Shown here: positions 1-64,000 of the stretch, one piece after another
How the letters are laid out: every line of letters starts with the position of its first letter
Position numbering within the stretch: the first letter of the stretch is position 1
Assembly (NCBI GenBank): GCA_002840735.1
Contig: PHBY01000002.1
Coordinates: 62,001 to 126,000 of the forward strand
DNA from: Chloroflexi bacterium HGW-Chloroflexi-2
GTDB taxonomy: Bacteria; Chloroflexota; Anaerolineae; Anaerolineales; Anaerolineaceae
Direction of reading: 5' to 3'
Length of the DNA: 64,000 nt
Made by a program: the position numbers and the translations under genes
Notes under the pieces: generated by a model
Databases searched by the model: none
The model's input: only the letters and a program-made list of their open reading frames with translations
Told to the model about the DNA's origin: nothing

Positions 1-1
1 G

Positions 2-1414
2 ATGGGTAATGATGCATCCCATGCTCGCGCGATTCTCATTCGTCAGGTAACTGCTGATCAAATCTCTTCCGCATACTTATCGATAGGAATCGGCAAGGAA
101 AACGAAGCAACAAATGCATTGGACCGGCAATTATTTGAAATGATGCGGCAACAGGATGTACTTCCAATTCCAAATTTATCCAGGTTTAAGCGGTTTGTTA
201 TTCCTGGAAAAGAGATACCGGGGTCAATTTTGGCGATTGCACTTACCCAGGAGAATCAATATTTCGGTGTGATCTGGTTAGCTTACAACTATGCCAGAAC
301 CTTTAAGGAAGAGGAAATCCGATATTTTAGAACACTTGCCAGCCAGGCAGGAATGGCTGCAGCAAATGCTCAGTTGTATGCAACAGCTGAATTAGGTCGT
401 CAGCAATTTGAAGCTGTCCTCAATTCAACCCCTGATCCTGTGATGGTATTTGATGATGCCAATAATTTAATCCTCATCAATCCAGCGGCGAAGCAATTGG
501 TTGGACTATTTAAAGAAACCACACCTGGATTAAAGCTTGATGCCGTGATCGAGCATGAAGATTTGTTGGAACTTTTGAAGAAAGACACCATTAATCGGGA
601 TACATCCAGGGAAATCCAATTAACCAATCGACGAGTATTTTTCACAACCGTTTCGCCAGTAATCCGCAATGATCAATTGGTCGGAAAAGTGTGCCTATTG
701 AGAGACATTACCCAATTCAAAGAAGTTGATACATTTAAATCAGATATTGTCTCAACCGTTAGCCATGATCTCAGGTCTCCCCTTACGTTGATGAGGGGAT
801 ATGCTTCCATGCTGCAAATGGTCGGCGAGATCAACGAACAACAACGTTCCTACATAGCGAAAATTGTTTCCGGTGTGGATAGTATGTCGAAATTGGTTAA
901 TAATTTGTTGGATTTAGGAAGAATTGAAGCTGGGATAGGTTTGAAGTTAGAGAGAACCAACCCCATTAGCCTTGCCGAACAAGTGGTTCTTGAATTGCAA
1001 CCACATGCAAACCAAAAGAACATTGATTTAGTTCTGGAATATTCAATTAATCGCGATACCTATATCGAGGCAGATTCGGCTTTGGTGCAACAAGCACTTT
1101 ATAATGTTGTTGAAAATGCATTAAAATATAATTCTTTAGGTGGTAGTGTAAAGGTTTGCGTGAGTTCAAATGAAAACAATGCTATGTTTGAAATAACCGA
1201 TAATGGCATTGGTATAGCACCAATAGATTTACCACATTTATTTGAAAAATTTTTTAGAAGTGGCAGGCGGGAGGCATATAATCAACGGGGAACAGGATTG
1301 GGGCTCGCCATCGTAAAAACTATTATTGAAAAACATAATGGAAAGGTTTGGGTCGAGAGCAAATTAGGTCGTGGAAGTAGTTTTTACCTGCAACTGCCAA
1401 TAAGGCAGGGATAA
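2..1414 (+). CDS. Sensor histidine kinase, GAF-PAS-HisKA-HATPase (5' end outside window)
   Basis: This is a cytoplasmic two-component sensor kinase that autophosphorylates on histidine and passes the phosphate to an unseen response regulator. The order is a partial GAF domain (residues 1-125), a PAS domain (about 130-235), then HisKA with the H-box VSTVSHDLRSPL (His near residue 255). The ATPase domain shows an N-box (VVENALKYN), a G1 box (DNGIGI), an F-box (FEKFF) and a G2 box (GTGLGLAI). The first Met lies at base 2 in what looks like the interior of a GAF domain, so the true start is probably upstream and the entry is partial. No transmembrane segment is visible in the part present. The next gene, rpoC, has its own promoter, so I see no functional link. 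The family call is secure; the signal sensed is unknown. Confidence 0.9.
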   Translation: MGNDASHARAILIRQVTADQISSAYLSIGIGKENEATNALDRQLFEMMRQQDVLPIPNLSRFKRFVIPGKEIPGSILAIALTQENQYFGVIWLAYNYARTFKEEEIRYFRTLASQAGMAAANAQLYATAELGRQQFEAVLNSTPDPVMVFDDANNLILINPAAKQLVGLFKETTPGLKLDAVIEHEDLLELLKKDTINRDTSREIQLTNRRVFFTTVSPVIRNDQLVGKVCLLRDITQFKEVDTFKSDIVSTVSHDLRSPLTLMRGYASMLQMVGEINEQQRSYIAKIVSGVDSMSKLVNNLLDLGRIEAGIGLKLERTNPISLAEQVVLELQPHANQKNIDLVLEYSINRDTYIEADSALVQQALYNVVENALKYNSLGGSVKVCVSSNENNAMFEITDNGIGIAPIDLPHLFEKFFRSGRREAYNQRGTGLGLAIVKTIIEKHNGKVWVESKLGRGSSFYLQLPIRQG

Positions 1415-1491
1415 AATATAAAAAATGAAGAAAATTGGGTGAAATTTGTAGAATATTGGTCTTGAAATTAAGCATAAAAATGATTTTTTTG

Positions 1492-1500
1492 TGATATAAT
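1492..1500 (+). promoter_or_regulatory. Extended -10 promoter upstream of rpoC
   Basis: TGATATAAT is a perfect extended -10 element (TGN plus TATAAT). No good -35 lies 16-18 bases upstream. It would give a leader of about 100 bases before the rpoC start and would let rpoC be transcribed apart from the kinase gene. Confidence 0.5.
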
Positions 1501-1542
1501 ATTCGTTTGCATGTATATGGTTATTTCTTGTTGATTTTGAGG

Positions 1543-1569
1543 TAAGCGTAGAAATCTATCTAACGCTTA
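1543..1569 (+). promoter_or_regulatory. Leader hairpin in the rpoC 5' UTR
   Basis: TAAGCGTAGA pairs with TCTAACGCTTA through one bulged A, giving a ten-base-pair stem with a loop of six. It lies about 40 bases before the rpoC start and is followed by a short T-rich stretch. It could tune rpoC transcription or RNA stability; this is inference from structure only. Confidence 0.4.
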
Positions 1570-1609
1570 TCTTTGTTGTTTTCAGGGACATTTATAAGGA
1601 GGCTTTTTA

Positions 1610-4600
1610 GTGGAAACCAAGAGTCTTGTCGCATTACGTATCAGTCTTGCTTCTCCAGAAACTATTCGCAGTTGGTCTTACGGAGAAGTACTCAAGCCAG
1701 AAACAATTAACTATCGCCGGTTACGGCCAGAAAAAGATGGTTTATTTTGTGAGGCTATTTTCGGGCCAACCCGAGATTATCAATGTTATTGTGGAAAATA
1801 CAAGAATCCACGTTACAAAGGTATAGTTTGTGATAAGTGTGGTGTAGAAGTCACACGTTCAGCTGTTCGTAGAGAACGGATGGGGCATATTGAATTAGCT
1901 GCTCCTGTTGCCCATATCTGGTATACCCGTAGAATTCCTTCCTATTTAGGTTTGTTACTTGATATTTCCAGAAGAAATCTTGATCGTGTTTTATATTTTG
2001 CCCAATACATCGTCACATTTGTGGATGAAGATGCGCGGCAAAAGGCATTAAAGCGACTGGAAGATGAAATTAGTTTTTCCGAGCGTGAACAAGCAACGCA
2101 GATCAACGCCAGAATTCTGGAAGTTAAACAAGCTCGTGATCGAAAAATTGAAGAATTGCGAAAACAGCAAAAAGAAATTCAGGATCGTCGTGAAGAGCAA
2201 ATTGCAAATTTATTAGCGCCGGTCATGCGGGATGGTCAAACTCTCGAACGGGAATTACAAGAAAAAATTGGAAATGTAGCCAGAACCGATATTATGTTTG
2301 CAAAGATCAATAATATTGTGATTGTCAAAGCTGGTGAAACTATTTCCAATCAACATATTGGAATGGTTCAAAAAGCCGTCAAAGAGCATCTTGAAGAATT
2401 AGAAAACCAAACACGAGATCAGATTGTTCGCGACATTGAGATGATCAAGATGGAAATTGAGCATGTGAAAGCACAAGCTGATCTTGAAATGGAATCTCTG
2501 AGAAATAATCTGGAAGATCAAACAACAGTTTCCCAGAATCAAAATTCCCGCCTACGTGATGAATTACAGGATTTGAAGCCATTCACATTCTTAAGTGAAA
2601 CCCGCTACCGTGAATTAAAACAACGCTGGGGACAGGTCTTCAGAGCCGATATGGGTGCTGAAGCATATTACGACATTCTCAAACGTCTTGATCTTGATAA
2701 GTTATCCGAAGAATTGTGGGTAGAAGTACGAACATCAAAGAGTAAACAAAAAAGAAAAAAGGCTACCACACGATTGAAAGTTGTTGAAGCATTCAGACGA
2801 TCCAAAAATCGTGCTGAATGGATGATCATGACTGTTTTGCCCGTTATTCCTCCAGACCTTCGTCCAATGGTTCAATTGGATGGTGGGCGATTTGCTACCT
2901 CCGACTTGAATGATCTTTATCGACGCGTGATTAACCGTAACAATCGTTTAAAACGATTATTGGAGCTTGGCGCACCGGATGTTATCGTACGTAATGAAAA
3001 ACGTATGTTGCAGGAAGCCGTAGATTCCTTGATTGATAATTCTCAGCGTGGAAAAGCTTTATCACGTCGTGGCCGTCGTGAATTGAAATCATTAAGTGAT
3101 ATGTTGAAGGGCAAAAAAGGACGTTTCCGCCGTAACCTGTTAGGAAAACGTGTTGATTATTCAGGACGTTCGGTTATTGTTGTCGGTCCTACACTGAAAC
3201 TTTACCAATGCGGTTTGCCAAAGAACATGGCCTTGGAACTATACAGACCATTCGTGATTTCACGTTTAGTTCATCATGGCTATGCTGCTAATGTGAAAGG
3301 TGCCCGCCGGTTCATTGAACGAAACAGACCAGAAGTTTGGGAAGTATTAGAAGAAGTTATTCGCGAACGACCGGTTTTGTTGAACCGTGCTCCTACCTTA
3401 CACCGTCTTGGCATTCAAGCATTCGAGCCAATTCTTATCGAGGGCAGCGCAATCCAGTTACATCCATTGGTGACTACTGCTTTCAACGCTGACTTCGATG
3501 GTGATCAGATGGCCGTTCACGTTCCATTATCTGACAAAGCGGTTTGGGAAGCTAGAAACTTAATGCTTTCCTCAAAAAATTTATTAAAACCTGCAGATGG
3601 TGAACCGATTGTCAGTCCTGCCAAAGATATGGTTTTGGGTGTTTACTATCTAACCAATTTTGATAATTTGCAACACAAAGGTGATGGCAGAATATTCGCC
3701 AGCATGGATGAAGCAGAATTAGCTTATACACTGGATCAGGTTGGAGTACACTCCAAGGTTAAATTGCAAACTGAAACCTGGTATGATGAAAAAGGTATTC
3801 GTCTGGAAAGTCCCCGCAAGGCAATTATTGACACTACCATTGGAAGAATATTATTCAATCGAATTCTTCCGGAGAAAGTCCAATTTATAAATCGTGAATT
3901 GGAAAAAGGTGGTGTAAAAGACCTGATTGCCGAAGTGTATGAAGTATATGGTGAAGAAACCACAACCAGAACAGCAGACAATATCAAAGACATAGGATTT
4001 GAATTTGCAATGCGTTCCGGATCAACCCTCGCAGTTGCTGATATATCTATGCCAATTCAAAAGTCTGAAATTTTAGCAAAAGCCCAGGGTGAAGTGGAAG
4101 GTGTTCAACGCTCATTCCGACGTGGATTGCTCACTGAACAAGAACGAAATGAACGCGAAATTGAAATTTGGCAAAAGACTACAAAAGATGTTGCCACTGC
4201 AGTGCGCGATAACATGGATCCCAATGGTAATCTATCAACTATGGCAAATTCTGGGGCAACAAAAGGTGGATTTGGTCCAATTTCGCAACTGGCGGGCATG
4301 CGTGGCCTTATGGCTGACCCTGCAGGACGTATTATTCGTCTTCCTATTCAATCTAACTTCCGTGAAGGTCTAACAGCACTAGAATACTTTATTTCAACAC
4401 ATGGTGCACGAAAAGGTCTCGCTGATACCGCCTTGCGTACAGCAGATGCTGGTTATCTGACCCGTCGTCTGGTTGATATTGCCCAGGATTTGATCATTAA
4501 TGAACATGACTGTGGCACTGATTCTGGCATTTACATGCGAGAATCAGATGACGTAGCCGGGCAACCATTTGGTACACGATTATATGGACGTGTGGTTGCG

Positions 4601-5857
4601 AAAAGGATTGTTGATCCTGAAACGGGTGAAGTAGTGGTTGAACACAACGACATTCTGGATCATGATCGTATTCGAAAAATCGAAAAATATGGAATCAAAG
4701 AAGTTAAAGTACGCTCACCAATGACCTGTGAATTAATTCATGGCATTTGTGCAACCTGTTACGGCATGGATTTAGGTAGAGGGAAAATTGTGGAGTTGGG
4801 CTCTGCAGTTGGCACGGTTGCTGCACAATCCATCGGTGAACCCGGTACACAATTAACACTGCGTACTTTCCACACAGGTGGTGTTGCAGCAGGTGGCGAT
4901 ATCACGACTGGTTTGCCTCGTGTAGAAGAGTTGTTCGAAGCTCGCCGTGCACCAAAGGGTGAAGCCGTTATCAGTCAGATTTCTGGTGTTGCTCAAATTT
5001 TACAAAGTGATCGCTATAGCGAACAGAGAATGGTGAGAGTAGAGCATAGTGAAATGTTGAGTGATACTTATGACATCCCTGAGGAGTGGACAATTCGCGT
5101 CTCGGATGAAGATGCTGTTTCTCTAGGTGATACACTGGCTACATTAAATGACTCAGAAATCTCTGCACAGCATGCAGGTCGTATTCGTGTGGAAGATAAA
5201 AAAGTCATTGTCAGTTATGAGCAACGTGATATGGAAGAGTACGAGATTCCGACCACGTCGAGAATCATGGTGAAAGATGGCGAGCATGTCGAAGCTGGAC
5301 AACCGTTGACAGAAGGTTCATTGAATCCACACACTGTGTTGAAAATCAAAGGTCGCGATGCCTGTATGATGTATTTGTTGGTGGAAATTCAGAAAGTTTA
5401 CCGAGCTCAAGGACAAAATATTAATGATAAACACTTCGAAGTAATCATTCGAAAGATGTTAGGTCGCGTTCAGGTTATCCGTGCTGGTGATTCACCCTAT
5501 TTACCTATGGATCTTGTGGACCGCCTTGAGATTCAACACATCAATGATCGCTTACAGGCTGCAGGAAAAGTTCCTGCCAAATATTCTGAGGTGCTTTTAG
5601 GTGTGACAAAAGCATCACTCAGTACCGATTCATTCCTTTCTGCAGCTTCATTCCAGCACACGATCAAAGTTTTATCTCATGCAGCGATTGCCGGTGATCA
5701 GGACCCATTGTTTGGTCTTAAGGAAAACGTCATTATTGGAAAATTAATTCCAGCTGGTTCTGGATTTACTCATGGACGGTTTTCTGAAACTGAAGATGGA
5801 AACCTTGAGTCAATTGTTCACATGGATGATTATCCATCATTGGCGACTGAAGAATAA
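1610..5857 (+). CDS. rpoC: DNA-directed RNA polymerase subunit β'
   Basis: This is the catalytic β' subunit of RNA polymerase. The GTG start at 1610 is set by an AGGAGG Shine-Dalgarno at 1597-1602. The N-terminal zinc motif ([19 protein letters not shown]) is followed by a charged, coiled-coil-rich insertion at about residues 140-330, rich in Glu, Lys, Arg and Gln. The catalytic Mg-binding motif NADFDGDQM lies near residue 626. The second zinc site is formed by DCGTDSG and [11 protein letters not shown]. The length of 1415 residues is at the long end for bacteria because of the insertion. rpoB, normally just upstream, is absent; a histidine kinase gene precedes instead. A bidirectional terminator follows. 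The identity is certain. Confidence 0.98.
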
Positions 5858-5876
5858 ATTAATAATCAAATAAAAA

Positions 5877-5905
5877 AATCTCCGATTTTGGTCGGAGATT
5901 TTTTT
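5877..5905. terminator. Bidirectional intrinsic terminator between rpoC and the 5915-7015 gene
   Basis: A nine-base-pair stem (AATCTCCGA with TCGGAGATT) encloses a six-base loop. It has a T-run on the plus strand and an A-run on the other side, so it can end both convergent units. Confidence 0.9.
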
Positions 5906-5914
5906 GCTAAATGA

Positions 5915-7015
5915 CTATGATTTAGTGGAAAAATATGAATAATGATAAGCTATTTTTTCATTAATTAATCCGAATGTGTCCCGGCCATTGCTCACATTAG
6001 CTTTGTCAGATTTGCAAATCCAGTTGATGCTTCTTGAATTTCCAGACCCAGAAATACCAGTAATTGTAAATTTTCCGTTTGGCAATAATTCTTTCAATAA
6101 ATATTTATACCAATCTTGAATCTCTTTATCTCCCTGAATGGATCTTGTCGAAGTAATATGTACTGAGTTAGGTGCATACAATCTGGCAACCTGCTCAGGA
6201 TTTCCCAAATTAAGTGCTTCAACCCATAATTCAGTTATATCTTTAGTTTGTTGGGGTTTATCCCAGATATAATCCGCAATTGTTTTCCATAAATCCGGAT
6301 AAGCTGGTCGACATTCATCCCAACTAAAAAAATTTACCCCCTCCAGTTTTAGCTCCTTACTGGTATCCAGGAATTTCCGTATGTCTTCAACAGTGGGAAG
6401 CCAGGAACCAGCGCGATAGGTGGGTCCGGTTGGGATGATAGGACGAAATGGAGTGATGGATTGAAATTCTTTTACAGTACGTACCAGGTTTGCTTCAGGA
6501 TTATGAGATTGTTCCCAATAAACCTGAGGCATATTGTAATCACAATATTCCAAAAATGTTTTCCAGGGTAATTGTGGATGAAAAGAAGGAAAGCGGTATG
6601 AGCTGAGTGCTAATGGTATGTTAGGCAGATTTTTTCGTAAAATTTTCATATATGCCAAGGCGGCATTTTTCTTGCCTGGTTCCTTATACTCGATTTCAGC
6701 ATCGATCACATAACCACTTAATTCAAATTCCTTCATTCTTTTTACAGCAATATTTGCTTCGCTGGTTGGATAATCACCATACACATAATGCCAACCCCAA
6801 ACTTCAATGCCAATATCACGCAGTGCGCTTACAACGGGGCCGACATAATCTTCGTTGGTTTGCCGATTGACATTATAAGGAAAAGCGCCATCAGCGATTT
6901 TCAGAATGACATGGGTTAATTGGGCATCCCTGGCTGTTTTGGCGATTGCTTTTGGATCCCCTTTTTCACTGTTGATGATCTTCCAGATGAAAAATCCTTT
7001 TCCTTTTAGGCTCAT
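5915..7015 (-). CDS. TIM-barrel glycosidase-like protein with C-terminal NTF2/SnoaL-like domain
   Basis: I do not recognise a characterised homologue. The first 250 residues have the alternating β/α pattern of a glycosidase-like TIM barrel (GFFIWKIINSEKGDP, IEVWGWHYVYGD, YVIDAEIEY, GVNFFSWDEC). This resembles hypothetical proteins placed near GH25 or GH18 folds. Residues 260-366 look like an NTF2/SnoaL-type cone fold (ELWVEALNLGNPEQVARLY, VHITSTRSIQGDKEIQDWY). No signal peptide is present, so it is probably cytoplasmic. The start has a good ribosome site (AGGTGAAGAG). It is the last gene of a four-gene operon, 18 bases after the HD gene. A hydrolytic role is possible but the catalytic residues cannot be assigned from sequence alone. 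Confidence 0.7.
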   Translation of the reverse strand: MSLKGKGFFIWKIINSEKGDPKAIAKTARDAQLTHVILKIADGAFPYNVNRQTNEDYVGPVVSALRDIGIEVWGWHYVYGDYPTSEANIAVKRMKEFELSGYVIDAEIEYKEPGKKNAALAYMKILRKNLPNIPLALSSYRFPSFHPQLPWKTFLEYCDYNMPQVYWEQSHNPEANLVRTVKEFQSITPFRPIIPTGPTYRAGSWLPTVEDIRKFLDTSKELKLEGVNFFSWDECRPAYPDLWKTIADYIWDKPQQTKDITELWVEALNLGNPEQVARLYAPNSVHITSTRSIQGDKEIQDWYKYLLKELLPNGKFTITGISGSGNSRSINWICKSDKANVSNGRDTFGLINEKIAYHYSYFSTKS

Positions 7016-7033
7016 CTCTTCACCTTTTCTTTC

Positions 7034-7603
7034 TTATTGTTTTAATTGACCTTCCAAACCTAATTGAGGGGCAATATTACGCATAGCCAAAATAACGTTG
7101 GAAACGTGTTCCCATAAATCGATACCAAATTCTTTTGCGGCAGTTTCGATTTCAGCGCGATTAGCACCGGCAGCAAAAGCTTTATCCTTCCACTTTTTCC
7201 TGACTGATTTTGCTTCCAGATCATATAAAGAGCGGGAAGGTCTGACCAAGGCAACGGCTGTCACTAAACCAGTTATTTCATCACAGGCAAATAAAGCTTT
7301 TTCCATTAAAGTTTCTCTGGGAACATTGGTGTGATCTGCATGACTGAGGATGGCTTTAATCCAGTGTTCTGGTATACCTCTATCTCTCAAAATGGGAACA
7401 CCTGCCTGAGGATGTTCTTCCAGTGTCGGATGAATTTCCCAATCAAAATCGTGAAGAAGCCCAACATTTCCCCATTCTTCCTGATCCTCATTATATAATT
7501 TTGCATAAAAGCGCATGGCTGCTTCTACTGACAGCATGTGGTTAATGAGATTCTCATTTTTCACATACTCTCTCACGATAGAAATTACTTGATCTCGATC
7601 CAT
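7034..7603 (-). CDS. HD-domain hydrolase
   Basis: This is a small cytoplasmic HD-superfamily protein of 189 residues. The metal-binding signature is visible as an early His (LINHMLSVEAAMR), the HD pair in GLLHDFDWEIHP, a following His in EEHPQAG, a fourth in ILSHADH and a late Asp in FACDEITGLV. This arrangement is typical of the uncharacterised HDIG-type proteins often annotated as hydrolases or phosphohydrolases. The substrate cannot be told. It sits in the middle of the minus-strand operon, 19 bases downstream of the SanA/YdcF-like gene. Confidence 0.85.
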   Translation of the reverse strand: MDRDQVISIVREYVKNENLINHMLSVEAAMRFYAKLYNEDQEEWGNVGLLHDFDWEIHPTLEEHPQAGVPILRDRGIPEHWIKAILSHADHTNVPRETLMEKALFACDEITGLVTAVALVRPSRSLYDLEAKSVRKKWKDKAFAAGANRAEIETAAKEFGIDLWEHVSNVILAMRNIAPQLGLEGQLKQ

Positions 7604-7622
7604 AACATCCTCAATTTATCAT

Positions 7623-8270
7623 CTAAAAAATTGGTAATTCTTCCCCAAGCACAGGCACCGGCCGTTGAATCCAAACATCCCACATCGCAGACATTGTGGC
7701 AAGGATCTCTCTGAGGTTCCAATATCGAAGTGAGTAACTTGAATACTCTCGTAAATCAGATGCGACTCCTTGTGAAACGATACCTAACTGGTCACACAAA
7801 AAGATTGCTCTCGGTAAATGGAATCTTTGCGTTACAAGTATGGCTTGATCCACTTTGAAAATAGCATTTGCTCGATAACAAGTGTCGTATGTTCGGCGTC
7901 CTGCATAATCGAGAACAATATCCTCTTCTGGAACACCTAATTCCAAAGCATATTCGTGCATTGCACCGGGTTCGTTATAATCCTCAAAACGATTGTCACC
8001 ACTAAATAATAATTTTTGAACCTTACCTTGATCATACAACCCTACGGCCGCCTTGACCCGGTCGCGTAGCACAGGAGTTGGAGACCCATCCCGATGAAGA
8101 CCAGCACCAAAGACGATTGCCACCGAATAACCATGTGGTGCATCATCAACTGTATAAATTCTTTCGTCGTAAATAATTCTAAACAGAAGCCATACTAAAA
8201 TTGGAAAGAGGGTTGCCAATAATATAGCCAATATGATGCTTCGAAATAATCTTTTTAAAAATTTCATCAA
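7623..8270 (-). CDS. YdcF/SanA-like (DUF218) membrane-anchored protein
   Basis: The 215-residue protein starts with one strong membrane segment (about residues 8-30) and continues with a DUF218 domain. Hallmarks are IVFGAGLHRDGSPTPVLRDR near the start of the domain, LLFSGDN in the middle, and LVTQRFHLPRAIFLC followed by an acidic/aromatic tail. SanA of E. coli, of the same family, is tied to envelope integrity; the biochemical function is not settled. It lies 3 bases downstream of the PhnD-like gene, which argues for co-transcription. Confidence 0.85.
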   Translation of the reverse strand: MMKFLKRLFRSIILAILLATLFPILVWLLFRIIYDERIYTVDDAPHGYSVAIVFGAGLHRDGSPTPVLRDRVKAAVGLYDQGKVQKLLFSGDNRFEDYNEPGAMHEYALELGVPEEDIVLDYAGRRTYDTCYRANAIFKVDQAILVTQRFHLPRAIFLCDQLGIVSQGVASDLREYSSYSLRYWNLREILATMSAMWDVWIQRPVPVLGEELPIF

Positions 8271-8273
8271 CGG

Positions 8274-9350
8274 TTAATATCCTAAATGTTGGTATGGATT
8301 GATATTGGCTGCCTTTACCAATTCTCTTAATGCTTCATAATAATCATCTTCAATTGAAAGGAATCCCTGAATATCATATTGAAGGGCATCCGAGACGATC
8401 GCTTTTCCGTTTTCGTCAGCTAGCAAACTTAAAAACGCATTTTTAATATCACTCTGTACTTGAGGTGGAACATTAACGGAAGCTGACAAACCCAGGCTGG
8501 GAATGATTGCATCTGATTGCCAGATGATCATTATACGATCCATAACATCAGGTAAATCGTTAATCACCTGTGATGAAGTTCTTGGGTCTCCTGAATAGGA
8601 ATAGGTAGCACCAAAATCACAAATCCCTTTAATATAAAGAGCTCTTATGGTTGCGCTTGGATTTTGTAAATAGGCAGGCGCTAAGAAAGAGACACCGTTT
8701 TTGGCCAAAATTCCATGGGGAATGATAGTGCCGGATAGTGAAGAAGGTTCTGTCCAGCAGGGTCTCTTGCCTTCAAATTGCCTTAATGCAAAATCAGCAG
8801 TTGTGGTAGATTTATTTGTTTTTTCATCAAAAAAAGTAGAAAAACCTGATTCTCTATTGGCAAAGAATTGGGTTCCATAATTATACAGACCAAAATGGTT
8901 TGATACTAACAAAGGAACGATGAGATCACGTTCAGAAGCAGCAAGGTAAGTTAATGGTTGAATAAAAATAAAATGAACTTCACCCTGTCTCAGATTATCA
9001 AATGCTTGCTGCGGGTTTTCAAATGATTCAAAACGTATTTCGTAGGCAGTTTTATCTTCCAGGGCAGTGATCATTGTTTCTGCAAAGTTTTGGATATTGG
9101 TTTGGTTTCCTGAGACAATATAGCCAATTACGATTGGTGATTCCTCCAAACCTATTTGAACAGTTGGTTGCATTGTGCTGGTGGGCTCTACAGGTGCTTC
9201 GGTTTCTACGGTAAATGTCGTTGTAGGTTCGAGAACAATCGAAGTTTGACAGCCAGAAATGAGTACGGAAATTAAAAGGAAATTAAAAAGAATTAGAATT
9301 TTCTTATTTGCGAAGATCGAAAACAGCTTAATAGATTTCAATATACTCAT
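8274..9350 (-). CDS. PhnD-like phosphate/phosphonate-type substrate-binding lipoprotein
   Basis: A signal peptide ends in the lipobox LISGC (Cys about residue 34), followed by a Thr/Glu/Pro-rich linker. The mature part has the pattern of PhnD-type periplasmic-binding proteins (PF12974): PIVIGYIVSGNQ, a VHFIFIQPLTYL segment, FEGKRPCWTEPSSLSGT and CDFGATYSYSGDP. These proteins bind phosphonate, phosphite or other small anions for an ABC importer, or act as stand-alone sensors. No permease or ATPase is adjacent. It is the first gene of the operon. A TATAAT box at 9359-9364 on the minus strand lies so near the start that the mRNA would be almost leaderless, and no Shine-Dalgarno is visible. Confidence 0.8.
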   Translation of the reverse strand: MSILKSIKLFSIFANKKILILFNFLLISVLISGCQTSIVLEPTTTFTVETEAPVEPTSTMQPTVQIGLEESPIVIGYIVSGNQTNIQNFAETMITALEDKTAYEIRFESFENPQQAFDNLRQGEVHFIFIQPLTYLAASERDLIVPLLVSNHFGLYNYGTQFFANRESGFSTFFDEKTNKSTTTADFALRQFEGKRPCWTEPSSLSGTIIPHGILAKNGVSFLAPAYLQNPSATIRALYIKGICDFGATYSYSGDPRTSSQVINDLPDVMDRIMIIWQSDAIIPSLGLSASVNVPPQVQSDIKNAFLSLLADENGKAIVSDALQYDIQGFLSIEDDYYEALRELVKAANINPYQHLGY

Positions 9351-9517
9351 TAGCTAAAATTATAATACATTGACATAGATTTATTATAAAGGTGCAATTT
9401 ATGTGCCTATACTATTTAAAAGGATTTCTATTAAAAATAATTGGTTTAATAATTCCTTAATGCAACAAATGAAATTTTATCCATCTTGTTGAGATGGTGA
9501 ATCAATTACTGGTGGAA

Positions 9518-9551
9518 ACCATTTGTTAGATTACACCATTTGTTAGATTAC
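9518..9551. repeat. Tandem perfect 17-bp direct repeat, candidate operator
   Basis: ACCATTTGTTAGATTAC occurs twice back to back (9518-9534 and 9535-9551). The second copy abuts the -35 box of the promoter for the ROK regulator and the sugar transport genes. This is the position expected for a regulator-binding site. Which protein binds is unknown; the ROK product itself is the obvious candidate. Confidence 0.75.
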
Positions 9552-9579
9552 TTGACTTAATTGTTCTGAATGATAAAAT
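9552..9579 (+). promoter_or_regulatory. σ70-type promoter of the α-glucan operon
   Basis: TTGACT, a 16-base spacer and an extended -10 (TGA then TAAAAT) predict a start near 9586. That is about 25 bases before the TTG start of the ROK gene. The tandem repeats lie immediately upstream. Confidence 0.7.
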
Positions 9580-9610
9580 ATGATGTAGTTATTGAGAGGT
9601 TTAGGCAAAC

Positions 9611-10849
9611 TTGGACGGTAATATTTGGGTTACTCCAAATACACATGTTAAACTACTTAACAAACATGTCGTTTTAGATCTTATTCGGTTTACACCCGGC
9701 GGTGTTTCCAGAGTGGATCTATCCAGGCAGTTAGGGTTAACAAGGGCTGCTGTGACATCCATAATTAATGATTTAGTGGATGAGGGATTAGTACGTGAGG
9801 CTGAAACTCGATATTCTGGGGGAAGAAGGCCAATTGTTTTAGAAGTAGCACCTGATAAAGGCTATGTTTTAGGCGTTGATTTAGGTGCAACTCATTTATA
9901 TGTTTGTTTATCAGATTATTCTGCCAATATTATTCAAGAACGAGAGATGGAGATAGATATTAATGAAGGTCCCATTGTTTGTTTGAGTTTAGTAGATAGC
10001 TTAGTTCAACAGGTTCTGGAAGCTACTGGTTTTGAATTTTCGGACATTGCCGCCGTTGGAATAGGACTTCCAGGTCCGGTTATCATTGAAAAAGGAACTG
10101 TAAGTATGCCACCAATAATGCCTGGCTGGAATAATTTTCCTATTCGGGAGACGTTACAACAAAAGTGGGAATGTCCAGTTTTGGTGAATAATGATGCTGA
10201 ATTAGGTGCTCTAGGTGAATGGGCATACGGAGCTGGAAGGGGCGAAAAAAACCTGGCATACATAAAAGTTGGTACAGGGATTGGCGCAGGATTGATATTT
10301 GAGAGTAAAATCTATCATGGAACAACAGGTTCGGCCGGCGAAATTGGTCATATTACAATCAATGAAAATGGACCAAAATGTTCTTGTGGTAATTCAGGTT
10401 GCTTGGAAGCCTTTGCTGGTGGAAAGGCAATTGCAAGTCGGGCACAAGAAGAATTAAGGAAAGGAAGAAGATCTCAGTTGGTTGGATTAGGAGATTTATA
10501 CCAAATTTCTGCGAAGGATGTAATAAAAGCAGCAAAAAGAGGGGATTTGCTTTCACAACAAATCATTACTGAAACAGGTTCCTACCTTGGTATCGCCATT
10601 GCTGGATTGGTAAATCTTTTTAACCCCAGTATTGTAATTATCGGAGGAGGAATTTCTTCCAGTGGAGATTTGTTACTGGATCCGATTCGCGAAGCAGTAG
10701 CCAATCGAAGCTTATATGCTGCAGGAAATGTTGTTAGAATTTCGGCTGCATTGCTTGGGAAGAGATCGACTGTTATGGGTGCTGTAACCCAGGCATTATC
10801 GTATGCATTGCACAAATCTGGAAAATGGAACCAAAATTACATCTATTAA
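9611..10849 (+). CDS. ROK-family transcriptional regulator (sugar-responsive repressor)
   Basis: The protein has an N-terminal winged helix-turn-helix (about residues 18-70, GGVSRVDLSRQLGLTRAAVT) and a ROK sugar-kinase-like domain. The ROK part shows GVDLGATHLYVCLSD, the zinc-type cluster CSCGNSGCLEAFAGG, and a glycine-rich IIGGGISSSGD segment. Members such as NagC, Mlc and XylR bind a sugar or sugar phosphate and release DNA. The start is TTG at 9611, supported by GAGAGGT ten bases upstream and the promoter at 9552. It heads the operon of a sugar ABC importer, two glycosidases and other genes, so it probably controls them in response to an α-glucan breakdown product. The specific inducer is inference. 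Confidence 0.92.
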   Translation: MDGNIWVTPNTHVKLLNKHVVLDLIRFTPGGVSRVDLSRQLGLTRAAVTSIINDLVDEGLVREAETRYSGGRRPIVLEVAPDKGYVLGVDLGATHLYVCLSDYSANIIQEREMEIDINEGPIVCLSLVDSLVQQVLEATGFEFSDIAAVGIGLPGPVIIEKGTVSMPPIMPGWNNFPIRETLQQKWECPVLVNNDAELGALGEWAYGAGRGEKNLAYIKVGTGIGAGLIFESKIYHGTTGSAGEIGHITINENGPKCSCGNSGCLEAFAGGKAIASRAQEELRKGRRSQLVGLGDLYQISAKDVIKAAKRGDLLSQQIITETGSYLGIAIAGLVNLFNPSIVIIGGGISSSGDLLLDPIREAVANRSLYAAGNVVRISAALLGKRSTVMGAVTQALSYALHKSGKWNQNYIY

Positions 10850-10920
10850 AGGAGGTGATGCGCAAAAGAAATTATCTATTGTTTGTCAAACTAATTCATA
10901 AAAAATTTTCGGAGGAAAAA

Positions 10921-12237
10921 ATGTCTAAGAAGTTACTAACCTTGATCAGTGTCTTACTGATCGCAATGTTCGTTTTATCAGCCTGTCAACCCGCTGAAAC
11001 TCCTGCAGAACCAGCAGCACCGGCTGAACCGGCTGCACCAGCTGAACCTGCTCAACCCGCTCAACCTGCGGAACCTGCGGAACCCGCTGAACCGAGTGCT
11101 GATGTGGTTACCATTACAATTTGGAACCAATGGGATGGTGCTTATTTAGCTGCCATCGAACAAGCTTTCCGTGATTACGAAGCTGAACATCCCAATGTAA
11201 AAATTGACCTTTCAAAACCAGAAGACGTCAAGAACGCTCTGACAGTCGCTATCCCTGCTGGTGAAGGTCCTGATATCATTGGTTGGGCAAATGACGCCAT
11301 TGGTGAACAAGCCCTCAATGGTAACATTGTTGCTATCAGTGATTTTGGTATTGATACAGCATATCTGGAAGCCAATTATGAACCGGCTGCTGTTAATGGA
11401 GTCCAATGGTCAGGCATGATTTGGGGTTTACCAGAATCTCAGGAAGGTATTGCTTTGATTTACAACAAAGCAGTTGTAACTGAAGAATATCTGCCCACTG
11501 ATCCGATGGATTTCGAAGATCTTTATGAAAAAGCGAAGAAATTCCAGGAAGATACTGGCAATGTTCTGGTTTGTAACCAGGCATTTGGTGGATCAGATGC
11601 TTATCATATGTCCCCCATTTACTTTGGTTTTGGTTTACCGTCCTATGTTGATGAAGAAGGTAATGCCTTCCTTGATACACCAGAAGCAATCGCTGCTGGT
11701 GAATGGTTAAAGAAATTTGCCACAGTATCATATGCTGAAAACAGCTATGATATTTGTAATGCTGCCTTAGCCGAAGGTAAAGTTGGTATGTGGTGGACTG
11801 GCCCGTGGGCAGTGGCTGGTGTTGAAGCCAGTGGTGTTGACTACGGAATTTTGCCAATGGGTAGCCCATTCGTTGGAATCAAAGTCCTTATGATGAGCAA
11901 GAATGCAGTTGACCGTGGTAATGCTGAGATTGCACTGGATATCATGAAATACTTCACCAGTGCTGAAGTCCAGAAGAAAATTGCCCTGGTCAATAAAACC
12001 ATTCCTGCTGCAACTGGCGCTTTGAATGATCCTGAAGTTTCATCCTTAGCTGCAGTGGTCGGATTTGGTGCTGCATTGAACCTTGGTGTACCTATGTCAC
12101 CTTCACCATTCTCATCTGCCCAATGGGGTCCTGTTGGTGATGCATCTGCAGCCATCTGGACAGGCGCTCAGGAACCTGCGAAAGCAATGGAAGACGCACA
12201 AGCTGCTATTGAAGAAGCTGTTGCTGGCATGCAGTAA
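10921..12237 (+). CDS. Sugar ABC transporter substrate-binding lipoprotein (MalE-like)
   Basis: This is an extracellular binding protein of the carbohydrate-uptake type 1 family. The ATG at 10921 follows GGAGG at the right distance and starts a lipoprotein signal peptide ending FVLSACQ. Next comes a Pro/Ala/Glu repeat linker (AEPAAPAEP units) of about 40 residues that tethers the binding domain. The mature domain starts ITIWNQWDGAYL and has GPDIIGWANDAIGEQ and VGMWWTGPWAV, which match maltose/maltodextrin-binding proteins. Two permease genes follow after a hairpin. An in-frame ATG at 10858 behind a near-perfect AAAGGAGGTGAT could extend the protein by 21 residues, but the spacing is too short. 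The ligand is probably a maltodextrin, from context. Confidence 0.92.
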   Translation: MSKKLLTLISVLLIAMFVLSACQPAETPAEPAAPAEPAAPAEPAQPAQPAEPAEPAEPSADVVTITIWNQWDGAYLAAIEQAFRDYEAEHPNVKIDLSKPEDVKNALTVAIPAGEGPDIIGWANDAIGEQALNGNIVAISDFGIDTAYLEANYEPAAVNGVQWSGMIWGLPESQEGIALIYNKAVVTEEYLPTDPMDFEDLYEKAKKFQEDTGNVLVCNQAFGGSDAYHMSPIYFGFGLPSYVDEEGNAFLDTPEAIAAGEWLKKFATVSYAENSYDICNAALAEGKVGMWWTGPWAVAGVEASGVDYGILPMGSPFVGIKVLMMSKNAVDRGNAEIALDIMKYFTSAEVQKKIALVNKTIPAATGALNDPEVSSLAAVVGFGAALNLGVPMSPSPFSSAQWGPVGDASAAIWTGAQEPAKAMEDAQAAIEEAVAGMQ

Positions 12238-12248
12238 TTCATAAATAC

Positions 12249-12283
12249 AAAAATGGGGAGGAGGAGATCTCCTCCCCATTTTT
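12249..12283 (+). terminator. Strong hairpin between binding-protein and permease genes
   Basis: A perfect 15-base-pair stem (AAAAATGGGGAGGAG with its complement) encloses a loop of five and ends in a T-run. It lies inside the operon, so it probably stops part of transcription, or protects upstream mRNA, and keeps binding protein in excess over permease. Confidence 0.85.
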
Positions 12284-12309
12284 CATTACTGAGTCGAAAG
12301 GAGTAAGTG

Positions 12310-13527
12310 ATGAGCGCCTGGATGGGACGTAGAAAATGGATCACAGTTTCTTTATTTCTCTTGCCGACAATTTTAGCGATATTAGTTTTTAATGTTTATC
12401 CGATCCTTCTCAATACATACATTTCATTTACAAATAGAAATAAATTTCGCCCAAATCCTGATTGCGAAGTAACTTTAACCGGACTATTGGATCCACTTTG
12501 TTGGCCAGCATTTCGCGAAAATGCTCCGCGCGGATTGGGTAAACCATACGTACTCCAAGATCCAATTCTTGCTAATTACGATGCTTTGATGGGGAAATTA
12601 TTTCAACCAGATGCATTATTAGGTCTCTTTCTGATTATTGTTGTTTTTACACCACTTTTTGGAGTGAATTACTTTAATAAACGGCAGGAAAGAAAACTGG
12701 ATGAAAAAATCGCACCTGGTTTGCTTTGGGTTTTAGGAATCATTCTGACAATAGCCTTATTCTTCATTCTTGATGTCCCAAAATCCATTACAACATTGAT
12801 GGATACCGGTGACTTTCTGGCTGTAGTGTTAAGAACAGTTTTATTTGTTGCGTTGCGAGTACCTTTGACATTCGTACTAGGTTTGATTTTGGCACTTATA
12901 TTAAATTTGGAAGACCTGAAAGGAAAAACATTCTTCAGGGTAGTTCTTTTTATTCCCTGGGGTGCCTCTTCGGTAGCCATTCTACTGGCTTTGGTCTGGC
13001 AATTTTTATTCCGTCAACAGGGTACCATCAACCAGATTATTTCTCAATTTGGTGGAACCGGCCCAATCTGGCTTAATAATCCAATTCTTGCCTTTGGCGT
13101 TATTGTTCTGGCAGATATATGGTTTTCGTATCCATTTTTTATGGTATCGATATTAGGAGCTTTGCAATCAGTTCCTGGTGAGTTATATGAGGCAGCAGAA
13201 GTTGATGGAGCAGGTTGGTGGACACAGCTCATGAAAATTACGTTGCCACTCATTCGACCAGCTGTTTTGCCAGCCGCAGTACTTACTTCAATTACCGCAT
13301 TCCAAATGTTCGGAACCGCCTATGCGATTACAGGTGGTGGCCCACAGAGGGGCGCCGGGACACCAGGAGCTACTGAATTTGTAATGGTGTATGCCTTCAA
13401 ACAAATTTTCCAGCAGCAAAATTATGGTCGTGCAACTGCATTTGCGGTTCTCATTTTTATTATGTTATTCCTGGCTACTTTGTATAGTTTGCGAGTAACA
13501 AAAATGACGAAAGGAGCGTACGAATGA
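12310..13527 (+). CDS. Sugar ABC transporter permease, MalF type
   Basis: This is a membrane subunit of a binding-protein-dependent sugar importer. The ATG at 12310 is preferred over an in-frame GTG at 12307 because AAAGGAG lies six bases before it. The usual six-helix core, with the EAA loop AAEVDGAGWWTQLMKITLPL near residue 297, is present. There is also an enlarged N-terminal part (about residues 30-180) with a periplasmic stretch and extra hydrophobic helices, giving 406 residues instead of about 300. E. coli MalF is enlarged in the same region. The stop overlaps the next permease gene by four bases (ATGA). Confidence 0.93.
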   Translation: MSAWMGRRKWITVSLFLLPTILAILVFNVYPILLNTYISFTNRNKFRPNPDCEVTLTGLLDPLCWPAFRENAPRGLGKPYVLQDPILANYDALMGKLFQPDALLGLFLIIVVFTPLFGVNYFNKRQERKLDEKIAPGLLWVLGIILTIALFFILDVPKSITTLMDTGDFLAVVLRTVLFVALRVPLTFVLGLILALILNLEDLKGKTFFRVVLFIPWGASSVAILLALVWQFLFRQQGTINQIISQFGGTGPIWLNNPILAFGVIVLADIWFSYPFFMVSILGALQSVPGELYEAAEVDGAGWWTQLMKITLPLIRPAVLPAAVLTSITAFQMFGTAYAITGGGPQRGAGTPGATEFVMVYAFKQIFQQQNYGRATAFAVLIFIMLFLATLYSLRVTKMTKGAYE

Positions 13528-14369
13528 AAAGGAAAACTAAACCTTGGATTCGTGTTATGCAATATGCAATATTGATTATTGCGACGATCTACGCTTTTTA
13601 TCCAGTCTGGTTCGCTATCCTTGCATCTGGTCGATTGGGTGATCGTCTTTACACACTCAATTTTCTCGGAATGTTCATTCCAACCGAATGGACATTTGAA
13701 AATTACCGGGTGATGTTATTTGAACGACCTTTCCTTACCTGGCTGACCAACAGCTTGAAAGTAGCTTCAATTACGACATTAGCCAGTCTACTTGTCAGTA
13801 CATCAGCAGCCTTTGCTCTGTCAAGATTTCGGTTTAAAGGTCGTGAATTCTTCCTGGTCTTCCTTCTGGCTATATCAACATTTCCGGGACTATTATCACT
13901 GGTTGCTATCGCGCAATTGTTAACTGCTCTGGGACTATATGGAAAACACCTGGGTCTGATTTTAGCTTATACAGCAGGAACGCTTGTATTTTGTACCTGG
14001 AACCTGAAAGGCTATTTCGATACAATTCCAGTGGAAATGGAAGAATCAGCTATGCTGGATGGTTGTGGACCTCTACAAGCCTTTATTTTGATTGCTTTGC
14101 CTCTGGCGAGACCAGCGTTAGCTGTCACAGCTATTCTTGGTTTTATGGCTGGATGGGGAGACTTTGTTTTCGCATCTGTTCTCGTACCCGCACCAGACAG
14201 TCTAAAATTGGCTGTTCCGGCTCTGTACGCTCTGGCAAACTCCATGAGTGTTCCCTGGGGTTACTTTGCTGCCGGCGCAGTTATAGTGATAATTCCTACG
14301 ATCATTGTTTATCTTTCAATGAACCGCTACTTCGAAGGTGGACTGACGCTCGGTGGTGTAAAGGGATAG
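13524..14369 (+). CDS. Sugar ABC transporter permease, MalG type
   Basis: This is the second membrane subunit of the importer, 281 residues with six predicted helices. The cytoplasmic EAA loop reads MEESAMLDGCGPLQAFILIA, which docks on the ATPase. The start overlaps the stop of the MalF-like gene (ATGA), so the two are translationally coupled and probably form a heterodimer. No ATPase gene follows; the transporter presumably shares a multitask MsiK/MalK-type ATPase encoded elsewhere. A hairpin follows the stop codon. Confidence 0.93.
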   Translation: MKRKTKPWIRVMQYAILIIATIYAFYPVWFAILASGRLGDRLYTLNFLGMFIPTEWTFENYRVMLFERPFLTWLTNSLKVASITTLASLLVSTSAAFALSRFRFKGREFFLVFLLAISTFPGLLSLVAIAQLLTALGLYGKHLGLILAYTAGTLVFCTWNLKGYFDTIPVEMEESAMLDGCGPLQAFILIALPLARPALAVTAILGFMAGWGDFVFASVLVPAPDSLKLAVPALYALANSMSVPWGYFAAGAVIVIIPTIIVYLSMNRYFEGGLTLGGVKG

Positions 14370-14404
14370 GGAAGCCTTCAATTTTTTCGACTCATTAATG
14401 AATA

Positions 14405-14434
14405 AAACCAGACCCGGACCTCCGGGTCTGGTTT
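14405..14434 (+). terminator. Hairpin after the permease genes
   Basis: AAACCAGACCCGGA pairs with TCCGGGTCTGGTTT. The stem is GC-rich, but the T-run is short (GGTTTAAAG), so read-through into the amylase gene is likely. Confidence 0.75.
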
Positions 14435-14469
14435 AAAGAATTTTGAATTAATCTTCAGAAAGAGTGTTT

Positions 14470-16143
14470 ATGAGCAAGTATAAATTCTTATTGTTAATTT
14501 CGATAACATTTTCCATTATTCTTTCTACTTGTTCACAAGTCCCTGCTGAAAATGATATGGAAATAACATTTCCTGTGCCAACACTAACACCAACAACATC
14601 AACCCCTCAACACAATTATCCATGGTGGAACGATGCAGTATTTTATGAGATATTTGTTCGCAGTTTTTATGATAGCGATGGCGATGGCATTGGTGATTTT
14701 CAAGGCTTGACTGCGAAATTGGATTATTTAAATGATGGTGATCCTAATACCAAAGATGATCTGGGTATTTCTGGAATTTGGTTAATGCCCATTTTTCCAT
14801 CAACATCTTATCATGGCTATGATGTAATCAATTACAGGGATATAAATCCAGAATTTGGGAGCATGGAGGATTTTAATGAATTTCTGGAGGAAGCTCACAA
14901 ACGGAACATTAAAGTTATTATTGATTTTGTTGTTAATCACACGTCCTTAGAACACCCCTGGTTTAGAGAAGCAAGAGCTAACCAGGAGTCACGCTATCGA
15001 GACTGGTATATCTGGTCTGAAGAAAAGCCTACCTACAAAGGACCGTGGGGTCAGGATGTCTGGCATTTTAATTACGACAATAACTATTATTATGGGGTTT
15101 TTTGGTCCGGTATGCCGGATTTAAATTTTAGAAATCCGGATGTGACCGATGAAATGTTTGATATTGCGGAATTCTGGCTGAATGATATAGGCGTGGATGG
15201 TTTTCGCATCGATGGTGCTTTACACTTAATTGAAGACGGCCAGGTTCAAAAAAATACGGATGAAACCCATGAATGGTTTCGAACATTTAATGAATATTAC
15301 AAGGAATTAAATCCTGAAGCAATGACAGTAGGTGAAGTCTGGGATTCCAATTTCCTGGCGGTTAGATATGTTAAAGATCAAGAATTTGATTTAGTTTTTG
15401 ACTTTGAACAGGCAGATGCAGTTATGCTGGGGGTAATGGGGTCCGATGGTCAGCGTGTGCTGAATGCTTTGGAATTTTATAACAACTTATATCCGGATTT
15501 TCAAAAAGCAAATTTTCTGACAAACCATGATATGAATAGGGTCATGCATGTGTTTCAAGGGAACGAAAATAAAGCCAAAGCTGCTGCCGTGATTCTATTG
15601 ACTTCACCTGGAGTACCATTTATTTATTATGGGGAAGAGGTTGGTATGTTAGGTGCAAAGCCTGATGAGGATATTCGATTACCTATGCAATGGAGCACAG
15701 AGGTCAATGCCGGTTTCAGTACAGGAAGCCCTTGGAGAGGTGTCAATTCCAATTATCTTGATTGGAATGTAGATACTTTGAATCAAAATGCGGAGTCGTT
15801 GACCAACTTATACAGAACGCTTATCCAAACCAGAAATGAAACCACCGCTTTAAGAGTTGGGGGGTATAAGACTTTAAAGACCAATGAAAGAAATGTCATT
15901 GCCTACGCAAGAGTTCTGGAAAATGAAATTATCATTGTTATGATTAATTTGGAAAACAATGACAAAAATGTAGTGTTGGATATTCCGGTTGGATTCTTAG
16001 CCTCAGGTGAATATAAAGTTATTTCTTTGCTTGATTCCAGGGAATTGGCACCTTTAACCGTTTTAGAAGGAATTACAACAAATTATGCACCCAAAGAAAT
16101 ATTTAATGCCTGGGAATATCAAATTTTGAAGATAAAACCTTAA
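14470..16143 (+). CDS. α-Amylase family (GH13) lipoprotein
   Basis: This is a surface-anchored α-glucan hydrolase. The ATG at 14470 is chosen because AGAAAGAG lies six bases before it. The signal peptide ends at a lipobox Cys (ILSTC, residue about 21), and a Thr/Pro-rich linker follows. All four GH13 regions are present: DFVVNH (I), GFRIDGALH with the nucleophile Asp (II), GEVWDSN with the acid/base Glu (III), and FLTNHD (IV). The length and the run GFSTGSPW resemble the oligo-1,6-glucosidase / α-amylase group common in Chloroflexota. It sits downstream of the importer and upstream of a GH57 lipoprotein, which points to extracellular starch or glycogen breakdown. Exact linkage specificity is not certain. 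Confidence 0.93.
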   Translation: MSKYKFLLLISITFSIILSTCSQVPAENDMEITFPVPTLTPTTSTPQHNYPWWNDAVFYEIFVRSFYDSDGDGIGDFQGLTAKLDYLNDGDPNTKDDLGISGIWLMPIFPSTSYHGYDVINYRDINPEFGSMEDFNEFLEEAHKRNIKVIIDFVVNHTSLEHPWFREARANQESRYRDWYIWSEEKPTYKGPWGQDVWHFNYDNNYYYGVFWSGMPDLNFRNPDVTDEMFDIAEFWLNDIGVDGFRIDGALHLIEDGQVQKNTDETHEWFRTFNEYYKELNPEAMTVGEVWDSNFLAVRYVKDQEFDLVFDFEQADAVMLGVMGSDGQRVLNALEFYNNLYPDFQKANFLTNHDMNRVMHVFQGNENKAKAAAVILLTSPGVPFIYYGEEVGMLGAKPDEDIRLPMQWSTEVNAGFSTGSPWRGVNSNYLDWNVDTLNQNAESLTNLYRTLIQTRNETTALRVGGYKTLKTNERNVIAYARVLENEIIIVMINLENNDKNVVLDIPVGFLASGEYKVISLLDSRELAPLTVLEGITTNYAPKEIFNAWEYQILKIKP

Positions 16144-16146
16144 TCA

Positions 16147-18303
16147 ATGGAAGATCGAATTCTCAATTTGCCAAAAATACCGAAATGGTGGGGTAAGCGT
16201 GCAACCATCATCTTCATTGTTGTTCTCAGTGTTGTTTTGCATGCATGGTCGGTTTGGCAATTACCAGTTGATTATGACGAACCAATTTATTTAAAGATAG
16301 CATCGGATTATGCTGACTTGATTAAGAAAGGTGATCTTCAAGGTCTAATCCGTTATGAAGATAATCAGGAACATCCAGCACTGGTAAAAATTTTCTATAG
16401 TATTCCATATCTCTTATTCGAAAAAAATTCTGACCCATCTTTCTATTTATTTGCAGCCAGAAGTATTTCAGCTCTCTTTGGTATTCTGGCTGTGTTTGTT
16501 GTAGCATTGATCAATCCATGGGCAGGTTTCTTATTAAGCTTGCATTCAATGACCTTAAAATATACTTCTCAGGCTTATTTAGAGGCCGTACCGCTATTTG
16601 CAATGGTCTTCTGCGTGTTCAGCATGTTGAGAAGTGAAAAGCACGGGAAATGGTGGTTTTATGTATCAGCCATATCTTTGGGGGTGGTTGCCGCCAGCAA
16701 ATATCCATATTTGTTTATTGTTGTTGTTTTAGGTTACATCTGGATTCAATTTTCTGAAAAAAATATATATGATGCATTGAAGTTTATTTTTGTTTCTGGA
16801 ATTGTCTTCTTTATTTTGAATCCTTCCATTTGGGTAGATCCAGTCAATAGAATTTTGTCAAGTATATTTTTTCATGGGCTATACTCTCAGTCAACACATG
16901 TTCAATCAAATGCTTATGCCTGGTATCAACCCTTGGTTTATATTTCGACCAGTGTGCAGTGGCATCCCCAGGTTTTTTTCTTTTTTACCAGTGATGAATT
17001 CGTGTTTTATGTAACTATTTTTGGTCTATATTTTGAAATTAAGGAAAAGAAATGGTCAGCCATCTGGTTCTTTGTTGGATTGCTCTTTCTTTTTGCATGG
17101 CCAACCAAATGGCCTCAATATACACTGATTTTGTCTCCAGTGTTGGCGATTATTGCAGGTAAAACCTTGCAGCGCGGTTGGAGTTGGATAAAACCTCAAG
17201 ATGATTACTGGAATTATCTGGAAGCAATGCTTCCAAAACCACCAAAAATTACTTGGTGGATTATTGGTATTTTCTTTTTTGGATTATTTGGTGGAAAAGT
17301 GGTATATGAATATCAACTTGCACTTGCCCGCAGAGGATGGAATAGTTATGATATGACCAATTCTCCGTTGGTGAGTAATGTGATCAATCAAGTTAATTCT
17401 GGAAGAGATAAAGAAATTTTATTCGCTACGAACAAAGGTTTCCTGATCTGGAAAGGGGATTCCGAATCTTTATGGGGTGAGTCGGTTACACTTTTTGATC
17501 GGTCTAATTCTCCAATACCTTTTGATCGGATTACGGCTGTTTCCTACAATCCAAATAATGAGATTTATTGGCTGGGGACAGATAACGGGGTTGTCAGTTA
17601 CGATGGATTTGGTTGGGAGATTTATAATCAGAATTCAGTGGGTTGTGAACAGTGTCAGGTTAATGATATAGCCATTGATTCGTCAAATATTGTCTGGGTC
17701 AGCATGAATGATGGTATTTATTTTTATGATGGAGCTATTTGGAAAAAATTAACGGATCCGAATAGTGAAATAACGGATGAAGTTATCAATTCTGTGGTCA
17801 GACAAAAATCGAGAGGAATTGACAAGTTATGGATTGGCACTTATCAAGGAGTGTCAGTTTATGACTTTTTGGAAAAAAGCTGGGAGCATTACATTTGGGC
17901 TGATAATTTCTTTGGTTGGGGTGGTGTAGTGGAAGTAAATATTCTGAAGGATGGAAGAGTGATTGCAAACACTTCTGGTGGTGGCATTGGGATTTTCCAG
18001 GATGAATGGACATTCTATAAGAACTCCAATTCACCTTTAAAGAGTAATACCGTTAACACATCCATTCAGGCTATGGATGGATCGATCTGGTTTGGGTTTG
18101 GTTACCCAACTGAACCAGGTGGTTATTTGATGCGATTGGATCCAGAAAATGAATGGCATAGGTATGCTGCCAACAATTCTGGATATCTTGAAAGCGAACC
18201 ACTGGATTTATTTTTTGATGAAGAAGGCAGACTTTGGATCGCTACCAATGGAAATGGGATTCAAACTTTTTATCGACAGACCAAAAATGGAGGATCGAAA
18301 TGA
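16147..18303 (+). CDS. Polytopic GT-C-type glycosyltransferase fused to a β-propeller
   Basis: Residues 1-360 form about ten membrane helices, with an early acidic motif (DYDEPIY near residue 44) of the kind used by GT-C glycosyltransferases such as the PMT/ArnT families. After a last membrane helix near residue 375, residues 410-715 hold repeated blades typical of 'two-component regulator propeller' units. These read LFATNKGFLIW, YWLGTDNGVVSYDG, VWVSMNDGIYFYDG, LWIGTYQGVSVYD, IWFGFGY and LWIATNGNGIQTF. The propeller would face outside. The gene starts 3 bases after the amylase stop and overlaps the next by four (ATGA). I infer a surface sugar-transfer or glycan-sensing role; acceptor and donor are unknown. 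Confidence 0.75.
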   Translation: MEDRILNLPKIPKWWGKRATIIFIVVLSVVLHAWSVWQLPVDYDEPIYLKIASDYADLIKKGDLQGLIRYEDNQEHPALVKIFYSIPYLLFEKNSDPSFYLFAARSISALFGILAVFVVALINPWAGFLLSLHSMTLKYTSQAYLEAVPLFAMVFCVFSMLRSEKHGKWWFYVSAISLGVVAASKYPYLFIVVVLGYIWIQFSEKNIYDALKFIFVSGIVFFILNPSIWVDPVNRILSSIFFHGLYSQSTHVQSNAYAWYQPLVYISTSVQWHPQVFFFFTSDEFVFYVTIFGLYFEIKEKKWSAIWFFVGLLFLFAWPTKWPQYTLILSPVLAIIAGKTLQRGWSWIKPQDDYWNYLEAMLPKPPKITWWIIGIFFFGLFGGKVVYEYQLALARRGWNSYDMTNSPLVSNVINQVNSGRDKEILFATNKGFLIWKGDSESLWGESVTLFDRSNSPIPFDRITAVSYNPNNEIYWLGTDNGVVSYDGFGWEIYNQNSVGCEQCQVNDIAIDSSNIVWVSMNDGIYFYDGAIWKKLTDPNSEITDEVINSVVRQKSRGIDKLWIGTYQGVSVYDFLEKSWEHYIWADNFFGWGGVVEVNILKDGRVIANTSGGGIGIFQDEWTFYKNSNSPLKSNTVNTSIQAMDGSIWFGFGYPTEPGGYLMRLDPENEWHRYAANNSGYLESEPLDLFFDEEGRLWIATNGNGIQTFYRQTKNGGSK

Positions 18304-21300
18304 AACGCTTACTTTTTGTTGTAAATATCTTGTTAGTATTTTCACTTTTCTTAAGTTCCTGTGCATCAAAGAGTGAAGTGGAGAAGGGGATCTCACCAAC
18401 CTCAACGGTTGAACAAGAAGTGGCAACTCAAGTACCTGCGGTTGAAGAGGACATTGAAGAAGATGTTCTATATTTAAATTTAGTCTGGCATCAACATCAA
18501 CCTTTGTACTACAAAAATGAAGATGATGTTTACACCAGACCCTGGGTACGGGTTCATGCGACTAAAGATTATTATGATATGGCTTCCATTTTGGAACAAT
18601 ATCCTGAAGTCAAGCTGACATTCAATCTCACGCCAGTACTTATTAAACAGCTTGAAGATTATTCCAAAAATGGGGCTATTGATTTATATTGGGAATATGC
18701 CCTGATTCCGGCTGAAGAATTAACAGATGACCAAAAAGAATTTATCTTAACCCGGTTTTTTGATGTTAACTGGGATAATATTATTGTCAGATTTCCAAGG
18801 TATCAGGAATTATTAGATAAAAGGGGTGGTTCATCCAAAGGAGAAATTCAGTCTGCAATTGAGTCATTTTCAGATAGTGATTTAAGAGATTTGCAAATCT
18901 GGTTTAATTTAGCCTGGTTTGATCCTGACTTTTTGGCTGTTGAACCCTTGAAGTCATTGGTTGATAAACAAAGGAATTTTAGCGAGGAAGACAAACAAGT
19001 CTTATTTGATGAAGCCTTAAGAATCATAAGGGACGTTATCCCCGTCCATAAACAACTACAGGATAATGGACAGATTGAAGTAATAACCACTCCATATGCA
19101 CATCCAATACTACCTCTGATCATTGATTCGAATCTGGCAGCGGTTGGTAACCCAACTACAGATCTCCCAACCAAGTTTAGTTTCCCACAGGATGCTCTTG
19201 TTCATCTAGAAAAGAGTGTTGAAATATATGAAACACAGTATGGACGATCTCCACGTGGGCTTTGGCCAGGGGAAGGTTCGGTTGCCCAGATGATAGTTCC
19301 TTTTGTCATTAAATCAGGTTATCAATGGATGGCTACCGGCGAACCTGTTCTGGCCAAATCACTGGGTATCAATAGTTTTACACGTGATGCAAAGGAAACA
19401 GTAAAAGAAGCCGATCTATTGTATCGACCTTATTATGTCAAAAATCAAGATGGTGATAAATTGGCAGTATTTTTCCGGGATGGAAATCTCTCAGATAAAA
19501 TTGGTTTTACCTATTCGGGTATATCAGGAGAAGGTGCGGCAAAAGATCTAATGTATCGCCTTGAGAACATCCGTGAGCAATTGTCGAATGAAGGGGCAGA
19601 GGGACCACATGTTGTCAGTATAATTGTGGATGGTGAGAATGCCTGGGAATATTATGAAAATGATGGCAAAGCCTTTTTCCATGCGCTTTATCAAGCACTT
19701 TCTGATAGTAAAACAATAAAAACAATTACCCCTTCTGGATACCTGGAAAAATTCCCGGAACAACGCAAAATTGAAGACTTATTCCCTGGAGCATGGTTCA
19801 GTCCGAATTATGATACCTGGATTGGAGAAGCAGAAGAGAATCAAGCCTGGGAATACCTGCGCAAAACCAGAGAAATATTGGCAAAATACGATGTCAGTAA
19901 AGTCAGAAAGGCATCTGATGAAGCAATTGCTCTGGCGCAGGATTATATGTATCTGGCTGAAGGATCAGATTGGTTCTGGTGGTATGGTTCAGATCAGGAT
20001 TCGGGTCAGGATGAATATTTTGACCAGGGTTTTAGAGCATTATTAAGGAATGTATTCTTAGCTTTAGGAGAACCAGTACCCACATTTGTAGAAATTCCAA
20101 TTATTCAGTCTAAACCGGTTTCGGCAGATAAGCCGGTAAGTGGACTGAGCTCTCCAATTATTGACGGCATTTTGAGCGAAGGTGAGTGGGATAGTGCCGG
20201 TTATTATCAAGGAGACGAAGGGACAATCCTGAAAGATCTGAAATTCGTTCAGGATGAGAAAAATATATACATTCTGATTGATTCAGGTAAATTTACTGAA
20301 GATACTAAAATTGGTCTGTATTTGAAATCACCTCGTGGTGCATTTACTGGAAATCCATTTACAAATTCAGAAGAAAATAATAAGAGATTATTAGGTGTGC
20401 CGGTAACACATTTGTTTGAATGGACAAATGGATCATTTTCTTTATTTACAGCGACAGAAGATGGATGGATGCCGGAAGAGGATGCTGTTGGTATCGCAGC
20501 TGCAATTGATGTCTTAGAAATAGCAATTCCTTTTGAGATTTTTGGAGAATTGGAGACTGGTGATGAGATTCAGTTTATCCTGGTCGAAGAAACTTCGGGA
20601 CAAAGGATTCCTGATACTGGTCCAGCCCAACTAATTGTCCCGGATTTGGGACTCTCTACCGTGTTATTGGAAGTAGCAGATCCCGAGGGTGATGATTATG
20701 GACCTGGCACCTATACGTATCCAACGGATAGTGTATTTTCAGCCAAAGCGTTTGATTTAAAGACTTTCCGGGTGGCTTATGATGAAAATAATATTATCTT
20801 CAAAGTTGAATTGTTTGGTCAGATACCTAATCCATGGGGTTCACCAAACAATCTTGCTATACAGACTGTTGATATTTATATTGATACGGATCCAGGAAAA
20901 GGTACGGGTGCGCGGAAATTACTGCCTGGTCGAAATCTTTCATTATCCGCTGAACATGGATGGGATTATGCAATCTGGGCAGAAGGTTGGACACCTCAAA
21001 TATTAAGCCCCGATTCAGAAACTTTAGAACCAAAGGAAATTTCCACGGCTGATTATAAAATAATCGTTGATCCAGCTGGACGAAGTGTAACAATACGCGT
21101 AGCCAAATCATTATTTGAAGGTAGCAATCCTGAAAATTGGGGTTATGCTGTTGTGATCATGGGACAGGAAGGATATCCATCCTCGGGTGTATGGAGAATC
21201 AGGGATGTTGAGGAAAATGCTGCCCAATGGCGATTTGGTGGAGCCGGGAAAACAACCAACCATACGAGAGTCATTGATATGATCTGGCCGGATGGCTTGA

Positions 21301-21404
21301 TACCAACACAATCTGAAATGCTTTCAACATTTACGCCCAGCACAGTGACAGCTGATCAATTAAGTGTTGACGATTATGCCATCATCGAATTGTTGATGCA
21401 TTAA
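18300..21404 (+). CDS. GH57 α-glucan hydrolase (amylopullulanase-type) lipoprotein with C-terminal DOMON-like domain
   Basis: The start is the ATG at 18300, which overlaps the previous stop (ATGA) and follows GGAGG. A signal peptide ends LFLSSCAS, so this is a lipoprotein. The GH57 domain begins LVWHQHQPLYYKNEDD and contains GLWPGEGSV, the expected site of the catalytic Glu, and IIVDGENAWEYYENDG, with the catalytic Asp (region 4). After about residue 610 comes a segment with SPIIDGILSEGEWDSA. The C-terminal part (AFDLKTFRVAYDENNIIFKV, VDIYIDTDPGKGTGAR) looks like the glucodextranase-type DOMON domain also seen in archaeal amylopullulanases. At 1034 residues it is a typical multidomain surface enzyme. 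It probably cuts α-1,4 and α-1,6 bonds in starch or glycogen and feeds the importer upstream. Confidence 0.9.
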   Translation: MKRLLFVVNILLVFSLFLSSCASKSEVEKGISPTSTVEQEVATQVPAVEEDIEEDVLYLNLVWHQHQPLYYKNEDDVYTRPWVRVHATKDYYDMASILEQYPEVKLTFNLTPVLIKQLEDYSKNGAIDLYWEYALIPAEELTDDQKEFILTRFFDVNWDNIIVRFPRYQELLDKRGGSSKGEIQSAIESFSDSDLRDLQIWFNLAWFDPDFLAVEPLKSLVDKQRNFSEEDKQVLFDEALRIIRDVIPVHKQLQDNGQIEVITTPYAHPILPLIIDSNLAAVGNPTTDLPTKFSFPQDALVHLEKSVEIYETQYGRSPRGLWPGEGSVAQMIVPFVIKSGYQWMATGEPVLAKSLGINSFTRDAKETVKEADLLYRPYYVKNQDGDKLAVFFRDGNLSDKIGFTYSGISGEGAAKDLMYRLENIREQLSNEGAEGPHVVSIIVDGENAWEYYENDGKAFFHALYQALSDSKTIKTITPSGYLEKFPEQRKIEDLFPGAWFSPNYDTWIGEAEENQAWEYLRKTREILAKYDVSKVRKASDEAIALAQDYMYLAEGSDWFWWYGSDQDSGQDEYFDQGFRALLRNVFLALGEPVPTFVEIPIIQSKPVSADKPVSGLSSPIIDGILSEGEWDSAGYYQGDEGTILKDLKFVQDEKNIYILIDSGKFTEDTKIGLYLKSPRGAFTGNPFTNSEENNKRLLGVPVTHLFEWTNGSFSLFTATEDGWMPEEDAVGIAAAIDVLEIAIPFEIFGELETGDEIQFILVEETSGQRIPDTGPAQLIVPDLGLSTVLLEVADPEGDDYGPGTYTYPTDSVFSAKAFDLKTFRVAYDENNIIFKVELFGQIPNPWGSPNNLAIQTVDIYIDTDPGKGTGARKLLPGRNLSLSAEHGWDYAIWAEGWTPQILSPDSETLEPKEISTADYKIIVDPAGRSVTIRVAKSLFEGSNPENWGYAVVIMGQEGYPSSGVWRIRDVEENAAQWRFGGAGKTTNHTRVIDMIWPDGLIPTQSEMLSTFTPSTVTADQLSVDDYAIIELLMH

Positions 21405-21501
21405 TGTGAGAGTAAGTTAAGTATTTGGCTAATCTAAATCCACAAAAGGCAGGCTTAAGTCGTGGTATGATTTTGATCCACGATGAATGGAGGAGTTTTG
21501 A

Positions 21502-23223
21502 ATGAGTGATGTGAGATTTGTAAAACCGAGGGATACCATTGAAATTTATTTAACGGATAATCGAGTTTTACAGGCGAAAAGAAACACTACCTTAGAAGAA
21601 ATTTTTCAAATTTTACCCGAATGGAAAAATCCACCCATTGTTGGTGCAATTGTGAATGGTCATTTACGTGAATTAACGTACCCAATCAAGATGGACGCAG
21701 ATGTTAAAACGCTCAATATGTCTGATGTGGATGGAGCCAGAATTTATCGACGATCACTAACTTTTTTATTGGAAGCCGCGTTTCAAGATATTTATCCTGA
21801 AGCTAAAGTTACGATTGACCATGCAGTCGCTTCTGGAGGATTCTATTGTCAGGTTGATGGAATGGATGATTTTACTGAGGAAAAAGTATTAAGACTCGAA
21901 AATCATATGCGGGAGATTGTTAAGGCGGATAAAAAATTTGAAAGAAAAGAAGTACCACTTTCTGATGCAATTGATTATTTCAAACAAAAACAACAATTTG
22001 ATAAAATTCGATTATTAAAATATCGAAGGAAGCCCCACCTGGTGCTTTATCAGCTTGGAGAACAAAAAGATTATCATCATGGATATATGGTTCCATCAAG
22101 TGGTTACTTGCAATGCTTTAAATTGATCTGGATGTCACCCAAGGCATTTATTTTGCAATATCCACGGCGAAGAACACCGATGATGCTTGAAAAAATACCG
22201 GAGAACCAACAATTATTGGAGACTTTTAAACAATATGGATCCTGGTTAAAGCGGTTAGGTGTTGATAATGTGGGTGGATTAAACGATGCCATCGAGGAAA
22301 ACAAAATCAGAGAAATTATCCTAGTCTCAGAAGCTTTTCATGAGATGAGAATCGCTGAAATTGCCAGAAGAATTTCATCGGATTCCAGGCGGCTAAGGAT
22401 TGTTCTAATCGCAGGCCCAAGTTCCTCCGGTAAAACCACTTTTTCCAAAAGACTATCGGTTCAACTCTTAACACAAGGTATAACTCCTTTTCCATTAGAA
22501 ATGGACAATTATTTTGTTGATAGAGATCAGACACCAAAAGATGAAAAAGGAGAATTCGATTTTGAGTCGATTGATGCTCTTAATCGAACTTTATTAGAGG
22601 AACACCTCTCCAAACTGATCAATGGAGAGCAGGTGCAACTTCCAAAATTCAATTTTAAATCAGGTAAAAGTTTTCCTGGAGAGATTGTTCAATTAGAACC
22701 AGATCAAATAATATTGCTGGAAGGTATTCATGGTTTAAATCCCAAATTGTTGGAGAAAATTCCCACCGAACGAACTTTCAGAATTTATATTTCCTGTTTG
22801 ACTCAGCTAAATCTCGACCGGCATAATCGCATATCCACGACCGATACGCGTCTGATCCGCAGGATTGTGAGAGATGCTCGAGAGAGAGGGTATTCTGCCT
22901 ATGACACCATCAAACGCTGGGAATCAGTTGGTCGAGGGGAAAAAAGGCATATTTTCCCTTATCAGGATAATGCGGACGAAGTGATGAATTCTGCTCTGGT
23001 ATATGAACTTTCCGCGCTGAAACCTTTTGTTGAACCTTTATTACGACAGGTACCATTTGGTACCTATGAATACGTGGAAGCAAAAAGAATACTTTCATTT
23101 CTTGAGTGGTTTTTGCCTTTGAACACGGAAATGATCCCGGACAATTCAATTTTACAGGAATTTTTAGGGGCATCCATTCTTAAAAATTTTAAATTGTGGA
23201 ATACAAACGGCATCGACAAATAA
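21502..23223 (+). CDS. TGS-domain nucleoside (uridine) kinase
   Basis: The order is an N-terminal TGS-like domain (residues 10-75), a middle region like the second additional domain of threonyl-tRNA synthetase (about 75-200), and a C-terminal uridine kinase/phosphoribulokinase P-loop domain. The last shows Walker A GPSSSGKTT, MDNYFVDRDQTP and LLEGIHGLNP. This three-part form is known as a kinase family in many anaerobes and phosphorylates uridine or a related nucleoside with NTP. The start is fixed by GGAGGAG. About 100 bases separate it from the GH57 gene, with no clear terminator in between, so read-through from the glucan operon is possible. Confidence 0.88.
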   Translation: MSDVRFVKPRDTIEIYLTDNRVLQAKRNTTLEEIFQILPEWKNPPIVGAIVNGHLRELTYPIKMDADVKTLNMSDVDGARIYRRSLTFLLEAAFQDIYPEAKVTIDHAVASGGFYCQVDGMDDFTEEKVLRLENHMREIVKADKKFERKEVPLSDAIDYFKQKQQFDKIRLLKYRRKPHLVLYQLGEQKDYHHGYMVPSSGYLQCFKLIWMSPKAFILQYPRRRTPMMLEKIPENQQLLETFKQYGSWLKRLGVDNVGGLNDAIEENKIREIILVSEAFHEMRIAEIARRISSDSRRLRIVLIAGPSSSGKTTFSKRLSVQLLTQGITPFPLEMDNYFVDRDQTPKDEKGEFDFESIDALNRTLLEEHLSKLINGEQVQLPKFNFKSGKSFPGEIVQLEPDQIILLEGIHGLNPKLLEKIPTERTFRIYISCLTQLNLDRHNRISTTDTRLIRRIVRDARERGYSAYDTIKRWESVGRGEKRHIFPYQDNADEVMNSALVYELSALKPFVEPLLRQVPFGTYEYVEAKRILSFLEWFLPLNTEMIPDNSILQEFLGASILKNFKLWNTNGIDK

Positions 23224-23225
23224 AT

Positions 23226-23264
23226 AAAAAATGGGTTACTGATTTTTCATATAACCCATTTTTT
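23226..23264. terminator. Bidirectional terminator between the uridine kinase and aminotransferase genes
   Basis: AAAAAATGGGTTA pairs with TAACCCATTTTTT around a 13-base loop. It has T-runs in both directions and separates two convergent genes. Confidence 0.9.
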
Positions 23265-23282
23265 ATTTATTACTAACTTAAT

Positions 23283-24500
23283 TTAACATATCGATTCTTT
23301 TATTGTTTCGGCTAACCTGCGAATGCCAATTCTGATCATGTCTGGTTGTGCATTGGAGAAGTTTAAGCGCATTGTATTCAACCCACCACCATTTGGATAG
23401 AAAGATTCGCCAGGCACAAAGGCTACTTTTTTCTCTACGGCTTTAATCAGTAATTCCTTAGAATTACATATTTCCGGAAGTGATACCCATAGGAAAAGTC
23501 CTCCCAAAGGTTTTGTCCATTTAACACCTTCCGGCATGTTCTTTTCGAGTTCTTCTAACATGATGTCACGACGTTCTTTATAGACTGAATTAATTCTCTT
23601 GATGTGCTCATCGAGAAAACCTTTTCTACTGACTTCGTAGACAACAATTTGATTGAATGTAGATGTGTGAAGATCAGCGCCTTGTTTTGCTGTGACCAAT
23701 TTTTGGATAATTTCTGGTGTAGCAACCACCCATGCCAGACGAATACCAGGAGCAAGAATCTTTGAAAAAGTACTCAGGTAAATAACATTACCATGGTAGG
23801 AGGTACCGTTGCCATGTAACTGGTCATCCAGGTATTCTACGGTTGGTATATGTTTGCCTTCAAACCGTAATTGTCCATATGGATCATCTTCAATAATAGG
23901 CACACCGTATCGGTCTGCTAATTCGACTAATCTTTCTCTGCGTTCTAATGGTAAGGTAACGCCTGTCGGATTCTGAAAATTGGGTAATACATACATAAAT
24001 TTAGGACCGGCTCGAAGAGCCATTTCCAACTTATCTACCTGTATACCGTCATCATCCGATGGCACTGTCACATATTGGGCATTGTAGGTATTCCAGGCCT
24101 GTAAAGCGCCAAGATACGTTGGCGATTCTACAAGAACTCTATCGCCAGGATTAATAAAAATCTTTCCCAATAAATCCAGTGCTTGTTGAGATCCATTGGT
24201 GATCATGATATTGTCGGCAGTGACTTTAATCCCATATTGATTTGTGTGCCGAGAGATCATTTCCCGTAAAGGTAAATAACCGTCGGTGGTTCCATATTGC
24301 AATGCCTCTGAGCCATGTTCATCTAGGACTCGTATACAAGCTTCCTTGAATTCTTCCACTGGAAAGATTTCAGGAGCAGGCATTCCACCCGCAAATGATA
24401 TAACATCTGGCATCTGTGTGACCTTCAGTAACTCACGTATGGCCGATCCTTTCATCGAAATTGTTCGTAAAGCGTACCGGTCATCCCATAAAGTCTGCAT
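23283..24500 (-). CDS. PLP-dependent aminotransferase, class I/II (LysN/2-aminoadipate type)
   Basis: The 405-residue fold-type I aminotransferase begins with the conserved SMKGSAIRELLKVTQ-like segment and the ISFAGGMPAPEIFP loop of the 2-aminoadipate/aromatic aminotransferase group. Further motifs are LQYGTTDGYLPLR, NGSQQALDLLGKIF, NFQNPTGVTLP, and the PLP lysine in STFSKILAPGIRLAW. LysN enzymes use 2-aminoadipate, aromatic and branched amino acids; the exact substrate cannot be given. The ribosome site AGAAGGAGTG is strong. It is followed by a terminator and is not obviously linked to neighbours. Confidence 0.9.
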   Translation of the reverse strand: MQTLWDDRYALRTISMKGSAIRELLKVTQMPDVISFAGGMPAPEIFPVEEFKEACIRVLDEHGSEALQYGTTDGYLPLREMISRHTNQYGIKVTADNIMITNGSQQALDLLGKIFINPGDRVLVESPTYLGALQAWNTYNAQYVTVPSDDDGIQVDKLEMALRAGPKFMYVLPNFQNPTGVTLPLERRERLVELADRYGVPIIEDDPYGQLRFEGKHIPTVEYLDDQLHGNGTSYHGNVIYLSTFSKILAPGIRLAWVVATPEIIQKLVTAKQGADLHTSTFNQIVVYEVSRKGFLDEHIKRINSVYKERRDIMLEELEKNMPEGVKWTKPLGGLFLWVSLPEICNSKELLIKAVEKKVAFVPGESFYPNGGGLNTMRLNFSNAQPDMIRIGIRRLAETIKESIC

Positions 24501-24542
24501 TTTTCACTCCTTCTAATCATAGTTACTAAATGAAATTTTACT

Positions 24543-24575
24543 AAAAAACAGGGATGGTAGAAAACCATCCCTGTT
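24543..24575 (-). terminator. Terminator after the GlyA-GcvT gene
   Basis: AACAGGGATGGT pairs with ACCATCCCTGTT across a loop of five. On the minus strand it is followed by a run of Ts just after the GlyA-GcvT stop. Confidence 0.9.
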
Positions 24576-24579
24576 GGAA

Positions 24580-27500
24580 TTAAAGTTTCGCAAATCGTGA
24601 AATAATCATCGCTGGCGAGGGAAGTTTCACCCGATCACCCTGTGAAAGTTGGTTGGGAAGTTTACCAATATTGTCCGGGGCACCCTGATATATGTAAACA
24701 ACAGCACCATCTTCATTCGATTTTTCTTCGATATAAGCCTGTCCCGTAAGGTACCCTTCGGAATCTATTGCGCAGCTGGTGACTACGCCAATAACCTTTC
24801 CTTTTTTGTCTATCACCGGATCGTTATTGTGAGCCATTCGGACACCTTTTTCCTGGAATCTGAAGCGGATTACAATGCCTTTCCGTTTTGCTTCCCTTGC
24901 CAGGTAGGCATCCCGTCCAATAAACCAGGGTTTATAGGTCTTGACGAAACTACCAAAATTAGCTTCTGATACACCCAAACCTAAGTCACCACCCATTTCG
25001 TGGCCGTAAAGAGGAAGGCCAGCTTCCGTTCGCAATGAATCACGAGCCCCAAGTCCACAAGGTTTGAGACCCATGGGTTCTCCAGCCTTTACCAAGGCAT
25101 CCCAAAATGCAGGAGCGTGATCAGGGTGAATAAAGAGCTCAAACGCCATTTTCTCGCCTGTATAGCCAGTTCTGGATACCACAAGGTCGAATTCACCAAC
25201 AATGGCTTCGCATAACTCTGTCCGTTTGAGTTTCATGATTCTTTTTCTTGTTTCAGTGTCCACACCCAGGGCGAGTAAAATATCTCTGGATTTAGGTCCC
25301 TGAAGAGCAATATCAACGCGCATTTCAGCACCCGCAGAACGATCACGCAGATTTCTTAACACAACATTTTTACCAAATACGGTCGCTCCTGGCCGTAAAC
25401 TATCGACCATTACATTTCCATCTTTGACAGCATTTAACCATGTCCAATCTTTATCATCATTGGATGCATTGACAACAACCAGATAAACTTCTTTTTGCCT
25501 CCTGTAGACTAAAAGGTCATCAATCACATTTGCATCGGTATCCAGGAAATGGGTATAGCAAGACTCACCAATTTCTAATGCAGCAATATCATTACCACAG
25601 ACGCTATCAAGAAAGGTTACAGCATCAGGACCTTCGGCTTGATAGACACCCATATGTGAGACGTCAAAGAGACCAGCTGCTTGGCGGGTTGCCAGATGTT
25701 CTTCCGTCACCGATGTATACCATACTGGCATTTCCCAACCAGCAAAGGGGATGATCTTGGCTCCTAATTTAACATGATTTTCATATAATGAAGTACGTTT
25801 AAGTTCATCGGATTCTTTCTCAACCCATTCGAATTTAGGTTTGGTGGGTAATTCGTCTTTTACATTCGAATGACCGATGAAATATGGCTTGGTAACTGAA
25901 ATATCTCCATTATCAATCTGTAGATTAGAAACAACCAATGATTCTTTGATAATGATGGGCCCAGGTAAACGACGATGAAGATCTTTATCAAAATAAATAT
26001 ACGCATCTGATAAATCACGCATCCAGGTCGCTGCTAAATTGCCTTTGGTTATATCGGTTGTGAAGCGGAAATGATCCGGACTGACATAAGTGATGACACC
26101 ATTGATGAGTTCGCCATCAGCATAAAGATAAGTAAGTTGTTCTTCACCGAGTTTTAAGGATTCAACATCACTGGAAAATACATAATTCACAAAATGACGG
26201 ATTCCTTTGCCAGATAAATCATATCCAATTTTTCCATCAATTCCTTTTGGTAGTTCATCCAGATAATAAAAATGTGGGTAGCCATGGACTGATATATCAG
26301 GATCAACACCTGCTTTTTCTACCAGTTTTCTAACACGAATTTTTGCTTCTTCCAGAACCTTGAAATCAACTTTGGCTCGTTGTACCGGGCCTTTGCGGGA
26401 ATCTATGGTGTAAGGAGTGACAGCGAACAAAACATCAGCAATGATATCCGCCACCAGTACCATATCAATTTCATCTAATCCACGTTGTGTCATCCAGGGA
26501 GTTCCATAACGAACACCCGATGCTTTCAAAGCGCTCTTATCACCTGGGATGGTATTTCTATTCATTACAAGACCTGCAATATCCAGAATTCTGGCAGCCA
26601 GATCACCTGAAAGTGGTGTGCCATCAGTACCTTTGATGGTGCTGACATCAATATTTCCAAGATGCGTATTGGTGCCATTGAATGGAATGCGCAATCCTCT
26701 TTCCTCAAGATGATTGGTTAATACCTGGCAGTTTTTTACGATTTGTTCCTGTAATTTTTTAAATTCAGGCGTCTTCGCTAATTTGAATGTTGCAGCTAGC
26801 GCAGCGATGGCATGGATGTGCGGCCCGCCTTGCTCTCCGGGGAAAACACCCCGGTCAATCTTTTTTGCAAGAGATGCATTGTCGGTAATGATACAGGCAC
26901 CACGCGGACCACAAAGTGTTTTATGGGTTGTAAAACTGATTACATGGGCAAAACCGACTGGACTTGGAATGACACCAGCAGCGATTAATCCTGCAATGTG
27001 AGAAACATCCGCTAAGAAATACGCGCCAACCGAATCTGCAATTTCCCGGAATTTTCGCCAATCCGGAACAAATGGATAAGAGGAATAACCAGCAATGATG
27101 ATTTTGGGTTTGTGTTCTGTTGCCAGGGCTGCTACTTGATCGTAATTAATTTGTTCTGTTTCAGGGTCGACTGTGTAATGAACTACGTTGAATAATTTAC
27201 CTGAACGATTAACAGAAGAACCGTGGGTGAGATGTCCACCATGTAACAGGTTCATACCCATGATTGTGTCTCCTGGGTTAATCAGGTGGTAAACAGCGTT
27301 GTTTGCCGGTGCGCCTGAAAGAGGTTGAACATTCACGTATAAATTATCAGGAGAGACACCATTTGCAGCGAAAACTTCAGCACACCGACGAGCAGCCAAA
27401 GACTCTATGATATCGGCATATTCGACACCTTTATAATAACGAGGATCTGAATATCGCCGGTAATATGCAAGTTGTTCATCATAATCCAGAATCTCGTCTT

Positions 27501-27711
27501 CTGACATTAAACGCATACGTTCATCGGGGTATCCCTCTGCATAGATATTCTGGAAAACGGATCCCAATGCATCCCTGACAGCAGCAGGAGCAGTACTCTC
27601 GCTAGGTATCAAGATCAGTTTGCGATTTTGGCGCTCAGCTTCAATCTTAATTAACTCTGAAACATCCGGGTCTAATTCACTGAGTTTGCCGCTAAATAGA
27701 AAATCAGCCAT
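24580..27711 (-). CDS. Fused serine hydroxymethyltransferase - aminomethyltransferase (GlyA-GcvT)
   Basis: One 1043-residue frame carries two one-carbon enzymes. Residues 1-470 are serine hydroxymethyltransferase: the PLP lysine lies in [14 protein letters not shown] (Lys about 265), with [12 protein letters not shown] and EQGGPHIH also present. Residues 638-1043 are the glycine cleavage T protein: [39 protein letters not shown] and [13 protein letters not shown]. Between them, about residues 495-575 look like a degenerate copy of the T-protein N-terminal domain ([18 protein letters not shown]). The fusion would pass 5,10-methylene-tetrahydrofolate between glycine cleavage and serine synthesis. 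The H and P proteins are not nearby. TAGGAG before ATG 27711 fixes the start. Confidence 0.95.
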
Positions 27712-27879
27712 TTTTAACTCCTATTAGAAAATTTTATTATTATCTTCAACTAAATAATATGAAAGACCATTCATACGATTTATTCATTTGTTTCTTTCCT
27801 ATTGTAGAAAACCTATGCCTAATGGTCAAGTAAAGTTTGTAATCTAATTATTTACAATTCATCGCATCAAATTGATCAT

Positions 27880-28716
27880 TTAACAATGTTGATTAATCCA
27901 TTCCAAAATGAAATTAAAGACTTGCTCCTGTTCATATTCATTATGCAATTCGTGATAAAGTCCAGGAAATATTTTGAAGGTAATTAATGATTCTGGTACT
28001 TTGGCTGCAAATTGTTTAGTTTTTTCAAAACTAACAATATGATCTTTTTCACCCTGCAAAAGTAGCAATGGAAGACTGAATTTACTGGCATTTTCTACAG
28101 TCCAATCACCATTTGAAAACATATCCATCGCTAGTTTTGCGGAGATCATAGGGTGGACGAGTGGATCTTCCTGGTAATCTTTAATTACTTGGGGATTGTG
28201 GGACAAATTATTTACATCTAATCCATTGTTTATTGTCATGGATGGAAGCAAGGTTTTTAGGATTTTCGCAGCTAAAAGTTTGGAAGGTGAAACTGGTTCA
28301 CCGGTTCCTAATCCTGGACTGGTGCAAATGACTCCTTTTATGGCTGGTTTTTTGAAAAGTGAGTAATACAAAACCATATTTCCACCAAGTGAATGACCGT
28401 ATAGAAAAACGGGAATTCCAGGATTCTCTTTCTTTGCAAAATCGATCATGGTTTCAATATCAGAAATAAAAAATTGATTGGATCCAATATGTCCCCTTTT
28501 ACCGGAACTTTTGCCATGACCGCGATGATCAAATCCATAGATTGAGATTTGATGTTGATTGAAAAATTCGGCGACATGGTTATAACGACCAACATGTTCC
28601 CCAAGCCCATGAACAAGCACAAAAATAGCTTTGCTGGCTCCATCGACAAGCCACTTTTGTGAAAATATTTTTTCACCTTCTTTGGTTTTCCACTCAAAAT
28701 TCTCTTTTATTGACAT
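27880..28716 (-). CDS. α/β hydrolase, monoacylglycerol lipase / lysophospholipase type
   Basis: The 278-residue cytoplasmic protein has the oxyanion motif VHGLGEHVGRYN and the GFDHRGHGKSSGKRGHI segment. The nucleophile elbow is YGHSLGGN, the Asp motif LLLQGEKDHIVSF, and the late His LYHELHNEY. This set is diagnostic of the monoglyceride lipase subgroup (hydrolase_4), which cleaves monoacylglycerols or lysophospholipids. It is a single gene transcribed away from the subtilase gene; the region 28717-28988 holds both promoters. Confidence 0.9.
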   Translation of the reverse strand: MSIKENFEWKTKEGEKIFSQKWLVDGASKAIFVLVHGLGEHVGRYNHVAEFFNQHQISIYGFDHRGHGKSSGKRGHIGSNQFFISDIETMIDFAKKENPGIPVFLYGHSLGGNMVLYYSLFKKPAIKGVICTSPGLGTGEPVSPSKLLAAKILKTLLPSMTINNGLDVNNLSHNPQVIKDYQEDPLVHPMISAKLAMDMFSNGDWTVENASKFSLPLLLLQGEKDHIVSFEKTKQFAAKVPESLITFKIFPGLYHELHNEYEQEQVFNFILEWINQHC

Positions 28717-28988
28717 TCCAATTCTCCTTGTTTATTCTCTTGAAATGGTTTTCCGAAATTAATTAACACCATGAGTACTGTTTGATAATTTATTTATATA
28801 TTGATTTTGATTTTATGTTTGGAAATTTGAATTAGAATTTTGACAGAACCGCATTAATTTTTAAATGAGATGTAAAATCAATATGGGTTATACGCAATAA
28901 TATCGCTAGAGACGAAGGTTTATCTCTATATGTCAATGATGGATATCACTGAAATTTTGATAATTACATAGCTGTAAAGGTTAAAATT

Positions 28989-31385
28989 ATGGATTTAATG
29001 GCCGTTAAAGATAAAAAATCAACGAATCAAAAGGGCTGTTTATTCACGGGGCTTTTTGTTTTTTCCATCATTTGGATTTTGGGGGCAACCATTGCTGCTC
29101 AACTCATGATGTGGGTGATGGAACAAACAATATTTGAAGCCTCTTTTTTATTTCCAGATTTACGTTGGTTGATTATTATTTCGTATATAAGTATTGTCGG
29201 GTTACCGCTTTTAATGATGCGGTTCATTATTAACGATGCTATCAGTAACATCATTTTTCAATTCTGGGCATCGATTAATTTTCTTGGTGTGGTATTGTTT
29301 CCAGGAAGATTTCTAGCCATCAATGATGCACATCTTGTCAGCCTCGTTCAGATATTTGGTGTTACTATCTATATTGGACTTCTTCTTTTGGTAGTTTATC
29401 GGAATAAAATTAGCATTCCCTGGAAATCAAGACCTGAATTTTTATTAATCACGATAATCATCAGTGGATTATTTACCATTCCATGGGTTTTATGGGGTGC
29501 ATTAGGATCTCTTCTCGATCTGGTTCTAAATTTAATCGTTGGTATTTTATCCGGATTATTCTTAACAATCGTAATTCAACAATTACATTCCGGACTCTTT
29601 CCAGAAAATAAGAAAATAGAACCCGCAGGCAGATTATTTTTCGGTTTGATCGTGCTTATCGGTTTAATAATTTTTTCAACAGTACTTGGTCAGAACGGTC
29701 AACAATGGATGTTAGTTTTTACTATTCCAGTTTCCAGCTGGATCATTTCTGGATTGTTCAGAAATGAGGGAAGAGAACAACACAACTTTTTAAGTATCTT
29801 GTTATTCTTTTCAGTCATCATCGCGGTACCGCTGATTTGGTTTGACCCGGATGAACTTTCTTTATTAATTGGGTCTCAACGTGGAGAGACTCTTTCCTGG
29901 GTTAGCCAAACGATATCATTTTCTGTTGTTATTTTAATTATCTCGACTGCATTTACTGGATTCATGCGAAAAAAACTAGAAACTGGAAATTTAAAAAAAC
30001 CACTCATAGCAATATCGATTTTTGTTTGGATCACAGTTATATTCACTTACTTCTTGTTGGGTCAACCCGGTTTCCATGGTGAATCCTTATTTGTCGTGAT
30101 GTCTGAGCAGGCTGATCTTAGTGAAGCAAGCATGTTCAATGATCCAATTGAAAAACGTAATTACGTTTATCAAACATCAGCAAGATTTGCATCTGAATCT
30201 CAAGTGGATATTACCAATTTCCTGAACAAATTCCGGATTGAATATGAACAATACTATCTTGTGAATGCGATTGAAGTGAAAGCTGGCCCATTCTGGAAAC
30301 TAATCATCGAACAACGGGAAGATATTGATAGGGTCCTAGAGAATCCAATCTTACGGCCATTACCAGAGGAAATTCCGATTACAAATGGAGACATTTCAAC
30401 AATTAATGAATCTCCATGGAATCTGGAAATGGTTGGTGTTGATAGAGTGCAGGAAGAATTTAAAATCTTTGGGAAAGGAATTATCATTGGTCAAGCAGAT
30501 TCAGGTGTAGACGGGAATCATCCAGCTTTACGGGATCAATTTGCAGGTTCAAAAGAAAACACAGATTATTTTTGGTATGACCCATGGTTTGAATCAAGTT
30601 TCCCAACGGATATCAGCGGACATGGCACACACACTTTAGGCATCATTCTTGGAAAAAATGTTGGAATTGCACCGGATGCAAATTGGATTGGATGTGTAAA
30701 TTTAGGCAGGAATCTAGGGAATCCTGGTTATTATCTTGCGTGTATGCAATTTTTATTTGCACCATTTCCACCAGGTGGAGATCCAATCCAGGATAGTAAG
30801 CCAGAATTTGGCGCTCATATACTCAATAATTCCTGGGGTTGCCCCGATATCGAGGGATGTGATAGTTTGGTTTTCGAACAAGCTGTTTCTGCATTAAGGT
30901 CGGCAGGTATTTTTGTTGTTTCATCTGCAGGAAATAATGGGTATTATGGTTGTGAGAGTATTACAGATCCATTGGCAATTTATAAAAATGTATTTTCGGT
31001 CGGTGCTGTTGATCAACTGGGTGAATTGGCATCATTTTCAAGTTTGGGACCTGTAACCGTTGATAATTCTGGTAGAACAAAACCAGATTTGGTTGCACCA
31101 GGTGTAGAAATAATCTCAACCATGCCGAATGCCAGCTACTCAATACTGAGCGGAACTTCGATGGCAGGTCCACATGTTGTTGGTACGGTTGCATTAATGT
31201 GGAGCGCTAATCCAGAGCTAATTGGTCAAATTGAGATAACAGAAGAAATTCTGCAAAAGACAGCCAGCGAATACTCAGGAATTTACCCTACGTGTGTCGA
31301 TTCAACAATCAATCCTAACAATGCCGTTGGTTTTGGTTTACTTAACACTTACAAGGCGGTTGAAGAAGTTATTAAAACCCGTTAG
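28989..31385 (+). CDS. Polytopic membrane protein with extracytoplasmic subtilisin-like (S8) protease domain
   Basis: The first 370 residues form roughly nine to ten membrane helices, an unusual platform for a subtilase. A short I9-like propeptide region follows (about 390-450, TSARFASESQVDI). The S8 domain has catalytic Asp in GQADSGVDGNHPAL (about 504), His in SGHGTHTLGIILG (about 545), oxyanion Asn in LNNSWGCPD (about 613) and Ser in LSGTSMAGPHVVGT (about 724), so it should be active. Cysteines in the C-terminal part may form disulfides outside the cell. The gene precedes an ECF sigma factor and a small membrane protein by about 70 bases, so a role in envelope signalling by proteolysis is possible but inferred. 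Confidence 0.88.
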   Translation: MDLMAVKDKKSTNQKGCLFTGLFVFSIIWILGATIAAQLMMWVMEQTIFEASFLFPDLRWLIIISYISIVGLPLLMMRFIINDAISNIIFQFWASINFLGVVLFPGRFLAINDAHLVSLVQIFGVTIYIGLLLLVVYRNKISIPWKSRPEFLLITIIISGLFTIPWVLWGALGSLLDLVLNLIVGILSGLFLTIVIQQLHSGLFPENKKIEPAGRLFFGLIVLIGLIIFSTVLGQNGQQWMLVFTIPVSSWIISGLFRNEGREQHNFLSILLFFSVIIAVPLIWFDPDELSLLIGSQRGETLSWVSQTISFSVVILIISTAFTGFMRKKLETGNLKKPLIAISIFVWITVIFTYFLLGQPGFHGESLFVVMSEQADLSEASMFNDPIEKRNYVYQTSARFASESQVDITNFLNKFRIEYEQYYLVNAIEVKAGPFWKLIIEQREDIDRVLENPILRPLPEEIPITNGDISTINESPWNLEMVGVDRVQEEFKIFGKGIIIGQADSGVDGNHPALRDQFAGSKENTDYFWYDPWFESSFPTDISGHGTHTLGIILGKNVGIAPDANWIGCVNLGRNLGNPGYYLACMQFLFAPFPPGGDPIQDSKPEFGAHILNNSWGCPDIEGCDSLVFEQAVSALRSAGIFVVSSAGNNGYYGCESITDPLAIYKNVFSVGAVDQLGELASFSSLGPVTVDNSGRTKPDLVAPGVEIISTMPNASYSILSGTSMAGPHVVGTVALMWSANPELIGQIEITEEILQKTASEYSGIYPTCVDSTINPNNAVGFGLLNTYKAVEEVIKTR

Positions 31386-31456
31386 TATAATTATTTGAAC
31401 GAAACTTGATAATTATTTTGGGGTTTAATTATTTAGCCCCGTTAAAGGTTTTACCA

Positions 31457-32038
31457 TTGAGTGAACAATTAGATGATATCCAATTAATCGAAGATGCCTG
31501 CAATGGGGATAACGAAGCGTTTGGTTTACTATATGAACGCAATGTTCGGAAAATTTACAATTATATATATTATCGAACCGGAAATATAAATGAAGCCGAA
31601 GATTTGACTTCCAAGGTATTTCAGCGTGCTTTCAGGCATATTGAATCTTATAATCAACGTGGAGTTCCTTTTTCAGCCTGGTTATACCGAATAGCTCACA
31701 ATCTTGTGGCTAATTGGTATCGTGATAGAAGTAGAAAAAAAGAGGTTGCCCTTGATGATCAATTACCAAGCTCATTCTATTTCGATTTTCCTGAGTCTTC
31801 ACTCGAAAAATCTGAGGAATCCGAAAAAATGATGAAGGCAATAAGACGATTACCTCCCGAAAGACAACAATTGATCATTCTCAAATTTGTTGAAGGATTG
31901 AGCAATTCGGAAATTGGTTTGATCATGCAAAAATCTGAAGGTGCTATTAAAAGTCTATACCATCGAACCTTGGAATCATTGCGAAAAGAGATAGAGAAAA
32001 TAGACCAACCGAAAAAGAGTATAGGAAAAAATACTTAA
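31457..32038 (+). CDS. ECF-type RNA polymerase sigma factor
   Basis: Region 2 is clear (GDNEAFGLLYERNVRKIYNY, AEDLTSKVFQRAF, FSAWLYRIAHNLVANWYR). Region 4 also (LPPERQQLIILKFVEGLSNS, then SEGAIKSLYHRTLESLRKEI). I prefer the TTG at 31457, which has AAAGGT seven bases before it and starts the protein at the usual place. An in-frame TTG at 31406 would add 17 hydrophobic residues with no ribosome site. The gene lies between a membrane subtilase and a single-TM small protein that could be its partner. The regulon is unknown. Confidence 0.88.
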   Translation: MSEQLDDIQLIEDACNGDNEAFGLLYERNVRKIYNYIYYRTGNINEAEDLTSKVFQRAFRHIESYNQRGVPFSAWLYRIAHNLVANWYRDRSRKKEVALDDQLPSSFYFDFPESSLEKSEESEKMMKAIRRLPPERQQLIILKFVEGLSNSEIGLIMQKSEGAIKSLYHRTLESLRKEIEKIDQPKKSIGKNT

Positions 32039-32061
32039 AAAGGAAATTTAAGTTACAAAAA

Positions 32062-32280
32062 ATGAATGAAGATAATTTTTATTTAATAATGGAAAATTCT
32101 CTACTGAGTAATCTAAGACCTGTACAACCCAATCCTGATTTTATTCAAAATTTGGGGAAAAGGTTATTGGGATCGAATAATATATCTATTGAAAGCCGGA
32201 ACAATGGTATAGCTTTTGTTCTCATCAGTTTGGGATTATTTTTGGGGGTATTGCTTGTCTGGCTGTTCCGCAAACACTGA
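32062..32280 (+). CDS. Small single-TM protein downstream of the sigma factor, possible anti-sigma partner
   Basis: The 72-residue protein has a charged N-terminal part (residues 1-45) and one membrane helix near residues 48-68 (FVLISLGLFLGVLLVWLF), ending in RKH. It starts 23 bases after the sigma factor stop, behind an AAGGAAATT-like site. Short membrane proteins with a cytoplasmic N-terminus next to an ECF factor often act as anti-sigma factors, but there is no recognisable anti-sigma zinc motif here. Function is inference. Confidence 0.65.
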   Translation: MNEDNFYLIMENSLLSNLRPVQPNPDFIQNLGKRLLGSNNISIESRNNGIAFVLISLGLFLGVLLVWLFRKH

Positions 32281-32283
32281 AAA

Positions 32284-32541
32284 TTATACAAGGCCTAATT
32301 CGAACAATTTCTTCTTTAAAGTTTCCTTATCTGGTTCAACTAATATTGAACCATCCGAAAAAATTATGGTGGGCACACTTTTGTACCCATTATTGATCTC
32401 TTTGACACGTTTTTCCCCATCTTTATCTTTGTCAATATTAATCCATTCAAATTCGATTTGATAATCCTCAAATAATTTCTTTGCCCGAATTGAGTCTCCA
32501 CACCAGGTAGTGGCATATATGATTATTTTTTCATCTTCCAT
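32284..32541 (-). CDS. Glutaredoxin-like protein, CGDS active site
   Basis: An 85-residue thioredoxin-fold protein of the glutaredoxin/mycoredoxin type. The start (IIIYATTWCGDSIRAKKLF) carries a CGDS motif, so only one redox Cys is present. The cis-proline segment is KSVPTIIF, and DGSILVEPD matches the C-terminal half. A monothiol site favours glutathione- or mycothiol-like deglutathionylation or cluster handling rather than dithiol reduction. It starts one base after the preceding stop, so the two form an operon. Confidence 0.85.
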   Translation of the reverse strand: MEDEKIIIYATTWCGDSIRAKKLFEDYQIEFEWINIDKDKDGEKRVKEINNGYKSVPTIIFSDGSILVEPDKETLKKKLFELGLV

Positions 32542-32542
32542 A

Positions 32543-32887
32543 TTATTTTTTGAACTCCTTTACAAATAATAAAATATTCTGTGTTGCATTCACTAAGTTT
32601 AGATTTGCTGGAAAAGAAAAATCAGTGTTGACGCGGGTGGTCAATGCTGTTATTTCATCTTGAATTGGTGTAACCAGATCTGGATAGTTCTGAATTTCTA
32701 TCAAATATTGATAAGGGGTTCTAGATTGTTGGGTATCAAGATGCAATTGAGTGAATAAAATACGAATCGCTTTTCCAGCTACCTGCCTCGCAATCACTCG
32801 GCTTCGATTCATTTCCCCTTTATTCTCGAATTTGATTGCCGACTCCAGATCACGTAATAATGATTGGTAAAGATCTTCAGTTATCAT
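32543..32887 (-). CDS. Small all-helical protein of unknown function
   Basis: The 114-residue protein is predicted mainly α-helical, with a charged first helix pair (LESAIKFENKGEMNRSRVIARQ). It has no signal peptide, cysteine or known motif. The shape is loosely like HEPN-type helical bundles, but the catalytic RxxxxH is missing. It is the upstream partner of the glutaredoxin-like gene (one-base gap), so it may serve the same process; beyond that I cannot assign a role. Confidence 0.6.
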   Translation of the reverse strand: MITEDLYQSLLRDLESAIKFENKGEMNRSRVIARQVAGKAIRILFTQLHLDTQQSRTPYQYLIEIQNYPDLVTPIQDEITALTTRVNTDFSFPANLNLVNATQNILLFVKEFKK

Positions 32888-32916
32888 TTAACCATTAAAA
32901 TTTTGACACGAAAAAT

Positions 32917-32945
32917 ACAGGGTGCCAGAGTGACACCCTGTTTTT
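32917..32945 (-). terminator. Terminator after the DUF4870 gene
   Basis: ACAGGGTG pairs with CACCCTGT around a nine-base loop. On the minus strand it ends in ATTTTT, just past the stop of the DUF4870 gene. Confidence 0.85.
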
Positions 32946-32962
32946 GACGAATTGCCGAATCT

Positions 32963-33286
32963 TTATGCCCAACCTTGTTTTTTTACAAAATCACTAATAA
33001 CAGGGATGTTAATATATTCGCCCTTGTATGCTTTGTAAGCCCACCAAAGCATGACAAACCATAAAATTGAACCACAACCTAAAGTAAAGGTTGCAATTAT
33101 TGGTACAACAATAATCATAATAATACCAACTGCAAGGGCTTGTGCATTATGAGCTTTGATAAATGGTCGGTTTTTTTTATCTTCCATCAACAAAAAAATA
33201 ATTGGAACTAATGGAGAGAATACGTATGCCAGGGCCGCCATTAATCGATCGTCACTGGTTACTTCGTTAGGGTTATAATCTGTCAT
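32963..33286 (-). CDS. DUF4870-family small membrane protein
   Basis: The 107-residue protein carries the DUF4870 pattern: an N-terminal DDRLMAALAYVFSPLVPIIF helix, a short charged loop with RPFIKAHNAQAL, and a second hydrophobic segment with WFVMLWWAYKAYKGE. Three or four membrane helices are predicted. The family is widespread and of unknown function. It is a single gene with a terminator behind it and a TAAGGAGAAA-like ribosome site. Confidence 0.85.
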   Translation of the reverse strand: MTDYNPNEVTSDDRLMAALAYVFSPLVPIIFLLMEDKKNRPFIKAHNAQALAVGIIMIIVVPIIATFTLGCGSILWFVMLWWAYKAYKGEYINIPVISDFVKKQGWA

Positions 33287-33371
33287 TATTTTTCTCCTTA
33301 AATAGGGTTTAGGTATTTACTTATTATATGGAATTTTTAAAAATATTCAAAGGATAACTTATAATAACTTT

Positions 33372-34283
33372 ATGAAAAACATCAGAATCGTTTTTATGGG
33401 ATCACCAGAATTCGCCATTCCATCGTTAATTAGTCTAATAGAGAATTTTAATGTTGTTGGGGTGGTAACACAACCTGATAAACCCGCTGGAAGAGGAAAA
33501 GCTTTAAAGGCACCTCCTATAAAGGAAATTGCTCTTCAACACCAAATCGAATTTATCCAACCGAATAGATTAAGTGAACCAGGTGTGTTTGGTCAACTCC
33601 AAAGATGGGCACCGGATTCAATTGTAGTGGTTGCTTTTGGTCAGATTTTAAGGCAAGAAGTGCTTGATTTACCAGGTTACGGTTGTGTTAACGTCCATGG
33701 GAGTCTCCTTCCTCGCTGGAGAGGCGCAGCACCTATACAGGCAGCGATTTTTCACGGCGATGAAGAAACAGGAATTACCATCATGAAAATGGATGCAGGG
33801 GTTGATACCGGTCCAATCTTAAAACAAAAATCTATTACGATCAGAGATGATGATACCTCAGAAAGCCTGGGTAAATCATTATCACAATTAGGCGCAAATT
33901 TATTAATCGAGACTTTGCCTGATTATTTGATGGGACACCTAAAACCGATTTCACAAACCGAAAAAGGGGTAACTTATGCCCCAAGGCTTGAGAAGGAGAA
34001 TGGATTTTTAGATTTTTCTAAAAGCGCGCTGGAATTAGATCGCCAGGTAAGAGCTTATTTTCCCTGGCCAGGATCATTTCTGGAGATCGGTGAAGAAAGA
34101 ATTAAGGTAATGGCAACGCGCATTATTCATGATGTGAATTTGGAACCTGGCGAAAGAGGGCAGATTTCCGGTTTTCCTGTCGTTGGTACTAATCGAGGTG
34201 GTTTGATGTTAGAACGGGTTCAACCTGCCGGGAAAAAAATCATGACGGGAAAGATGTTTTTGAATGGATTTCGTAATTGGTAA
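33372..34283 (+). CDS. fmt: Methionyl-tRNA formyltransferase
   Basis: This cytoplasmic enzyme transfers a formyl group from 10-formyl-tetrahydrofolate to initiator Met-tRNA. Signature segments are IVFMGSPEFAIPSL at the N-terminus, VVTQPDKPAGRGK, and the catalytic HGSLLPRWRGAAPIQAAI with Asn/His/Asp. Also present are GITIMKMDAGVDTGPIL and the C-terminal YFPWPGSF. At 303 residues it has the usual length. The first gene of a three-gene operon with a ketopantoate reductase and a GH13 enzyme; def is not nearby. Confidence 0.96.
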   Translation: MKNIRIVFMGSPEFAIPSLISLIENFNVVGVVTQPDKPAGRGKALKAPPIKEIALQHQIEFIQPNRLSEPGVFGQLQRWAPDSIVVVAFGQILRQEVLDLPGYGCVNVHGSLLPRWRGAAPIQAAIFHGDEETGITIMKMDAGVDTGPILKQKSITIRDDDTSESLGKSLSQLGANLLIETLPDYLMGHLKPISQTEKGVTYAPRLEKENGFLDFSKSALELDRQVRAYFPWPGSFLEIGEERIKVMATRIIHDVNLEPGERGQISGFPVVGTNRGGLMLERVQPAGKKIMTGKMFLNGFRNW

Positions 34284-34288
34284 AGCAA

Positions 34289-35329
34289 ATGCAGAAAAAA
34301 AAGTTAAAAATTCTTTGTTTTGGAGCTGGTGCGATTGGTTCGTATGTCGGAGGAAGCCTGTTATCTCATGGCCACGAAGTTCATTTTCTTGATCGACCTG
34401 ATGCCATAGAGAGAATAAAACAATTTGGTATCCGATTGATTCTTCCTGAGGGAACCTTTGACCTGATCCCTGATTACTTATGGTCTTCACTGGATGAAGC
34501 TCTTATTGAAAACCAATTTGATTTTTCAATTGTTGCAGTAAAGTCTTTTGACACGGAAACATTAATTGAATCCTGGTCAGATAAGAAAGATTTCCTTCCA
34601 CCTGTTTTGTGTTTACAAAATGGAGTGGAAAACGAGATTAAAATTAGTTCAGTTTTAGGACCTGACAAAACAATCAGCGGGACAGTCACAACTGCTATCG
34701 GTAGAATAGAGAATGGAATCATCATTGAGCGATTACGTGGTATCGGTATCGAAAATAAAAATGCCTTAACCGAAATAATAATTACCATAATGAATGATGC
34801 TGGATTGCAAGCGATTGGATTTAAAGATGCAAAGTCGATGAAGTGGTCCAAACTATTGACCAATTTAACAACCAATGCCAGTTCAGCCATTTTAGGAATG
34901 ACGCCAGGAGAAATCCTTTCTGACTCTGATTTATTTAAAATAGAAATTGAACAATTACGCGAGACAATTCGGGTTATGCGTGCTCACAGAATTTCCGTCA
35001 CCAATTTACCTGGAACCCCGGTGAAATTATTCGCGACAATTGTTGAAAAATTTCCGCTTTCGATCAGTAAATTGATTTTGAAGAAGTCAATTTCAGGTGG
35101 TCGTGGTGGAAAAATGCCTTCGTTTTATTTAGATTTGAAAAGTAATCGAAAAAAATCAGAAGTCGATCATCTAAATGGTGCGGTTGTCAGATTTGGTGAA
35201 GATGTAAATATACCCGCACCTGTGAATAAAAAACTGACAGAAATACTTACTCAATTGACATTGGAAGATATTCCACGATTTGAATACGATCACCAACCTG
35301 ATAAATATCAGAGATTGTTCACGTTATAA
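34289..35329 (+). CDS. panE: 2-Dehydropantoate 2-reductase family protein
   Basis: The Rossmann motif CFGAGAIGSYVGGSLLSHGH at the N-terminus, VKSFDTETL, LQNGVENEI, and the catalytic-lysine segment MKWSKLLTNLTTNAS are those of ketopantoate reductase (ApbA/PanE). That enzyme makes pantoate with NADPH for coenzyme A. The ATG at 34289 lies six bases after the fmt stop; an in-frame TTG at 34277 would overlap fmt by seven bases. Other members act on related 2-keto acids, so the substrate is probable, not proven. Confidence 0.85.
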   Translation: MQKKKLKILCFGAGAIGSYVGGSLLSHGHEVHFLDRPDAIERIKQFGIRLILPEGTFDLIPDYLWSSLDEALIENQFDFSIVAVKSFDTETLIESWSDKKDFLPPVLCLQNGVENEIKISSVLGPDKTISGTVTTAIGRIENGIIIERLRGIGIENKNALTEIIITIMNDAGLQAIGFKDAKSMKWSKLLTNLTTNASSAILGMTPGEILSDSDLFKIEIEQLRETIRVMRAHRISVTNLPGTPVKLFATIVEKFPLSISKLILKKSISGGRGGKMPSFYLDLKSNRKKSEVDHLNGAVVRFGEDVNIPAPVNKKLTEILTQLTLEDIPRFEYDHQPDKYQRLFTL

Positions 35330-35332
35330 ACA

Positions 35333-36739
35333 ATGCCAAAGAATATACCTCCCTGGGTTAAGCATGCAATCTTCTATCAAATATTTCCGGATCGATTTTT
35401 CAATGGAGATTTAACTAACGACCCTGAAAATGTACAGAGTTGGGGAAGTAAACCGAATTTATGGGGATTTCAAGGTGGGGATTTAGCTGGAATCATTAAA
35501 AAAATTGATTATTTGGTTGAACTGGGGGTTAATGCGATTTATCTTAATCCGATATTTACTGGAGCATCCAATCATCGCTATGATACGATCGATTATTACC
35601 AGATTGACCCCAAATTGGGAAACCTGGCAACGTTTCATGAACTCGTAAAGATTGCCCACAAAAACGAAATAAAAATCATCTTAGATGGTGTATTCAACCA
35701 TACCGGACGTGGATTTTTCGCTTTTAATGATTTATTGGAAAACGGTGAACATTCACCTTACCGCTATTGGTACCATGTTTATCACTTCCCAATCGATGCT
35801 TATTCACCAGGAAAAGCAAGAGATTATGCTGCCTGGTGGGGATTTAAGAGTTTGCCCAAATTAAATACTGATCACCCTCCAGTCAGGGATTATCTTCTAA
35901 GTGTTGCAAAATATTGGATTGAACAGGGCGCAGATGGTTGGCGATTGGATGTGCCCAATGAAATTGACGATGAAAGCTTCTGGTCTGAATTCCAGGAGAT
36001 TGTTCGTACGACAAATCCCAATGCATATATTTGCGGTGAAATCTGGGAAGCTGATTCTACCTGGATCGAAAATGGATTTTTTGATGGATTAATGAATTAC
36101 CCTCTCAGAACAGCCATAATTGATTTATTACAGTCAAAAATCACACCGAGTACTTTTATACAGCAAGTAAATAATTTATTAAAAAATTATCCTGATCAAA
36201 ATAGATATGGCATGTTTAATTTGCTTGGATCCCATGATACTGAAAGAATTCGTACGATTTTAAAGGATGATTTTGCTCTGATCCAATTAGCGTATTTGTT
36301 TTTATTTACCTTTGTTGGCGCTCCGGTTATTTATTATGGTGATGAAATTGGAATTCGTGGTGGAAAGGATCCTGAGTCCAGACGCGCATTTCCCTGGGAT
36401 GAACATCAATGGGATTTACCATTAAAACAAAAAATTGAAAAATTAATTCATTTACGACGAATTTTCCCCGCCCTGAGAATGGGAGAGTTTATCTCACTGG
36501 ATTATGATGACAATAGAATGGTATTTTCGTATGCACGAACGTATGAAAATAATAATTTTGTTATGGCGTTTAATTGCAGTGATAAAAATCAAAATCTGGA
36601 TATTTCTTTAAAACAATTAAATATTAATAGTCAGACCAGGCTAAATAATCTGTTAGGCGATGAATATTTTCAAATTAATTTATCAAATAAATCTATATCG
36701 GTAATAATTCCATCAAAAACTGGATTCATCTTACACTAA
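35333..36739 (+). CDS. Cytoplasmic GH13 enzyme, neopullulanase/cyclomaltodextrinase-like
   Basis: The 468-residue protein lacks a signal peptide and starts directly at the catalytic barrel (AIFYQIFPDRFFNGD). All GH13 regions are present: DGVFNHTG, GWRLDVPNEID with the nucleophile Asp, GEIWEADS with the acid/base Glu, and LLGSHDTERI. The motif LPKLNTDHP is typical of the neopullulanase/cyclomaltodextrinase group. The N-terminal starch-binding-like domain of that group is missing. It would degrade imported maltodextrins, which fits the importer at 10.9-14.4 kb. It follows panE by three bases. Confidence 0.9.
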   Translation: MPKNIPPWVKHAIFYQIFPDRFFNGDLTNDPENVQSWGSKPNLWGFQGGDLAGIIKKIDYLVELGVNAIYLNPIFTGASNHRYDTIDYYQIDPKLGNLATFHELVKIAHKNEIKIILDGVFNHTGRGFFAFNDLLENGEHSPYRYWYHVYHFPIDAYSPGKARDYAAWWGFKSLPKLNTDHPPVRDYLLSVAKYWIEQGADGWRLDVPNEIDDESFWSEFQEIVRTTNPNAYICGEIWEADSTWIENGFFDGLMNYPLRTAIIDLLQSKITPSTFIQQVNNLLKNYPDQNRYGMFNLLGSHDTERIRTILKDDFALIQLAYLFLFTFVGAPVIYYGDEIGIRGGKDPESRRAFPWDEHQWDLPLKQKIEKLIHLRRIFPALRMGEFISLDYDDNRMVFSYARTYENNNFVMAFNCSDKNQNLDISLKQLNINSQTRLNNLLGDEYFQINLSNKSISVIIPSKTGFILH

Positions 36740-36743
36740 CTCC

Positions 36744-37076
36744 TCAGTCTTCTTCTTCCCATCCAATTTCTTCAGCCGCAAAGAATAAATCGGTTGCGCT
36801 AATCAGACCTACCAGGCAACTTTTTTCATCAATAACCGGCATGTGGTGGATGTTGTTTTTCTGCATCTTTATTGAACATTGTTTTAAAGTCCAGTCGTGA
36901 TTGGCTGATACCAGATTTTCCGACATGATTTCACATACAGATGTGTTCGCTGGATTTTTCTCTTGAGCAATGATTTTGTCACGAATATCTGTCGTCGTCA
37001 GGTTTCCATAGAGGTTCTGTTCAGGATCAATAGCTACTATCAACCTACGGATAATTCTTCTTCTCATGAGTGTCAA
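36744..37076 (-). CDS. CBS-domain pair protein, start codon uncertain
   Basis: Homologous reading continues upstream of the only standard start (TTG, 37076) to about 37142, giving the classic CBS opening KVKDWIISPVIVVDRDSFAD, so the true protein is longer. No ATG, GTG or TTG exists in that frame between the TGA at 37158-37160 and 37076. The two CBS domains bind adenosyl nucleotides in other proteins; the second holds IHHMPVIDEKSCLVGLISATDL. It follows the pterin dehydratase gene on the same strand, whose stop lies in the adjacent frame (-1). A start at a rare codon, a frameshift from the dehydratase, or a decayed gene are all possible. Confidence 0.65.
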   Translation of the reverse strand: MTLMRRRIIRRLIVAIDPEQNLYGNLTTTDIRDKIIAQEKNPANTSVCEIMSENLVSANHDWTLKQCSIKMQKNNIHHMPVIDEKSCLVGLISATDLFFAAEEIGWEEED

Positions 37077-37150
37077 TGCATAATCTGCAAAGCTATCCCG
37101 ATCGACGACAATTACAGGTGAGATTATCCAATCTTTTACTTTATGAGTCG

Positions 37151-37489
37151 TTAATTTTCATCATTATTGATTTTCAGATAGATATCATCTGATAGCTTTG
37201 CCATTTCAATGTCCAGCTTGGTTATCGTTTTTTGAGAGTGAGTTGACCAAACAAGGGTAACTTTGTGCCATTCTGCCACTAATGTTGGATGATGATTATG
37301 TTCTTCAGCAATGACCTGGACAGCATAAGCGAACTCGTATGTATTCTTGTCTGACGAAAATTCATATTCTCGAATTAATTGCTCATGAGATGGCAAGAAT
37401 TTTTGGTCAACCGGGTTGATAACTTTCCATTTTGAATGTCTTTCTAAGAAATTTTGTAAATTGGTCATATTATTTTTATCTGCGATCAT
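37151..37489 (-). CDS. Pterin-4a-carbinolamine dehydratase
   Basis: The motif EEHNHHPTLVAEWHKVTLVW is the diagnostic PCD active site (three His). The protein also has LDIEMAKLSDDI near the end. The ATG at 37489 follows GAGGG at about eight bases and gives 112 residues, the normal length; an in-frame ATG at 37540 lacks a ribosome site. The enzyme dehydrates 4a-hydroxytetrahydropterin in other organisms, and some bacterial members have moonlighting roles. No aromatic amino acid hydroxylase is nearby. Confidence 0.88.
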   Translation of the reverse strand: MIADKNNMTNLQNFLERHSKWKVINPVDQKFLPSHEQLIREYEFSSDKNTYEFAYAVQVIAEEHNHHPTLVAEWHKVTLVWSTHSQKTITKLDIEMAKLSDDIYLKINNDEN

Positions 37490-37613
37490 TCCAGTCCCTC
37501 TTAACAAATCTTTTTTGTTACTTAGAAAAGAATATAGCAAATCTACATCAGGAATTCAATTAAATGTAATATATTGCGTTATTCGATTTTAAACCGATTG
37601 ATTATCTCGTTAC

Positions 37614-40600
37614 TTATTCCTTACCAAGTAATTTGTCGAATCTGAATTCAGATTTATTCATTTTTTCTATCAACAATTGATGTACTTGGTGTAACACTAA
37701 TAGTTTTTCTACCATTGTGTTCACCGAGGTCTTTACATCTGATCCAATGTCGATTAATGCAATGGCAAATAACCACCATGTAAGTGATTCAAATCTCTCT
37801 TTATTAAACCAAAGCTGACTTTGATATCTGTTCACATTCAAGAATTGTTGAATGTCCTGCCTGGCAAGTAAAGTTTTTACCCACTTTTCAAATTCGTTAA
37901 ATTCGAAATTTTTATACCAGCCTGAGAGACCTACCAGTGTATAAATAGTTTGAGAAAGTGTATGTTTTTGTGCTTCACTATATTGGTATGCTGTACCAAG
38001 TTCGCGAATTACTTTTGAAAATTGCCATTCATCGAACCATGATTGGGTCTGGAACTGTGGATCGCTGGTATCTGACAATTCACCTATTGATGATATGAAT
38101 AGATATGTAAATGCAGTAATCCAAATTTCTTTTTTTTGAGAAAAATTTTCTTGAAAATTACTGATTAGAGATTTTAAATCTTTATTTTTTAAGCTGACAA
38201 ATTTTTGATCAAATACCGGAATCGATAGAACAAACTCTAGATTCTTAATTGTCTGCAATTTGACCAATTCTCTATTTTGATCAAAGCCAGTCATTTTAAA
38301 AATTCCTTGCAGGAGACTATCTACTTTTTGCTGGGCTTCCACAAAGACCTGATTTTTTATTAAGTTTTTGGCAGATAACCGTTTTTGTGATAATAAATAA
38401 TCGAAATATCCGCGATTGATAATTTCCTTGAGTGGAATCTGGATTGGTTGTAAAAGTAATTCTTTCATCGCGTTTTCGATATTGGGGACACCGTTTCCAT
38501 TCAGATAATCACATAATTGACGATAAGATTGCCACTCATCTTCTTTCACATGACGAAAGTCCAGAAATACATGGGTCTGATAGGCATGCAGGTCAAAGAA
38601 TAAACCGTGATTGTAAAAATCCTGGATGGAGCGAATATATTCAAGATTAGTGGCAACATCTTTGAAGATAACAAAATCGAAATCCTTATTAATTTGCAAC
38701 CCTTGAGCAAGCTGCACAGTATTGAGTGAAGTTTGACTGTTTTCTTCAAATTTAATTTTTGTGGCTGAATAATTGATCCAACCTTGAGCATTACTAAATT
38801 TATTGTTGAAAATTACCAGTGAAGCATGACCTTGATGATAATTGGAATAAACATAAACATCTTCATTAATCGACTGATCGGATGTATGGAAATCATATAA
38901 GAGAAAGTTATCAACCTCCGAAAAAATCCATCGCTGGCGAAGGAGAGGTGAAATTTGATGTCTATGTCGAGCGATTAGATTTTCATCCTCCTCCTCATCC
39001 CAATAAGCACGCTTGTATTCCATACCATATTTTTCAGAAAAACCTTCCATCTGCCCGTGACCAAACATTGGCAATCCTGGAAGTGTACTCATCATCGTAC
39101 AAATACCGAAGTACTTATCGCCTTTGCCAAATTGTTCTACCGCGGTACGCTCGTCAGGATTATTCATGAAATTGACAAAGCGTTTCAATATTTGTGGATC
39201 GAACTCAATTGTATTTTTTATCAAGCTTCGGTAATTGGCGTTATCCTCATTGCGTAGCATGTTCATAAAAGCCGAATTGTAAACCCGGTGCATACCCAAT
39301 GTTCTCACGAAATAACTTTCCATCAACCAGAAAGCTTCAGCCAATAATAACGTATCCGGAGCATCGGATGCCAATCGGTCTACCACATCACGCCAGAATT
39401 CTGTAGGCATCAATTGGTCAAATCTTTCCTTGGTAAGACCATATTCTGCCCTCGAAGGAATGGCGCCCCCTGTGCCTGGTTCCGGGAACCAAAGCCTTTG
39501 AAAATGCTTTTTTGCCAACGTCATGGCGGCGTCAAAACGTATGATGGAGAATCGTTTGGCGACAGAAAGAATAGTTTGATACACAGCTTCCCGAACCTCT
39601 GGTATTAGATAGTTAAGTTGAGCGGTGTCATTCCAGGGCATGGTTGTTCCATCATTGCCATGGTAAATAAAACGGGATTCACCTGTATTTTGGTTTTTGA
39701 ATAAAAATACAACGGCAGCATCCGTTCTATCGTAGTAATGGTCTTCAATTTTAACTTCAATGTTGGGGTATTTTGAGAGGTTTGTCCCTGTAAAAGTGTA
39801 AGAAGGAAATGGGCTGTAATTTAATTGGACGAACCAATCCGGGTGTTCATATACCCAATTGGAATCAATTCCCATATGGTTGGGAACCATATCAGCAGCT
39901 AATCGAATTCCTCTTTGCCAGGCTTTTTCTTTTAACCTTAGATAGGCATCTTCGCCACCTAGCTCAGAAGCGATCTGGTAACCTGCTAATGAATACGCGG
40001 ATGCGATTGCTTCCGGGTTGCCACAAAGTTGTTTAATTTGAGCCGATGCTTTGCTACGTTCCCACAAACCAATTAACCATAAACCGTTAAAACCACTATT
40101 TCTTAAATTGTCTAATTCTTCATCCGGGATTTGATCGATGGTGGAAATAGAAATTTTGTATTTTTTCCGTATTTGATCTAACCAAACATAAGTATTTTTA
40201 GCAATCAATACCAGACTGGGCATCCATTCTTTGTCCGGGCTAAATTTTTCAAAATCCTTGTCCCATACCTGGTCATAGCCGGGAACAATACTGGGTCCTG
40301 GACCGGCAAATGATGTTTTTAATTCCTCTTTTATGAAGTCCAGACCACTTAATAATCGATAAAGAAGGTCACCTATCAAAACACCCCAATGAGTGCGTAT
40401 GTATTCCAATTGTCCTGGTATAGAATGTGGAACCTTAATCGCAGGGGTTCTTAACATATCAATAATGTTTTGATTTTCTGGGCCAAAGAATGGTTTTTCA
40501 TTGAAAAATTTTTGCAATAAATCAATAAATTTTCGATAGTTCGAATTCATTTCTAAGTCTTTGTCTCTGAATAAATCGTGATAGTGATCCAGGGCGGGGT

Positions 40601-41075
40601 TTTGGTTTTCTACCCAAAGTAAGATGATTTCTTCCAGCAACAAAGAATATGAGTCATTAATTGATAATTTTTCAATGTAATCTTCTAATTTTTCTTTTTG
40701 TTGATAAACAGATATCGGAGGAAATTCTTTAAGGAATAGTTCTATAACTTGCCTGGTTTCTGATTTGGAGAGATTGAGTTCAAGATAGGACAGCGCTTCT
40801 TCCAGAATATTTTTCTGGATTTGTTGTTGGTATGATTTCAGAATGAAATGAAAAATTTCATCCATTAAACCAATGGCAAATATTTCACTGGCTTTGGCTG
40901 CGGATTCAGGATAGGTAAACAAGTCTTTTTGTTTATTTATGCTGGCTGCTAACAGCCTTGAACTATGAAAGTTCCCGATAATCACATTCCCATTGGTTTC
41001 AAACAAACTTAAATCAAATTTAAATTTATCCCGAGCTTGTTTAGAAATGTGAAATTCCATCTTATGATTTTCCAT
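37614..41075 (-). CDS. Very large GH13 (α-amylase superfamily) protein of unknown specificity
   Basis: The 1153-residue, signal-less protein has a GH13 barrel in its middle (about residues 320-740). Visible regions are MVPNHM (I), IIRFDAAM with the likely nucleophile Asp (II), and LLAEAFWLME with the likely acid/base Glu (III). No clean region IV NHD is evident. About 310 residues before it and 400 after it look helical and match nothing I recognise. The ATG at 41075 is preferred to one at 41096 because GGGAGG lies six bases before it. The family belongs to poorly studied alpha-amylase-like proteins from anaerobic Chloroflexota and similar groups. A cytoplasmic glycogen-related role is inference. 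Confidence 0.8.
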   Translation of the reverse strand: MENHKMEFHISKQARDKFKFDLSLFETNGNVIIGNFHSSRLLAASINKQKDLFTYPESAAKASEIFAIGLMDEIFHFILKSYQQQIQKNILEEALSYLELNLSKSETRQVIELFLKEFPPISVYQQKEKLEDYIEKLSINDSYSLLLEEIILLWVENQNPALDHYHDLFRDKDLEMNSNYRKFIDLLQKFFNEKPFFGPENQNIIDMLRTPAIKVPHSIPGQLEYIRTHWGVLIGDLLYRLLSGLDFIKEELKTSFAGPGPSIVPGYDQVWDKDFEKFSPDKEWMPSLVLIAKNTYVWLDQIRKKYKISISTIDQIPDEELDNLRNSGFNGLWLIGLWERSKASAQIKQLCGNPEAIASAYSLAGYQIASELGGEDAYLRLKEKAWQRGIRLAADMVPNHMGIDSNWVYEHPDWFVQLNYSPFPSYTFTGTNLSKYPNIEVKIEDHYYDRTDAAVVFLFKNQNTGESRFIYHGNDGTTMPWNDTAQLNYLIPEVREAVYQTILSVAKRFSIIRFDAAMTLAKKHFQRLWFPEPGTGGAIPSRAEYGLTKERFDQLMPTEFWRDVVDRLASDAPDTLLLAEAFWLMESYFVRTLGMHRVYNSAFMNMLRNEDNANYRSLIKNTIEFDPQILKRFVNFMNNPDERTAVEQFGKGDKYFGICTMMSTLPGLPMFGHGQMEGFSEKYGMEYKRAYWDEEEDENLIARHRHQISPLLRQRWIFSEVDNFLLYDFHTSDQSINEDVYVYSNYHQGHASLVIFNNKFSNAQGWINYSATKIKFEENSQTSLNTVQLAQGLQINKDFDFVIFKDVATNLEYIRSIQDFYNHGLFFDLHAYQTHVFLDFRHVKEDEWQSYRQLCDYLNGNGVPNIENAMKELLLQPIQIPLKEIINRGYFDYLLSQKRLSAKNLIKNQVFVEAQQKVDSLLQGIFKMTGFDQNRELVKLQTIKNLEFVLSIPVFDQKFVSLKNKDLKSLISNFQENFSQKKEIWITAFTYLFISSIGELSDTSDPQFQTQSWFDEWQFSKVIRELGTAYQYSEAQKHTLSQTIYTLVGLSGWYKNFEFNEFEKWVKTLLARQDIQQFLNVNRYQSQLWFNKERFESLTWWLFAIALIDIGSDVKTSVNTMVEKLLVLHQVHQLLIEKMNKSEFRFDKLLGKE

Positions 41076-41145
41076 TCGTCCCTCCCGAATCAACATTAAT
41101 TAATTATATCCGGCAAAGTTGAAAAAAAAACCGAAAAGCTGGAAG

Positions 41146-41178
41146 AAAAAATTGCAGAGATTTTACTCCCTGCAATTT
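41146..41178 (-). terminator. Terminator after the thiolase gene
   Basis: AAATTGCAG pairs with CTGCAATTT. On the minus strand a run of Ts follows the hairpin directly, two bases past the thiolase stop. Confidence 0.88.
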
Positions 41179-41180
41179 GG

Positions 41181-42338
41181 TTATACTCTTTGAAGAATGT
41201 GTGTGATGATGTTTGAGCCGCTTCCCCCAATATTTTGTGCCATTCCAATTCTGGCATTTTCAACCTGACTTCCTTCGGCTTGATGGCGCAATTGCTCAAC
41301 AACTTCGACTAATTGATACATGCCTGTCGCTCCAACGGGATGACCTCTGGCTTTCAGACCTCCGCGTGTAGCGATGGGAATTTTTCCATCTGGTCGAATT
41401 TCACCTTCCAAACCAAGTCTGGGACCTTTTCCTCGCTCTGCAAATCCGGATGCTTCCAGGGACAATGCTGCCATGATTGAAAACGCATCATGTAATTCAA
41501 ACAAATCAATATCCGATGAGGTCAAACCTGCCTGACTGTAAGCTTTTTTTGATGATAATTCAGCTGCTCGTAACCATAGTGGATCTTTGCGTCCATGCAC
41601 TGCAATTGAATCTGTAGCAGCTGCACTGCCAATGATCTTTACCAATGGATTCGCCGAAGAATGTCCAATCTTTTCAAGTGGGACCATGACAACCGCAGCC
41701 GCACCATCACCAACGGGAGAGGCATCCATTAAATTGATTGGGTCAGCCACTATCCCCGCATCCAGGTATTGTTTTTCAGTGATTGCTTTTCTGAAACGTG
41801 CATTGGGATTATGAACACCATTCGCATGTGCATTTATTGAAAATGGAGCAAAATCATTTTTTGTCCAGCCATATTCATACATATACCTGCGCATAATTAA
41901 CGCATTTAAGGCTACAAATGAAACACCCTGCGTAATTTCCCAATCCGCGTCTGCTGCAGTTGCTAATTCAGCGGTTATTTCTGCCCCAGGTGAATCGGTC
42001 ATTTTCTCCACACCAAGTGCAACGGCGGTATCGATAGCTCCAGAAGCAACAGCTAATAGTGCCGTTCGAAATGCTGCCGCACCTGAGCTACAAGCGGATT
42101 CCAACTTAAAAGATTCTGCATAGCGCAATCCTACCCAATCGGCAATATAAGCCCCTAATTGTGACTGATGGTTTGCTGAAGCTGACATCATATTACCAAC
42201 GTACAATGCGTCAACCTGGTTTAAACCAGCGTCTTTGACTGCATCCAATACTGCAAAACCTGCCAGATCCCTTAAAGATTTATCCCAATGTTCATCAATT
42301 TTCGTCTGTCCGATCCCTATGACCGCTACCTCTCGCAT
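41181..42338 (-). CDS. Thiolase-family protein (acetyl-CoA acetyltransferase / SCP2-thiolase type)
   Basis: The 385-residue protein has the SCP2-thiolase N-terminus (REVAVIGIGQTKIDEHWDKS), the active-site Cys in ESACSSGAAA, DASPVGDGAAAVVMV and the C-terminal GGLKARGHPVGATGM with its His. Members pair with HMG-CoA synthase and a small zinc OB-fold protein in archaeal-type mevalonate synthesis, or act in β-oxidation. Neither partner gene is present nearby, so the pathway is open. It has its own terminator and stands alone. Confidence 0.88.
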   Translation of the reverse strand: MREVAVIGIGQTKIDEHWDKSLRDLAGFAVLDAVKDAGLNQVDALYVGNMMSASANHQSQLGAYIADWVGLRYAESFKLESACSSGAAAFRTALLAVASGAIDTAVALGVEKMTDSPGAEITAELATAADADWEITQGVSFVALNALIMRRYMYEYGWTKNDFAPFSINAHANGVHNPNARFRKAITEKQYLDAGIVADPINLMDASPVGDGAAAVVMVPLEKIGHSSANPLVKIIGSAAATDSIAVHGRKDPLWLRAAELSSKKAYSQAGLTSSDIDLFELHDAFSIMAALSLEASGFAERGKGPRLGLEGEIRPDGKIPIATRGGLKARGHPVGATGMYQLVEVVEQLRHQAEGSQVENARIGMAQNIGGSGSNIITHILQRV

Positions 42339-42448
42339 ATGAATGACCTTTCTGCAATGGTAATATGATCAAATTATATCTATAGAACCTATCAGGAACT
42401 ATCAAAAACATGACGGATGGCTAATGTATAATTAGCGCAAGGTGCTCA

Positions 42449-44137
42449 ATGATCAAAAAGAAATCAAATTTGTTTGCATTTATGACTTTTCTTTTTTTAT
42501 TCTTTCTCGTTACCAGTTGCACTGTTTATGATCAAGATAATCTAATTCAAGATAAACAATCCACTACTACTCCTGAAGCTGATTCACAGGAATTATCAAC
42601 CATCGGACCTCCAATACCTATTTCTACAGTTGAATCAAAAAAAATATCCATCTGGATTGATGCAGACATTAGCAAACATTCATATCTTGATAATCTGGAA
42701 TTTCCTAATACTGTCATTGTCGAAGACAAAGAGGAAGCAAATTATTGGATAGAAACTCAAACGTACGATCCAAAAGAATCAAGGATCATCGTCGAAGAAT
42801 TTTATATTCTTACTGTGCCATTTATCAATCAGACAAAAAATGTGTATATTGAAGATCTTGAGAAAATCTGGTCAAATAAAGTTCAAAATAACGATTTGAT
42901 TCTGTGGATACAACCTGATGCTGAAGAAGATTTGCGAACAATTTTCAAAAGTGAACCGGGTAACCAGGTGGTTTTCTCGTCTGAAAAACCGGAAGAATGT
43001 GGAACGTATAATTGTTGGAGAGTGATGAATTTTCTTCATTCCGACCCTGAGTGGAGAATTATAACAATTGAGAATCAATCTCCATTAACATCAAATTTTG
43101 ATTTTAATACTTATCAGCTCGCATACAGAATTTATCTGAATGTAAATACAAAATCAGAAAATGTTTTTCAATTTTCTGATTTGATTGAACCACAAAGCAA
43201 TTTCGACCAATCTTTATTAACCTCAGTCCTGGTGTCAGGCACAACTGCTCTGGTGCGCAATACTGCATCACAAATTGAGCAATTTGGGTTCGATTTTCCT
43301 ACCAGAAACCTGGAAGCACTATTTGATTCGGTTGATATTATTCATATATCCAATGAGGTTCCTTTTTATTCAAAATGTCCGCCTGCTGTGCCGGTTCGCA
43401 AAGAGATGCGATTCTGTAGTGATCCTGAATATATTGAAACGTTGAAATTAATGGGTGTTGATGTTGTGGAACTTACCGGGAACCATCTCCTGGATTGGGG
43501 ACCTGAAGCGTTTCTTGAGACTTTAAGTGTTTATGAAGAAAATGGATTAGAAACATATGGTGGCGGTCGAACAATTGAGGATGCTGAAAAACCATTAGTA
43601 ATTGAGCATAATGGTAATAGGATTGCTTTCTTGGGTTGCAATCTTCCTGGACCGGAAAATAACTGGGTGTCCGATGATCGTCCCGGCAGTTTGCCCTGCG
43701 ACTTGGATAAGCTTCAAAATACGATTATTGAGCTCAGTCAACGAGGGATTAATCCAATTTTTACTTTTCAACATAATGAATTTAATACTTTCAGAGCCAC
43801 CCAAAATATGAGAGAGGATTTTTGGAAAATGGCTAAGGCTGGCGCAGTTATCGTTAGTGGAAGTCAGGCCCATTATCCACAAGGGATTGATTTCATAGAT
43901 TCGTCTTTTATTCATTACGGGCTTGGAAATTTTCTGTTTGACCAGATGTACTCCTATTGGGCTATGGCAACCCTTGACGTCCATTATTTCTACAACAACC
44001 AATATATCAATACACATCAATTCCCCATTATTAACGAAAATTTTGGGCAACCTCGATTGATGAATGAAGAAGAAGCTGAATTATTGTTTGAAAAAATTTA
44101 TGGCAATAGCTTTTATTATCAGGTAGAAAATCCATGA
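42449..44137 (+). CDS. CapA-like (poly-γ-glutamate synthesis type) lipoprotein, copy 1
   Basis: The signal peptide ends LVTSC (lipobox). The first 270 residues are an unrecognised, β-rich N-terminal domain. Residues 280-555 match the CapA metallophosphatase-like fold: ELTGNHLLDWGPEAFLETL, GNRIAFLGCN and SSFIHYGLGNFLFDQM. The usual GD at the start of the domain is replaced by SGTTALVR, and the usual Glu/His-rich motif reads TFQHNEF and GSQAHYPQ. Metal binding and catalysis may therefore be altered. It overlaps its paralogue by four bases (ATGA). Substrate is unknown; a surface location follows from the lipobox. Confidence 0.82.
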   Translation: MIKKKSNLFAFMTFLFLFFLVTSCTVYDQDNLIQDKQSTTTPEADSQELSTIGPPIPISTVESKKISIWIDADISKHSYLDNLEFPNTVIVEDKEEANYWIETQTYDPKESRIIVEEFYILTVPFINQTKNVYIEDLEKIWSNKVQNNDLILWIQPDAEEDLRTIFKSEPGNQVVFSSEKPEECGTYNCWRVMNFLHSDPEWRIITIENQSPLTSNFDFNTYQLAYRIYLNVNTKSENVFQFSDLIEPQSNFDQSLLTSVLVSGTTALVRNTASQIEQFGFDFPTRNLEALFDSVDIIHISNEVPFYSKCPPAVPVRKEMRFCSDPEYIETLKLMGVDVVELTGNHLLDWGPEAFLETLSVYEENGLETYGGGRTIEDAEKPLVIEHNGNRIAFLGCNLPGPENNWVSDDRPGSLPCDLDKLQNTIIELSQRGINPIFTFQHNEFNTFRATQNMREDFWKMAKAGAVIVSGSQAHYPQGIDFIDSSFIHYGLGNFLFDQMYSYWAMATLDVHYFYNNQYINTHQFPIINENFGQPRLMNEEEAELLFEKIYGNSFYYQVENP

Positions 44138-45792
44138 AGAACTATTGTGTCTTGTTGTTATTGATTCTGATGCTTTCTTTATCAGCCTGTAAACCACAGG
44201 AGATTTTGACAACTCAAGATATGGAACTAAATTCTAATGAATTAATGAACTCGTTAATGACTTCTACACCATTTAAACCAATTGCAAACGAAGTAGAGCA
44301 AAAATCTGAAATCAAACTTTGGATACCGGAGTATCTCTCCGGAATTCAGATCCATTGGAAAGACAATTCAAAAGTACTTTTCAGCACAAATGAACAGGAT
44401 TCGGATTGTTCATTTTATCCAGGAAATGAAGGTGAAATTGTTGGATATTTCACATATGCATTCGTTGCTCCATTTAATATTATTCAAGATGATATTACAA
44501 ATGAACAACTCAAAAACATTTTATTAAGAAATTTTACGGACCAACCTTTGGATGAGAAGATTTATCTTTCTAGATCCGCTTATACTTTAATATCAGAATC
44601 TCTGGGAGATTTATCTGATCATGTGATAATTGTGTCAGAGGATGAAATATTTTCATTCACGAATCAATCTTCAGGAAATTATGGGCTGGTACGATTTGAT
44701 CAATTAGAGCCAAAATGGAAGGTGATTAGCATTGAAAACCTTTCTCCTTTTGATCAGAATTTTGACCAGGAAAATTATTACTTAAATATTCCAATACGTT
44801 TACATTGTTCACAAAGTGACTTATCTAACATGATTTTGGAAGATTTAGAAGGAAAATTTACAACTCGAAATACTGATAAATTTACCTCTGTTTTAATCAC
44901 AGGTACGACTGCATTAACCAGAGCAACTGCTGACAGAATGGAAAAATATGGCAATCTTTACCCGGGGGAAAACATTAAACCCTGGTTCGAAAATTCGGAT
45001 ATCCGGCACATATCCAGTGAGACTCCGTTTTATGATGATTGTCCGCCTCCAAATCCAGTCCAAAAGAATCTTGTTTTCTGTTCTCATCCAAAATATGCAG
45101 AATTGTTTTCTTTTTTGCAGGTTGACATCATCGAATTAACCGGTAACCATTTAATGGACAAAGGTGTAATGCCGTTTGAAAATACATTATTGTTATTTAA
45201 TCAAAGGAATCTTCAGTATTATGCAGGAGGATTTTCAGGGGAAGAAGCGGAACAACCTGCTTTATTGGAGCATAATGGTAACAAGATTGCTTTTCTTGGT
45301 TGCAACATTGCTGGTCCTCCGAATGTTTGGGCGACTGAAACAAGAAGTGGTGTAAATGCTTGTGATTTTTCAAAAATAACTGAACAAATTCATACTTTGA
45401 AAGAAGAAGGTTATTTGCCGATTATGACATTCCAATATTATGAATCGAATTCAATGCGACCATCTTCTACACAGATGAATGATTTTCACAAGATGGTTGA
45501 TGCTGGTGCAGTGATCGTGAGTGGCAGTCAATCACACGTGCCCATGTCAATGGAAATTTACCATGATTCTTTTGTGCATTATGGTTTGGGTAATTTATTT
45601 TTCGATCAGATGGATTCGATCAACAATCGTAGAGAATTTTTGGACCGGCATATTTTTTATGATGGTAGATTAATTGGCACTGAATTATTAACCGCCAAGC
45701 TCGAAAATTACGCACAACCAAGACCGATGACAATTAGTGAAAGAGTAAGTTTGTTGCAGGATGCTTTTAATTATTATATGCTTACTGAATAG
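44134..45792 (+). CDS. CapA-like lipoprotein, copy 2 (tandem paralogue)
   Basis: This is a tandem duplicate of the preceding gene, sharing the order N-terminal domain then CapA-like domain. The signal peptide ends LSLSACK. Conserved runs are VLITGTTALTRATADRMEKYG, ELTGNHLMDKGVMPFENTL, GNKIAFLGCN and SFVHYGLGNLFFDQMD. As in copy 1, the canonical GD and HGGxE motifs are changed (TFQYYESN, GSQSHVPM). Sequence divergence is considerable, so the duplication is old and the copies may have split functions. The start overlaps copy 1 (ATGA); a cyclase-family gene follows 11 bases on. Confidence 0.82.
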   Translation: MKNYCVLLLLILMLSLSACKPQEILTTQDMELNSNELMNSLMTSTPFKPIANEVEQKSEIKLWIPEYLSGIQIHWKDNSKVLFSTNEQDSDCSFYPGNEGEIVGYFTYAFVAPFNIIQDDITNEQLKNILLRNFTDQPLDEKIYLSRSAYTLISESLGDLSDHVIIVSEDEIFSFTNQSSGNYGLVRFDQLEPKWKVISIENLSPFDQNFDQENYYLNIPIRLHCSQSDLSNMILEDLEGKFTTRNTDKFTSVLITGTTALTRATADRMEKYGNLYPGENIKPWFENSDIRHISSETPFYDDCPPPNPVQKNLVFCSHPKYAELFSFLQVDIIELTGNHLMDKGVMPFENTLLLFNQRNLQYYAGGFSGEEAEQPALLEHNGNKIAFLGCNIAGPPNVWATETRSGVNACDFSKITEQIHTLKEEGYLPIMTFQYYESNSMRPSSTQMNDFHKMVDAGAVIVSGSQSHVPMSMEIYHDSFVHYGLGNLFFDQMDSINNRREFLDRHIFYDGRLIGTELLTAKLENYAQPRPMTISERVSLLQDAFNYYMLTE

Positions 45793-45803
45793 GAATAACA
45801 TTT

Positions 45804-46439
45804 ATGAAAATATTTGATGTGACCGTGCCAATAAAGAATTTTATGCCTGTATGGCCTGGTGATCCCCAGGTTGAAAATCGACTTGTCTCTTCGATTGAAA
45901 AAGGTGAAGAGGCAAATGTCACCAATATTCAAATGTCTGCTCATACAGGCACGCATATTGATGCACCTAAACATTACATAAAATCTGGAACAGCTATCGA
46001 AGGGTTGAGTCTGACGACCTTATTGGGAGAAGTGGAGGTCGTTGAGATTGATTTTCAGAATTCCCAGATTGATGCTTTGACGTTGATAAAGGTAAACAGG
46101 AACGAATGGTCACAAAGAGTTTTATTCAAAACAAATAATTCAAATTTGCGATTATTGGAAAAAGACTATTTTAACCAGAATTTCACAGCCTTATTACCAG
46201 ATGCTGCCGAATACCTTGTTCAAAAAGGTGTTAAACTGGTGGGAATAGATTATTTATCCATTGCGCCATTTGAAAATGGTTCTGATACTCACATTATATT
46301 GTTGGAGAATGACGTAGTTGTGTTGGAAGGGCTGAATCTGGCTGATATTTCGCCAGGAATCTACGAATTGATTGCATTACCGATATTGCTTGAGGGAGCT
46401 GAAGGCTCACCCGCAAGAGTCCTGTTAATTCAAAGTTAA
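45804..46439 (+). CDS. Cyclase-family metal hydrolase (KynB-like)
   Basis: The 211-residue protein has the metal-binding signature HTGTHIDAPKHY of the cyclase/kynurenine formamidase family, and the opening DVTVPIKNFMPVWPGDP matches KynB. A second conserved block is GIDYLSIAPF, ahead of the LEGLNLADISPG end segment. KynB hydrolyses N-formylkynurenine; many homologues act on other amides or lactones. No tryptophan catabolic gene is near, so the substrate is not assigned. The start is 11 bases after CapA copy 2, suggesting co-transcription. Confidence 0.85.
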   Translation: MKIFDVTVPIKNFMPVWPGDPQVENRLVSSIEKGEEANVTNIQMSAHTGTHIDAPKHYIKSGTAIEGLSLTTLLGEVEVVEIDFQNSQIDALTLIKVNRNEWSQRVLFKTNNSNLRLLEKDYFNQNFTALLPDAAEYLVQKGVKLVGIDYLSIAPFENGSDTHIILLENDVVVLEGLNLADISPGIYELIALPILLEGAEGSPARVLLIQS

Positions 46440-46441
46440 GG

Positions 46442-47224
46442 TTATTTTGGGACGATTAATGTAAAGCCACCATCAATCACAATCACTTGACCACAAATCA
46501 TATCTGCGCCGGGACTACAAAGGAATGCAACAACCTCAGCCACGTCCTCCGGTGTCACCAACCTTCCAGCTGGCGTATTCATGATAGTTTTCGTGGTCAC
46601 GTCTGTGTTATTCATGAATGCAAAGTGTTTCAATGCTTCGGTTTCCACCATGCCTGGTGAAACTGCATTGACATGAATATTTTTTGGCGCTAATTCGACG
46701 GCCATGTAGCGGGTAAGTGAGTCAAGAGCTGCTTTGGAAGCACCAACAGCAATATAATCAGGCAGTACGCGCATTGAGCCTGGGCTGGAGATGTTAATGA
46801 TATGACCACCGCCTGCTTTTTCCATAAGTGGTACAGCTTTTTGGCTGCAAAGCATGGCTGCACGAACATTGACCTGCATGGTGTAATCCCAACCGGATAC
46901 TTTTTGTTCGGTAAGAGGTCGATTAAAGCCACTGGCAGCGTTATTGACCAGGATGTCAAGTTTGCCAAATTCTGATGAAATTTTTTCATATATTAATTCA
47001 ATCTCTTCCTCTTTGGCGATATTGGCTTTGATGATATGAGCATTTTTCCCCAGTTTGTAAATAATCTCGGATGTTTCTTCCGCCTGGGCGCGGTTGCGAC
47101 TGTAATTGACGATAATATCAGCACCTAATCTGGCTAACTTTATGGCGATAGCTTTCCCAATCCCTCTACCAGAACCTGTAACTAAGGCAATTTTTCCTTC
47201 AAAATTGTGAAAACTACTTTCCAT
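46442..47224 (-). CDS. Short-chain dehydrogenase, FabL-like enoyl-ACP reductase
   Basis: The Rossmann motif VTGSGRGIGKAIAIKLARLG binds NAD(P). Catalytic Ser, Tyr and Lys are replaced in the FabL manner: ISSPGSMRVLPDYIAVGASK holds the SDR tail, followed by LTRYMAVELAPKNIHVNAV. The end of the protein follows FabL (ALKHF, NTPAGRLV, ADMICGQVIVIDGG). FabL of Bacillus is an NADPH enoyl-ACP reductase; a 3-oxoacyl-ACP reductase activity is the alternative. It is convergent with the cyclase gene, three bases apart, and lies next to a DUF309 gene. The ribosome site is AAAGGA. Confidence 0.8.
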   Translation of the reverse strand: MESSFHNFEGKIALVTGSGRGIGKAIAIKLARLGADIIVNYSRNRAQAEETSEIIYKLGKNAHIIKANIAKEEEIELIYEKISSEFGKLDILVNNAASGFNRPLTEQKVSGWDYTMQVNVRAAMLCSQKAVPLMEKAGGGHIINISSPGSMRVLPDYIAVGASKAALDSLTRYMAVELAPKNIHVNAVSPGMVETEALKHFAFMNNTDVTTKTIMNTPAGRLVTPEDVAEVVAFLCSPGADMICGQVIVIDGGFTLIVPK

Positions 47225-47238
47225 AGCTTGTAATCCTT

Positions 47239-47631
47239 TCAGAATTTGGTTTCTATTCCAGGAAATATCGTTCCATCAGACGTATTAATATCGGTTAACT
47301 CACTATTTTTCAACAGTCTGGATATTTCTGTCGCATCTCTCTTTAGTTTTCCGACGTTAATCCCCAGAAAATTACCTGAAAAGGGTCTTAGCCATTTCTC
47401 GGCACGGACGAACATTTTCTGAGCTCCAGTAAAATTTCTATGTTGAATGTGGTAATAAGCCACACCTATTTGCAAAATCCCTCTATATAGATCCCGTATT
47501 CCTCCTCGTTCATCTCGCCAGGCTAATTCCAATTCTTCGTGTGCTGCAAAGAATTTTTTTTGATTAAATAATTCAATACCATTTATTGCTCTAGGATCAA
47601 GAATAAGGTTTTCTTTGTTTTTATCGTTCAT
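47239..47631 (-). CDS. DUF309-family small protein
   Basis: The 130-residue protein carries the DUF309 core (GIELFNQKKFFAAHEELELAW followed by RDLYRGILQIGVAYYH), a small helical domain of unknown function. It is cytoplasmic. The gene is 15 bases from the FabL-like gene and is transcribed first, so they form a two-gene operon. No Shine-Dalgarno is obvious. Confidence 0.8.
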   Translation of the reverse strand: MNDKNKENLILDPRAINGIELFNQKKFFAAHEELELAWRDERGGIRDLYRGILQIGVAYYHIQHRNFTGAQKMFVRAEKWLRPFSGNFLGINVGKLKRDATEISRLLKNSELTDINTSDGTIFPGIETKF

Positions 47632-47762
47632 AATTAGATTTTAATTTCAAAAAATTATAACATGCACTCAGTCAATAAAAATCGTGATAGATATCCCGAG
47701 AATTAATCAAGGCGATGTGATAGGATTATTTATAATCAAATTTTTTCGTATCGAGGAGAGGT

Positions 47763-49142
47763 ATGAGAAACCCCCATGCAGATGAAGTCATTTCAGACGA
47801 ATTATTAGATCGAGATATTTATGAGCTTTGTGTGCAGACAAATTTCTGGACATGGTCTGCCCAGGCAAAAGTTGAACCCATTGCTGTTCACAATGCAAAA
47901 GGCGTTTATTTTTGGGATATTTATGGAAAGAAATATTTAGATTTTAATTCCATGGTTATGTGTGTAAATATCGGACACGAAGATGAACGCGTTATTAAAG
48001 CCATGGTTAAGCAATTGTACGATTTGCCGTTTGCTGGACCCAGAATGGCAACCAAACCCAGAGCTTTATTGGGAAAAGCATTAAAGAGCATACTACCAGA
48101 GCAATTAGATCATTTTTTGTATACCTTAGGTGGATCAGATGCAAATGAGAATGCCATTAAATTAGCGCGATCATATACAGGAAAATTTAAAATTCTTACA
48201 CGATATCGCTCTTATCATGGTGCTTCCTACGGGGCGATTGCCTTGACAGGTGATCCAAGACGATTAACCTGGGAACCTTCTGTCATGATGGGGGTTGTTC
48301 ATTTTTTGGACCCATACCGATACCGATCAACATTCCATCAACATAACCCTGATATATCTGAAGCAGATTTCGCCAGAGATTATGTAAAACATTTGGAAGA
48401 AATCATTATGTATGAAGGTCCAGAAACGATTGCAGCTATCTTGATAGAAACTGTAACCGGTACAAATGGAATAATCATTCCTCCCGACGGATATATGCAA
48501 GGGGTGAGGGAACTGTGTGATCGATATAATATCGTGATGATCTGTGATGAAGTCATGAGCGGATTTGGTAGAACTGGAGAATGGTTTGCTTTTGACCATT
48601 GGGATATTGTTCCAGATATTGTCACAATGGCGAAAGGCCTGACCTCTGGCTATGCTCCGCTAGGAGCGATTGCCATGCGGAAAGAAATAGCGCAGGCATT
48701 CAATGAAAAAGTTTATCAGGGGGGATTGACCTATAACGGCCATGCAGTTTCACTGACTGCTGCTTTTTCTGTGATAAATGTAATGAAAGAAGATAAACTG
48801 GTTGACCAAGCACGTGAAAAGGGAAAATTATTGACAAAATTATTGCAGGAGATGTATGAAAAGCATCCTTGTGTAGGGGATGTTCGCTCCATCGGATTGT
48901 TTGGCGTATTGGAACTTGTGAAAAACAGGGAAACGAAAGAACCAATGTCTCCGTTTAATGTAAATAATCCAATCATGTTGAAGTTGCGTCAATATTGCCT
49001 GGATGAAGGTCTTTATATCATCATCCATTGGCATAAAATACTTATCATTCCACCATTAATTATCACAGAGGAGCAACTACAAGATGGTTTCAGAATTATT
49101 GATAAAGCACTTGAAATTACGGATGCACAAGTTGTGGTTTAA
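47763..49142 (+). CDS. Class III aminotransferase (taurine- or ω-amino acid:pyruvate type)
   Basis: A PLP-dependent class III aminotransferase of 459 residues. Landmarks are KYLDFNSMVMCVNIGHEDER, the GGSDANENAIKLAR phosphate-site segment, YRSYHGASYGAIALTGDPRR, the Asp in MICDEVMSGFGRTGEW and the PLP lysine in TMAKGLTSGYAPLGA. Similar enzymes from Desulfitobacterium and relatives use taurine or β-alanine with pyruvate; the exact donor is not clear. It stands alone with a GAGGAGAGGT ribosome site and a TATAAT box at 47731. Confidence 0.85.
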   Translation: MRNPHADEVISDELLDRDIYELCVQTNFWTWSAQAKVEPIAVHNAKGVYFWDIYGKKYLDFNSMVMCVNIGHEDERVIKAMVKQLYDLPFAGPRMATKPRALLGKALKSILPEQLDHFLYTLGGSDANENAIKLARSYTGKFKILTRYRSYHGASYGAIALTGDPRRLTWEPSVMMGVVHFLDPYRYRSTFHQHNPDISEADFARDYVKHLEEIIMYEGPETIAAILIETVTGTNGIIIPPDGYMQGVRELCDRYNIVMICDEVMSGFGRTGEWFAFDHWDIVPDIVTMAKGLTSGYAPLGAIAMRKEIAQAFNEKVYQGGLTYNGHAVSLTAAFSVINVMKEDKLVDQAREKGKLLTKLLQEMYEKHPCVGDVRSIGLFGVLELVKNRETKEPMSPFNVNNPIMLKLRQYCLDEGLYIIIHWHKILIIPPLIITEEQLQDGFRIIDKALEITDAQVVV

Positions 49143-49202
49143 GTGCAACTAAATTCTATCTGATTGCATCAATATAATAGAACAACAAAGTAGGAGATAT
49201 TT

Positions 49203-50168
49203 ATGGAATTAAAATTGAATAAAATCGCGACTTCAGAAAATGAAGCAAACAATGTAGAAAAGATGATAATTATTGGTGCCGGTCCGGCAGGTTTATCAGC
49301 TGCATTATATGCAGCCAGAGCAGAATTGTCCCCAGTAGTGATTACCGGAATGTCATTGGGAGGCCAGGCTTCACTAACCCACACGATTGAAAATTATCCC
49401 GGATTCCCCGATGGGGTTGGTGGAGCCGAATTAGGAGAATTATTTCAGAAACAGGCAGAGAGATTTGGAGCCAGATTTGAGTTTGACAATGTTACCGAAG
49501 TGAATTTTTCAGAATCTCCATACATTGTCAAAACTTATGGAAATGAATACAAAGCTGAAACAATTGTCATCAGCACCGGGGCAAGTCCCAATTATCTGGG
49601 TGTTCCAGGTGAAAAAGAATTGACAGGTAAAGGTGTTTCATATTGTGGAACATGCGATGGATGGTTTTTTAAAGACAAAGATATTGTTGTGGTAGGTGGG
49701 GGAGATAGTGCATTAGAAGAAGGAATCTTTTTAACCAGGTTTGCTAAATCGGTGACAATTATTCATCGACGAGATCAATTGCGTGCTGGAAAAATCCTTC
49801 AGACAAGAGCTTTTAACAATCCCAAAATTAAATTTATCTGGGATTCTGTGGTTGAAAACATAAATGGAACTTCAGCTGTTGAAAGTGTTTTGATAAAAAA
49901 CGTGAATACAGGTGTAGAAAGTACATTTCCGACAGATGGTGTTTTTGTGTTTATCGGACATACCCCCAGTACGGACTTATTTAAAGGTCAACTGGCCATG
50001 GATGGTAATGGTTATTTACAGGTCGACTCGAAAATGCAAACAGCAATACCTGGTGTTTATGCCGCTGGCGAAGTAATGGATGCCAGTTTCAAACAGGTAG
50101 TTACCTCCGCAGGCTGGGGAGCAGCAGCAGCAATTCAAGCAACCAAATATCTTGAATCAAAAGAATAA
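49203..50168 (+). CDS. trxB: Thioredoxin reductase
   Basis: The FAD motif IIIGAGPAGLSAALYAARAE is preceded by a 20-residue extension. The redox-active pair lies in YCGTCDGWFFKDKD and the NADPH motif is VVVGGGDSALEEG. The C-terminal FAD segment is GVYAAGEVMDASFKQVVTSAG. The enzyme passes electrons from NADPH to thioredoxin in the cytoplasm. At 321 residues it has the family length. The CGTC pair is a slight variant of the usual CATC/CAVC. A bidirectional terminator follows. Confidence 0.95.
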   Translation: MELKLNKIATSENEANNVEKMIIIGAGPAGLSAALYAARAELSPVVITGMSLGGQASLTHTIENYPGFPDGVGGAELGELFQKQAERFGARFEFDNVTEVNFSESPYIVKTYGNEYKAETIVISTGASPNYLGVPGEKELTGKGVSYCGTCDGWFFKDKDIVVVGGGDSALEEGIFLTRFAKSVTIIHRRDQLRAGKILQTRAFNNPKIKFIWDSVVENINGTSAVESVLIKNVNTGVESTFPTDGVFVFIGHTPSTDLFKGQLAMDGNGYLQVDSKMQTAIPGVYAAGEVMDASFKQVVTSAGWGAAAAIQATKYLESKE

Positions 50169-50184
50169 TATATTGTAACAATGA

Positions 50185-50220
50185 AAATAGAGCCTCTTCT
50201 ATGGAGGCTCTATTTGTTTT
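50185..50220. terminator. Bidirectional terminator between trxB and the LysM gene
   Basis: AAATAGAGCCTC pairs with GAGGCTCTATTT across a seven-base loop. A T-rich stretch follows and an A-rich stretch precedes, so it can serve both convergent genes. Confidence 0.9.
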
Positions 50221-50236
50221 CAGAAATTTTTAAAAT

Positions 50237-51385
50237 TTAAGGAGAAGGAGTAGAAGCTACGTTAGCCCACCATATGAACGTTCTGGGATTACTAACATTA
50301 CCACCTGGCTGGTAAATTGCCTGTCCATCAGCGCTACTACCTGTCTGGCGAACGACCAATACTGTCCATCGAAGTACATGAGGAACCGAGCTATTGGGAC
50401 GGAAACTGGTAGGAACGATGAATTTGGTATCAGTTACATAATTAACCAATCGGCGACCTTCGCCTTCGGTTACATCTTCAACTGTGACAGCGTAGTATTC
50501 ATCCGATCGTAGTGTACCAACGGATGACCATTGCAGAGCGATTGTGTCGTTTGCTGCAGTGAATGGGGCACCGTCTGCAGGCAATAACAAACTGGGAGCC
50601 TGATACGGGGGAGGATTTGTTGCGGTTGGCGTGGGACCAGCTGTTGGGAGTCTTTCACAAAGAGGAATGGTCAATGGCATATCTTCATAAACGATATCAG
50701 AGGTCATACCATTCCATTCCCGGATTGCATCCATCTCGACGTTGTAATTTCTGGCGATGGTACTGAGTGTGTCTCCAGATGCCACTGTGTAAGAGAACGT
50801 ATTACAGGCTTGCACCGTTGAATCTACCTCACTCAATGTAGCAGTTGGCTGAGGAGATGGTGTTGGTGTGGGTTGAGGAATCAACAGTATTTTACCTGGA
50901 ACCAGATTATCACACGTTGCTGAAAGATTATTTTTTACCACAATACTATTCACTGATACATCGAATAAAAATGCAATGTCTAAACAAGAATCTCCTGATT
51001 GCACTGTGTATTCGAGATCAGGCAACGGTGTCATTGTTGGTTCGATCGTAGGCGTTAAGGTAAGCGTGGGTGTAACTGTGATCGTTGCAGTTGAGGTTAC
51101 TGTTGGTGTTACAGTAGGTTCTACTACCATACCTGTCTGATTCATTACTGCATAAACGGCCCCTGCACCGATAGCTAAAAATAAAATAACCAGGGCGATG
51201 ACGAGTGGTACGGCAATGGTTATCGAAGGTACTTTAGGACCTTTTATTTCGGGTTTTTTTGTGGATTTTTCTGTTGATTTTGTAATAGAGGATCCACACA
51301 CCATACATCTTGTGGCATTTGCGCTTATTCTGGAGCCACAAACCGGACAGGTGGATGATTGATCTACATTTTTATTTGTTGTCAT
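50237..51385 (-). CDS. LysM protein with N-terminal zinc ribbon and membrane anchor
   Basis: An N-terminal zinc ribbon (CPVCGSRISANATRCMVCGSS) is followed by a membrane helix (about residues 55-80) and a Thr/Pro-rich linker. Then come two LysM domains (YTVQSGDSCLDIAFLFDVS and YTVASGDTLSTIARNYNVE). The last 110 residues form a β-rich domain (PYQAPSLLLPADGAPF), probably Ig-like. LysM domains bind peptidoglycan, so the protein links membrane and wall. The zinc ribbon would be on the cytoplasmic side. Confidence 0.9.
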   Translation of the reverse strand: MTTNKNVDQSSTCPVCGSRISANATRCMVCGSSITKSTEKSTKKPEIKGPKVPSITIAVPLVIALVILFLAIGAGAVYAVMNQTGMVVEPTVTPTVTSTATITVTPTLTLTPTIEPTMTPLPDLEYTVQSGDSCLDIAFLFDVSVNSIVVKNNLSATCDNLVPGKILLIPQPTPTPSPQPTATLSEVDSTVQACNTFSYTVASGDTLSTIARNYNVEMDAIREWNGMTSDIVYEDMPLTIPLCERLPTAGPTPTATNPPPYQAPSLLLPADGAPFTAANDTIALQWSSVGTLRSDEYYAVTVEDVTEGEGRRLVNYVTDTKFIVPTSFRPNSSVPHVLRWTVLVVRQTGSSADGQAIYQPGGNVSNPRTFIWWANVASTPSP

Positions 51386-51501
51386 ATTAGTTCCTATTTG
51401 ATGTCAAATACAAATTCAATTGCGGATTATAACACAGCAAGAATTCGATAAAAAATAAAATAATTATGGATTGATTCTCATGTTTATGATATCCTGTGGC
51501 A

Positions 51502-52683
51502 ATGAATGAAGCTCACAGTATGTATTTGCATATTCCATTTTGTCAAAAAAGATGTTCTTATTGTGATTTTAACACATTTTCTGGTCTGAACCATTTAATC
51601 CCAACGTATATACATCAATTGAAGAGAGAAATTTCTTTTTATGGGAAGCAATTCGCGAACGACCTACCGGTAAAAACCATTTTTTTTGGTGGGGGTACCC
51701 CGTCGTTAATTGAGGGAAAGCTTTTCAAATCAATATTGGAAAAAATTTCTGATAATTTTTGCGTTGTAGCCAATGCAGAAATTAGCCTGGAGGCAAATCC
51801 AGGTACTGTTACCTTGGAATATTTACAAAATTTATTAGAAATTGGATTCAATCGCATCAGTTTTGGTTTGCAAACCTCTAACCCGTTATATCTCAAATTA
51901 TTAGGCAGGATTCATGATCATTACCAATCCATTCAAGCAATCCAGTGGGCAAAACAGGCTGGATTTTCAAATATCAACCTGGATTTGATTTATGCATTAC
52001 CAGGTCAAACCATTGATGATTGGAAGAGGACCCTTGAAGATGGCCTTAATTTATCTACGCAGCACATTTCTCTTTATTCCTTAGGAATAGAAGAAAACAC
52101 ACCTTTACATGATTGGGTTGAAAAAGGGATGGTTGAAAATCCTGATTCAGATCTGGCAGCTGAAATGTATGAATGGGCAGACCAATTATTAGTAGAAAAT
52201 GGGTTTGCATGTTACGAGATCTCTAATTACTACAAGGTTGATGAAATCACTGACTATAGATGCCAACATAATTTACAGTATTGGCGCAACCAACCTTATT
52301 TAGGGTTAGGGGCAGGAGCTCACGGATTTTCCAATGGTGTAAGGTATGAAAATGTGAATGGTATTATGGAGTATATCAATTTGCAAAAAGGCGCAAGTTT
52401 ATCATCAGCCTTGAATAGCCCTGTTGCAAAAATATTAACCGAGGTTGATTCATTTACCGCCATGCAGGAGACCATGATGGTTGGATTGCGACTGGTATCA
52501 GAAGGGGTATCCATTCTGGAATTCAGCAAACGTTTCTCTGCATCGCCATTGGAGATATTTGCCAAGGAAATTGATTTCCTGATGAAAAATCAATTATTGG
52601 AAATTGTGGATGGAGATATCATTCGGTTGACAAAAAATGCGAGATTGTTAGGAAATCAAGTATTTATGCAATTTGTTGATTAG
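51502..52683 (+). CDS. hemW: Heme chaperone HemW (coproporphyrinogen III oxidase-like radical SAM protein)
   Basis: The radical SAM cluster motif is CQKRCSYCDF near the N-terminus, followed by FFGGGTPSLIEG and the SFGLQTSNPLYLKLLGR block. The HemW-type segment CQHNLQYWRNQPYLGLGAGAHGF (first 20 of these are diagnostic) separates it from true HemN, which needs an extra Cys. HemW binds heme and delivers it to respiratory proteins. The ATG at 51502 is preferred; an in-frame GTG at 51496 is also possible. The stop shares four bases with the convergent L,D-transpeptidase gene. Confidence 0.9.
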   Translation: MNEAHSMYLHIPFCQKRCSYCDFNTFSGLNHLIPTYIHQLKREISFYGKQFANDLPVKTIFFGGGTPSLIEGKLFKSILEKISDNFCVVANAEISLEANPGTVTLEYLQNLLEIGFNRISFGLQTSNPLYLKLLGRIHDHYQSIQAIQWAKQAGFSNINLDLIYALPGQTIDDWKRTLEDGLNLSTQHISLYSLGIEENTPLHDWVEKGMVENPDSDLAAEMYEWADQLLVENGFACYEISNYYKVDEITDYRCQHNLQYWRNQPYLGLGAGAHGFSNGVRYENVNGIMEYINLQKGASLSSALNSPVAKILTEVDSFTAMQETMMVGLRLVSEGVSILEFSKRFSASPLEIFAKEIDFLMKNQLLEIVDGDIIRLTKNARLLGNQVFMQFVD

Positions 52684-53732
52684 GTAACGATTACTTTTGT
52701 TCCTAGTCCACGAGATTCAATCTTATCACCATGCGTTGTAGGTGTGCACCACCTGAAAAGCCATTTAGCTTCCTCAGTCTTCATATTGATACAACCCCGG
52801 CTCATACGAATACCATAATTATGGTGCCAATAAGTGCCATGAAATGCAACACCAGTTACCGGTTCAAAGAAAGATGTCCAGGGCACACCGGGAAGTTCAT
52901 AGGCATAAATATCCGACGTTAAATTACCATCCCCCATATGTTTAGAGGGTAATTTGGACTGAACATAAAAAGTGCCTTTTGGGGTGTCCGTGGGAATTAA
53001 TGTGGGATCAGGATTGCGCATTGGTACACCTGAGGATATCATGGTTTCAAATACCAATTTTTCACCTTCAAATGCTTTCAAATTCTGGTATGCAATCGAT
53101 ACCTCAATTCGTTTCAAATGAGGTTCTACATCTGTAGAGAGTGGAGTAAGCTCTTCGAGCGGAATAATTCGTACGTGACTGGCTGGCACATGGTAATCGA
53201 CATTCAGCAATTCGTCTTTCAAACGATACCAGGGTTCTTTATCCGGTCCTTCATCTAAACCCATGACCCAGTGAGTGGATTGATAATATAAGCGGTAAAC
53301 TGGCTCCCATCCCAAAAATGAGCGATCCCACATGGTTTGGGTAAAAGGTACGGTAATTTCACCCAGAACGCCTTCTTCAGGGATCTTATTTTGAATGGAG
53401 TTGTAGTTGATTTCCACACGTTGTAAGTACCCACTGTGGACATACCCCCCCCAGACTCGATACCAGAGTGGGTTATAACCTGGGCCAAATTCCGAGATTA
53501 CCTCAGCATAAATATTAATAATTTCATCCCGATAACGTTGATAAAGAATGGTGCTTTTATCATTTGGTTGAGAGTAGACACTGACTGACCCGGTGCCAAC
53601 CCGTGCTAATAAGTTACTTTTTTGTTCAGTTTCAAATCCAAAAAATGGACGAAATCCTTGTGTGGTGATGGCTCCAAGAGTTATGGCAGATAATTTCAGA
53701 AAGTCCCGGCGAGTTGGTTTTTTTATTGACAT
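52680..53732 (-). CDS. Tat-exported L,D-transpeptidase (YkuD family)
   Basis: The ATG at 53732 starts a Tat-type signal (KKPTRRDFLKLS) of 350 residues; a longer upstream frame runs into the tRNA gene and is discarded. The C-terminal YkuD domain has the catalytic segment HGTYWHHNYGIRMSRGCINM with the active Cys. The middle has GTFYVQSKLPSKHMG and FYVQ-like strands. Such enzymes make 3-3 crosslinks in peptidoglycan or attach proteins to it. The gene is convergent with hemW and sits just after a tRNA terminator. Confidence 0.92.
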   Translation of the reverse strand: MSIKKPTRRDFLKLSAITLGAITTQGFRPFFGFETEQKSNLLARVGTGSVSVYSQPNDKSTILYQRYRDEIINIYAEVISEFGPGYNPLWYRVWGGYVHSGYLQRVEINYNSIQNKIPEEGVLGEITVPFTQTMWDRSFLGWEPVYRLYYQSTHWVMGLDEGPDKEPWYRLKDELLNVDYHVPASHVRIIPLEELTPLSTDVEPHLKRIEVSIAYQNLKAFEGEKLVFETMISSGVPMRNPDPTLIPTDTPKGTFYVQSKLPSKHMGDGNLTSDIYAYELPGVPWTSFFEPVTGVAFHGTYWHHNYGIRMSRGCINMKTEEAKWLFRWCTPTTHGDKIESRGLGTKVIVT

Positions 53733-53781
53733 GTTGTGATTATACCAAAATCGGATTGGTATTGTCGAAATATGTAGAAAT

Positions 53782-53807
53782 AAAAAAAACCACTCAGTGG
53801 TTTTTTT
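53782..53807 (-). terminator. Terminator after tRNA-Pro
   Basis: AAACCAC pairs with GTGGTTT around a TGA loop. A run of Ts follows on the minus strand. It lies directly behind the tRNA 3' end. Confidence 0.88.
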
Positions 53808-53808
53808 G

Positions 53809-53883
53809 TCGGGGCGAAAGGATTTGAACCTTCGACCTCTTGCACCCCATGCAAGCACGCTAGCCGGACTGCGCCACGCCCCG
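53809..53883 (-). tRNA. tRNA-Pro (anticodon GGG)
   Basis: The minus strand folds as a 75-base cloverleaf. The acceptor stem is CGGGGCG with CGCCCCG, the D-arm is GCGCAGTCCGGCTAGCGT, and the anticodon stem is CTTGC/GCAAG around ATGGGGT, so the anticodon is GGG. The T-arm is GAAGGTTCGAATCCTTT. The discriminator is A and CCA is not encoded. The GGG anticodon reads CCC/CCU proline codons. Confidence 0.97.
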
Positions 53884-53891
53884 ATGGCGTT

Positions 53892-53920
53892 ATTATAGTG
53901 GCAGTTTATTAATTTGACAA
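53892..53920 (-). promoter_or_regulatory. Strong σ70-type promoter of tRNA-Pro
   Basis: On the minus strand TTGTCA, a 17-base spacer and TATAAT end eight bases before the tRNA 5' end, with predicted +1 near 53885. This is an almost ideal housekeeping promoter. Confidence 0.85.
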
Positions 53921-53924
53921 CCTT

Positions 53925-53954
53925 TTGGGTTATTTGACTCCCATTGGGTTATTT
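53925..53954. repeat. Two copies of an 11-bp direct repeat
   Basis: TTGGGTTATTT occurs at 53925-53935 and 53944-53954 with a 19-base period, between the methyltransferase stop and the tRNA promoter. Possible protein-binding site; weak evidence. Confidence 0.4.
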
Positions 53955-53982
53955 CTGGTTGAAAGTCACTTATGCAGCAGTT

Positions 53983-54729
53983 TTATATTTGCGCATAGGC
54001 ATAAAATGTAGGTATGAATAGAATTCGAAATCCCTGAGTTCGTGCGTTGTCTTCTATTTCTTTATATTTTAGAATTTCTTCCACTGAGTACAGTTTTTCA
54101 AGATCACGCTGGGTGGTAGCCCATTCGGAATCAGCATTGATGGAATGGCTTTCAACCTTCTGGTGAAAACCGTAAATTCCCCAATGAATATTGGAGAACC
54201 CAGCTTGCATCAGCCAATTCTGTAAATTTCTCCCCGCTGACAGATTAACACCCTGATTTGATAGAGATGAATTTTGCATCTGTCCTAATTTATCAAGAGG
54301 AGAGGGGTAATCTATTCTGGATAGATAATCAGGTTCAGCGAAAATACAAATCCATCCTGTTTTATTTGTCACCCTGGACATTTCTTTAAGAATTCTTACC
54401 GGATTGTCTATCCAAAGCAGTAAATAATGGCAGAAACAAATATCAAAAAAATCGTTTTTGAGAGAGAGTGACAAACCATCTCCATTGATTAGACTTGCCT
54501 TAGAAGAATTTTGAATACTGTACTTAAGAATTTGAAAGTCAATGTCTAATCCAACTGTATTATGTCCCGATTCAGTAAATTCATCCAGAACTGCACAAGA
54601 TCCACAACCAACTTCCAAAATATTAGCTTGTAGAGGAAGTGATATTTGATTAATGATGAAATTTCTTGTTTCTCTTGTCCAGGATGCCTGTTGTTTATAG
54701 CGAGATGACCAGAATTGATAATCACTCAT
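53983..54729 (-). CDS. Class I SAM-dependent methyltransferase in the radical SAM cluster
   Basis: The 248-residue protein has the SAM-binding motif I ILEVGCGSCAVLDEF, motif II acidic GLDIDFQILKYS and the post-II run NGDGLSLSLKNDFFDICFCH, which fit a class I methyltransferase of the UbiE type. Its target is not evident. It overlaps the previous gene by four bases (ATGA), so it belongs to the same operon as the Cys-Ala tail protein and the radical SAM enzymes. A plausible role is methylation within the same modification pathway, but a separate task cannot be excluded. The N-terminus lacks a targeting signal. Confidence 0.82.
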   Translation of the reverse strand: MSDYQFWSSRYKQQASWTRETRNFIINQISLPLQANILEVGCGSCAVLDEFTESGHNTVGLDIDFQILKYSIQNSSKASLINGDGLSLSLKNDFFDICFCHYLLLWIDNPVRILKEMSRVTNKTGWICIFAEPDYLSRIDYPSPLDKLGQMQNSSLSNQGVNLSAGRNLQNWLMQAGFSNIHWGIYGFHQKVESHSINADSEWATTQRDLEKLYSVEEILKYKEIEDNARTQGFRILFIPTFYAYAQI

Positions 54730-55904
54730 TGACTTTTATTCAATAATTTTGCATTAGACCAAACCCATTCCCAGGAATCTGTCAGGAAATTTCCCAGCGG
54801 TTTATTGATGCCTTGAGCAGGCAAAGTATCACCATCCGGTTCTACATATAACCAGGCTTTCCCGGCACCTGCAGGAATGGTATCCCCTGAATCAATTTCT
54901 GCAGATACAGGATTGAATTGTGAATATGGAACAGGCAAATCCCAGTCCAAATTAAAGCCATATTCAGCAGCTTTATTGCGTAATTCGATGACTAGGTTCT
55001 CGAGATCGGGATTATTAAAACTTAATGAAATGTTTTCAACGCCAATTTGTTTGAATTCATCCATTATCTTAATATAATCATCTGCTGTTGATTTTTCGAT
55101 GGTTAAATGAACTGTTGTATGAATATCCTGCGGAATAATATCTCGGAGAGCTTTCCAGGATTGCTCATTTTCCGGTTCAAATGTAATTAATAAATGATCC
55201 AATCCGGAGTTTAATATTTGTTCCAGATATTCATTTTCTGACAGCTTTAGACCATCTGTTGCTAACCCGGTTACCATCCCAAGTTCTTCAGCCAGGATAA
55301 TGATTTCTATTAAATCCGGTCTTTGTGTAGGTTCACCCCCAGTAAAAATTACATGAGGAATGCCGTTTGACCAGGCTTTTTCGAGAATTAATTTCCATTC
55401 ATCAAATGATAATTCCTGCTTGACTCTGTCTTTTGGAGATAAACCAAGTTCGTCCTTGTTACTTAATTTATAAGTCAATGCACAATCCAATCGATATGGA
55501 GCAACCGGGAAATCGATATACGGTGTAGATCTTTCGAAATCCAGATAAGTTACCGGATCTAAATCTGGCGTATTGATCAAAGTGTCAATCCGGGTCATGA
55601 AATTATCAAAATCCTTGGTGACATCTGCATAAGTGATTTGATAGCGTTTGATGATCGATTCGATGACTTTTGGTTGGGGGGTTTGTTGGATTAAGTGATA
55701 AGCATATTCTGTAGCGGTTTGGTTAAGATGAAGAACAGTGCTGGCATTTATGATCAGCAAACCTTCTCCGCCTGGTTCAATCCTCAAGTGGAGACGATAT
55801 TGATAATCGCTGTCTTGTGGGGCTTGATAGTTATACAATCCAGGTGGTAAAACCTGTGCCTTATCAAAAAAAATCGATTTCAATCGTTTGACAATATTGC
55901 TCAT
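54726..55904 (-). CDS. Degenerate radical SAM paralogue lacking the iron-sulfur cysteines
   Basis: This is a clear paralogue of the adjacent enzyme: PqqD-like N-terminal domain (residues 20-110), then a radical SAM barrel with VIFTGGEPTQ retained. The cluster-binding Cys triad is replaced by Leu147, Asp151 and Gly154 (segment YKLSNKDELGLS). The C-terminal SPASM cysteines are also gone (DGDTLPAQGIN where the partner has DGDVLPCQSYY). Only one Cys (141) remains in the protein, so it cannot hold a 4Fe-4S cluster. I prefer the ATG at 55904, placed five bases after GGAGG. It probably serves as a non-catalytic partner or substrate-binding subunit. Confidence 0.85.
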   Translation of the reverse strand: MSNIVKRLKSIFFDKAQVLPPGLYNYQAPQDSDYQYRLHLRIEPGGEGLLIINASTVLHLNQTATEYAYHLIQQTPQPKVIESIIKRYQITYADVTKDFDNFMTRIDTLINTPDLDPVTYLDFERSTPYIDFPVAPYRLDCALTYKLSNKDELGLSPKDRVKQELSFDEWKLILEKAWSNGIPHVIFTGGEPTQRPDLIEIIILAEELGMVTGLATDGLKLSENEYLEQILNSGLDHLLITFEPENEQSWKALRDIIPQDIHTTVHLTIEKSTADDYIKIMDEFKQIGVENISLSFNNPDLENLVIELRNKAAEYGFNLDWDLPVPYSQFNPVSAEIDSGDTIPAGAGKAWLYVEPDGDTLPAQGINKPLGNFLTDSWEWVWSNAKLLNKSQ

Positions 55905-55944
55905 CATTTCCTCCATTAATCAGGAAAATTAATATTTATGCTCA

Positions 55945-57270
55945 TTAATTTGAAAGCGGACATCCTCCACCACATTCCTGAATAAGCTCACACTGATTGC
56001 ATTTTTGTGGAAGATTTTTTCTTTCACGAAGTTGTAATGATAATTCATGATTCCAGATGGAATTCCATGAATTCTTGAGTATATTTCCCAAGGGATAATA
56101 ATAAGATTGACAGGGAAGGACATCCCCATTGGGTTCAAGGCACATATTATACAAGGCTGCAGAACAACCCTTTACACCCAATTCGTGGGTAATGGGATTA
56201 AAGCGACAATAATGAGTGGGCGTATACCAGATTAATTTCTGGTTGTAATTGATGGTTTTTTCTTTGGCAATTTCCAATAAGGGAGAAAGCTGTGTTTCAG
56301 ATAAGCCTGTGCCAACGTCTTTGCCTTTGCCGGAATAAATCAATGCGTTCAAGCCAACCGTGGGTACACCTAATTCAGCCAGAAAATCGAGTGTCTGTGG
56401 AATTTCTCTATAATTAGTTTTCAACATGGTGGTATTGGTCATCATGTAGACTTCTTTTTGCAGAACATTTTTTATTCCTGACACTGTTTCTTCCCAGGCA
56501 CCTGGAAAATTGACCATCTGATCATGTATTTGTGAGTTTGAAGACTCCAATGTGATTTGAATGTGATCCAGACCAGCAGCAATTAGTTGATTGAGAAAGC
56601 TTTCATTTGCTAATTTGCGCCCATTTGTGTTAATTCCGGTAATTATTCCTTTGTTTTCGGCGTATTGAATGAGATCTGGTAAATATTCACAAAGCGTTGG
56701 TTCTCCACCTGTAAAAACGATATGCGGAATACTCAATTCCCAAATATTATCGATTACTTTAAACCAATCGTTTTCAGATAATGAAGCGAAATTGCGTGAA
56801 CGGGCATTGTAACAGTGTGTGCAATCATTATTGCATTGATAAGATAATGCAATATCCATCCGATATGGTGCACTGGGGGTGTGGGAGAATGGCAGATCCA
56901 TGTCCAGATCCAACTCGCATAATGGGCAACTTTCATCAGGATCTGTGATGACTTCCATCTGAGCCAAAAAAGATTTGGCATCTTCGACCAATTGATCATC
57001 TTCAATTTCAAAATGATTGGTTAATGAATTCAGTATCTCATTTTCCGTATATTCTGATAATTGCCAATACGCCATAGCGGTTGCACTTGAATTGAGGTGA
57101 TAAGCTCTGGCGGCATTAACTAACAACAATCCGTTACCATCATTTTCTACACGTAAGTGAATCCGATTCTTGCTATGATCTTTTTGTTGCTCAAAATGAT
57201 AGATACCAGTAGTTGGTAATTTGGGAGAATTTTTCCTTATTAATGGTTTTTGCCAGAAAGGAAAAGCCAT
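55945..57270 (-). CDS. Radical SAM/SPASM enzyme with N-terminal PqqD-like (RRE) domain
   Basis: The 441-residue protein has a PqqD-like recognition domain (about 20-110, ending before DPDESCPLCELD). The radical SAM barrel carries CNNDCTHC (Cys146, 150, 153) and GGEPTLCEYLPDLI. A C-terminal SPASM domain has GCSAALYNMCLEPNGDVLPC and the final cysteines 424, 427, 433 and 437 (CNQCELIQECGGGC). This set is typical of peptide-modifying enzymes that form thioether or other crosslinks. Its ATG overlaps the stop of the Cys-Ala tail gene (TAATG), so the two are translationally coupled. It is the best candidate to modify that tail. An ORF start at 57303 reads the tail in another frame and is rejected. 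Confidence 0.93.
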   Translation of the reverse strand: MAFPFWQKPLIRKNSPKLPTTGIYHFEQQKDHSKNRIHLRVENDGNGLLLVNAARAYHLNSSATAMAYWQLSEYTENEILNSLTNHFEIEDDQLVEDAKSFLAQMEVITDPDESCPLCELDLDMDLPFSHTPSAPYRMDIALSYQCNNDCTHCYNARSRNFASLSENDWFKVIDNIWELSIPHIVFTGGEPTLCEYLPDLIQYAENKGIITGINTNGRKLANESFLNQLIAAGLDHIQITLESSNSQIHDQMVNFPGAWEETVSGIKNVLQKEVYMMTNTTMLKTNYREIPQTLDFLAELGVPTVGLNALIYSGKGKDVGTGLSETQLSPLLEIAKEKTINYNQKLIWYTPTHYCRFNPITHELGVKGCSAALYNMCLEPNGDVLPCQSYYYPLGNILKNSWNSIWNHELSLQLRERKNLPQKCNQCELIQECGGGCPLSN

Positions 57271-58964
57271 TAGCGTCCACCTCCAGCACAGGCACAGGCA
57301 CAACCTGCACAGGCGCAGGCACAGGCACAGGAGCCTCCTCCACCACCTCCCCTGGATGATCGACCTGAAGATGAAGTGGATTTGGGAACTGGATTGGTCT
57401 TATTTGTCACGCCACTGGTGAAGTTGGTCAGATTTCCTACAACTCCCGAGGCAAAAGACTGAACACCGTTGGTGATGGAAGCAGCAAAATCCGCTCCTGG
57501 TAAACTCGGAAGATTGATAGTCGTTTTTCCTGATCCGGATGGCATGGGAGAAGCATCCACTTTGCCAAAAGTTGGAGTGCTTGAAGTCGTTGGTCTGACC
57601 ATTGGGTCATAACGCCACCACCAGGTGGGGATAAAAACAGGGCCTGATCCGAATGATTCTTTTGTACGGCCGTCAAAATTCTTATCCAGCATCGTCCAAT
57701 CTAGATTTTCATCATATTTTTCAGATTTGACTTCTGGTGTCTGAGCTGATTCAACCTGATTCCAGGCTTTTTCCATAATATCTTTATAAAAGGCAATTGA
57801 TTCTTTGCGACTGAATCCTTTCATCTTTTTTGATACAGAGCTGACTAAATTTATGATCATTGATTGAAGGTCAGTTTTTGTTTCTCTATTGTCTTTCTGC
57901 ATCGCATTTAAAAATTCAATTTCGTACGGTTGTAAATCGTCCGGCTTTGGATCATATACTTTTATTTTTAAAGGATCTCTTTTAGAAACCTCGGCTGCTC
58001 CTTTTTTAAGAACACCGAATAAGATCATCATTAATACTTTATCCATAGGCTGTTCCATCAAAATCGCGGCTTCAACAGCTGTTAACCCTCTTTTAATTCC
58101 ATGACCCTCCACGGATATTTTTGGCGGGAGGTATTTGAGTTTGCGCTTTTTTGCTCCCACCGTGGCTGAATAAATTGTCAATGCAAAGAATGCGAATATA
58201 CCCAGACAAATCAGTCCCGAGCAGATTGCATCAGAGTCGAAGGTGATAGATGGAGCCTTTACAATTTGAGTTTCCGGCACTAATCTGGCAGGAAAACTGG
58301 CACCAAATTTATATTGGGTGTAAGAATTGGCATTCGGGCTATTCCACTGGTAGTAGATACCTCCCACGTTGTCTAAACCACTTATAGGAGTAGAATCTCC
58401 AGGCCAGCCTTGTGGTGTGTGGTAGCGAGGTTCATTTTCTGTAAGTCCGACGGGAAGATAAAGTGTCACAGTCATGTCAGTGCTGCCGGCAATAAATTCC
58501 GGTCCAAACCAGGTTGGAGAAATTTCAAAACTTGCGTAGTCTTCGTCTGCTTCCACTTCGGATGGATACAAAGATTTATTGATTGTCCCGACAAAAACAT
58601 GCAGGGTGCCTCTTTGTCCAGCTGGTATAGCCTGATTTCCCAGGTCAACCATGATGCCAATATCAATATAATCAGATTTTTTAATACTATCTACAGGTAA
58701 TCCGTTAATATCCGCTGTAATACTATTCAATACATAATTATTGTTTGGTAGACCAATATCGACAATATCAATTGGGTGTGCGCCAGGTTGATTTACCAGA
58801 TCAAAATAGTATTCAATCGATAGAGAACCGTCTTCATTTACAAAGACATCCATGGTTTGCTTTTCGACAGCAAAATAATAATCCTGTGCATGAACAACAC
58901 CAGAATTACCTGCCAACATTAACAGGATTAATAAAATACTGAATAATTTAATTTTTCTAATCAT
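57270..58964 (-). CDS. DUF2207-like membrane protein with C-terminal Gly-rich and (Cys-Ala)n tail
   Basis: A cleavable signal peptide (residues 1-26, ending VHAQ) is followed by a β-rich extracellular domain (to about 240), one membrane helix (about 245-268) ending with KKRK, and a cytoplasmic part. The latter has a helical domain, a Ser/Thr/Pro-rich linker and a Gly-rich stretch. The tail holds cysteines at 546, 548, 550, 552, 555, 557 and 559, alternating with Ala and ending GGGR. The DUF2207-like assignment is by layout and segments such as DVFVNEDGSLSIEYYFDL. The predicted topology puts the tail in the cytoplasm, where the coupled radical SAM enzyme acts. GGAGG inside the tail codons is the ribosome site of the next gene. 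The biological role is unknown. Confidence 0.88.
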   Translation of the reverse strand: MIRKIKLFSILLILLMLAGNSGVVHAQDYYFAVEKQTMDVFVNEDGSLSIEYYFDLVNQPGAHPIDIVDIGLPNNNYVLNSITADINGLPVDSIKKSDYIDIGIMVDLGNQAIPAGQRGTLHVFVGTINKSLYPSEVEADEDYASFEISPTWFGPEFIAGSTDMTVTLYLPVGLTENEPRYHTPQGWPGDSTPISGLDNVGGIYYQWNSPNANSYTQYKFGASFPARLVPETQIVKAPSITFDSDAICSGLICLGIFAFFALTIYSATVGAKKRKLKYLPPKISVEGHGIKRGLTAVEAAILMEQPMDKVLMMILFGVLKKGAAEVSKRDPLKIKVYDPKPDDLQPYEIEFLNAMQKDNRETKTDLQSMIINLVSSVSKKMKGFSRKESIAFYKDIMEKAWNQVESAQTPEVKSEKYDENLDWTMLDKNFDGRTKESFGSGPVFIPTWWWRYDPMVRPTTSSTPTFGKVDASPMPSGSGKTTINLPSLPGADFAASITNGVQSFASGVVGNLTNFTSGVTNKTNPVPKSTSSSGRSSRGGGGGGSCACACACAGCACACAGGGR

Positions 58965-58988
58965 ATTTATTTCCTTAAATCCTGAAGG

Positions 58989-59345
58989 TTACCATTTTGG
59001 TTCTTCGGTTAATTGGTAGGTTGTGTTGCAGTACGGGCAGGAGACCATTGGGGCTCCATTTACCAGGGAAATTGAGTCCTTCGTCAAAATACCGCCACAT
59101 TGCTGGCATTTGAGTGATTCGAGGGATACATTTCCAGGAAGATCGACATTGAGGGTGACATTGGTAGTATTGGACTCAATTTTCTTTTTTCGAGTTACAA
59201 AGAAAATAATTCCAAACGCAACGAGACAAAGAATTGCACCAACCAACAAATTTCCAACCTGTCCTTGCGGACTGAATGCACTCAATATAAATAAGACTCC
59301 AAATAGAATCAGAATACCTGAAGCAAGATATGCAATGATTTTCAT
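58989..59345 (-). CDS. Small membrane protein with C-terminal zinc ribbon
   Basis: The 118-residue protein has two membrane helices (about residues 5-25 and 32-52) followed by a charged TRKKK and a β-rich part with a zinc ribbon (KCQQCGG and SCPYCNT). The C-terminus is predicted to be in the cytoplasm. It is the first gene of the radical SAM cluster, 24 bases ahead of the Cys-Ala tail gene, behind a GGAGG site. A chaperone or scaffold role in the modification pathway is inference; the protein itself is not recognised. Confidence 0.75.
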   Translation of the reverse strand: MKIIAYLASGILILFGVLFILSAFSPQGQVGNLLVGAILCLVAFGIIFFVTRKKKIESNTTNVTLNVDLPGNVSLESLKCQQCGGILTKDSISLVNGAPMVSCPYCNTTYQLTEEPKW

Positions 59346-59495
59346 GAAAACCTCCGAAATTTATTTGGAAACATTAGTAAAGTGGAAATAAAATTATTGA
59401 CTGTTTTGTAATAGAATTATTTTATCAAATAAATTTCAATTAGAATGTAATATCTGGTTATCTAAATGTAACCTAGAATCACAACGGAGTGGCAC

Positions 59496-61526
59496 ATGAG
59501 CAACGACATTTCACAAGAAAAATATGAAAAACTTAAAGAAGAAATCAATTTTCATAATTATCGCTACCATGTACTTGATCAGCCGGTTATCAGTGATGCT
59601 CAGTTCGATAAATTGTTAGTTGCGTTACGAGAAATAGAAACACTTCATCCTGAATGGATTACCTCGGATTCTCCCACCCAACGGGCCGGGATAATACCAT
59701 TATCAAAATTTGAAAAAGTAGAACACCCTCTTCCGGTATTAAGCCTGGCAAATGCTTTCGATTGGGAGGGTGTGATTGCCTGGCGTGATCGTTTATTAAG
59801 AATTAATCCTGCTGTTGCGAATGCTCAATTCGTTGTAGAACCAAAAATTGATGGGTTGACTGTCGTATTACATTATCAAAATGGCATGTTTGTGAAAGGT
59901 GCTACACGTGGAAATGGTGAAGTTGGTGAGGATATCACTAGTAATATCCGCACCATTCGTTCCATTCCTTTGAGAATTCCCGTGGGTGGAAAAAACATCC
60001 ATGTACCCGATTATCTGGTTGTGCGTGGAGAAGTTTTTATTACACTGTCAGATTTTGATTCGCTGAATAAAAAAATAATTGAGAATGGTGAAAAAGCCTA
60101 TCTAAATCCAAGGAATACTGCTGCTGGATCTTTGCGGCAATTAGATCCGGCCATTACAGCGAAGAGACCTTTAAGATTATATGCGTACAACATATTAACC
60201 AGCAGTGGTGAAGTACCTAAAACACAATGGAAAGTTTTGGAATATTTAAAACTGCTGGGATTTTCAGTTTCCGAATATTCAGAGCGGTGTGAAGATATTC
60301 AAAAAGTGTTAAAACTATCTGAAATCTGGCAGACCAGGAGAGACAAAATTGATTTCGAAGTAGATGGTATTGTCATAAAAATTGATGATCTGGAACTTGA
60401 CAAAAATCTGGGAATTGTTGGAAAAGATCCCAGAGGGTCGATCGCATTAAAATTTCCAGCCAGAGAAGAAGTGACTAAGCTAGTTGATATTGGGGTGAAT
60501 GTTGGCCGCACTGGCGTTATAACTCCCTATGCTATCTTAGAGCCGGTTGAAATTGGGGGGGTTGTGGTGAGACAGGCAACTTTACATAACTTTGACTATA
60601 TATTTGAAAAGGATATTCGCATAGGTGACAGAATTTTTGTTAAACGGGCAGGTGATGTAATTCCTTATGTCATCGGTCCGGTTATCGATGCGCGAGATGG
60701 CAGCGAGAAGCCATTTGTCATACCTGAATATTGTCCGGCATGTGGCAGTCATATCGAACAAATGAGTGGAGAAGTGGCCTGGTATTGTATGAATGCAGCC
60801 TGCCCGGCTCAATTGGTTCGGAATCTTGAATATTTTGTCTCCAGATCCGCTATGGACATTGTTGGAATGGGAGTAAAGATCGTGGAACAACTTGTGGAAG
60901 AAAAACTGCTGGGAGATGTTGCCGATATTTATCATTTGACAATGGATTCCTTAATTAACCTGGAAGGTTTTGGAAAGAAAAAAGCCGAAAATTTGCTTGA
61001 AGCCATTGAAAATTCAAAACAAAGACCATTAAACAGGTTGATAACAGCCCTCGGCATTAATGGTGTTGGAGAGGTGATGGCGTCTGAATTGGCAAAAAAA
61101 TACACCAATTTGGATGAGTTATCTTGCGCTTCAATGGATGAGTTGTTAACAATTGATGGAATTGGTCCTAACATAGCCAATCAGATTGTTGAATGGTTCA
61201 ATCAGGAAAGAAATAAACAAATATTATCGAAGCTAAAAGAAGTGGGAGTTTGGCCACAGATTACAAAGAGTGAAAAAACAATTGAGAAAGATATGCCACT
61301 TGAAGGAAAAGTTTTCGTTGTCACTGGCACTTTAGAACGTTTCTCGAGAACTGAAATCAAGGAAGTGATTGAATCTCTTGGGGGAAAAACTTCCAGCAGC
61401 GTTAGTAAAAATACAGATTTTATATTGGTAGGTGAAAGCCCCGGGTCAAAATTTGATAAAGCAAGAGAATTGGGAATCAAAATCCTCAATGAAGAAGAGT
61501 TTATTAAAATGACAAATTTATCATGA
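59496..61526 (+). CDS. ligA: NAD-dependent DNA ligase
   Basis: LigA seals nicks with NAD+ during replication and repair. The adenylation lysine is in VEPKIDGLTVVLHY (Lys about 114), with FATRGNGEVGEDIT-like nucleotidyl motifs nearby, an OB-fold, a four-Cys zinc finger (CPACGSHIEQ, WYCMNAACPAQL), helix-hairpin-helix motifs (NLEGFGKKKAENLLEA), and a C-terminal BRCT domain (LEGKVFVVTGTLERFS). At 676 residues it has the usual length. It overlaps the next gene by four bases (ATGA). Confidence 0.98.
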   Translation: MSNDISQEKYEKLKEEINFHNYRYHVLDQPVISDAQFDKLLVALREIETLHPEWITSDSPTQRAGIIPLSKFEKVEHPLPVLSLANAFDWEGVIAWRDRLLRINPAVANAQFVVEPKIDGLTVVLHYQNGMFVKGATRGNGEVGEDITSNIRTIRSIPLRIPVGGKNIHVPDYLVVRGEVFITLSDFDSLNKKIIENGEKAYLNPRNTAAGSLRQLDPAITAKRPLRLYAYNILTSSGEVPKTQWKVLEYLKLLGFSVSEYSERCEDIQKVLKLSEIWQTRRDKIDFEVDGIVIKIDDLELDKNLGIVGKDPRGSIALKFPAREEVTKLVDIGVNVGRTGVITPYAILEPVEIGGVVVRQATLHNFDYIFEKDIRIGDRIFVKRAGDVIPYVIGPVIDARDGSEKPFVIPEYCPACGSHIEQMSGEVAWYCMNAACPAQLVRNLEYFVSRSAMDIVGMGVKIVEQLVEEKLLGDVADIYHLTMDSLINLEGFGKKKAENLLEAIENSKQRPLNRLITALGINGVGEVMASELAKKYTNLDELSCASMDELLTIDGIGPNIANQIVEWFNQERNKQILSKLKEVGVWPQITKSEKTIEKDMPLEGKVFVVTGTLERFSRTEIKEVIESLGGKTSSSVSKNTDFILVGESPGSKFDKARELGIKILNEEEFIKMTNLS

Positions 61527-62704
61527 ACAAGATATTTCTCAAACCTGGAAAAGAAAAAGCAGTTGTACGCCATCATCCATGGATTTTTTCTGGTGCGATT
61601 GATACAGTAATGGGCGATCCTGATAATGGATCTTCTGTACAAGTATTTGATTCAAAAAAGAATTTTCTGGGCACTGGTGCTTTCAGTCCATATTCTCAAA
61701 TACGGGTAAGAATGTGGTCTTTTGATAACGAGGAAATTGATCAAACTTTTTTCGAAAAAAGGATAGATGTTTCAATCAAACGTCGCTTATATCTAATGAA
61801 AAAATATGATGATTCCGCCTGGAGACTGATTCACGCTGAATCTGATCAAATCCCAGGTTTGATAGTTGATCAATACAATGACGTGTTGGTCATCCAAATT
61901 CTATCCAGCGGATCGGAATATCATAGAAATACCATCGTAGATGCTTTGAAGAAAATTACTGGTCTCAACAATATTTATGAACGCTCTGACCTGGACGTTA
62001 GAAAAATCGAAGGACTGAAGGAACGCACAGGTCCCATATCAGGAAAAATTCCCCATGAAATTCTGATTAAAGAAGGTGGACATCAATTTATTGTTGACCT
62101 GGAAAACAGCCAGAAAACAGGTTTTTACCTTGATCAGAGAATAAATCGTCGCATTGTATCTGATTATTGTATGGATAAGGCTGTATTAAACGTTTTTTCA
62201 TTCACAGGAGGATTCAGTATCTATGCTGCTGGAAGAAACGCAAAGAATGTTGTTTCTTTGGATAGTAGCAATGACGCATTGGAACTGGCAAAACGGAACC
62301 ATACTTTAAATGGATTCACTGACAATGGGCATGAATGGATAGAAGGAGATGCTTTCCAGCTTTTGAGAAAAATGAGAGATCAAAATAAAAAATTTGATGT
62401 GGTGATTCTGGATCCCCCTAAATTCGCCCCAACAGCTGCTCATGTAGATAAAGCCGCGAGAGCCTACAAAGATATTAATTTACTGGGCTTTAAATTACTC
62501 AATCCTGCTGGTATCTTGGTGACTTTTTCGTGTTCAGGTGGATTGAATGAAGGATTGTTTCAGAAAATTGTGTCGGATGCTGCCTTGGATGCCGGTGCGT
62601 ATGCTACGATATTAGAAAAATTGAATCAAGGACCTGATCATCCCGTCAGCCTTAACTTTCCGGAAGGCGCGTATTTAAAAGGCTTAATTTGTCTGAAAAA
62701 TTAA
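61523..62704 (+). CDS. RlmI-like class I rRNA methyltransferase
   Basis: The protein starts with a PUA-type RNA-binding domain (NKIFLKPGKEKAVVRHHPW) and then a Rossmann methyltransferase domain. The latter has NVFSFTGGFSIYAAG (motif I), NHTLNGFTDNGHEWIEGDAF, and VVILDPPKFAP (the NPPY-like motif IV). RlmI of E. coli makes m5C1962 in 23S rRNA; other members act on different bases, so the symbol is not assigned. Coupled to ligA by an ATGA overlap. Its 3' end forms part of a terminator hairpin. Confidence 0.9.
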   Translation: MNKIFLKPGKEKAVVRHHPWIFSGAIDTVMGDPDNGSSVQVFDSKKNFLGTGAFSPYSQIRVRMWSFDNEEIDQTFFEKRIDVSIKRRLYLMKKYDDSAWRLIHAESDQIPGLIVDQYNDVLVIQILSSGSEYHRNTIVDALKKITGLNNIYERSDLDVRKIEGLKERTGPISGKIPHEILIKEGGHQFIVDLENSQKTGFYLDQRINRRIVSDYCMDKAVLNVFSFTGGFSIYAAGRNAKNVVSLDSSNDALELAKRNHTLNGFTDNGHEWIEGDAFQLLRKMRDQNKKFDVVILDPPKFAPTAAHVDKAARAYKDINLLGFKLLNPAGILVTFSCSGGLNEGLFQKIVSDAALDAGAYATILEKLNQGPDHPVSLNFPEGAYLKGLICLKN

Positions 62705-62710
62705 GCCTTT
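62677..62710. terminator. Bidirectional terminator between the RlmI-like gene and ssrA
   Basis: AAAGGCTTAATTT pairs with AAATTAAGCCTTT around seven bases; the stop codon of the methyltransferase gene lies in the stem. On the minus strand a T-run follows, so it ends ssrA. Confidence 0.8.
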
Positions 62711-62735
62711 CGATCTGGATGTGGATAAATAGTAG

Positions 62736-63132
62736 TGGAGATGGCGGGAATCGAACCCGCGTCCGAAAGAATTGATCAGCAGATATCTACGAGCGTAGTT
62801 AGTTGATCTTTTTGCAGCTACACAAGACAACCAACAAAACTAGTGTAGTGCTATCTGCTCAGACCCGAAAGTCCTCTTTCATATTTCCCGCAGATTGAAA
62901 TATGGCACCCTGACTTTGTGTCGCCTATTCTTCCACCGGTCAGGTAGCGGGGTAGATAGACGTGGTTCACAAAGGAACCATTCGGCTACTAGTCTCTCAC
63001 TAGGCAGCGAGAGGCATAGCAGCGTACGTGTTTGTGCGATTGGCACTTGTTTTTTTGTACTGATTTATCGAGGTCGGTACCTCTCGGCTCGCAATCTGGG
63101 ACCAGCCTCTCCCGTCGAAGCCTGTCATCCCC
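62736..63132 (-). ncRNA. ssrA: tmRNA
   Basis: The minus strand begins GGGGATGACAGGCTTCGACG and ends with the T-arm GGTTCGATTCC and CATCTCCA, so the acceptor stem GGGGATG/CATCTCC closes the tRNA-like end. The tag reading frame runs from GCC at 63044 to TAG at 63000 and gives ANRTNTYAAMPLAA, a proper resume codon and a hydrophobic tail for proteases. The 3' CCA is not encoded. About 397 bases, normal for tmRNA. Confidence 0.97.
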
Positions 63133-63142
63133 AGATATGTTT

Positions 63143-63171
63143 ATTATAACAAGATTAACAACAATCAGGAA
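63143..63171 (-). promoter_or_regulatory. Promoter of ssrA
   Basis: On the minus strand TATAAT lies ten bases before the tmRNA 5' end, with a weak -35 (TTCCTG) at 17 bases. A stable RNA gene in this place needs a promoter, which supports the call. Confidence 0.55.
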
Positions 63172-63251
63172 GCCAGATATTATTTTGTAACCAGGGATGG
63201 TCTAATTTTATCAATAGATAATAAGTATCATCTCAATAAATCGGGGCAAGC

Positions 63252-63289
63252 GGGTGTTTTTGGCGTGCATCCGCACGCCAAAAACACCC
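63252..63289. repeat. Long perfect inverted repeat between ssrA and the ABC gene
   Basis: A 17-base-pair perfect stem (GGGTGTTTTTGGCGTGC and its complement) closes a four-base loop ATCC. AGCGG and CCGCT extend it outward with a small bulge. There is no T-run, so it is not a standard terminator. It is more GC-rich than its surroundings. Confidence 0.85.
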
Positions 63290-63302
63290 TGACCGCTAAT
63301 TA

Positions 63303-63330
63303 TTGAAAGGACACGATAATAATTTATAAA
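63303..63330 (+). promoter_or_regulatory. Possible promoter of the ABC transporter gene
   Basis: TTGAAA, 16 bases and TATAAA fit a housekeeping promoter and precede the start of the ABC gene by about 80 bases. A second TATAAA lies at 63337. Confidence 0.35.
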
Positions 63331-63413
63331 GAATCGTATAAATTTTGTAAAATGTTGTACATGGATTTCGAAAAGAAAGTGGAGCGGGATTAGAATCCTG
63401 ATAAATGAGGATT

Positions 63414-64000
63414 ATGGAAAAAATATTCTTAGAATTAGAAAACGTTTCGAAAATTTATATTGATGGTTCGAATAATCAACGAAAAGTATTAGATCAGGTT
63501 TCGATTTCATTCGAAAATGGTCAGATCATCGCCATCCTGGGAAAGAGTGGAAGTGGAAAAAGCACGCTATTAAACTTGATCAGTGGTATCGATTCCGTTT
63601 CTTCAGGTTCGATACGTTTTAATGGACATAGTATCTCGACTTCATCCGAGCGAAATTTAACCGAGATCAGAAGAAATAGTATAGGTTTTATTTTCCAATT
63701 TTTTAATTTGCTGCCATCCTTGACGGTTTGGGAAAATGTGATCTTACCTTTGGAATTAAAAAATATGCTTACCAAAGATGACTTTCTTAGGGCAGAATTT
63801 CTGCTGTCAGAGGTTGGTATGTTAGATCGCAGAAATGATTTTCCGGATAAATTATCTGGTGGGGAACAACAAAGGGTTGCCATTGCGCGAGCTATAATTC
63901 ACAAACCAGATTTGATTCTGGCTGATGAACCCACTGGTAATCTTGATGATAAAAATGGAAAAATTGTCATGGAATTATTGTCCAGATTGGTCAAAGAAAA
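63414..64000 (+). CDS. ABC transporter ATP-binding protein, MacB/LolD type (3' end outside window)
   Basis: The frame, open to the window edge, shows Walker A GKSGSGKST, the Q-loop in GFIFQFFNLLPSLTVWENV, the signature LSGGEQQRVAIARA, and Walker B LILADEPTGNLD. The Q-loop and signature patterns are those of the MacB/LolD/FtsE group. Members power lipoprotein release, efflux or cell-envelope tasks; a permease should follow downstream. I took the ATG at 63414 with a GAGG just ahead; an in-frame ATG at 63405 is possible. Partial. Confidence 0.93.
   Translation, partial: MEKIFLELENVSKIYIDGSNNQRKVLDQVSISFENGQIIAILGKSGSGKSTLLNLISGIDSVSSGSIRFNGHSISTSSERNLTEIRRNSIGFIFQFFNLLPSLTVWENVILPLELKNMLTKDDFLRAEFLLSEVGMLDRRNDFPDKLSGGEQQRVAIARAIIHKPDLILADEPTGNLDDKNGKIVMELLSRLVKE

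Follow-up and report, generated by a model that had tools for sequence, protein, structure and literature searches.

We propose that one gene cluster in the window, i.e., in the whole stretch of 64,000 nucleotides that was analysed, encodes a RiPP-like system in which a membrane protein retains a cytoplasmic Cys-rich tail that would be modified in situ by its radical SAM partner. We put the probability of this reading at about 0.72. That the enzyme acts on the tail at all is very likely, and its target is probably the C-terminus of a full-sized membrane protein, not a small throw-away peptide. What can be taken as established at the level of sequence is the anatomy of the locus, an extreme constraint on the protein sequence of the tail, the strict pairing of the tail with the enzyme, and the loss of the cluster motifs in a twin of the enzyme.

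Five ORFs are located on the minus strand at 53983-59345, as tightly packed and at the same coordinates as reported by the initial annotation. In order of transcription, they encode a zinc-ribbon membrane protein, the tail protein, the radical SAM enzyme, its degenerate twin and a methyltransferase. The features are as follows:

58989..59345, minus strand: zinc-ribbon small membrane protein, 118 aa, two hydrophobic segments, zinc ribbon at the C-terminus (ORF)
57270..58964, minus strand: tail protein of the DUF2207 family, 564 aa (ORF, topology, model, profile match)
57330..57512, minus strand: linker before the tail, with a predicted helix at residues ~491-508 (AlphaFold model)
57273..57329, minus strand: C-terminal tail CACACACAGCACACAGGGR, residues 546-564, the proposed modification target (invariance, conservation)
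55945..57270, minus strand: intact radical SAM/SPASM enzyme with an N-terminal PqqD-like RRE, 441 aa
56956..57123, minus strand: PqqD-like RRE domain of the enzyme (Pfam PqqD, E 2.5e-4)
56812..56835, minus strand: radical SAM motif CNNDCTHC of the enzyme (CxxxCxxC)
55987..56166, minus strand: SPASM domain of the enzyme with auxiliary-cluster cysteines (Pfam SPASM, E 1.7e-10)
54726..55916, minus strand: degenerate radical SAM twin (Pfam, orthologues, Foldseek)
53983..54729, minus strand: class I SAM-dependent methyltransferase (Pfam Methyltransf_11, E 7.8e-17)

The zinc-ribbon and tail genes are separated by 24 bases, the enzyme and twin genes by 28. Both couplings described earlier can be seen in the sequence: the stop codon of the tail gene and the ATG of the enzyme (57270) overlap as TAATG, and the twin and methyltransferase genes overlap as ATGA. 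Because its ATG overlaps with the tail-gene stop, the enzyme is taken to comprise 441 aa. None of the five operon proteins reaches an NCBIfam cut-off. No small Cys-rich ORF besides the tail was found on the coding strand of the operon, and a hidden small precursor peptide was thus rejected as the substrate. An interpretation as anti-phage defence was also rejected, since the viperin and methyltransferase scores are generic only. Downstream of the five-gene group and outside of it, a tRNA-Pro is located at 53808-53883. Elsewhere in the window, a tmRNA gene with the tag ANRTNTYAAMPLAA is found on the minus strand at 62735-63132.

The tail of the window protein reads SCACACACAGCACACAGGGR. Its seven Cys-Ala units had been counted correctly by the initial annotation, which missed that a Gly break divides them into four and three and that the tail ends in GGGR. 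The last ten residues, CACACAGGGR, are identical in 60 out of 60 Cys-Ala tails from Chloroflexota genomes, and the number of Cys-Ala units upstream of them differs slightly. Synonymous codons drift freely in these 60 tails, the terminal Arg using all six codons, and thus it is the protein and not the DNA that is kept constant, the terminal Arg included. When 57 proteins were aligned (median pairwise identity 43%), the columns of the tail had a mean conservation of 0.95, against 0.64 in the cytoplasmic domain, 0.54 in the ectodomain and 0.53 in the linker; outside the tail, values range from 0.34 to 0.64 across the protein. Reversed tail patterns, which served as a control, gave zero matches. 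Invariance, codon drift and the reversed-pattern controls together lead us to reject chance or a frame artefact as an explanation of the tail. A single match to the tail pattern (G592, L139) is spurious and does not represent a C-terminal tail.

The same linker-plus-tail module is also carried by a protein unrelated to the DUF2207 protein. At L075:990-4409 (G048:C353), a 1139-aa protein, a Ser/Thr kinase-AAA ATPase, carries the linker and a CACACACAGCACACAGGGR tail as an in-frame fusion, with an enzyme gene located downstream. The tag may truly have been transferred here, or the fusion may stem from a rearrangement, the genome being fragmentary. It is possible that the linker represents a recognition ("leader-like") segment.

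To follow tail and enzyme across genomes, whole-genome searches for the tail protein and the enzyme were carried out in 298 Anaerolineae genomes and the loci were inspected. These genomes are mostly metagenome-assembled and belong to one phylum (Chloroflexota); relatives among them are not independent. The Cys-Ala tail occurs in 39 of the 298 genomes, and all 39 encode the intact RRE-radical SAM-SPASM enzyme (E <= 1e-100). Among the other 259 genomes, 255 have neither tail nor enzyme and four have the enzyme alone, in three cases at or near a contig edge (the exception is G005). The Fisher p-value of the pairing is 1e-44, to be read as a yardstick only, since the genomes are related. A genome with a tail alone was not found among the 298 for either of the two tail types, the second of which is described below. 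One genome from another class, G307 (L138), bears tail and enzyme as well. Within the same families, both can be jointly absent (G253 in f1; G111, G130, G179 and G223 in f2), and thus their presence does not merely follow phylogeny. The suggestion that the enzymes act on the Cys-Ala tail of a full-sized protein is in good agreement with this comparative evidence.

In the fetched stretches that hold both genes, taking both tail types together, these lie on the same strand in 60 out of 60 cases and within 600 bp of each other in 53. A wider spacing of 1.3-4.5 kb within one cluster is seen in families f23 and f52. The tail gene is separate from the enzyme in f8 and f15, and the canonical tail gene and the enzyme occupy different genome sites in G048, G100 and G173; in such split loci, the enzyme is located elsewhere in the genome or the stretch ends at a contig edge. 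Family f52 (L062, L064-L066) exhibits a tandem pair of tail proteins together with an intact radical SAM gene and a second one that is degenerate in a different way.

The enzyme itself carries the features of a SPASM radical SAM maturase, namely the CxxxCxxC motif, a radical SAM domain, the SPASM cysteines and a PqqD-like RRE. The Radical_SAM (E 4.8e-23) and SPASM matches in Pfam are both well over the cut-off. The PqqD-like domain, which had been part of the initial annotation, is detected slightly under it (21.7 bits against 23.4). All full-length orthologues of the intact enzyme contain CxxxCxxC. None of the named NCBIfam radical SAM maturase families (SkfB, AlbA, ACGX, HxsC, GeoRSP and others) was reached, with a best score of 136 bits against a cut-off of 500; the best NCBIfam profiles are those of the heme-pathway SPASM enzymes NirJ2 and AhbD, far under their cut-offs. 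Among its relatives with a known structure are SkfB and PqqE, which are peptide maturases, as well as 5v1q (SuiB) and 5wgg, which we take to be CteB.

A second tail type was found in distant homologues of the tail protein, which end in approximately twelve His-Ser-Ala-Cys-like units. By pattern search, this (CHSAC)n tail occurs in 32 of the 298 genomes, and an enzyme of the same PqqD-SPASM family is present in each of the 32. Two further genomes have the (CHSAC)n-type enzyme and no tail match, and here the contig begins at or just before the enzyme. For both types, the enzyme-only genomes other than G005 are either fragmentary or interrupted by a contig edge. Widespread tails without a radical SAM gene, which had been named as evidence against the proposal, were thus not observed for either type (enzyme in 39/39 and 32/32 tail genomes). 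The (CHSAC)n enzyme shares about 30% identity with that of the window; its PqqD-like domain passes the cut-off with 32.8 bits. The membrane proteins of the two tail types are homologous over ectodomain, TM segment and cytoplasmic domain (hhalign E 7.5e-34). An ordinary DUF2207 gene, whose product has a Gly-rich end free of Cys, is also present in some of these loci. Sequence comparison thereby indicates that two different Cys-rich tails replace the Gly-rich end of DUF2207 proteins, each tied to one enzyme family. In 14 (CHSAC)n loci, e.g., at L082:3322-4503, the enzyme gene is followed by a conserved gene whose coiled-coil-like product has about 390 aa.

The tail protein consists of a signal-like segment (residues 1-19), a beta-rich ectodomain, one TM segment (approximately 246-264) followed by a charge of +5, a cytoplasmic helical domain, a Gly/Ser-rich linker and the Cys-Ala tail. 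From the positive charge after the TM segment, the C-terminus is predicted to be cytoplasmic, on the same side as the enzyme, which supports the earlier prediction. The AlphaFold model concurs, with a TM helix at 244-268 and a disordered tail, although it is a poor model (mean pLDDT 52.7) with only four sequences behind it. Some members of f52 may have two TM segments, and their topology would then be ambiguous. The description as "DUF2207-like" does not hold for the single window sequence in Pfam (E 0.15, sub-threshold), but it does hold by profile comparison with bona fide DUF2207 proteins (hhalign E 1.2e-12), which places the protein in the PF09972 / PF20990 homology group. The (CHSAC)n protein behaves in the same way (hhalign E 9.1e-7; single-sequence Pfam match below cut-off). 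For the ectodomain (58236-58886 of the window), Foldseek gave weak matches to ribophorin I/Ost1 and to N-domains of M1 aminopeptidases, based on a low-confidence model. An 878-aa protein at L067:5942-8578 (G263:C13) combines the ectodomain of the tail protein with an apparent FGE-sulfatase domain (by eye) and has no Cys tail; an MNIO-family match is located about 4 kb from its gene (G263:C13:299229).

The remaining genes are more variable. As proposed initially, the twin is a cluster-less radical SAM paralogue, and it is conserved in this dead state. In the window, it matches Pfam Radical_SAM alone and has no cluster cysteines; an RRE-like N-terminus and a GGEP motif are kept, while CxxxCxxC and all SPASM cysteines are lost. 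None of 33 twin orthologues has CxxxCxxC or the SPASM cysteine set, all 33 retain the GGE motif, and the RRE-like N-terminus is retained in the four twins aligned. The best Foldseek matches of the twin are SkfB (top), SuiB and PqqE. Families f23, f37 and f52 carry another degenerate copy instead, which has lost CxxxCxxC and GGE and kept the SPASM cysteines. The two groups of dead twins each form one clade, and they cluster together, but on long branches. In G192 (L177, G192:C35:1-11000), the dead twin has outlasted the tail gene and the intact enzyme; next to the twin, a short ORF holds a stretch that resembles the start of the zinc-ribbon protein, which suggests a deletion.

The methyltransferase, confirmed by its Methyltransf_11 match, was found (E <= 1e-18) in 31 genomes: 27 with the Cys-Ala tail, three with the enzyme and no tail match, and one with neither (G013). 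It is absent from genomes that have (CHSAC)n only. In f23 and f52, a copy that has diverged further is found next to the tail genes. The zinc-ribbon protein is conserved beside the tail gene, and a zinc-ribbon membrane protein of similar architecture also occurs in (CHSAC)n loci. Twin and methyltransferase are missing from many loci. Since these two genes are not universal, the predicted core of the system is the membrane protein plus the intact enzyme, with twin, methyltransferase and zinc-ribbon protein as accessories.

We envisage that this two-component core modifies the membrane protein's own Cys-rich C-terminal tail, which would stay attached and face the cytoplasm. The RRE of the enzyme may dock on the conserved linker beside the tail; the RREs of related enzymes attach to a segment adjoining the core that is modified (PMC8326336). 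The SAM cluster would yield a 5'-deoxyadenosyl radical, hydrogen would be abstracted from tail residues, and the Cys sulfurs, possibly held at the auxiliary SPASM cluster, would be joined to neighbouring residues. Since the Cys:Ala ratio is close to 1:1 in both tail types, Cys-to-Ala thioethers appear to be the most likely product of this joining, and we give thioethers an even chance. Among known enzymes, the sactisynthase RumMC2 makes Cys-to-Ala Calpha thioethers (PMC8188230), and QhpD makes Cys-to-Asp/Glu thioethers in a protein subunit (PMC7876137). The dead twin could act as a non-catalytic, RRE-bearing partner that holds substrate or enzyme. The methyltransferase would methylate only tails of the Cys-Ala/GGGR type, with a thiol or the carboxylate of the invariant C-terminal Arg as possible acceptors. 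The complete picture, i.e., permanent sulfur cross-links in a cytoplasmic tail via a portable linker-plus-Cys-tail tag (in CACACA and CHSAC versions, and kinase-fused in one genome) with the dead twin as a dedicated substrate-holding subunit, is tentative and falls somewhat short of even odds.

The enzyme may also act on the tail without forming cross-links, by epimerisation of alternate residues or another Calpha/Cbeta oxidation. Alternate-residue epimerisation is known for the radical SAM epimerase PoyD, EpeE epimerises single residues (PMC8326336), and the Cys/Ala alternation of CACACA would suit a two-residue step. However, the (CHSAC)n tail has no two-residue alternation and yet is accompanied by the same enzyme family; proteusin epimerases lack extra clusters and have a C-terminal RRE, and the invariance of Cys in both tails points to sulfur chemistry. 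We regard this explanation as unlikely.

Modification of a tail that remains in place also has to be weighed against release. The membrane protein could be a giant leader whose modified tail is cut off as a conventional RiPP, which would follow the usual logic of an RRE binding the leader and a Cys-rich C-terminal core being modified. Such a product has little chance in our judgement: the loci have no conserved protease or transporter in common, the domains of the membrane protein show the conservation between families that a functional protein would have, and the tail is predicted on the cytoplasmic side. It is similarly improbable that the tail serves, unmodified, as a metal or redox site and that the enzyme's substrate is something else. 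Seven to thirteen cysteines could indeed bind soft metals, heme-pathway enzymes are among the best profile matches of the enzyme, and the neighbouring protein has a zinc ribbon; but the enzyme accompanies two quite different tails with no exception in the sample, it bears a peptide-binding PqqD-like domain, and the operon offers no other small substrate ORF. The action of an MNIO enzyme, suggested by the frequent adjacency of MNIO genes to TIGR04222 membrane proteins with Cys-rich tails (PMC12452194), by a sub-threshold TIGR04222 match of the (CHSAC)n protein and by one MNIO gene elsewhere in the window genome, is largely refuted and has a negligible probability, because such a gene is absent from 19 of the 24 tail-bearing genomes searched, all of which have the radical SAM enzyme.

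If in-situ modification by the radical SAM partner is true, RiPP chemistry would reach beyond small secreted peptides and become a permanent component of full-sized membrane proteins. The system supplies a test set of two near-invariant tails, one enzyme family and dozens of natural variants, and it makes the function of the dead radical SAM partners, which are conserved and have decayed in different ways, accessible to experiment.

Several known systems share parts of this layout. In quinohemoprotein amine dehydrogenase, QhpD provides a parallel in that its thioethers lie in a polypeptide, QhpC, that is kept in a functional protein (PMC7876137). QhpC differs in being a small subunit with a removable N-terminal leader, Asp/Glu acceptors, no membrane anchor and no repeat tail. 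The maturases of sactipeptides (SkfB, AlbA, RumMC) and ranthipeptides (CteB, PapB) have the RRE, the radical SAM core, the SPASM domain and a Cys-containing substrate in common with our enzyme. Their substrates are short and leader-bearing, whereas the sole candidate substrate here is a 564-aa membrane protein, and the window enzyme stays far under all named family cut-offs. In repeat-motif systems (ACGX, His-Xaa-Ser, TvgA/TvgB), a SPASM enzyme is presumed or has been shown to target a short repeated motif, e.g., TvgB modifies TVGG repeats (PMC9062424). These act on precursor peptides with other motifs; the rSAM_ACGX and HxsC models match weakly, under the cut-off.

The closest precedent is the proposal of Antoine et al. 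2025 that the Cys-rich tails of TIGR04222 membrane proteins are MNIO substrates (PMC12452194). Our literature search found no paper linking DUF2207 to radical SAM enzymes; the statement of the initial annotation that no characterised example is known has to be qualified by the TIGR04222/MNIO proposal. Both systems have an integral membrane protein, up to hundreds of residues long, with an unstructured Cys-rich C-terminus and a RiPP-type enzyme encoded adjacent to it. The TIGR04222 model gives no match to the window protein and is not reached by the (CHSAC)n protein (33.1 bits, E 4e-8, against a cut-off of 43); no other NCBIfam model passes its cut-off on either tail protein. Together with the earlier proposal, our data suggest that DUF2207/TIGR04222-like proteins have repeatedly recruited RiPP enzymes for a Cys-rich end, which may give this widespread family a function. 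TIGR04222 tails are Ser/Gly-rich with interspersed Cys and predicted to be periplasmic, and about a third of the genomes have no MNIO; in contrast, we find a radical SAM enzyme, a near-invariant tail, a predicted cytoplasmic location and a strict association. That RiPP enzymes may act on Cys-rich ends of membrane proteins has thus already been proposed, and what appears to be new here is the enzyme class, the far stricter pairing and the opposite predicted side of the membrane.

Follow-up and report, generated by a model that had tools for sequence, protein, structure and literature searches.

In the window (the whole stretch of DNA that was analysed, 64 kb long), the gene of a membrane protein with a cysteine-alanine tail shares one base with the gene of the radical SAM enzyme which follows it, and the codons of the last three glycines of this tail contain a strong Shine-Dalgarno sequence (SD). 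This junction represents a known kind of coupling in a strong form, with the unusual feature that its SD comes at no cost. The explanation which we favour, and which we hold with a fair measure of confidence, is that ribosomes finishing the tail would reinitiate on the enzyme by means of the overlap and of its SD, that the terminal residues Gly-Gly-Gly-Arg (GGGR) are kept by a need of the protein, that the need of the RNA would be expressed through synonymous codons, and that the enzyme would modify the tail.

The junction in the window

The junction belongs to a conserved run of five genes on the minus strand, recognised from open reading frames and profile searches. The run opens with a 118-residue membrane protein with a CxxC zinc-ribbon-like end (open reading frame, 58989 to 59345), for which no Pfam or NCBIfam family scored above its cut-off. 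It continues with the 564-residue tail-bearing membrane protein (57270 to 58964, stop included; open reading frame and structure model), the radical SAM/SPASM enzyme of 441 residues with a possibly RRE-like N-terminal domain (55945 to 57270; Pfam, fold and co-occurrence), a pseudo-radical-SAM paralogue, 31% identical to the enzyme, which lacks the CxxxCxxC cysteines (54726 to 55904), and a SAM-dependent methyltransferase (53983 to 54729; Methyltransf_11, 62.1 bits) which has an ATGA overlap with the preceding gene. Among the 60 loci of the family which are at least 9 kb long, the 118-residue protein is present in 56, the paralogue in 51 and the methyltransferase in 56, and the order of the genes is kept in 51. 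The PADLOC matches were set aside, being to generic radical SAM or methyltransferase only.

On the minus strand, the tail gene ends in GCT GGA GGT GGA CGC TAA. Its TAA (57272-57270) and the ATG of the enzyme (57270-57268) have one base in common, and the junction reads TAATG (57268 to 57272). The octamer GGAGGTGG, at 57277 to 57284, lies within the codons of the last three glycines, the spacing between its GGAGG and the ATG of the enzyme being 9 nt. The 16S 3' end of the same genome is GGATCACCTCCTTTCT, which is the standard anti-SD, and the pairing energy amounts to -13.8 kcal/mol. The strong SD in the last codons and the overlap of the tail stop with the radical SAM start had both been part of the original prediction, and both are confirmed; the "Gly-Gly-Gly end" of which it spoke does have its three glycines, but the final residue is the arginine which comes after them.

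In 375 kb sampled from this genome, a rough procedure called 275 genes, with 148 pairs lying close together on one strand. An overlap of 1 or 4 nt is present in 15 of these pairs. In eight of the 15 the SD is -6 or stronger, and the pairing at our junction is the strongest among the 15. Random ATGs of this genome (n=691) have an SD pairing of -10 kcal/mol or better in 0.4% of the cases. The overlap layout is common in the genome, and the junction in the window is a strong case of it.

The octamer was found twice in the 64-kb window, for 1.02 occurrences expected. The second copy (57343 to 57350, minus strand) belongs to the codons of the gene's Gly-rich linker, where it serves no start codon and acts as an internal control. 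This means that the octamer itself is a by-product of glycine codons; its position before an ATG, unlike the string itself, is not. With the last six codons redrawn according to the codon usage of the gene itself, an SD at least as strong as the one in the window came up in about 13% of the draws. These draws, the idle copy in the linker and the 8 SD-bearing overlaps among the 148 pairs speak for an ordinary compact operon, in which glycine codons give an SD anyway, a free 30S subunit starts the enzyme de novo, and coupling is not selected. We consider this explanation possible, though rather unlikely: a ribosome translating across a start site would block free initiation there, and a ribosome reading the tail would thus obstruct the site.

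It is very improbable that the enzyme starts elsewhere and that the overlap arose by mistake in the calling of the genes. A TTG lies in frame, 34 nt upstream of the first base after the stop; against it, the enzyme ATG is found at exactly -1 (that is, with the 1-nt overlap) in all eight genomes of the window's genus, no further in-frame ATG was seen in the part of the window locus searched for starts, and the -1 ATG is the one for which the strongest SD of the region is positioned. No inverted repeats were found at the junction. A hairpin hiding the enzyme ATG was considered and rejected: it has a z of -4.2 here, but most of the other seven loci of the genus show it weakly or not at all.

The tail and its putative maturase

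The tail CACACACAGCACACAGGGR (57273 to 57329, minus strand) makes up the final 19 residues of the 564-residue protein. According to the structure model (pLDDT 84), this protein consists of a signal peptide, an outer domain (residues 27-227), a transmembrane helix (244-276) and an inner part with a helical domain, a disordered Gly-rich linker and the disordered tail. The outer domain resembles chain 6ezn_A of a yeast OST subunit (Z 17.1 over 184 residues, rmsd 2.8), which we take to be ribophorin I/Ost1 of the oligosaccharyltransferase. The single transmembrane helix is followed by a Lys/Arg-rich stretch; since the positive-inside rule places the positively charged flank of such a helix on the cytosolic side, the tail is expected to be cytosolic. 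No Pfam or NCBIfam family matched the protein up to an E of 0.1. The proteins of DUF2207 and TIGR04222 have a similar layout of outer domain, transmembrane helix and Gly-rich end, and weak matches to DUF2207_C and TIGR04222 were obtained for 1 and 3, respectively, of 42 homologues, but the window protein itself does not match either curated HMM.

The tails follow the pattern C(AC)nAGC(AC)nAGGGR and differ in repeat length only; the bodies of the proteins which bear them are 27-81% identical to that of the window. The pattern was found in 65 of the 396 genomes of the class and in at least 119 stretches of named genomes. The bacterial titles among the matches listed are Chloroflexota, Aminicenantes, Zixiibacteriota, Coatesbacteria, Sabulitectum/Fermentibacteraceae, Pirellulales, Armatimonadetes, Hydrogenedentota and Acidobacteriota, and the Asgard archaeal ones, again among the matches listed, are Hodarchaeota, Heimdallarchaeota, Lokiarchaeota and Sigynarchaeota. 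In the PMC literature which was searched, no paper contained the tail string, and none brought "DUF2207" and "radical SAM" together; by topic, no paper on the tail appeared among the matches listed. The tail system is widespread and uncatalogued, being absent from the family libraries and papers which were searched.

The enzyme scores above the Pfam cut-offs for Radical_SAM (82.5 bits) and SPASM (41.4 bits). It has the CxxxCxxC and SPASM cysteines, whose columns are kept in at least 90% of 21 homologues. Its N-terminus gives 21.7 bits with PqqD, for a cut-off of 23.4, and in the model (pLDDT 88) this domain is made of four strands and three helices. The model aligns with SuiB over its full length (TM 0.68), and the nearest solved folds are SkfB, SuiB and the sactipeptide maturase 5why; no NCBIfam equivalog cut-off was reached. 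The enzyme is like the SPASM RiPP maturases (SkfB, SuiB, 5why, PqqE) in its Radical SAM and SPASM domains and perhaps in an RRE-like N-terminus, but it is linked to the tail of a 564-residue membrane protein and not to a short leader-core peptide. As there is no such precursor here, we describe the enzyme as maturase-like only, and as the probable maturase of the tail. The ACGX and His-Xaa-Ser systems also have a repeat-peptide motif adjoining a radical SAM enzyme. Membership of the ACGX system (TIGR04340), which shares with ours a repeated motif beside such an enzyme, is nevertheless ruled out, as the score of 84.2 bits is far below the curated cut-off of 400 and the motif differs.

We searched for the enzyme in 80 genomes of the class, selected according to whether they bear the tail. 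Of the 55 genomes outside the family which bear it, 30 were taken; of the 331 which lack it, 50 were taken, each at least 94% complete. At an E of 1e-100 or better, the enzyme is present in 29 of the 30 tail-positive genomes versus none of the 50 tail-negative ones, 9 of which gave weak matches of 7e-50 to 2.5e-67. Within the family, it was found at an E of 1e-40 or better in 127 of the 147 genomes, and in 60 of the 64 of good quality. From this co-occurrence, from the order of the genes and from the type of the enzyme, we infer that the tail is its substrate. By analogy with the relatives of the enzyme, our guess is that the modification probably consists of cysteine thioether cross-links.

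One could also suppose that the tail is a metal-binding or redox cysteine tail and no substrate at all, the enzyme, its paralogue and the methyltransferase acting on another target, encoded nearby or elsewhere. Alternating cysteines would fit metal binding too; one genome (G485) has the tail without the enzyme, several tails have no enzyme in the stretch examined, among them those of Lokiarchaeota L225 and Sigynarchaeota L182, and four genomes of genus g10 have the enzyme with no tail nearby. We regard this as unlikely, because tail and enzyme occur together even when they are on separate contigs (G246, G379, G397, G500), because the closest folds are peptide and protein maturases, and because a disordered, invariant end is what one expects of a substrate.

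Fixed residues and free codons

The overlap is kept throughout the window's genus, which argues against the compact operon; GGAGG is found in the glycine codons of seven of the eight genomes, and the eighth has GGTGGGGGC, at -8.4 kcal/mol. In most other genera of the family, the enzyme starts 3' of the stop, at distances which go to about 70 nt and, in a few loci, beyond (117 family loci; six were left out, namely L086 with Ns, L108 which is truncated, and L117, L118, L120 and L121 which have no tail). In genus g5, 8 of 14 loci display a different arrangement: some 18-45 nt past the stop, they have a stable hairpin with AGGAG in its 3' arm; as a genome-wide repeat, this hairpin has 0-6 sites per genome, counted with an inner stretch of 8-12 nt, which misses copies with longer ones.

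In the reading of the 117 loci, starts had been chosen with the SD in view. For the codon test, starts were therefore called blind to the SD, as the first in-frame ATG, or else GTG, not earlier than -4. Of the 195 unique tail loci with an adjacent enzyme, 46 have a close start (-1 to +5), 137 a distant one (+8 or more) and 12 lie between; the 12 stand outside the contrast, and 28 tails without adjacent enzyme or start were left out. By the original prediction, conservation of the glycine end and of the overlap would mean that coupling is selected: the overlap is kept in 8 of 8 genomes of the genus, but it is not general, and coupling throughout the family is rejected, as 137 of the 195 loci start at least 8 nt after the stop. 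The case which it had set against itself, an enzyme gene lying far away, is common, with starts 8-700 nt later, upstream, or on another contig. Outside the genus, loci with close starts likewise hold GGAGG in their glycine codons; two Hodarchaeota contigs (L172, L208), with GGAGG in these codons, have GGAGGTGGACG directly before the enzyme ATG.

The residues themselves do not depend on the enzyme start. GGGR ends 240 of 242 unique tails, the exceptions being a stretch with Ns and a GGGSGR, and it ends all 35 tails without an enzyme behind them (two of which, L157 and L271, are cut by contig ends). In these 35 tails the use of GGA is at background (9, for 7.1 expected). Among the 29 genomes outside the family with both tail and enzyme, draft assemblies place the enzyme on another contig in the four cases named above, and upstream in seven, at a distance of about 3 to 7 kb (G320, G333, G364, G402, G496, G502, G525). 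GGGR is kept wherever the enzyme gene sits; hence, we concluded that it is the need of the protein, not of the RNA, which fixes these residues. That the glycines are constrained by both needs, as had been proposed, stands for the protein; for the RNA it does not hold for the residues, and holds in part for their codons.

GGA at glycine codon 1 or 2, which completes GGAGG, is used in 35 of the 46 close loci, for 20.8 expected from the glycine codons of the same genes, versus 24 of the 137 distant loci, for 41.0 expected in the same way (Fisher p 9e-13). Glycine codon 3 is a neutral control, as a GGA followed by the arginine codon makes no GGAGG; there, GGA is found in 18 of 46 close versus 65 of 137 distant loci (p 0.39). 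After collapsing the loci at 80, 70, 60 and 55% enzyme identity, the proportions at codons 1 and 2 are 0.77-0.89 for close versus 0.17-0.42 for distant starts (permutation p 5e-5 to 1e-3). In genes with a GC3 of at least 0.6, GGA is used there by 15 of 15 close starts, for 3.5 expected, versus 18 of 71 distant ones. This last result, and the fact that close starts do not raise GGA at glycine 3, again speak against the compact operon.

The median SD energy is -10.3 for close versus -4.2 for distant starts. When codons were resampled (two distant-start loci being left out), the SDs of close starts exceeded the prediction from codon usage (p 0.0022, 0.016 and 0.0015 with units of 70, 60 and 55%). 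The excess is modest: GGGR alone, written with the genes' own codon usage, gives an average of -9.3 kcal/mol, which is in favour of the compact operon, and -10.5 is observed. Five close-start loci (L071, L076, L090, L252, L266) have an SD which is weak for their own codon usage (percentile above 0.75). At loci with distant starts, the SD in the tail falls short of the prediction from codon usage with units of 70% (p 0.0011), but not with units of 60 or 55%. The accessibility of the SD stretch gave no clear signal (median unpaired probability 0.34 for close versus 0.44 for distant starts).

On a tree of 170 enzymes, from which 13 short proteins were left out, the start distance has changed 15 times or more. 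A test on independent pairs was not significant, which counts in favour of the compact operon; with 8 pairs on supported branches and so few of them informative, the 0.05 level was unreachable (on average, 3.2 pairs have the SD with the close start, 1.6 have it against, and 3.2 show no difference). Shared ancestry may therefore be one source of the contrast between close and distant starts. Judging from these codons, the need of the RNA would act only on synonymous choice, and lineages with close starts tend to GGA completing GGAGG. The string GGN-GGN-GGN is already a usable SD without extra cost, and is then modestly strengthened.

Proposed reinitiation at the junction and its meaning

Gene overlaps bearing an SD are already described as an ordinary operon feature by Huber et al. 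(2019, PMC6728339). According to PMC6728339 and PMC10666635, 13 of 14 tested cases of overlapping pairs in E. coli and Haloferax were coupled; from these papers and a review (PMC12548453), removal of the SD lowered reinitiation in 4 of the 5 pairs examined in E. coli, and hardly any coupling was left once the genes were about 20 nt apart. On this basis, termination-reinitiation would not be expected to couple the many tail loci whose gap reaches about 20 nt or more.

The pairs of Huber et al. (2019, PMC6728339; 2023, PMC10666635) resemble the junction in the window by their 1-nt overlap and by an SD inside the upstream gene, and the 2019 paper itself names an extra constraint on the upstream C-terminus. 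Unlike in those pairs, the SD of the window lies in residues which are invariant for another reason, and the constraint is legible at the codons only; hence the SD costs no amino acids.

The layout of the junction suggests reinitiation. A ribosome ending the tail at the TAA would stay on GGAGGTGG, or be recaptured there, and would restart at the ATG of the enzyme, so that most of the enzyme would be made as the tail is made. The enzyme would then modify the tail, probably by cysteine thioether cross-links, the tail remaining on the cytosolic end of the membrane protein.

As a tentative and wider possibility, the tail may be a cross-domain tag for radical SAM modification, carried by a ribophorin-like membrane protein at its cytosolic end. 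The glycine codons of this tag would have been recruited repeatedly, in bacteria as well as in Asgard archaea, to provide the ribosome site for its own maturase, each finished tail releasing a ribosome for the adjoining enzyme. With residues which are fixed, third bases which are free and a start distance which has varied by lineage, the family is a natural experiment on the selection of an SD inside a coding region. It could show how strongly an intragenic SD is selected, and whether it is shed when it is not needed. The tail is invariant all the way from Chloroflexota to the Asgard archaea and goes with a single maturase-like enzyme; it is also a concrete target in the search for a new protein modification.

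Genes around the enzyme and the tail

Directly behind the radical SAM/SPASM enzyme, the probable maturase of the Cys-Ala tail, lies a pseudo-radical-SAM paralogue (54726-55904, minus strand) which shares 31% identity with the enzyme and has lost the CxxxCxxC cysteines while retaining GGEPT. This paralogue is kept downstream of the enzyme in 51/60 Anaerolineaceae loci (loci of at least 9 kb). Four loci of genus g10 (L117, L118, L120, L121) carry enzyme relatives of about 47% identity, and neither the tail protein nor the other operon genes are found near them. For the Asgard archaeal tail proteins L182 (Sigynarchaeota) and L225 (Lokiarchaeota), an enzyme relative is absent from the fetched 8 kb.

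A variant of the tail, CACACAGCACACACAGGGR, in which the segment lengths are swapped, occurs in eight loci (L162, L171, L200, L202, L233, L333, L334, L337). For the majority of these loci, the enzyme is located upstream at a distance of several kb, and L333 and L334 each hold a tandem pair of tail proteins. In L231 (Hungatella hathewayi), a membrane-type ORF contains CACACAGCACACACAGGGR followed by AGCSQKDFYN..., and no enzyme relative was found in the 8-kb stretch.

Between the tail stop and the enzyme start

In genus g5, a stable hairpin shortly 3' of the tail stop lies before the enzyme start in 8/14 loci (L018, L023, L034, L042, L043, L046, L062, L126). The folding energy of the 75-nt stretch is -20 to -30 kcal/mol, AGGAG sits in the 3' arm of the hairpin, and both arms show changes.

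Where the enzyme starts at least 8 nt after the tail stop, GGA was found at tail Gly codon 1 or 2 in 24 of the 137 loci, 41.0 being expected from the rest of the same genes. This scarcity possibly reflects the avoidance of a stray Shine-Dalgarno sequence.
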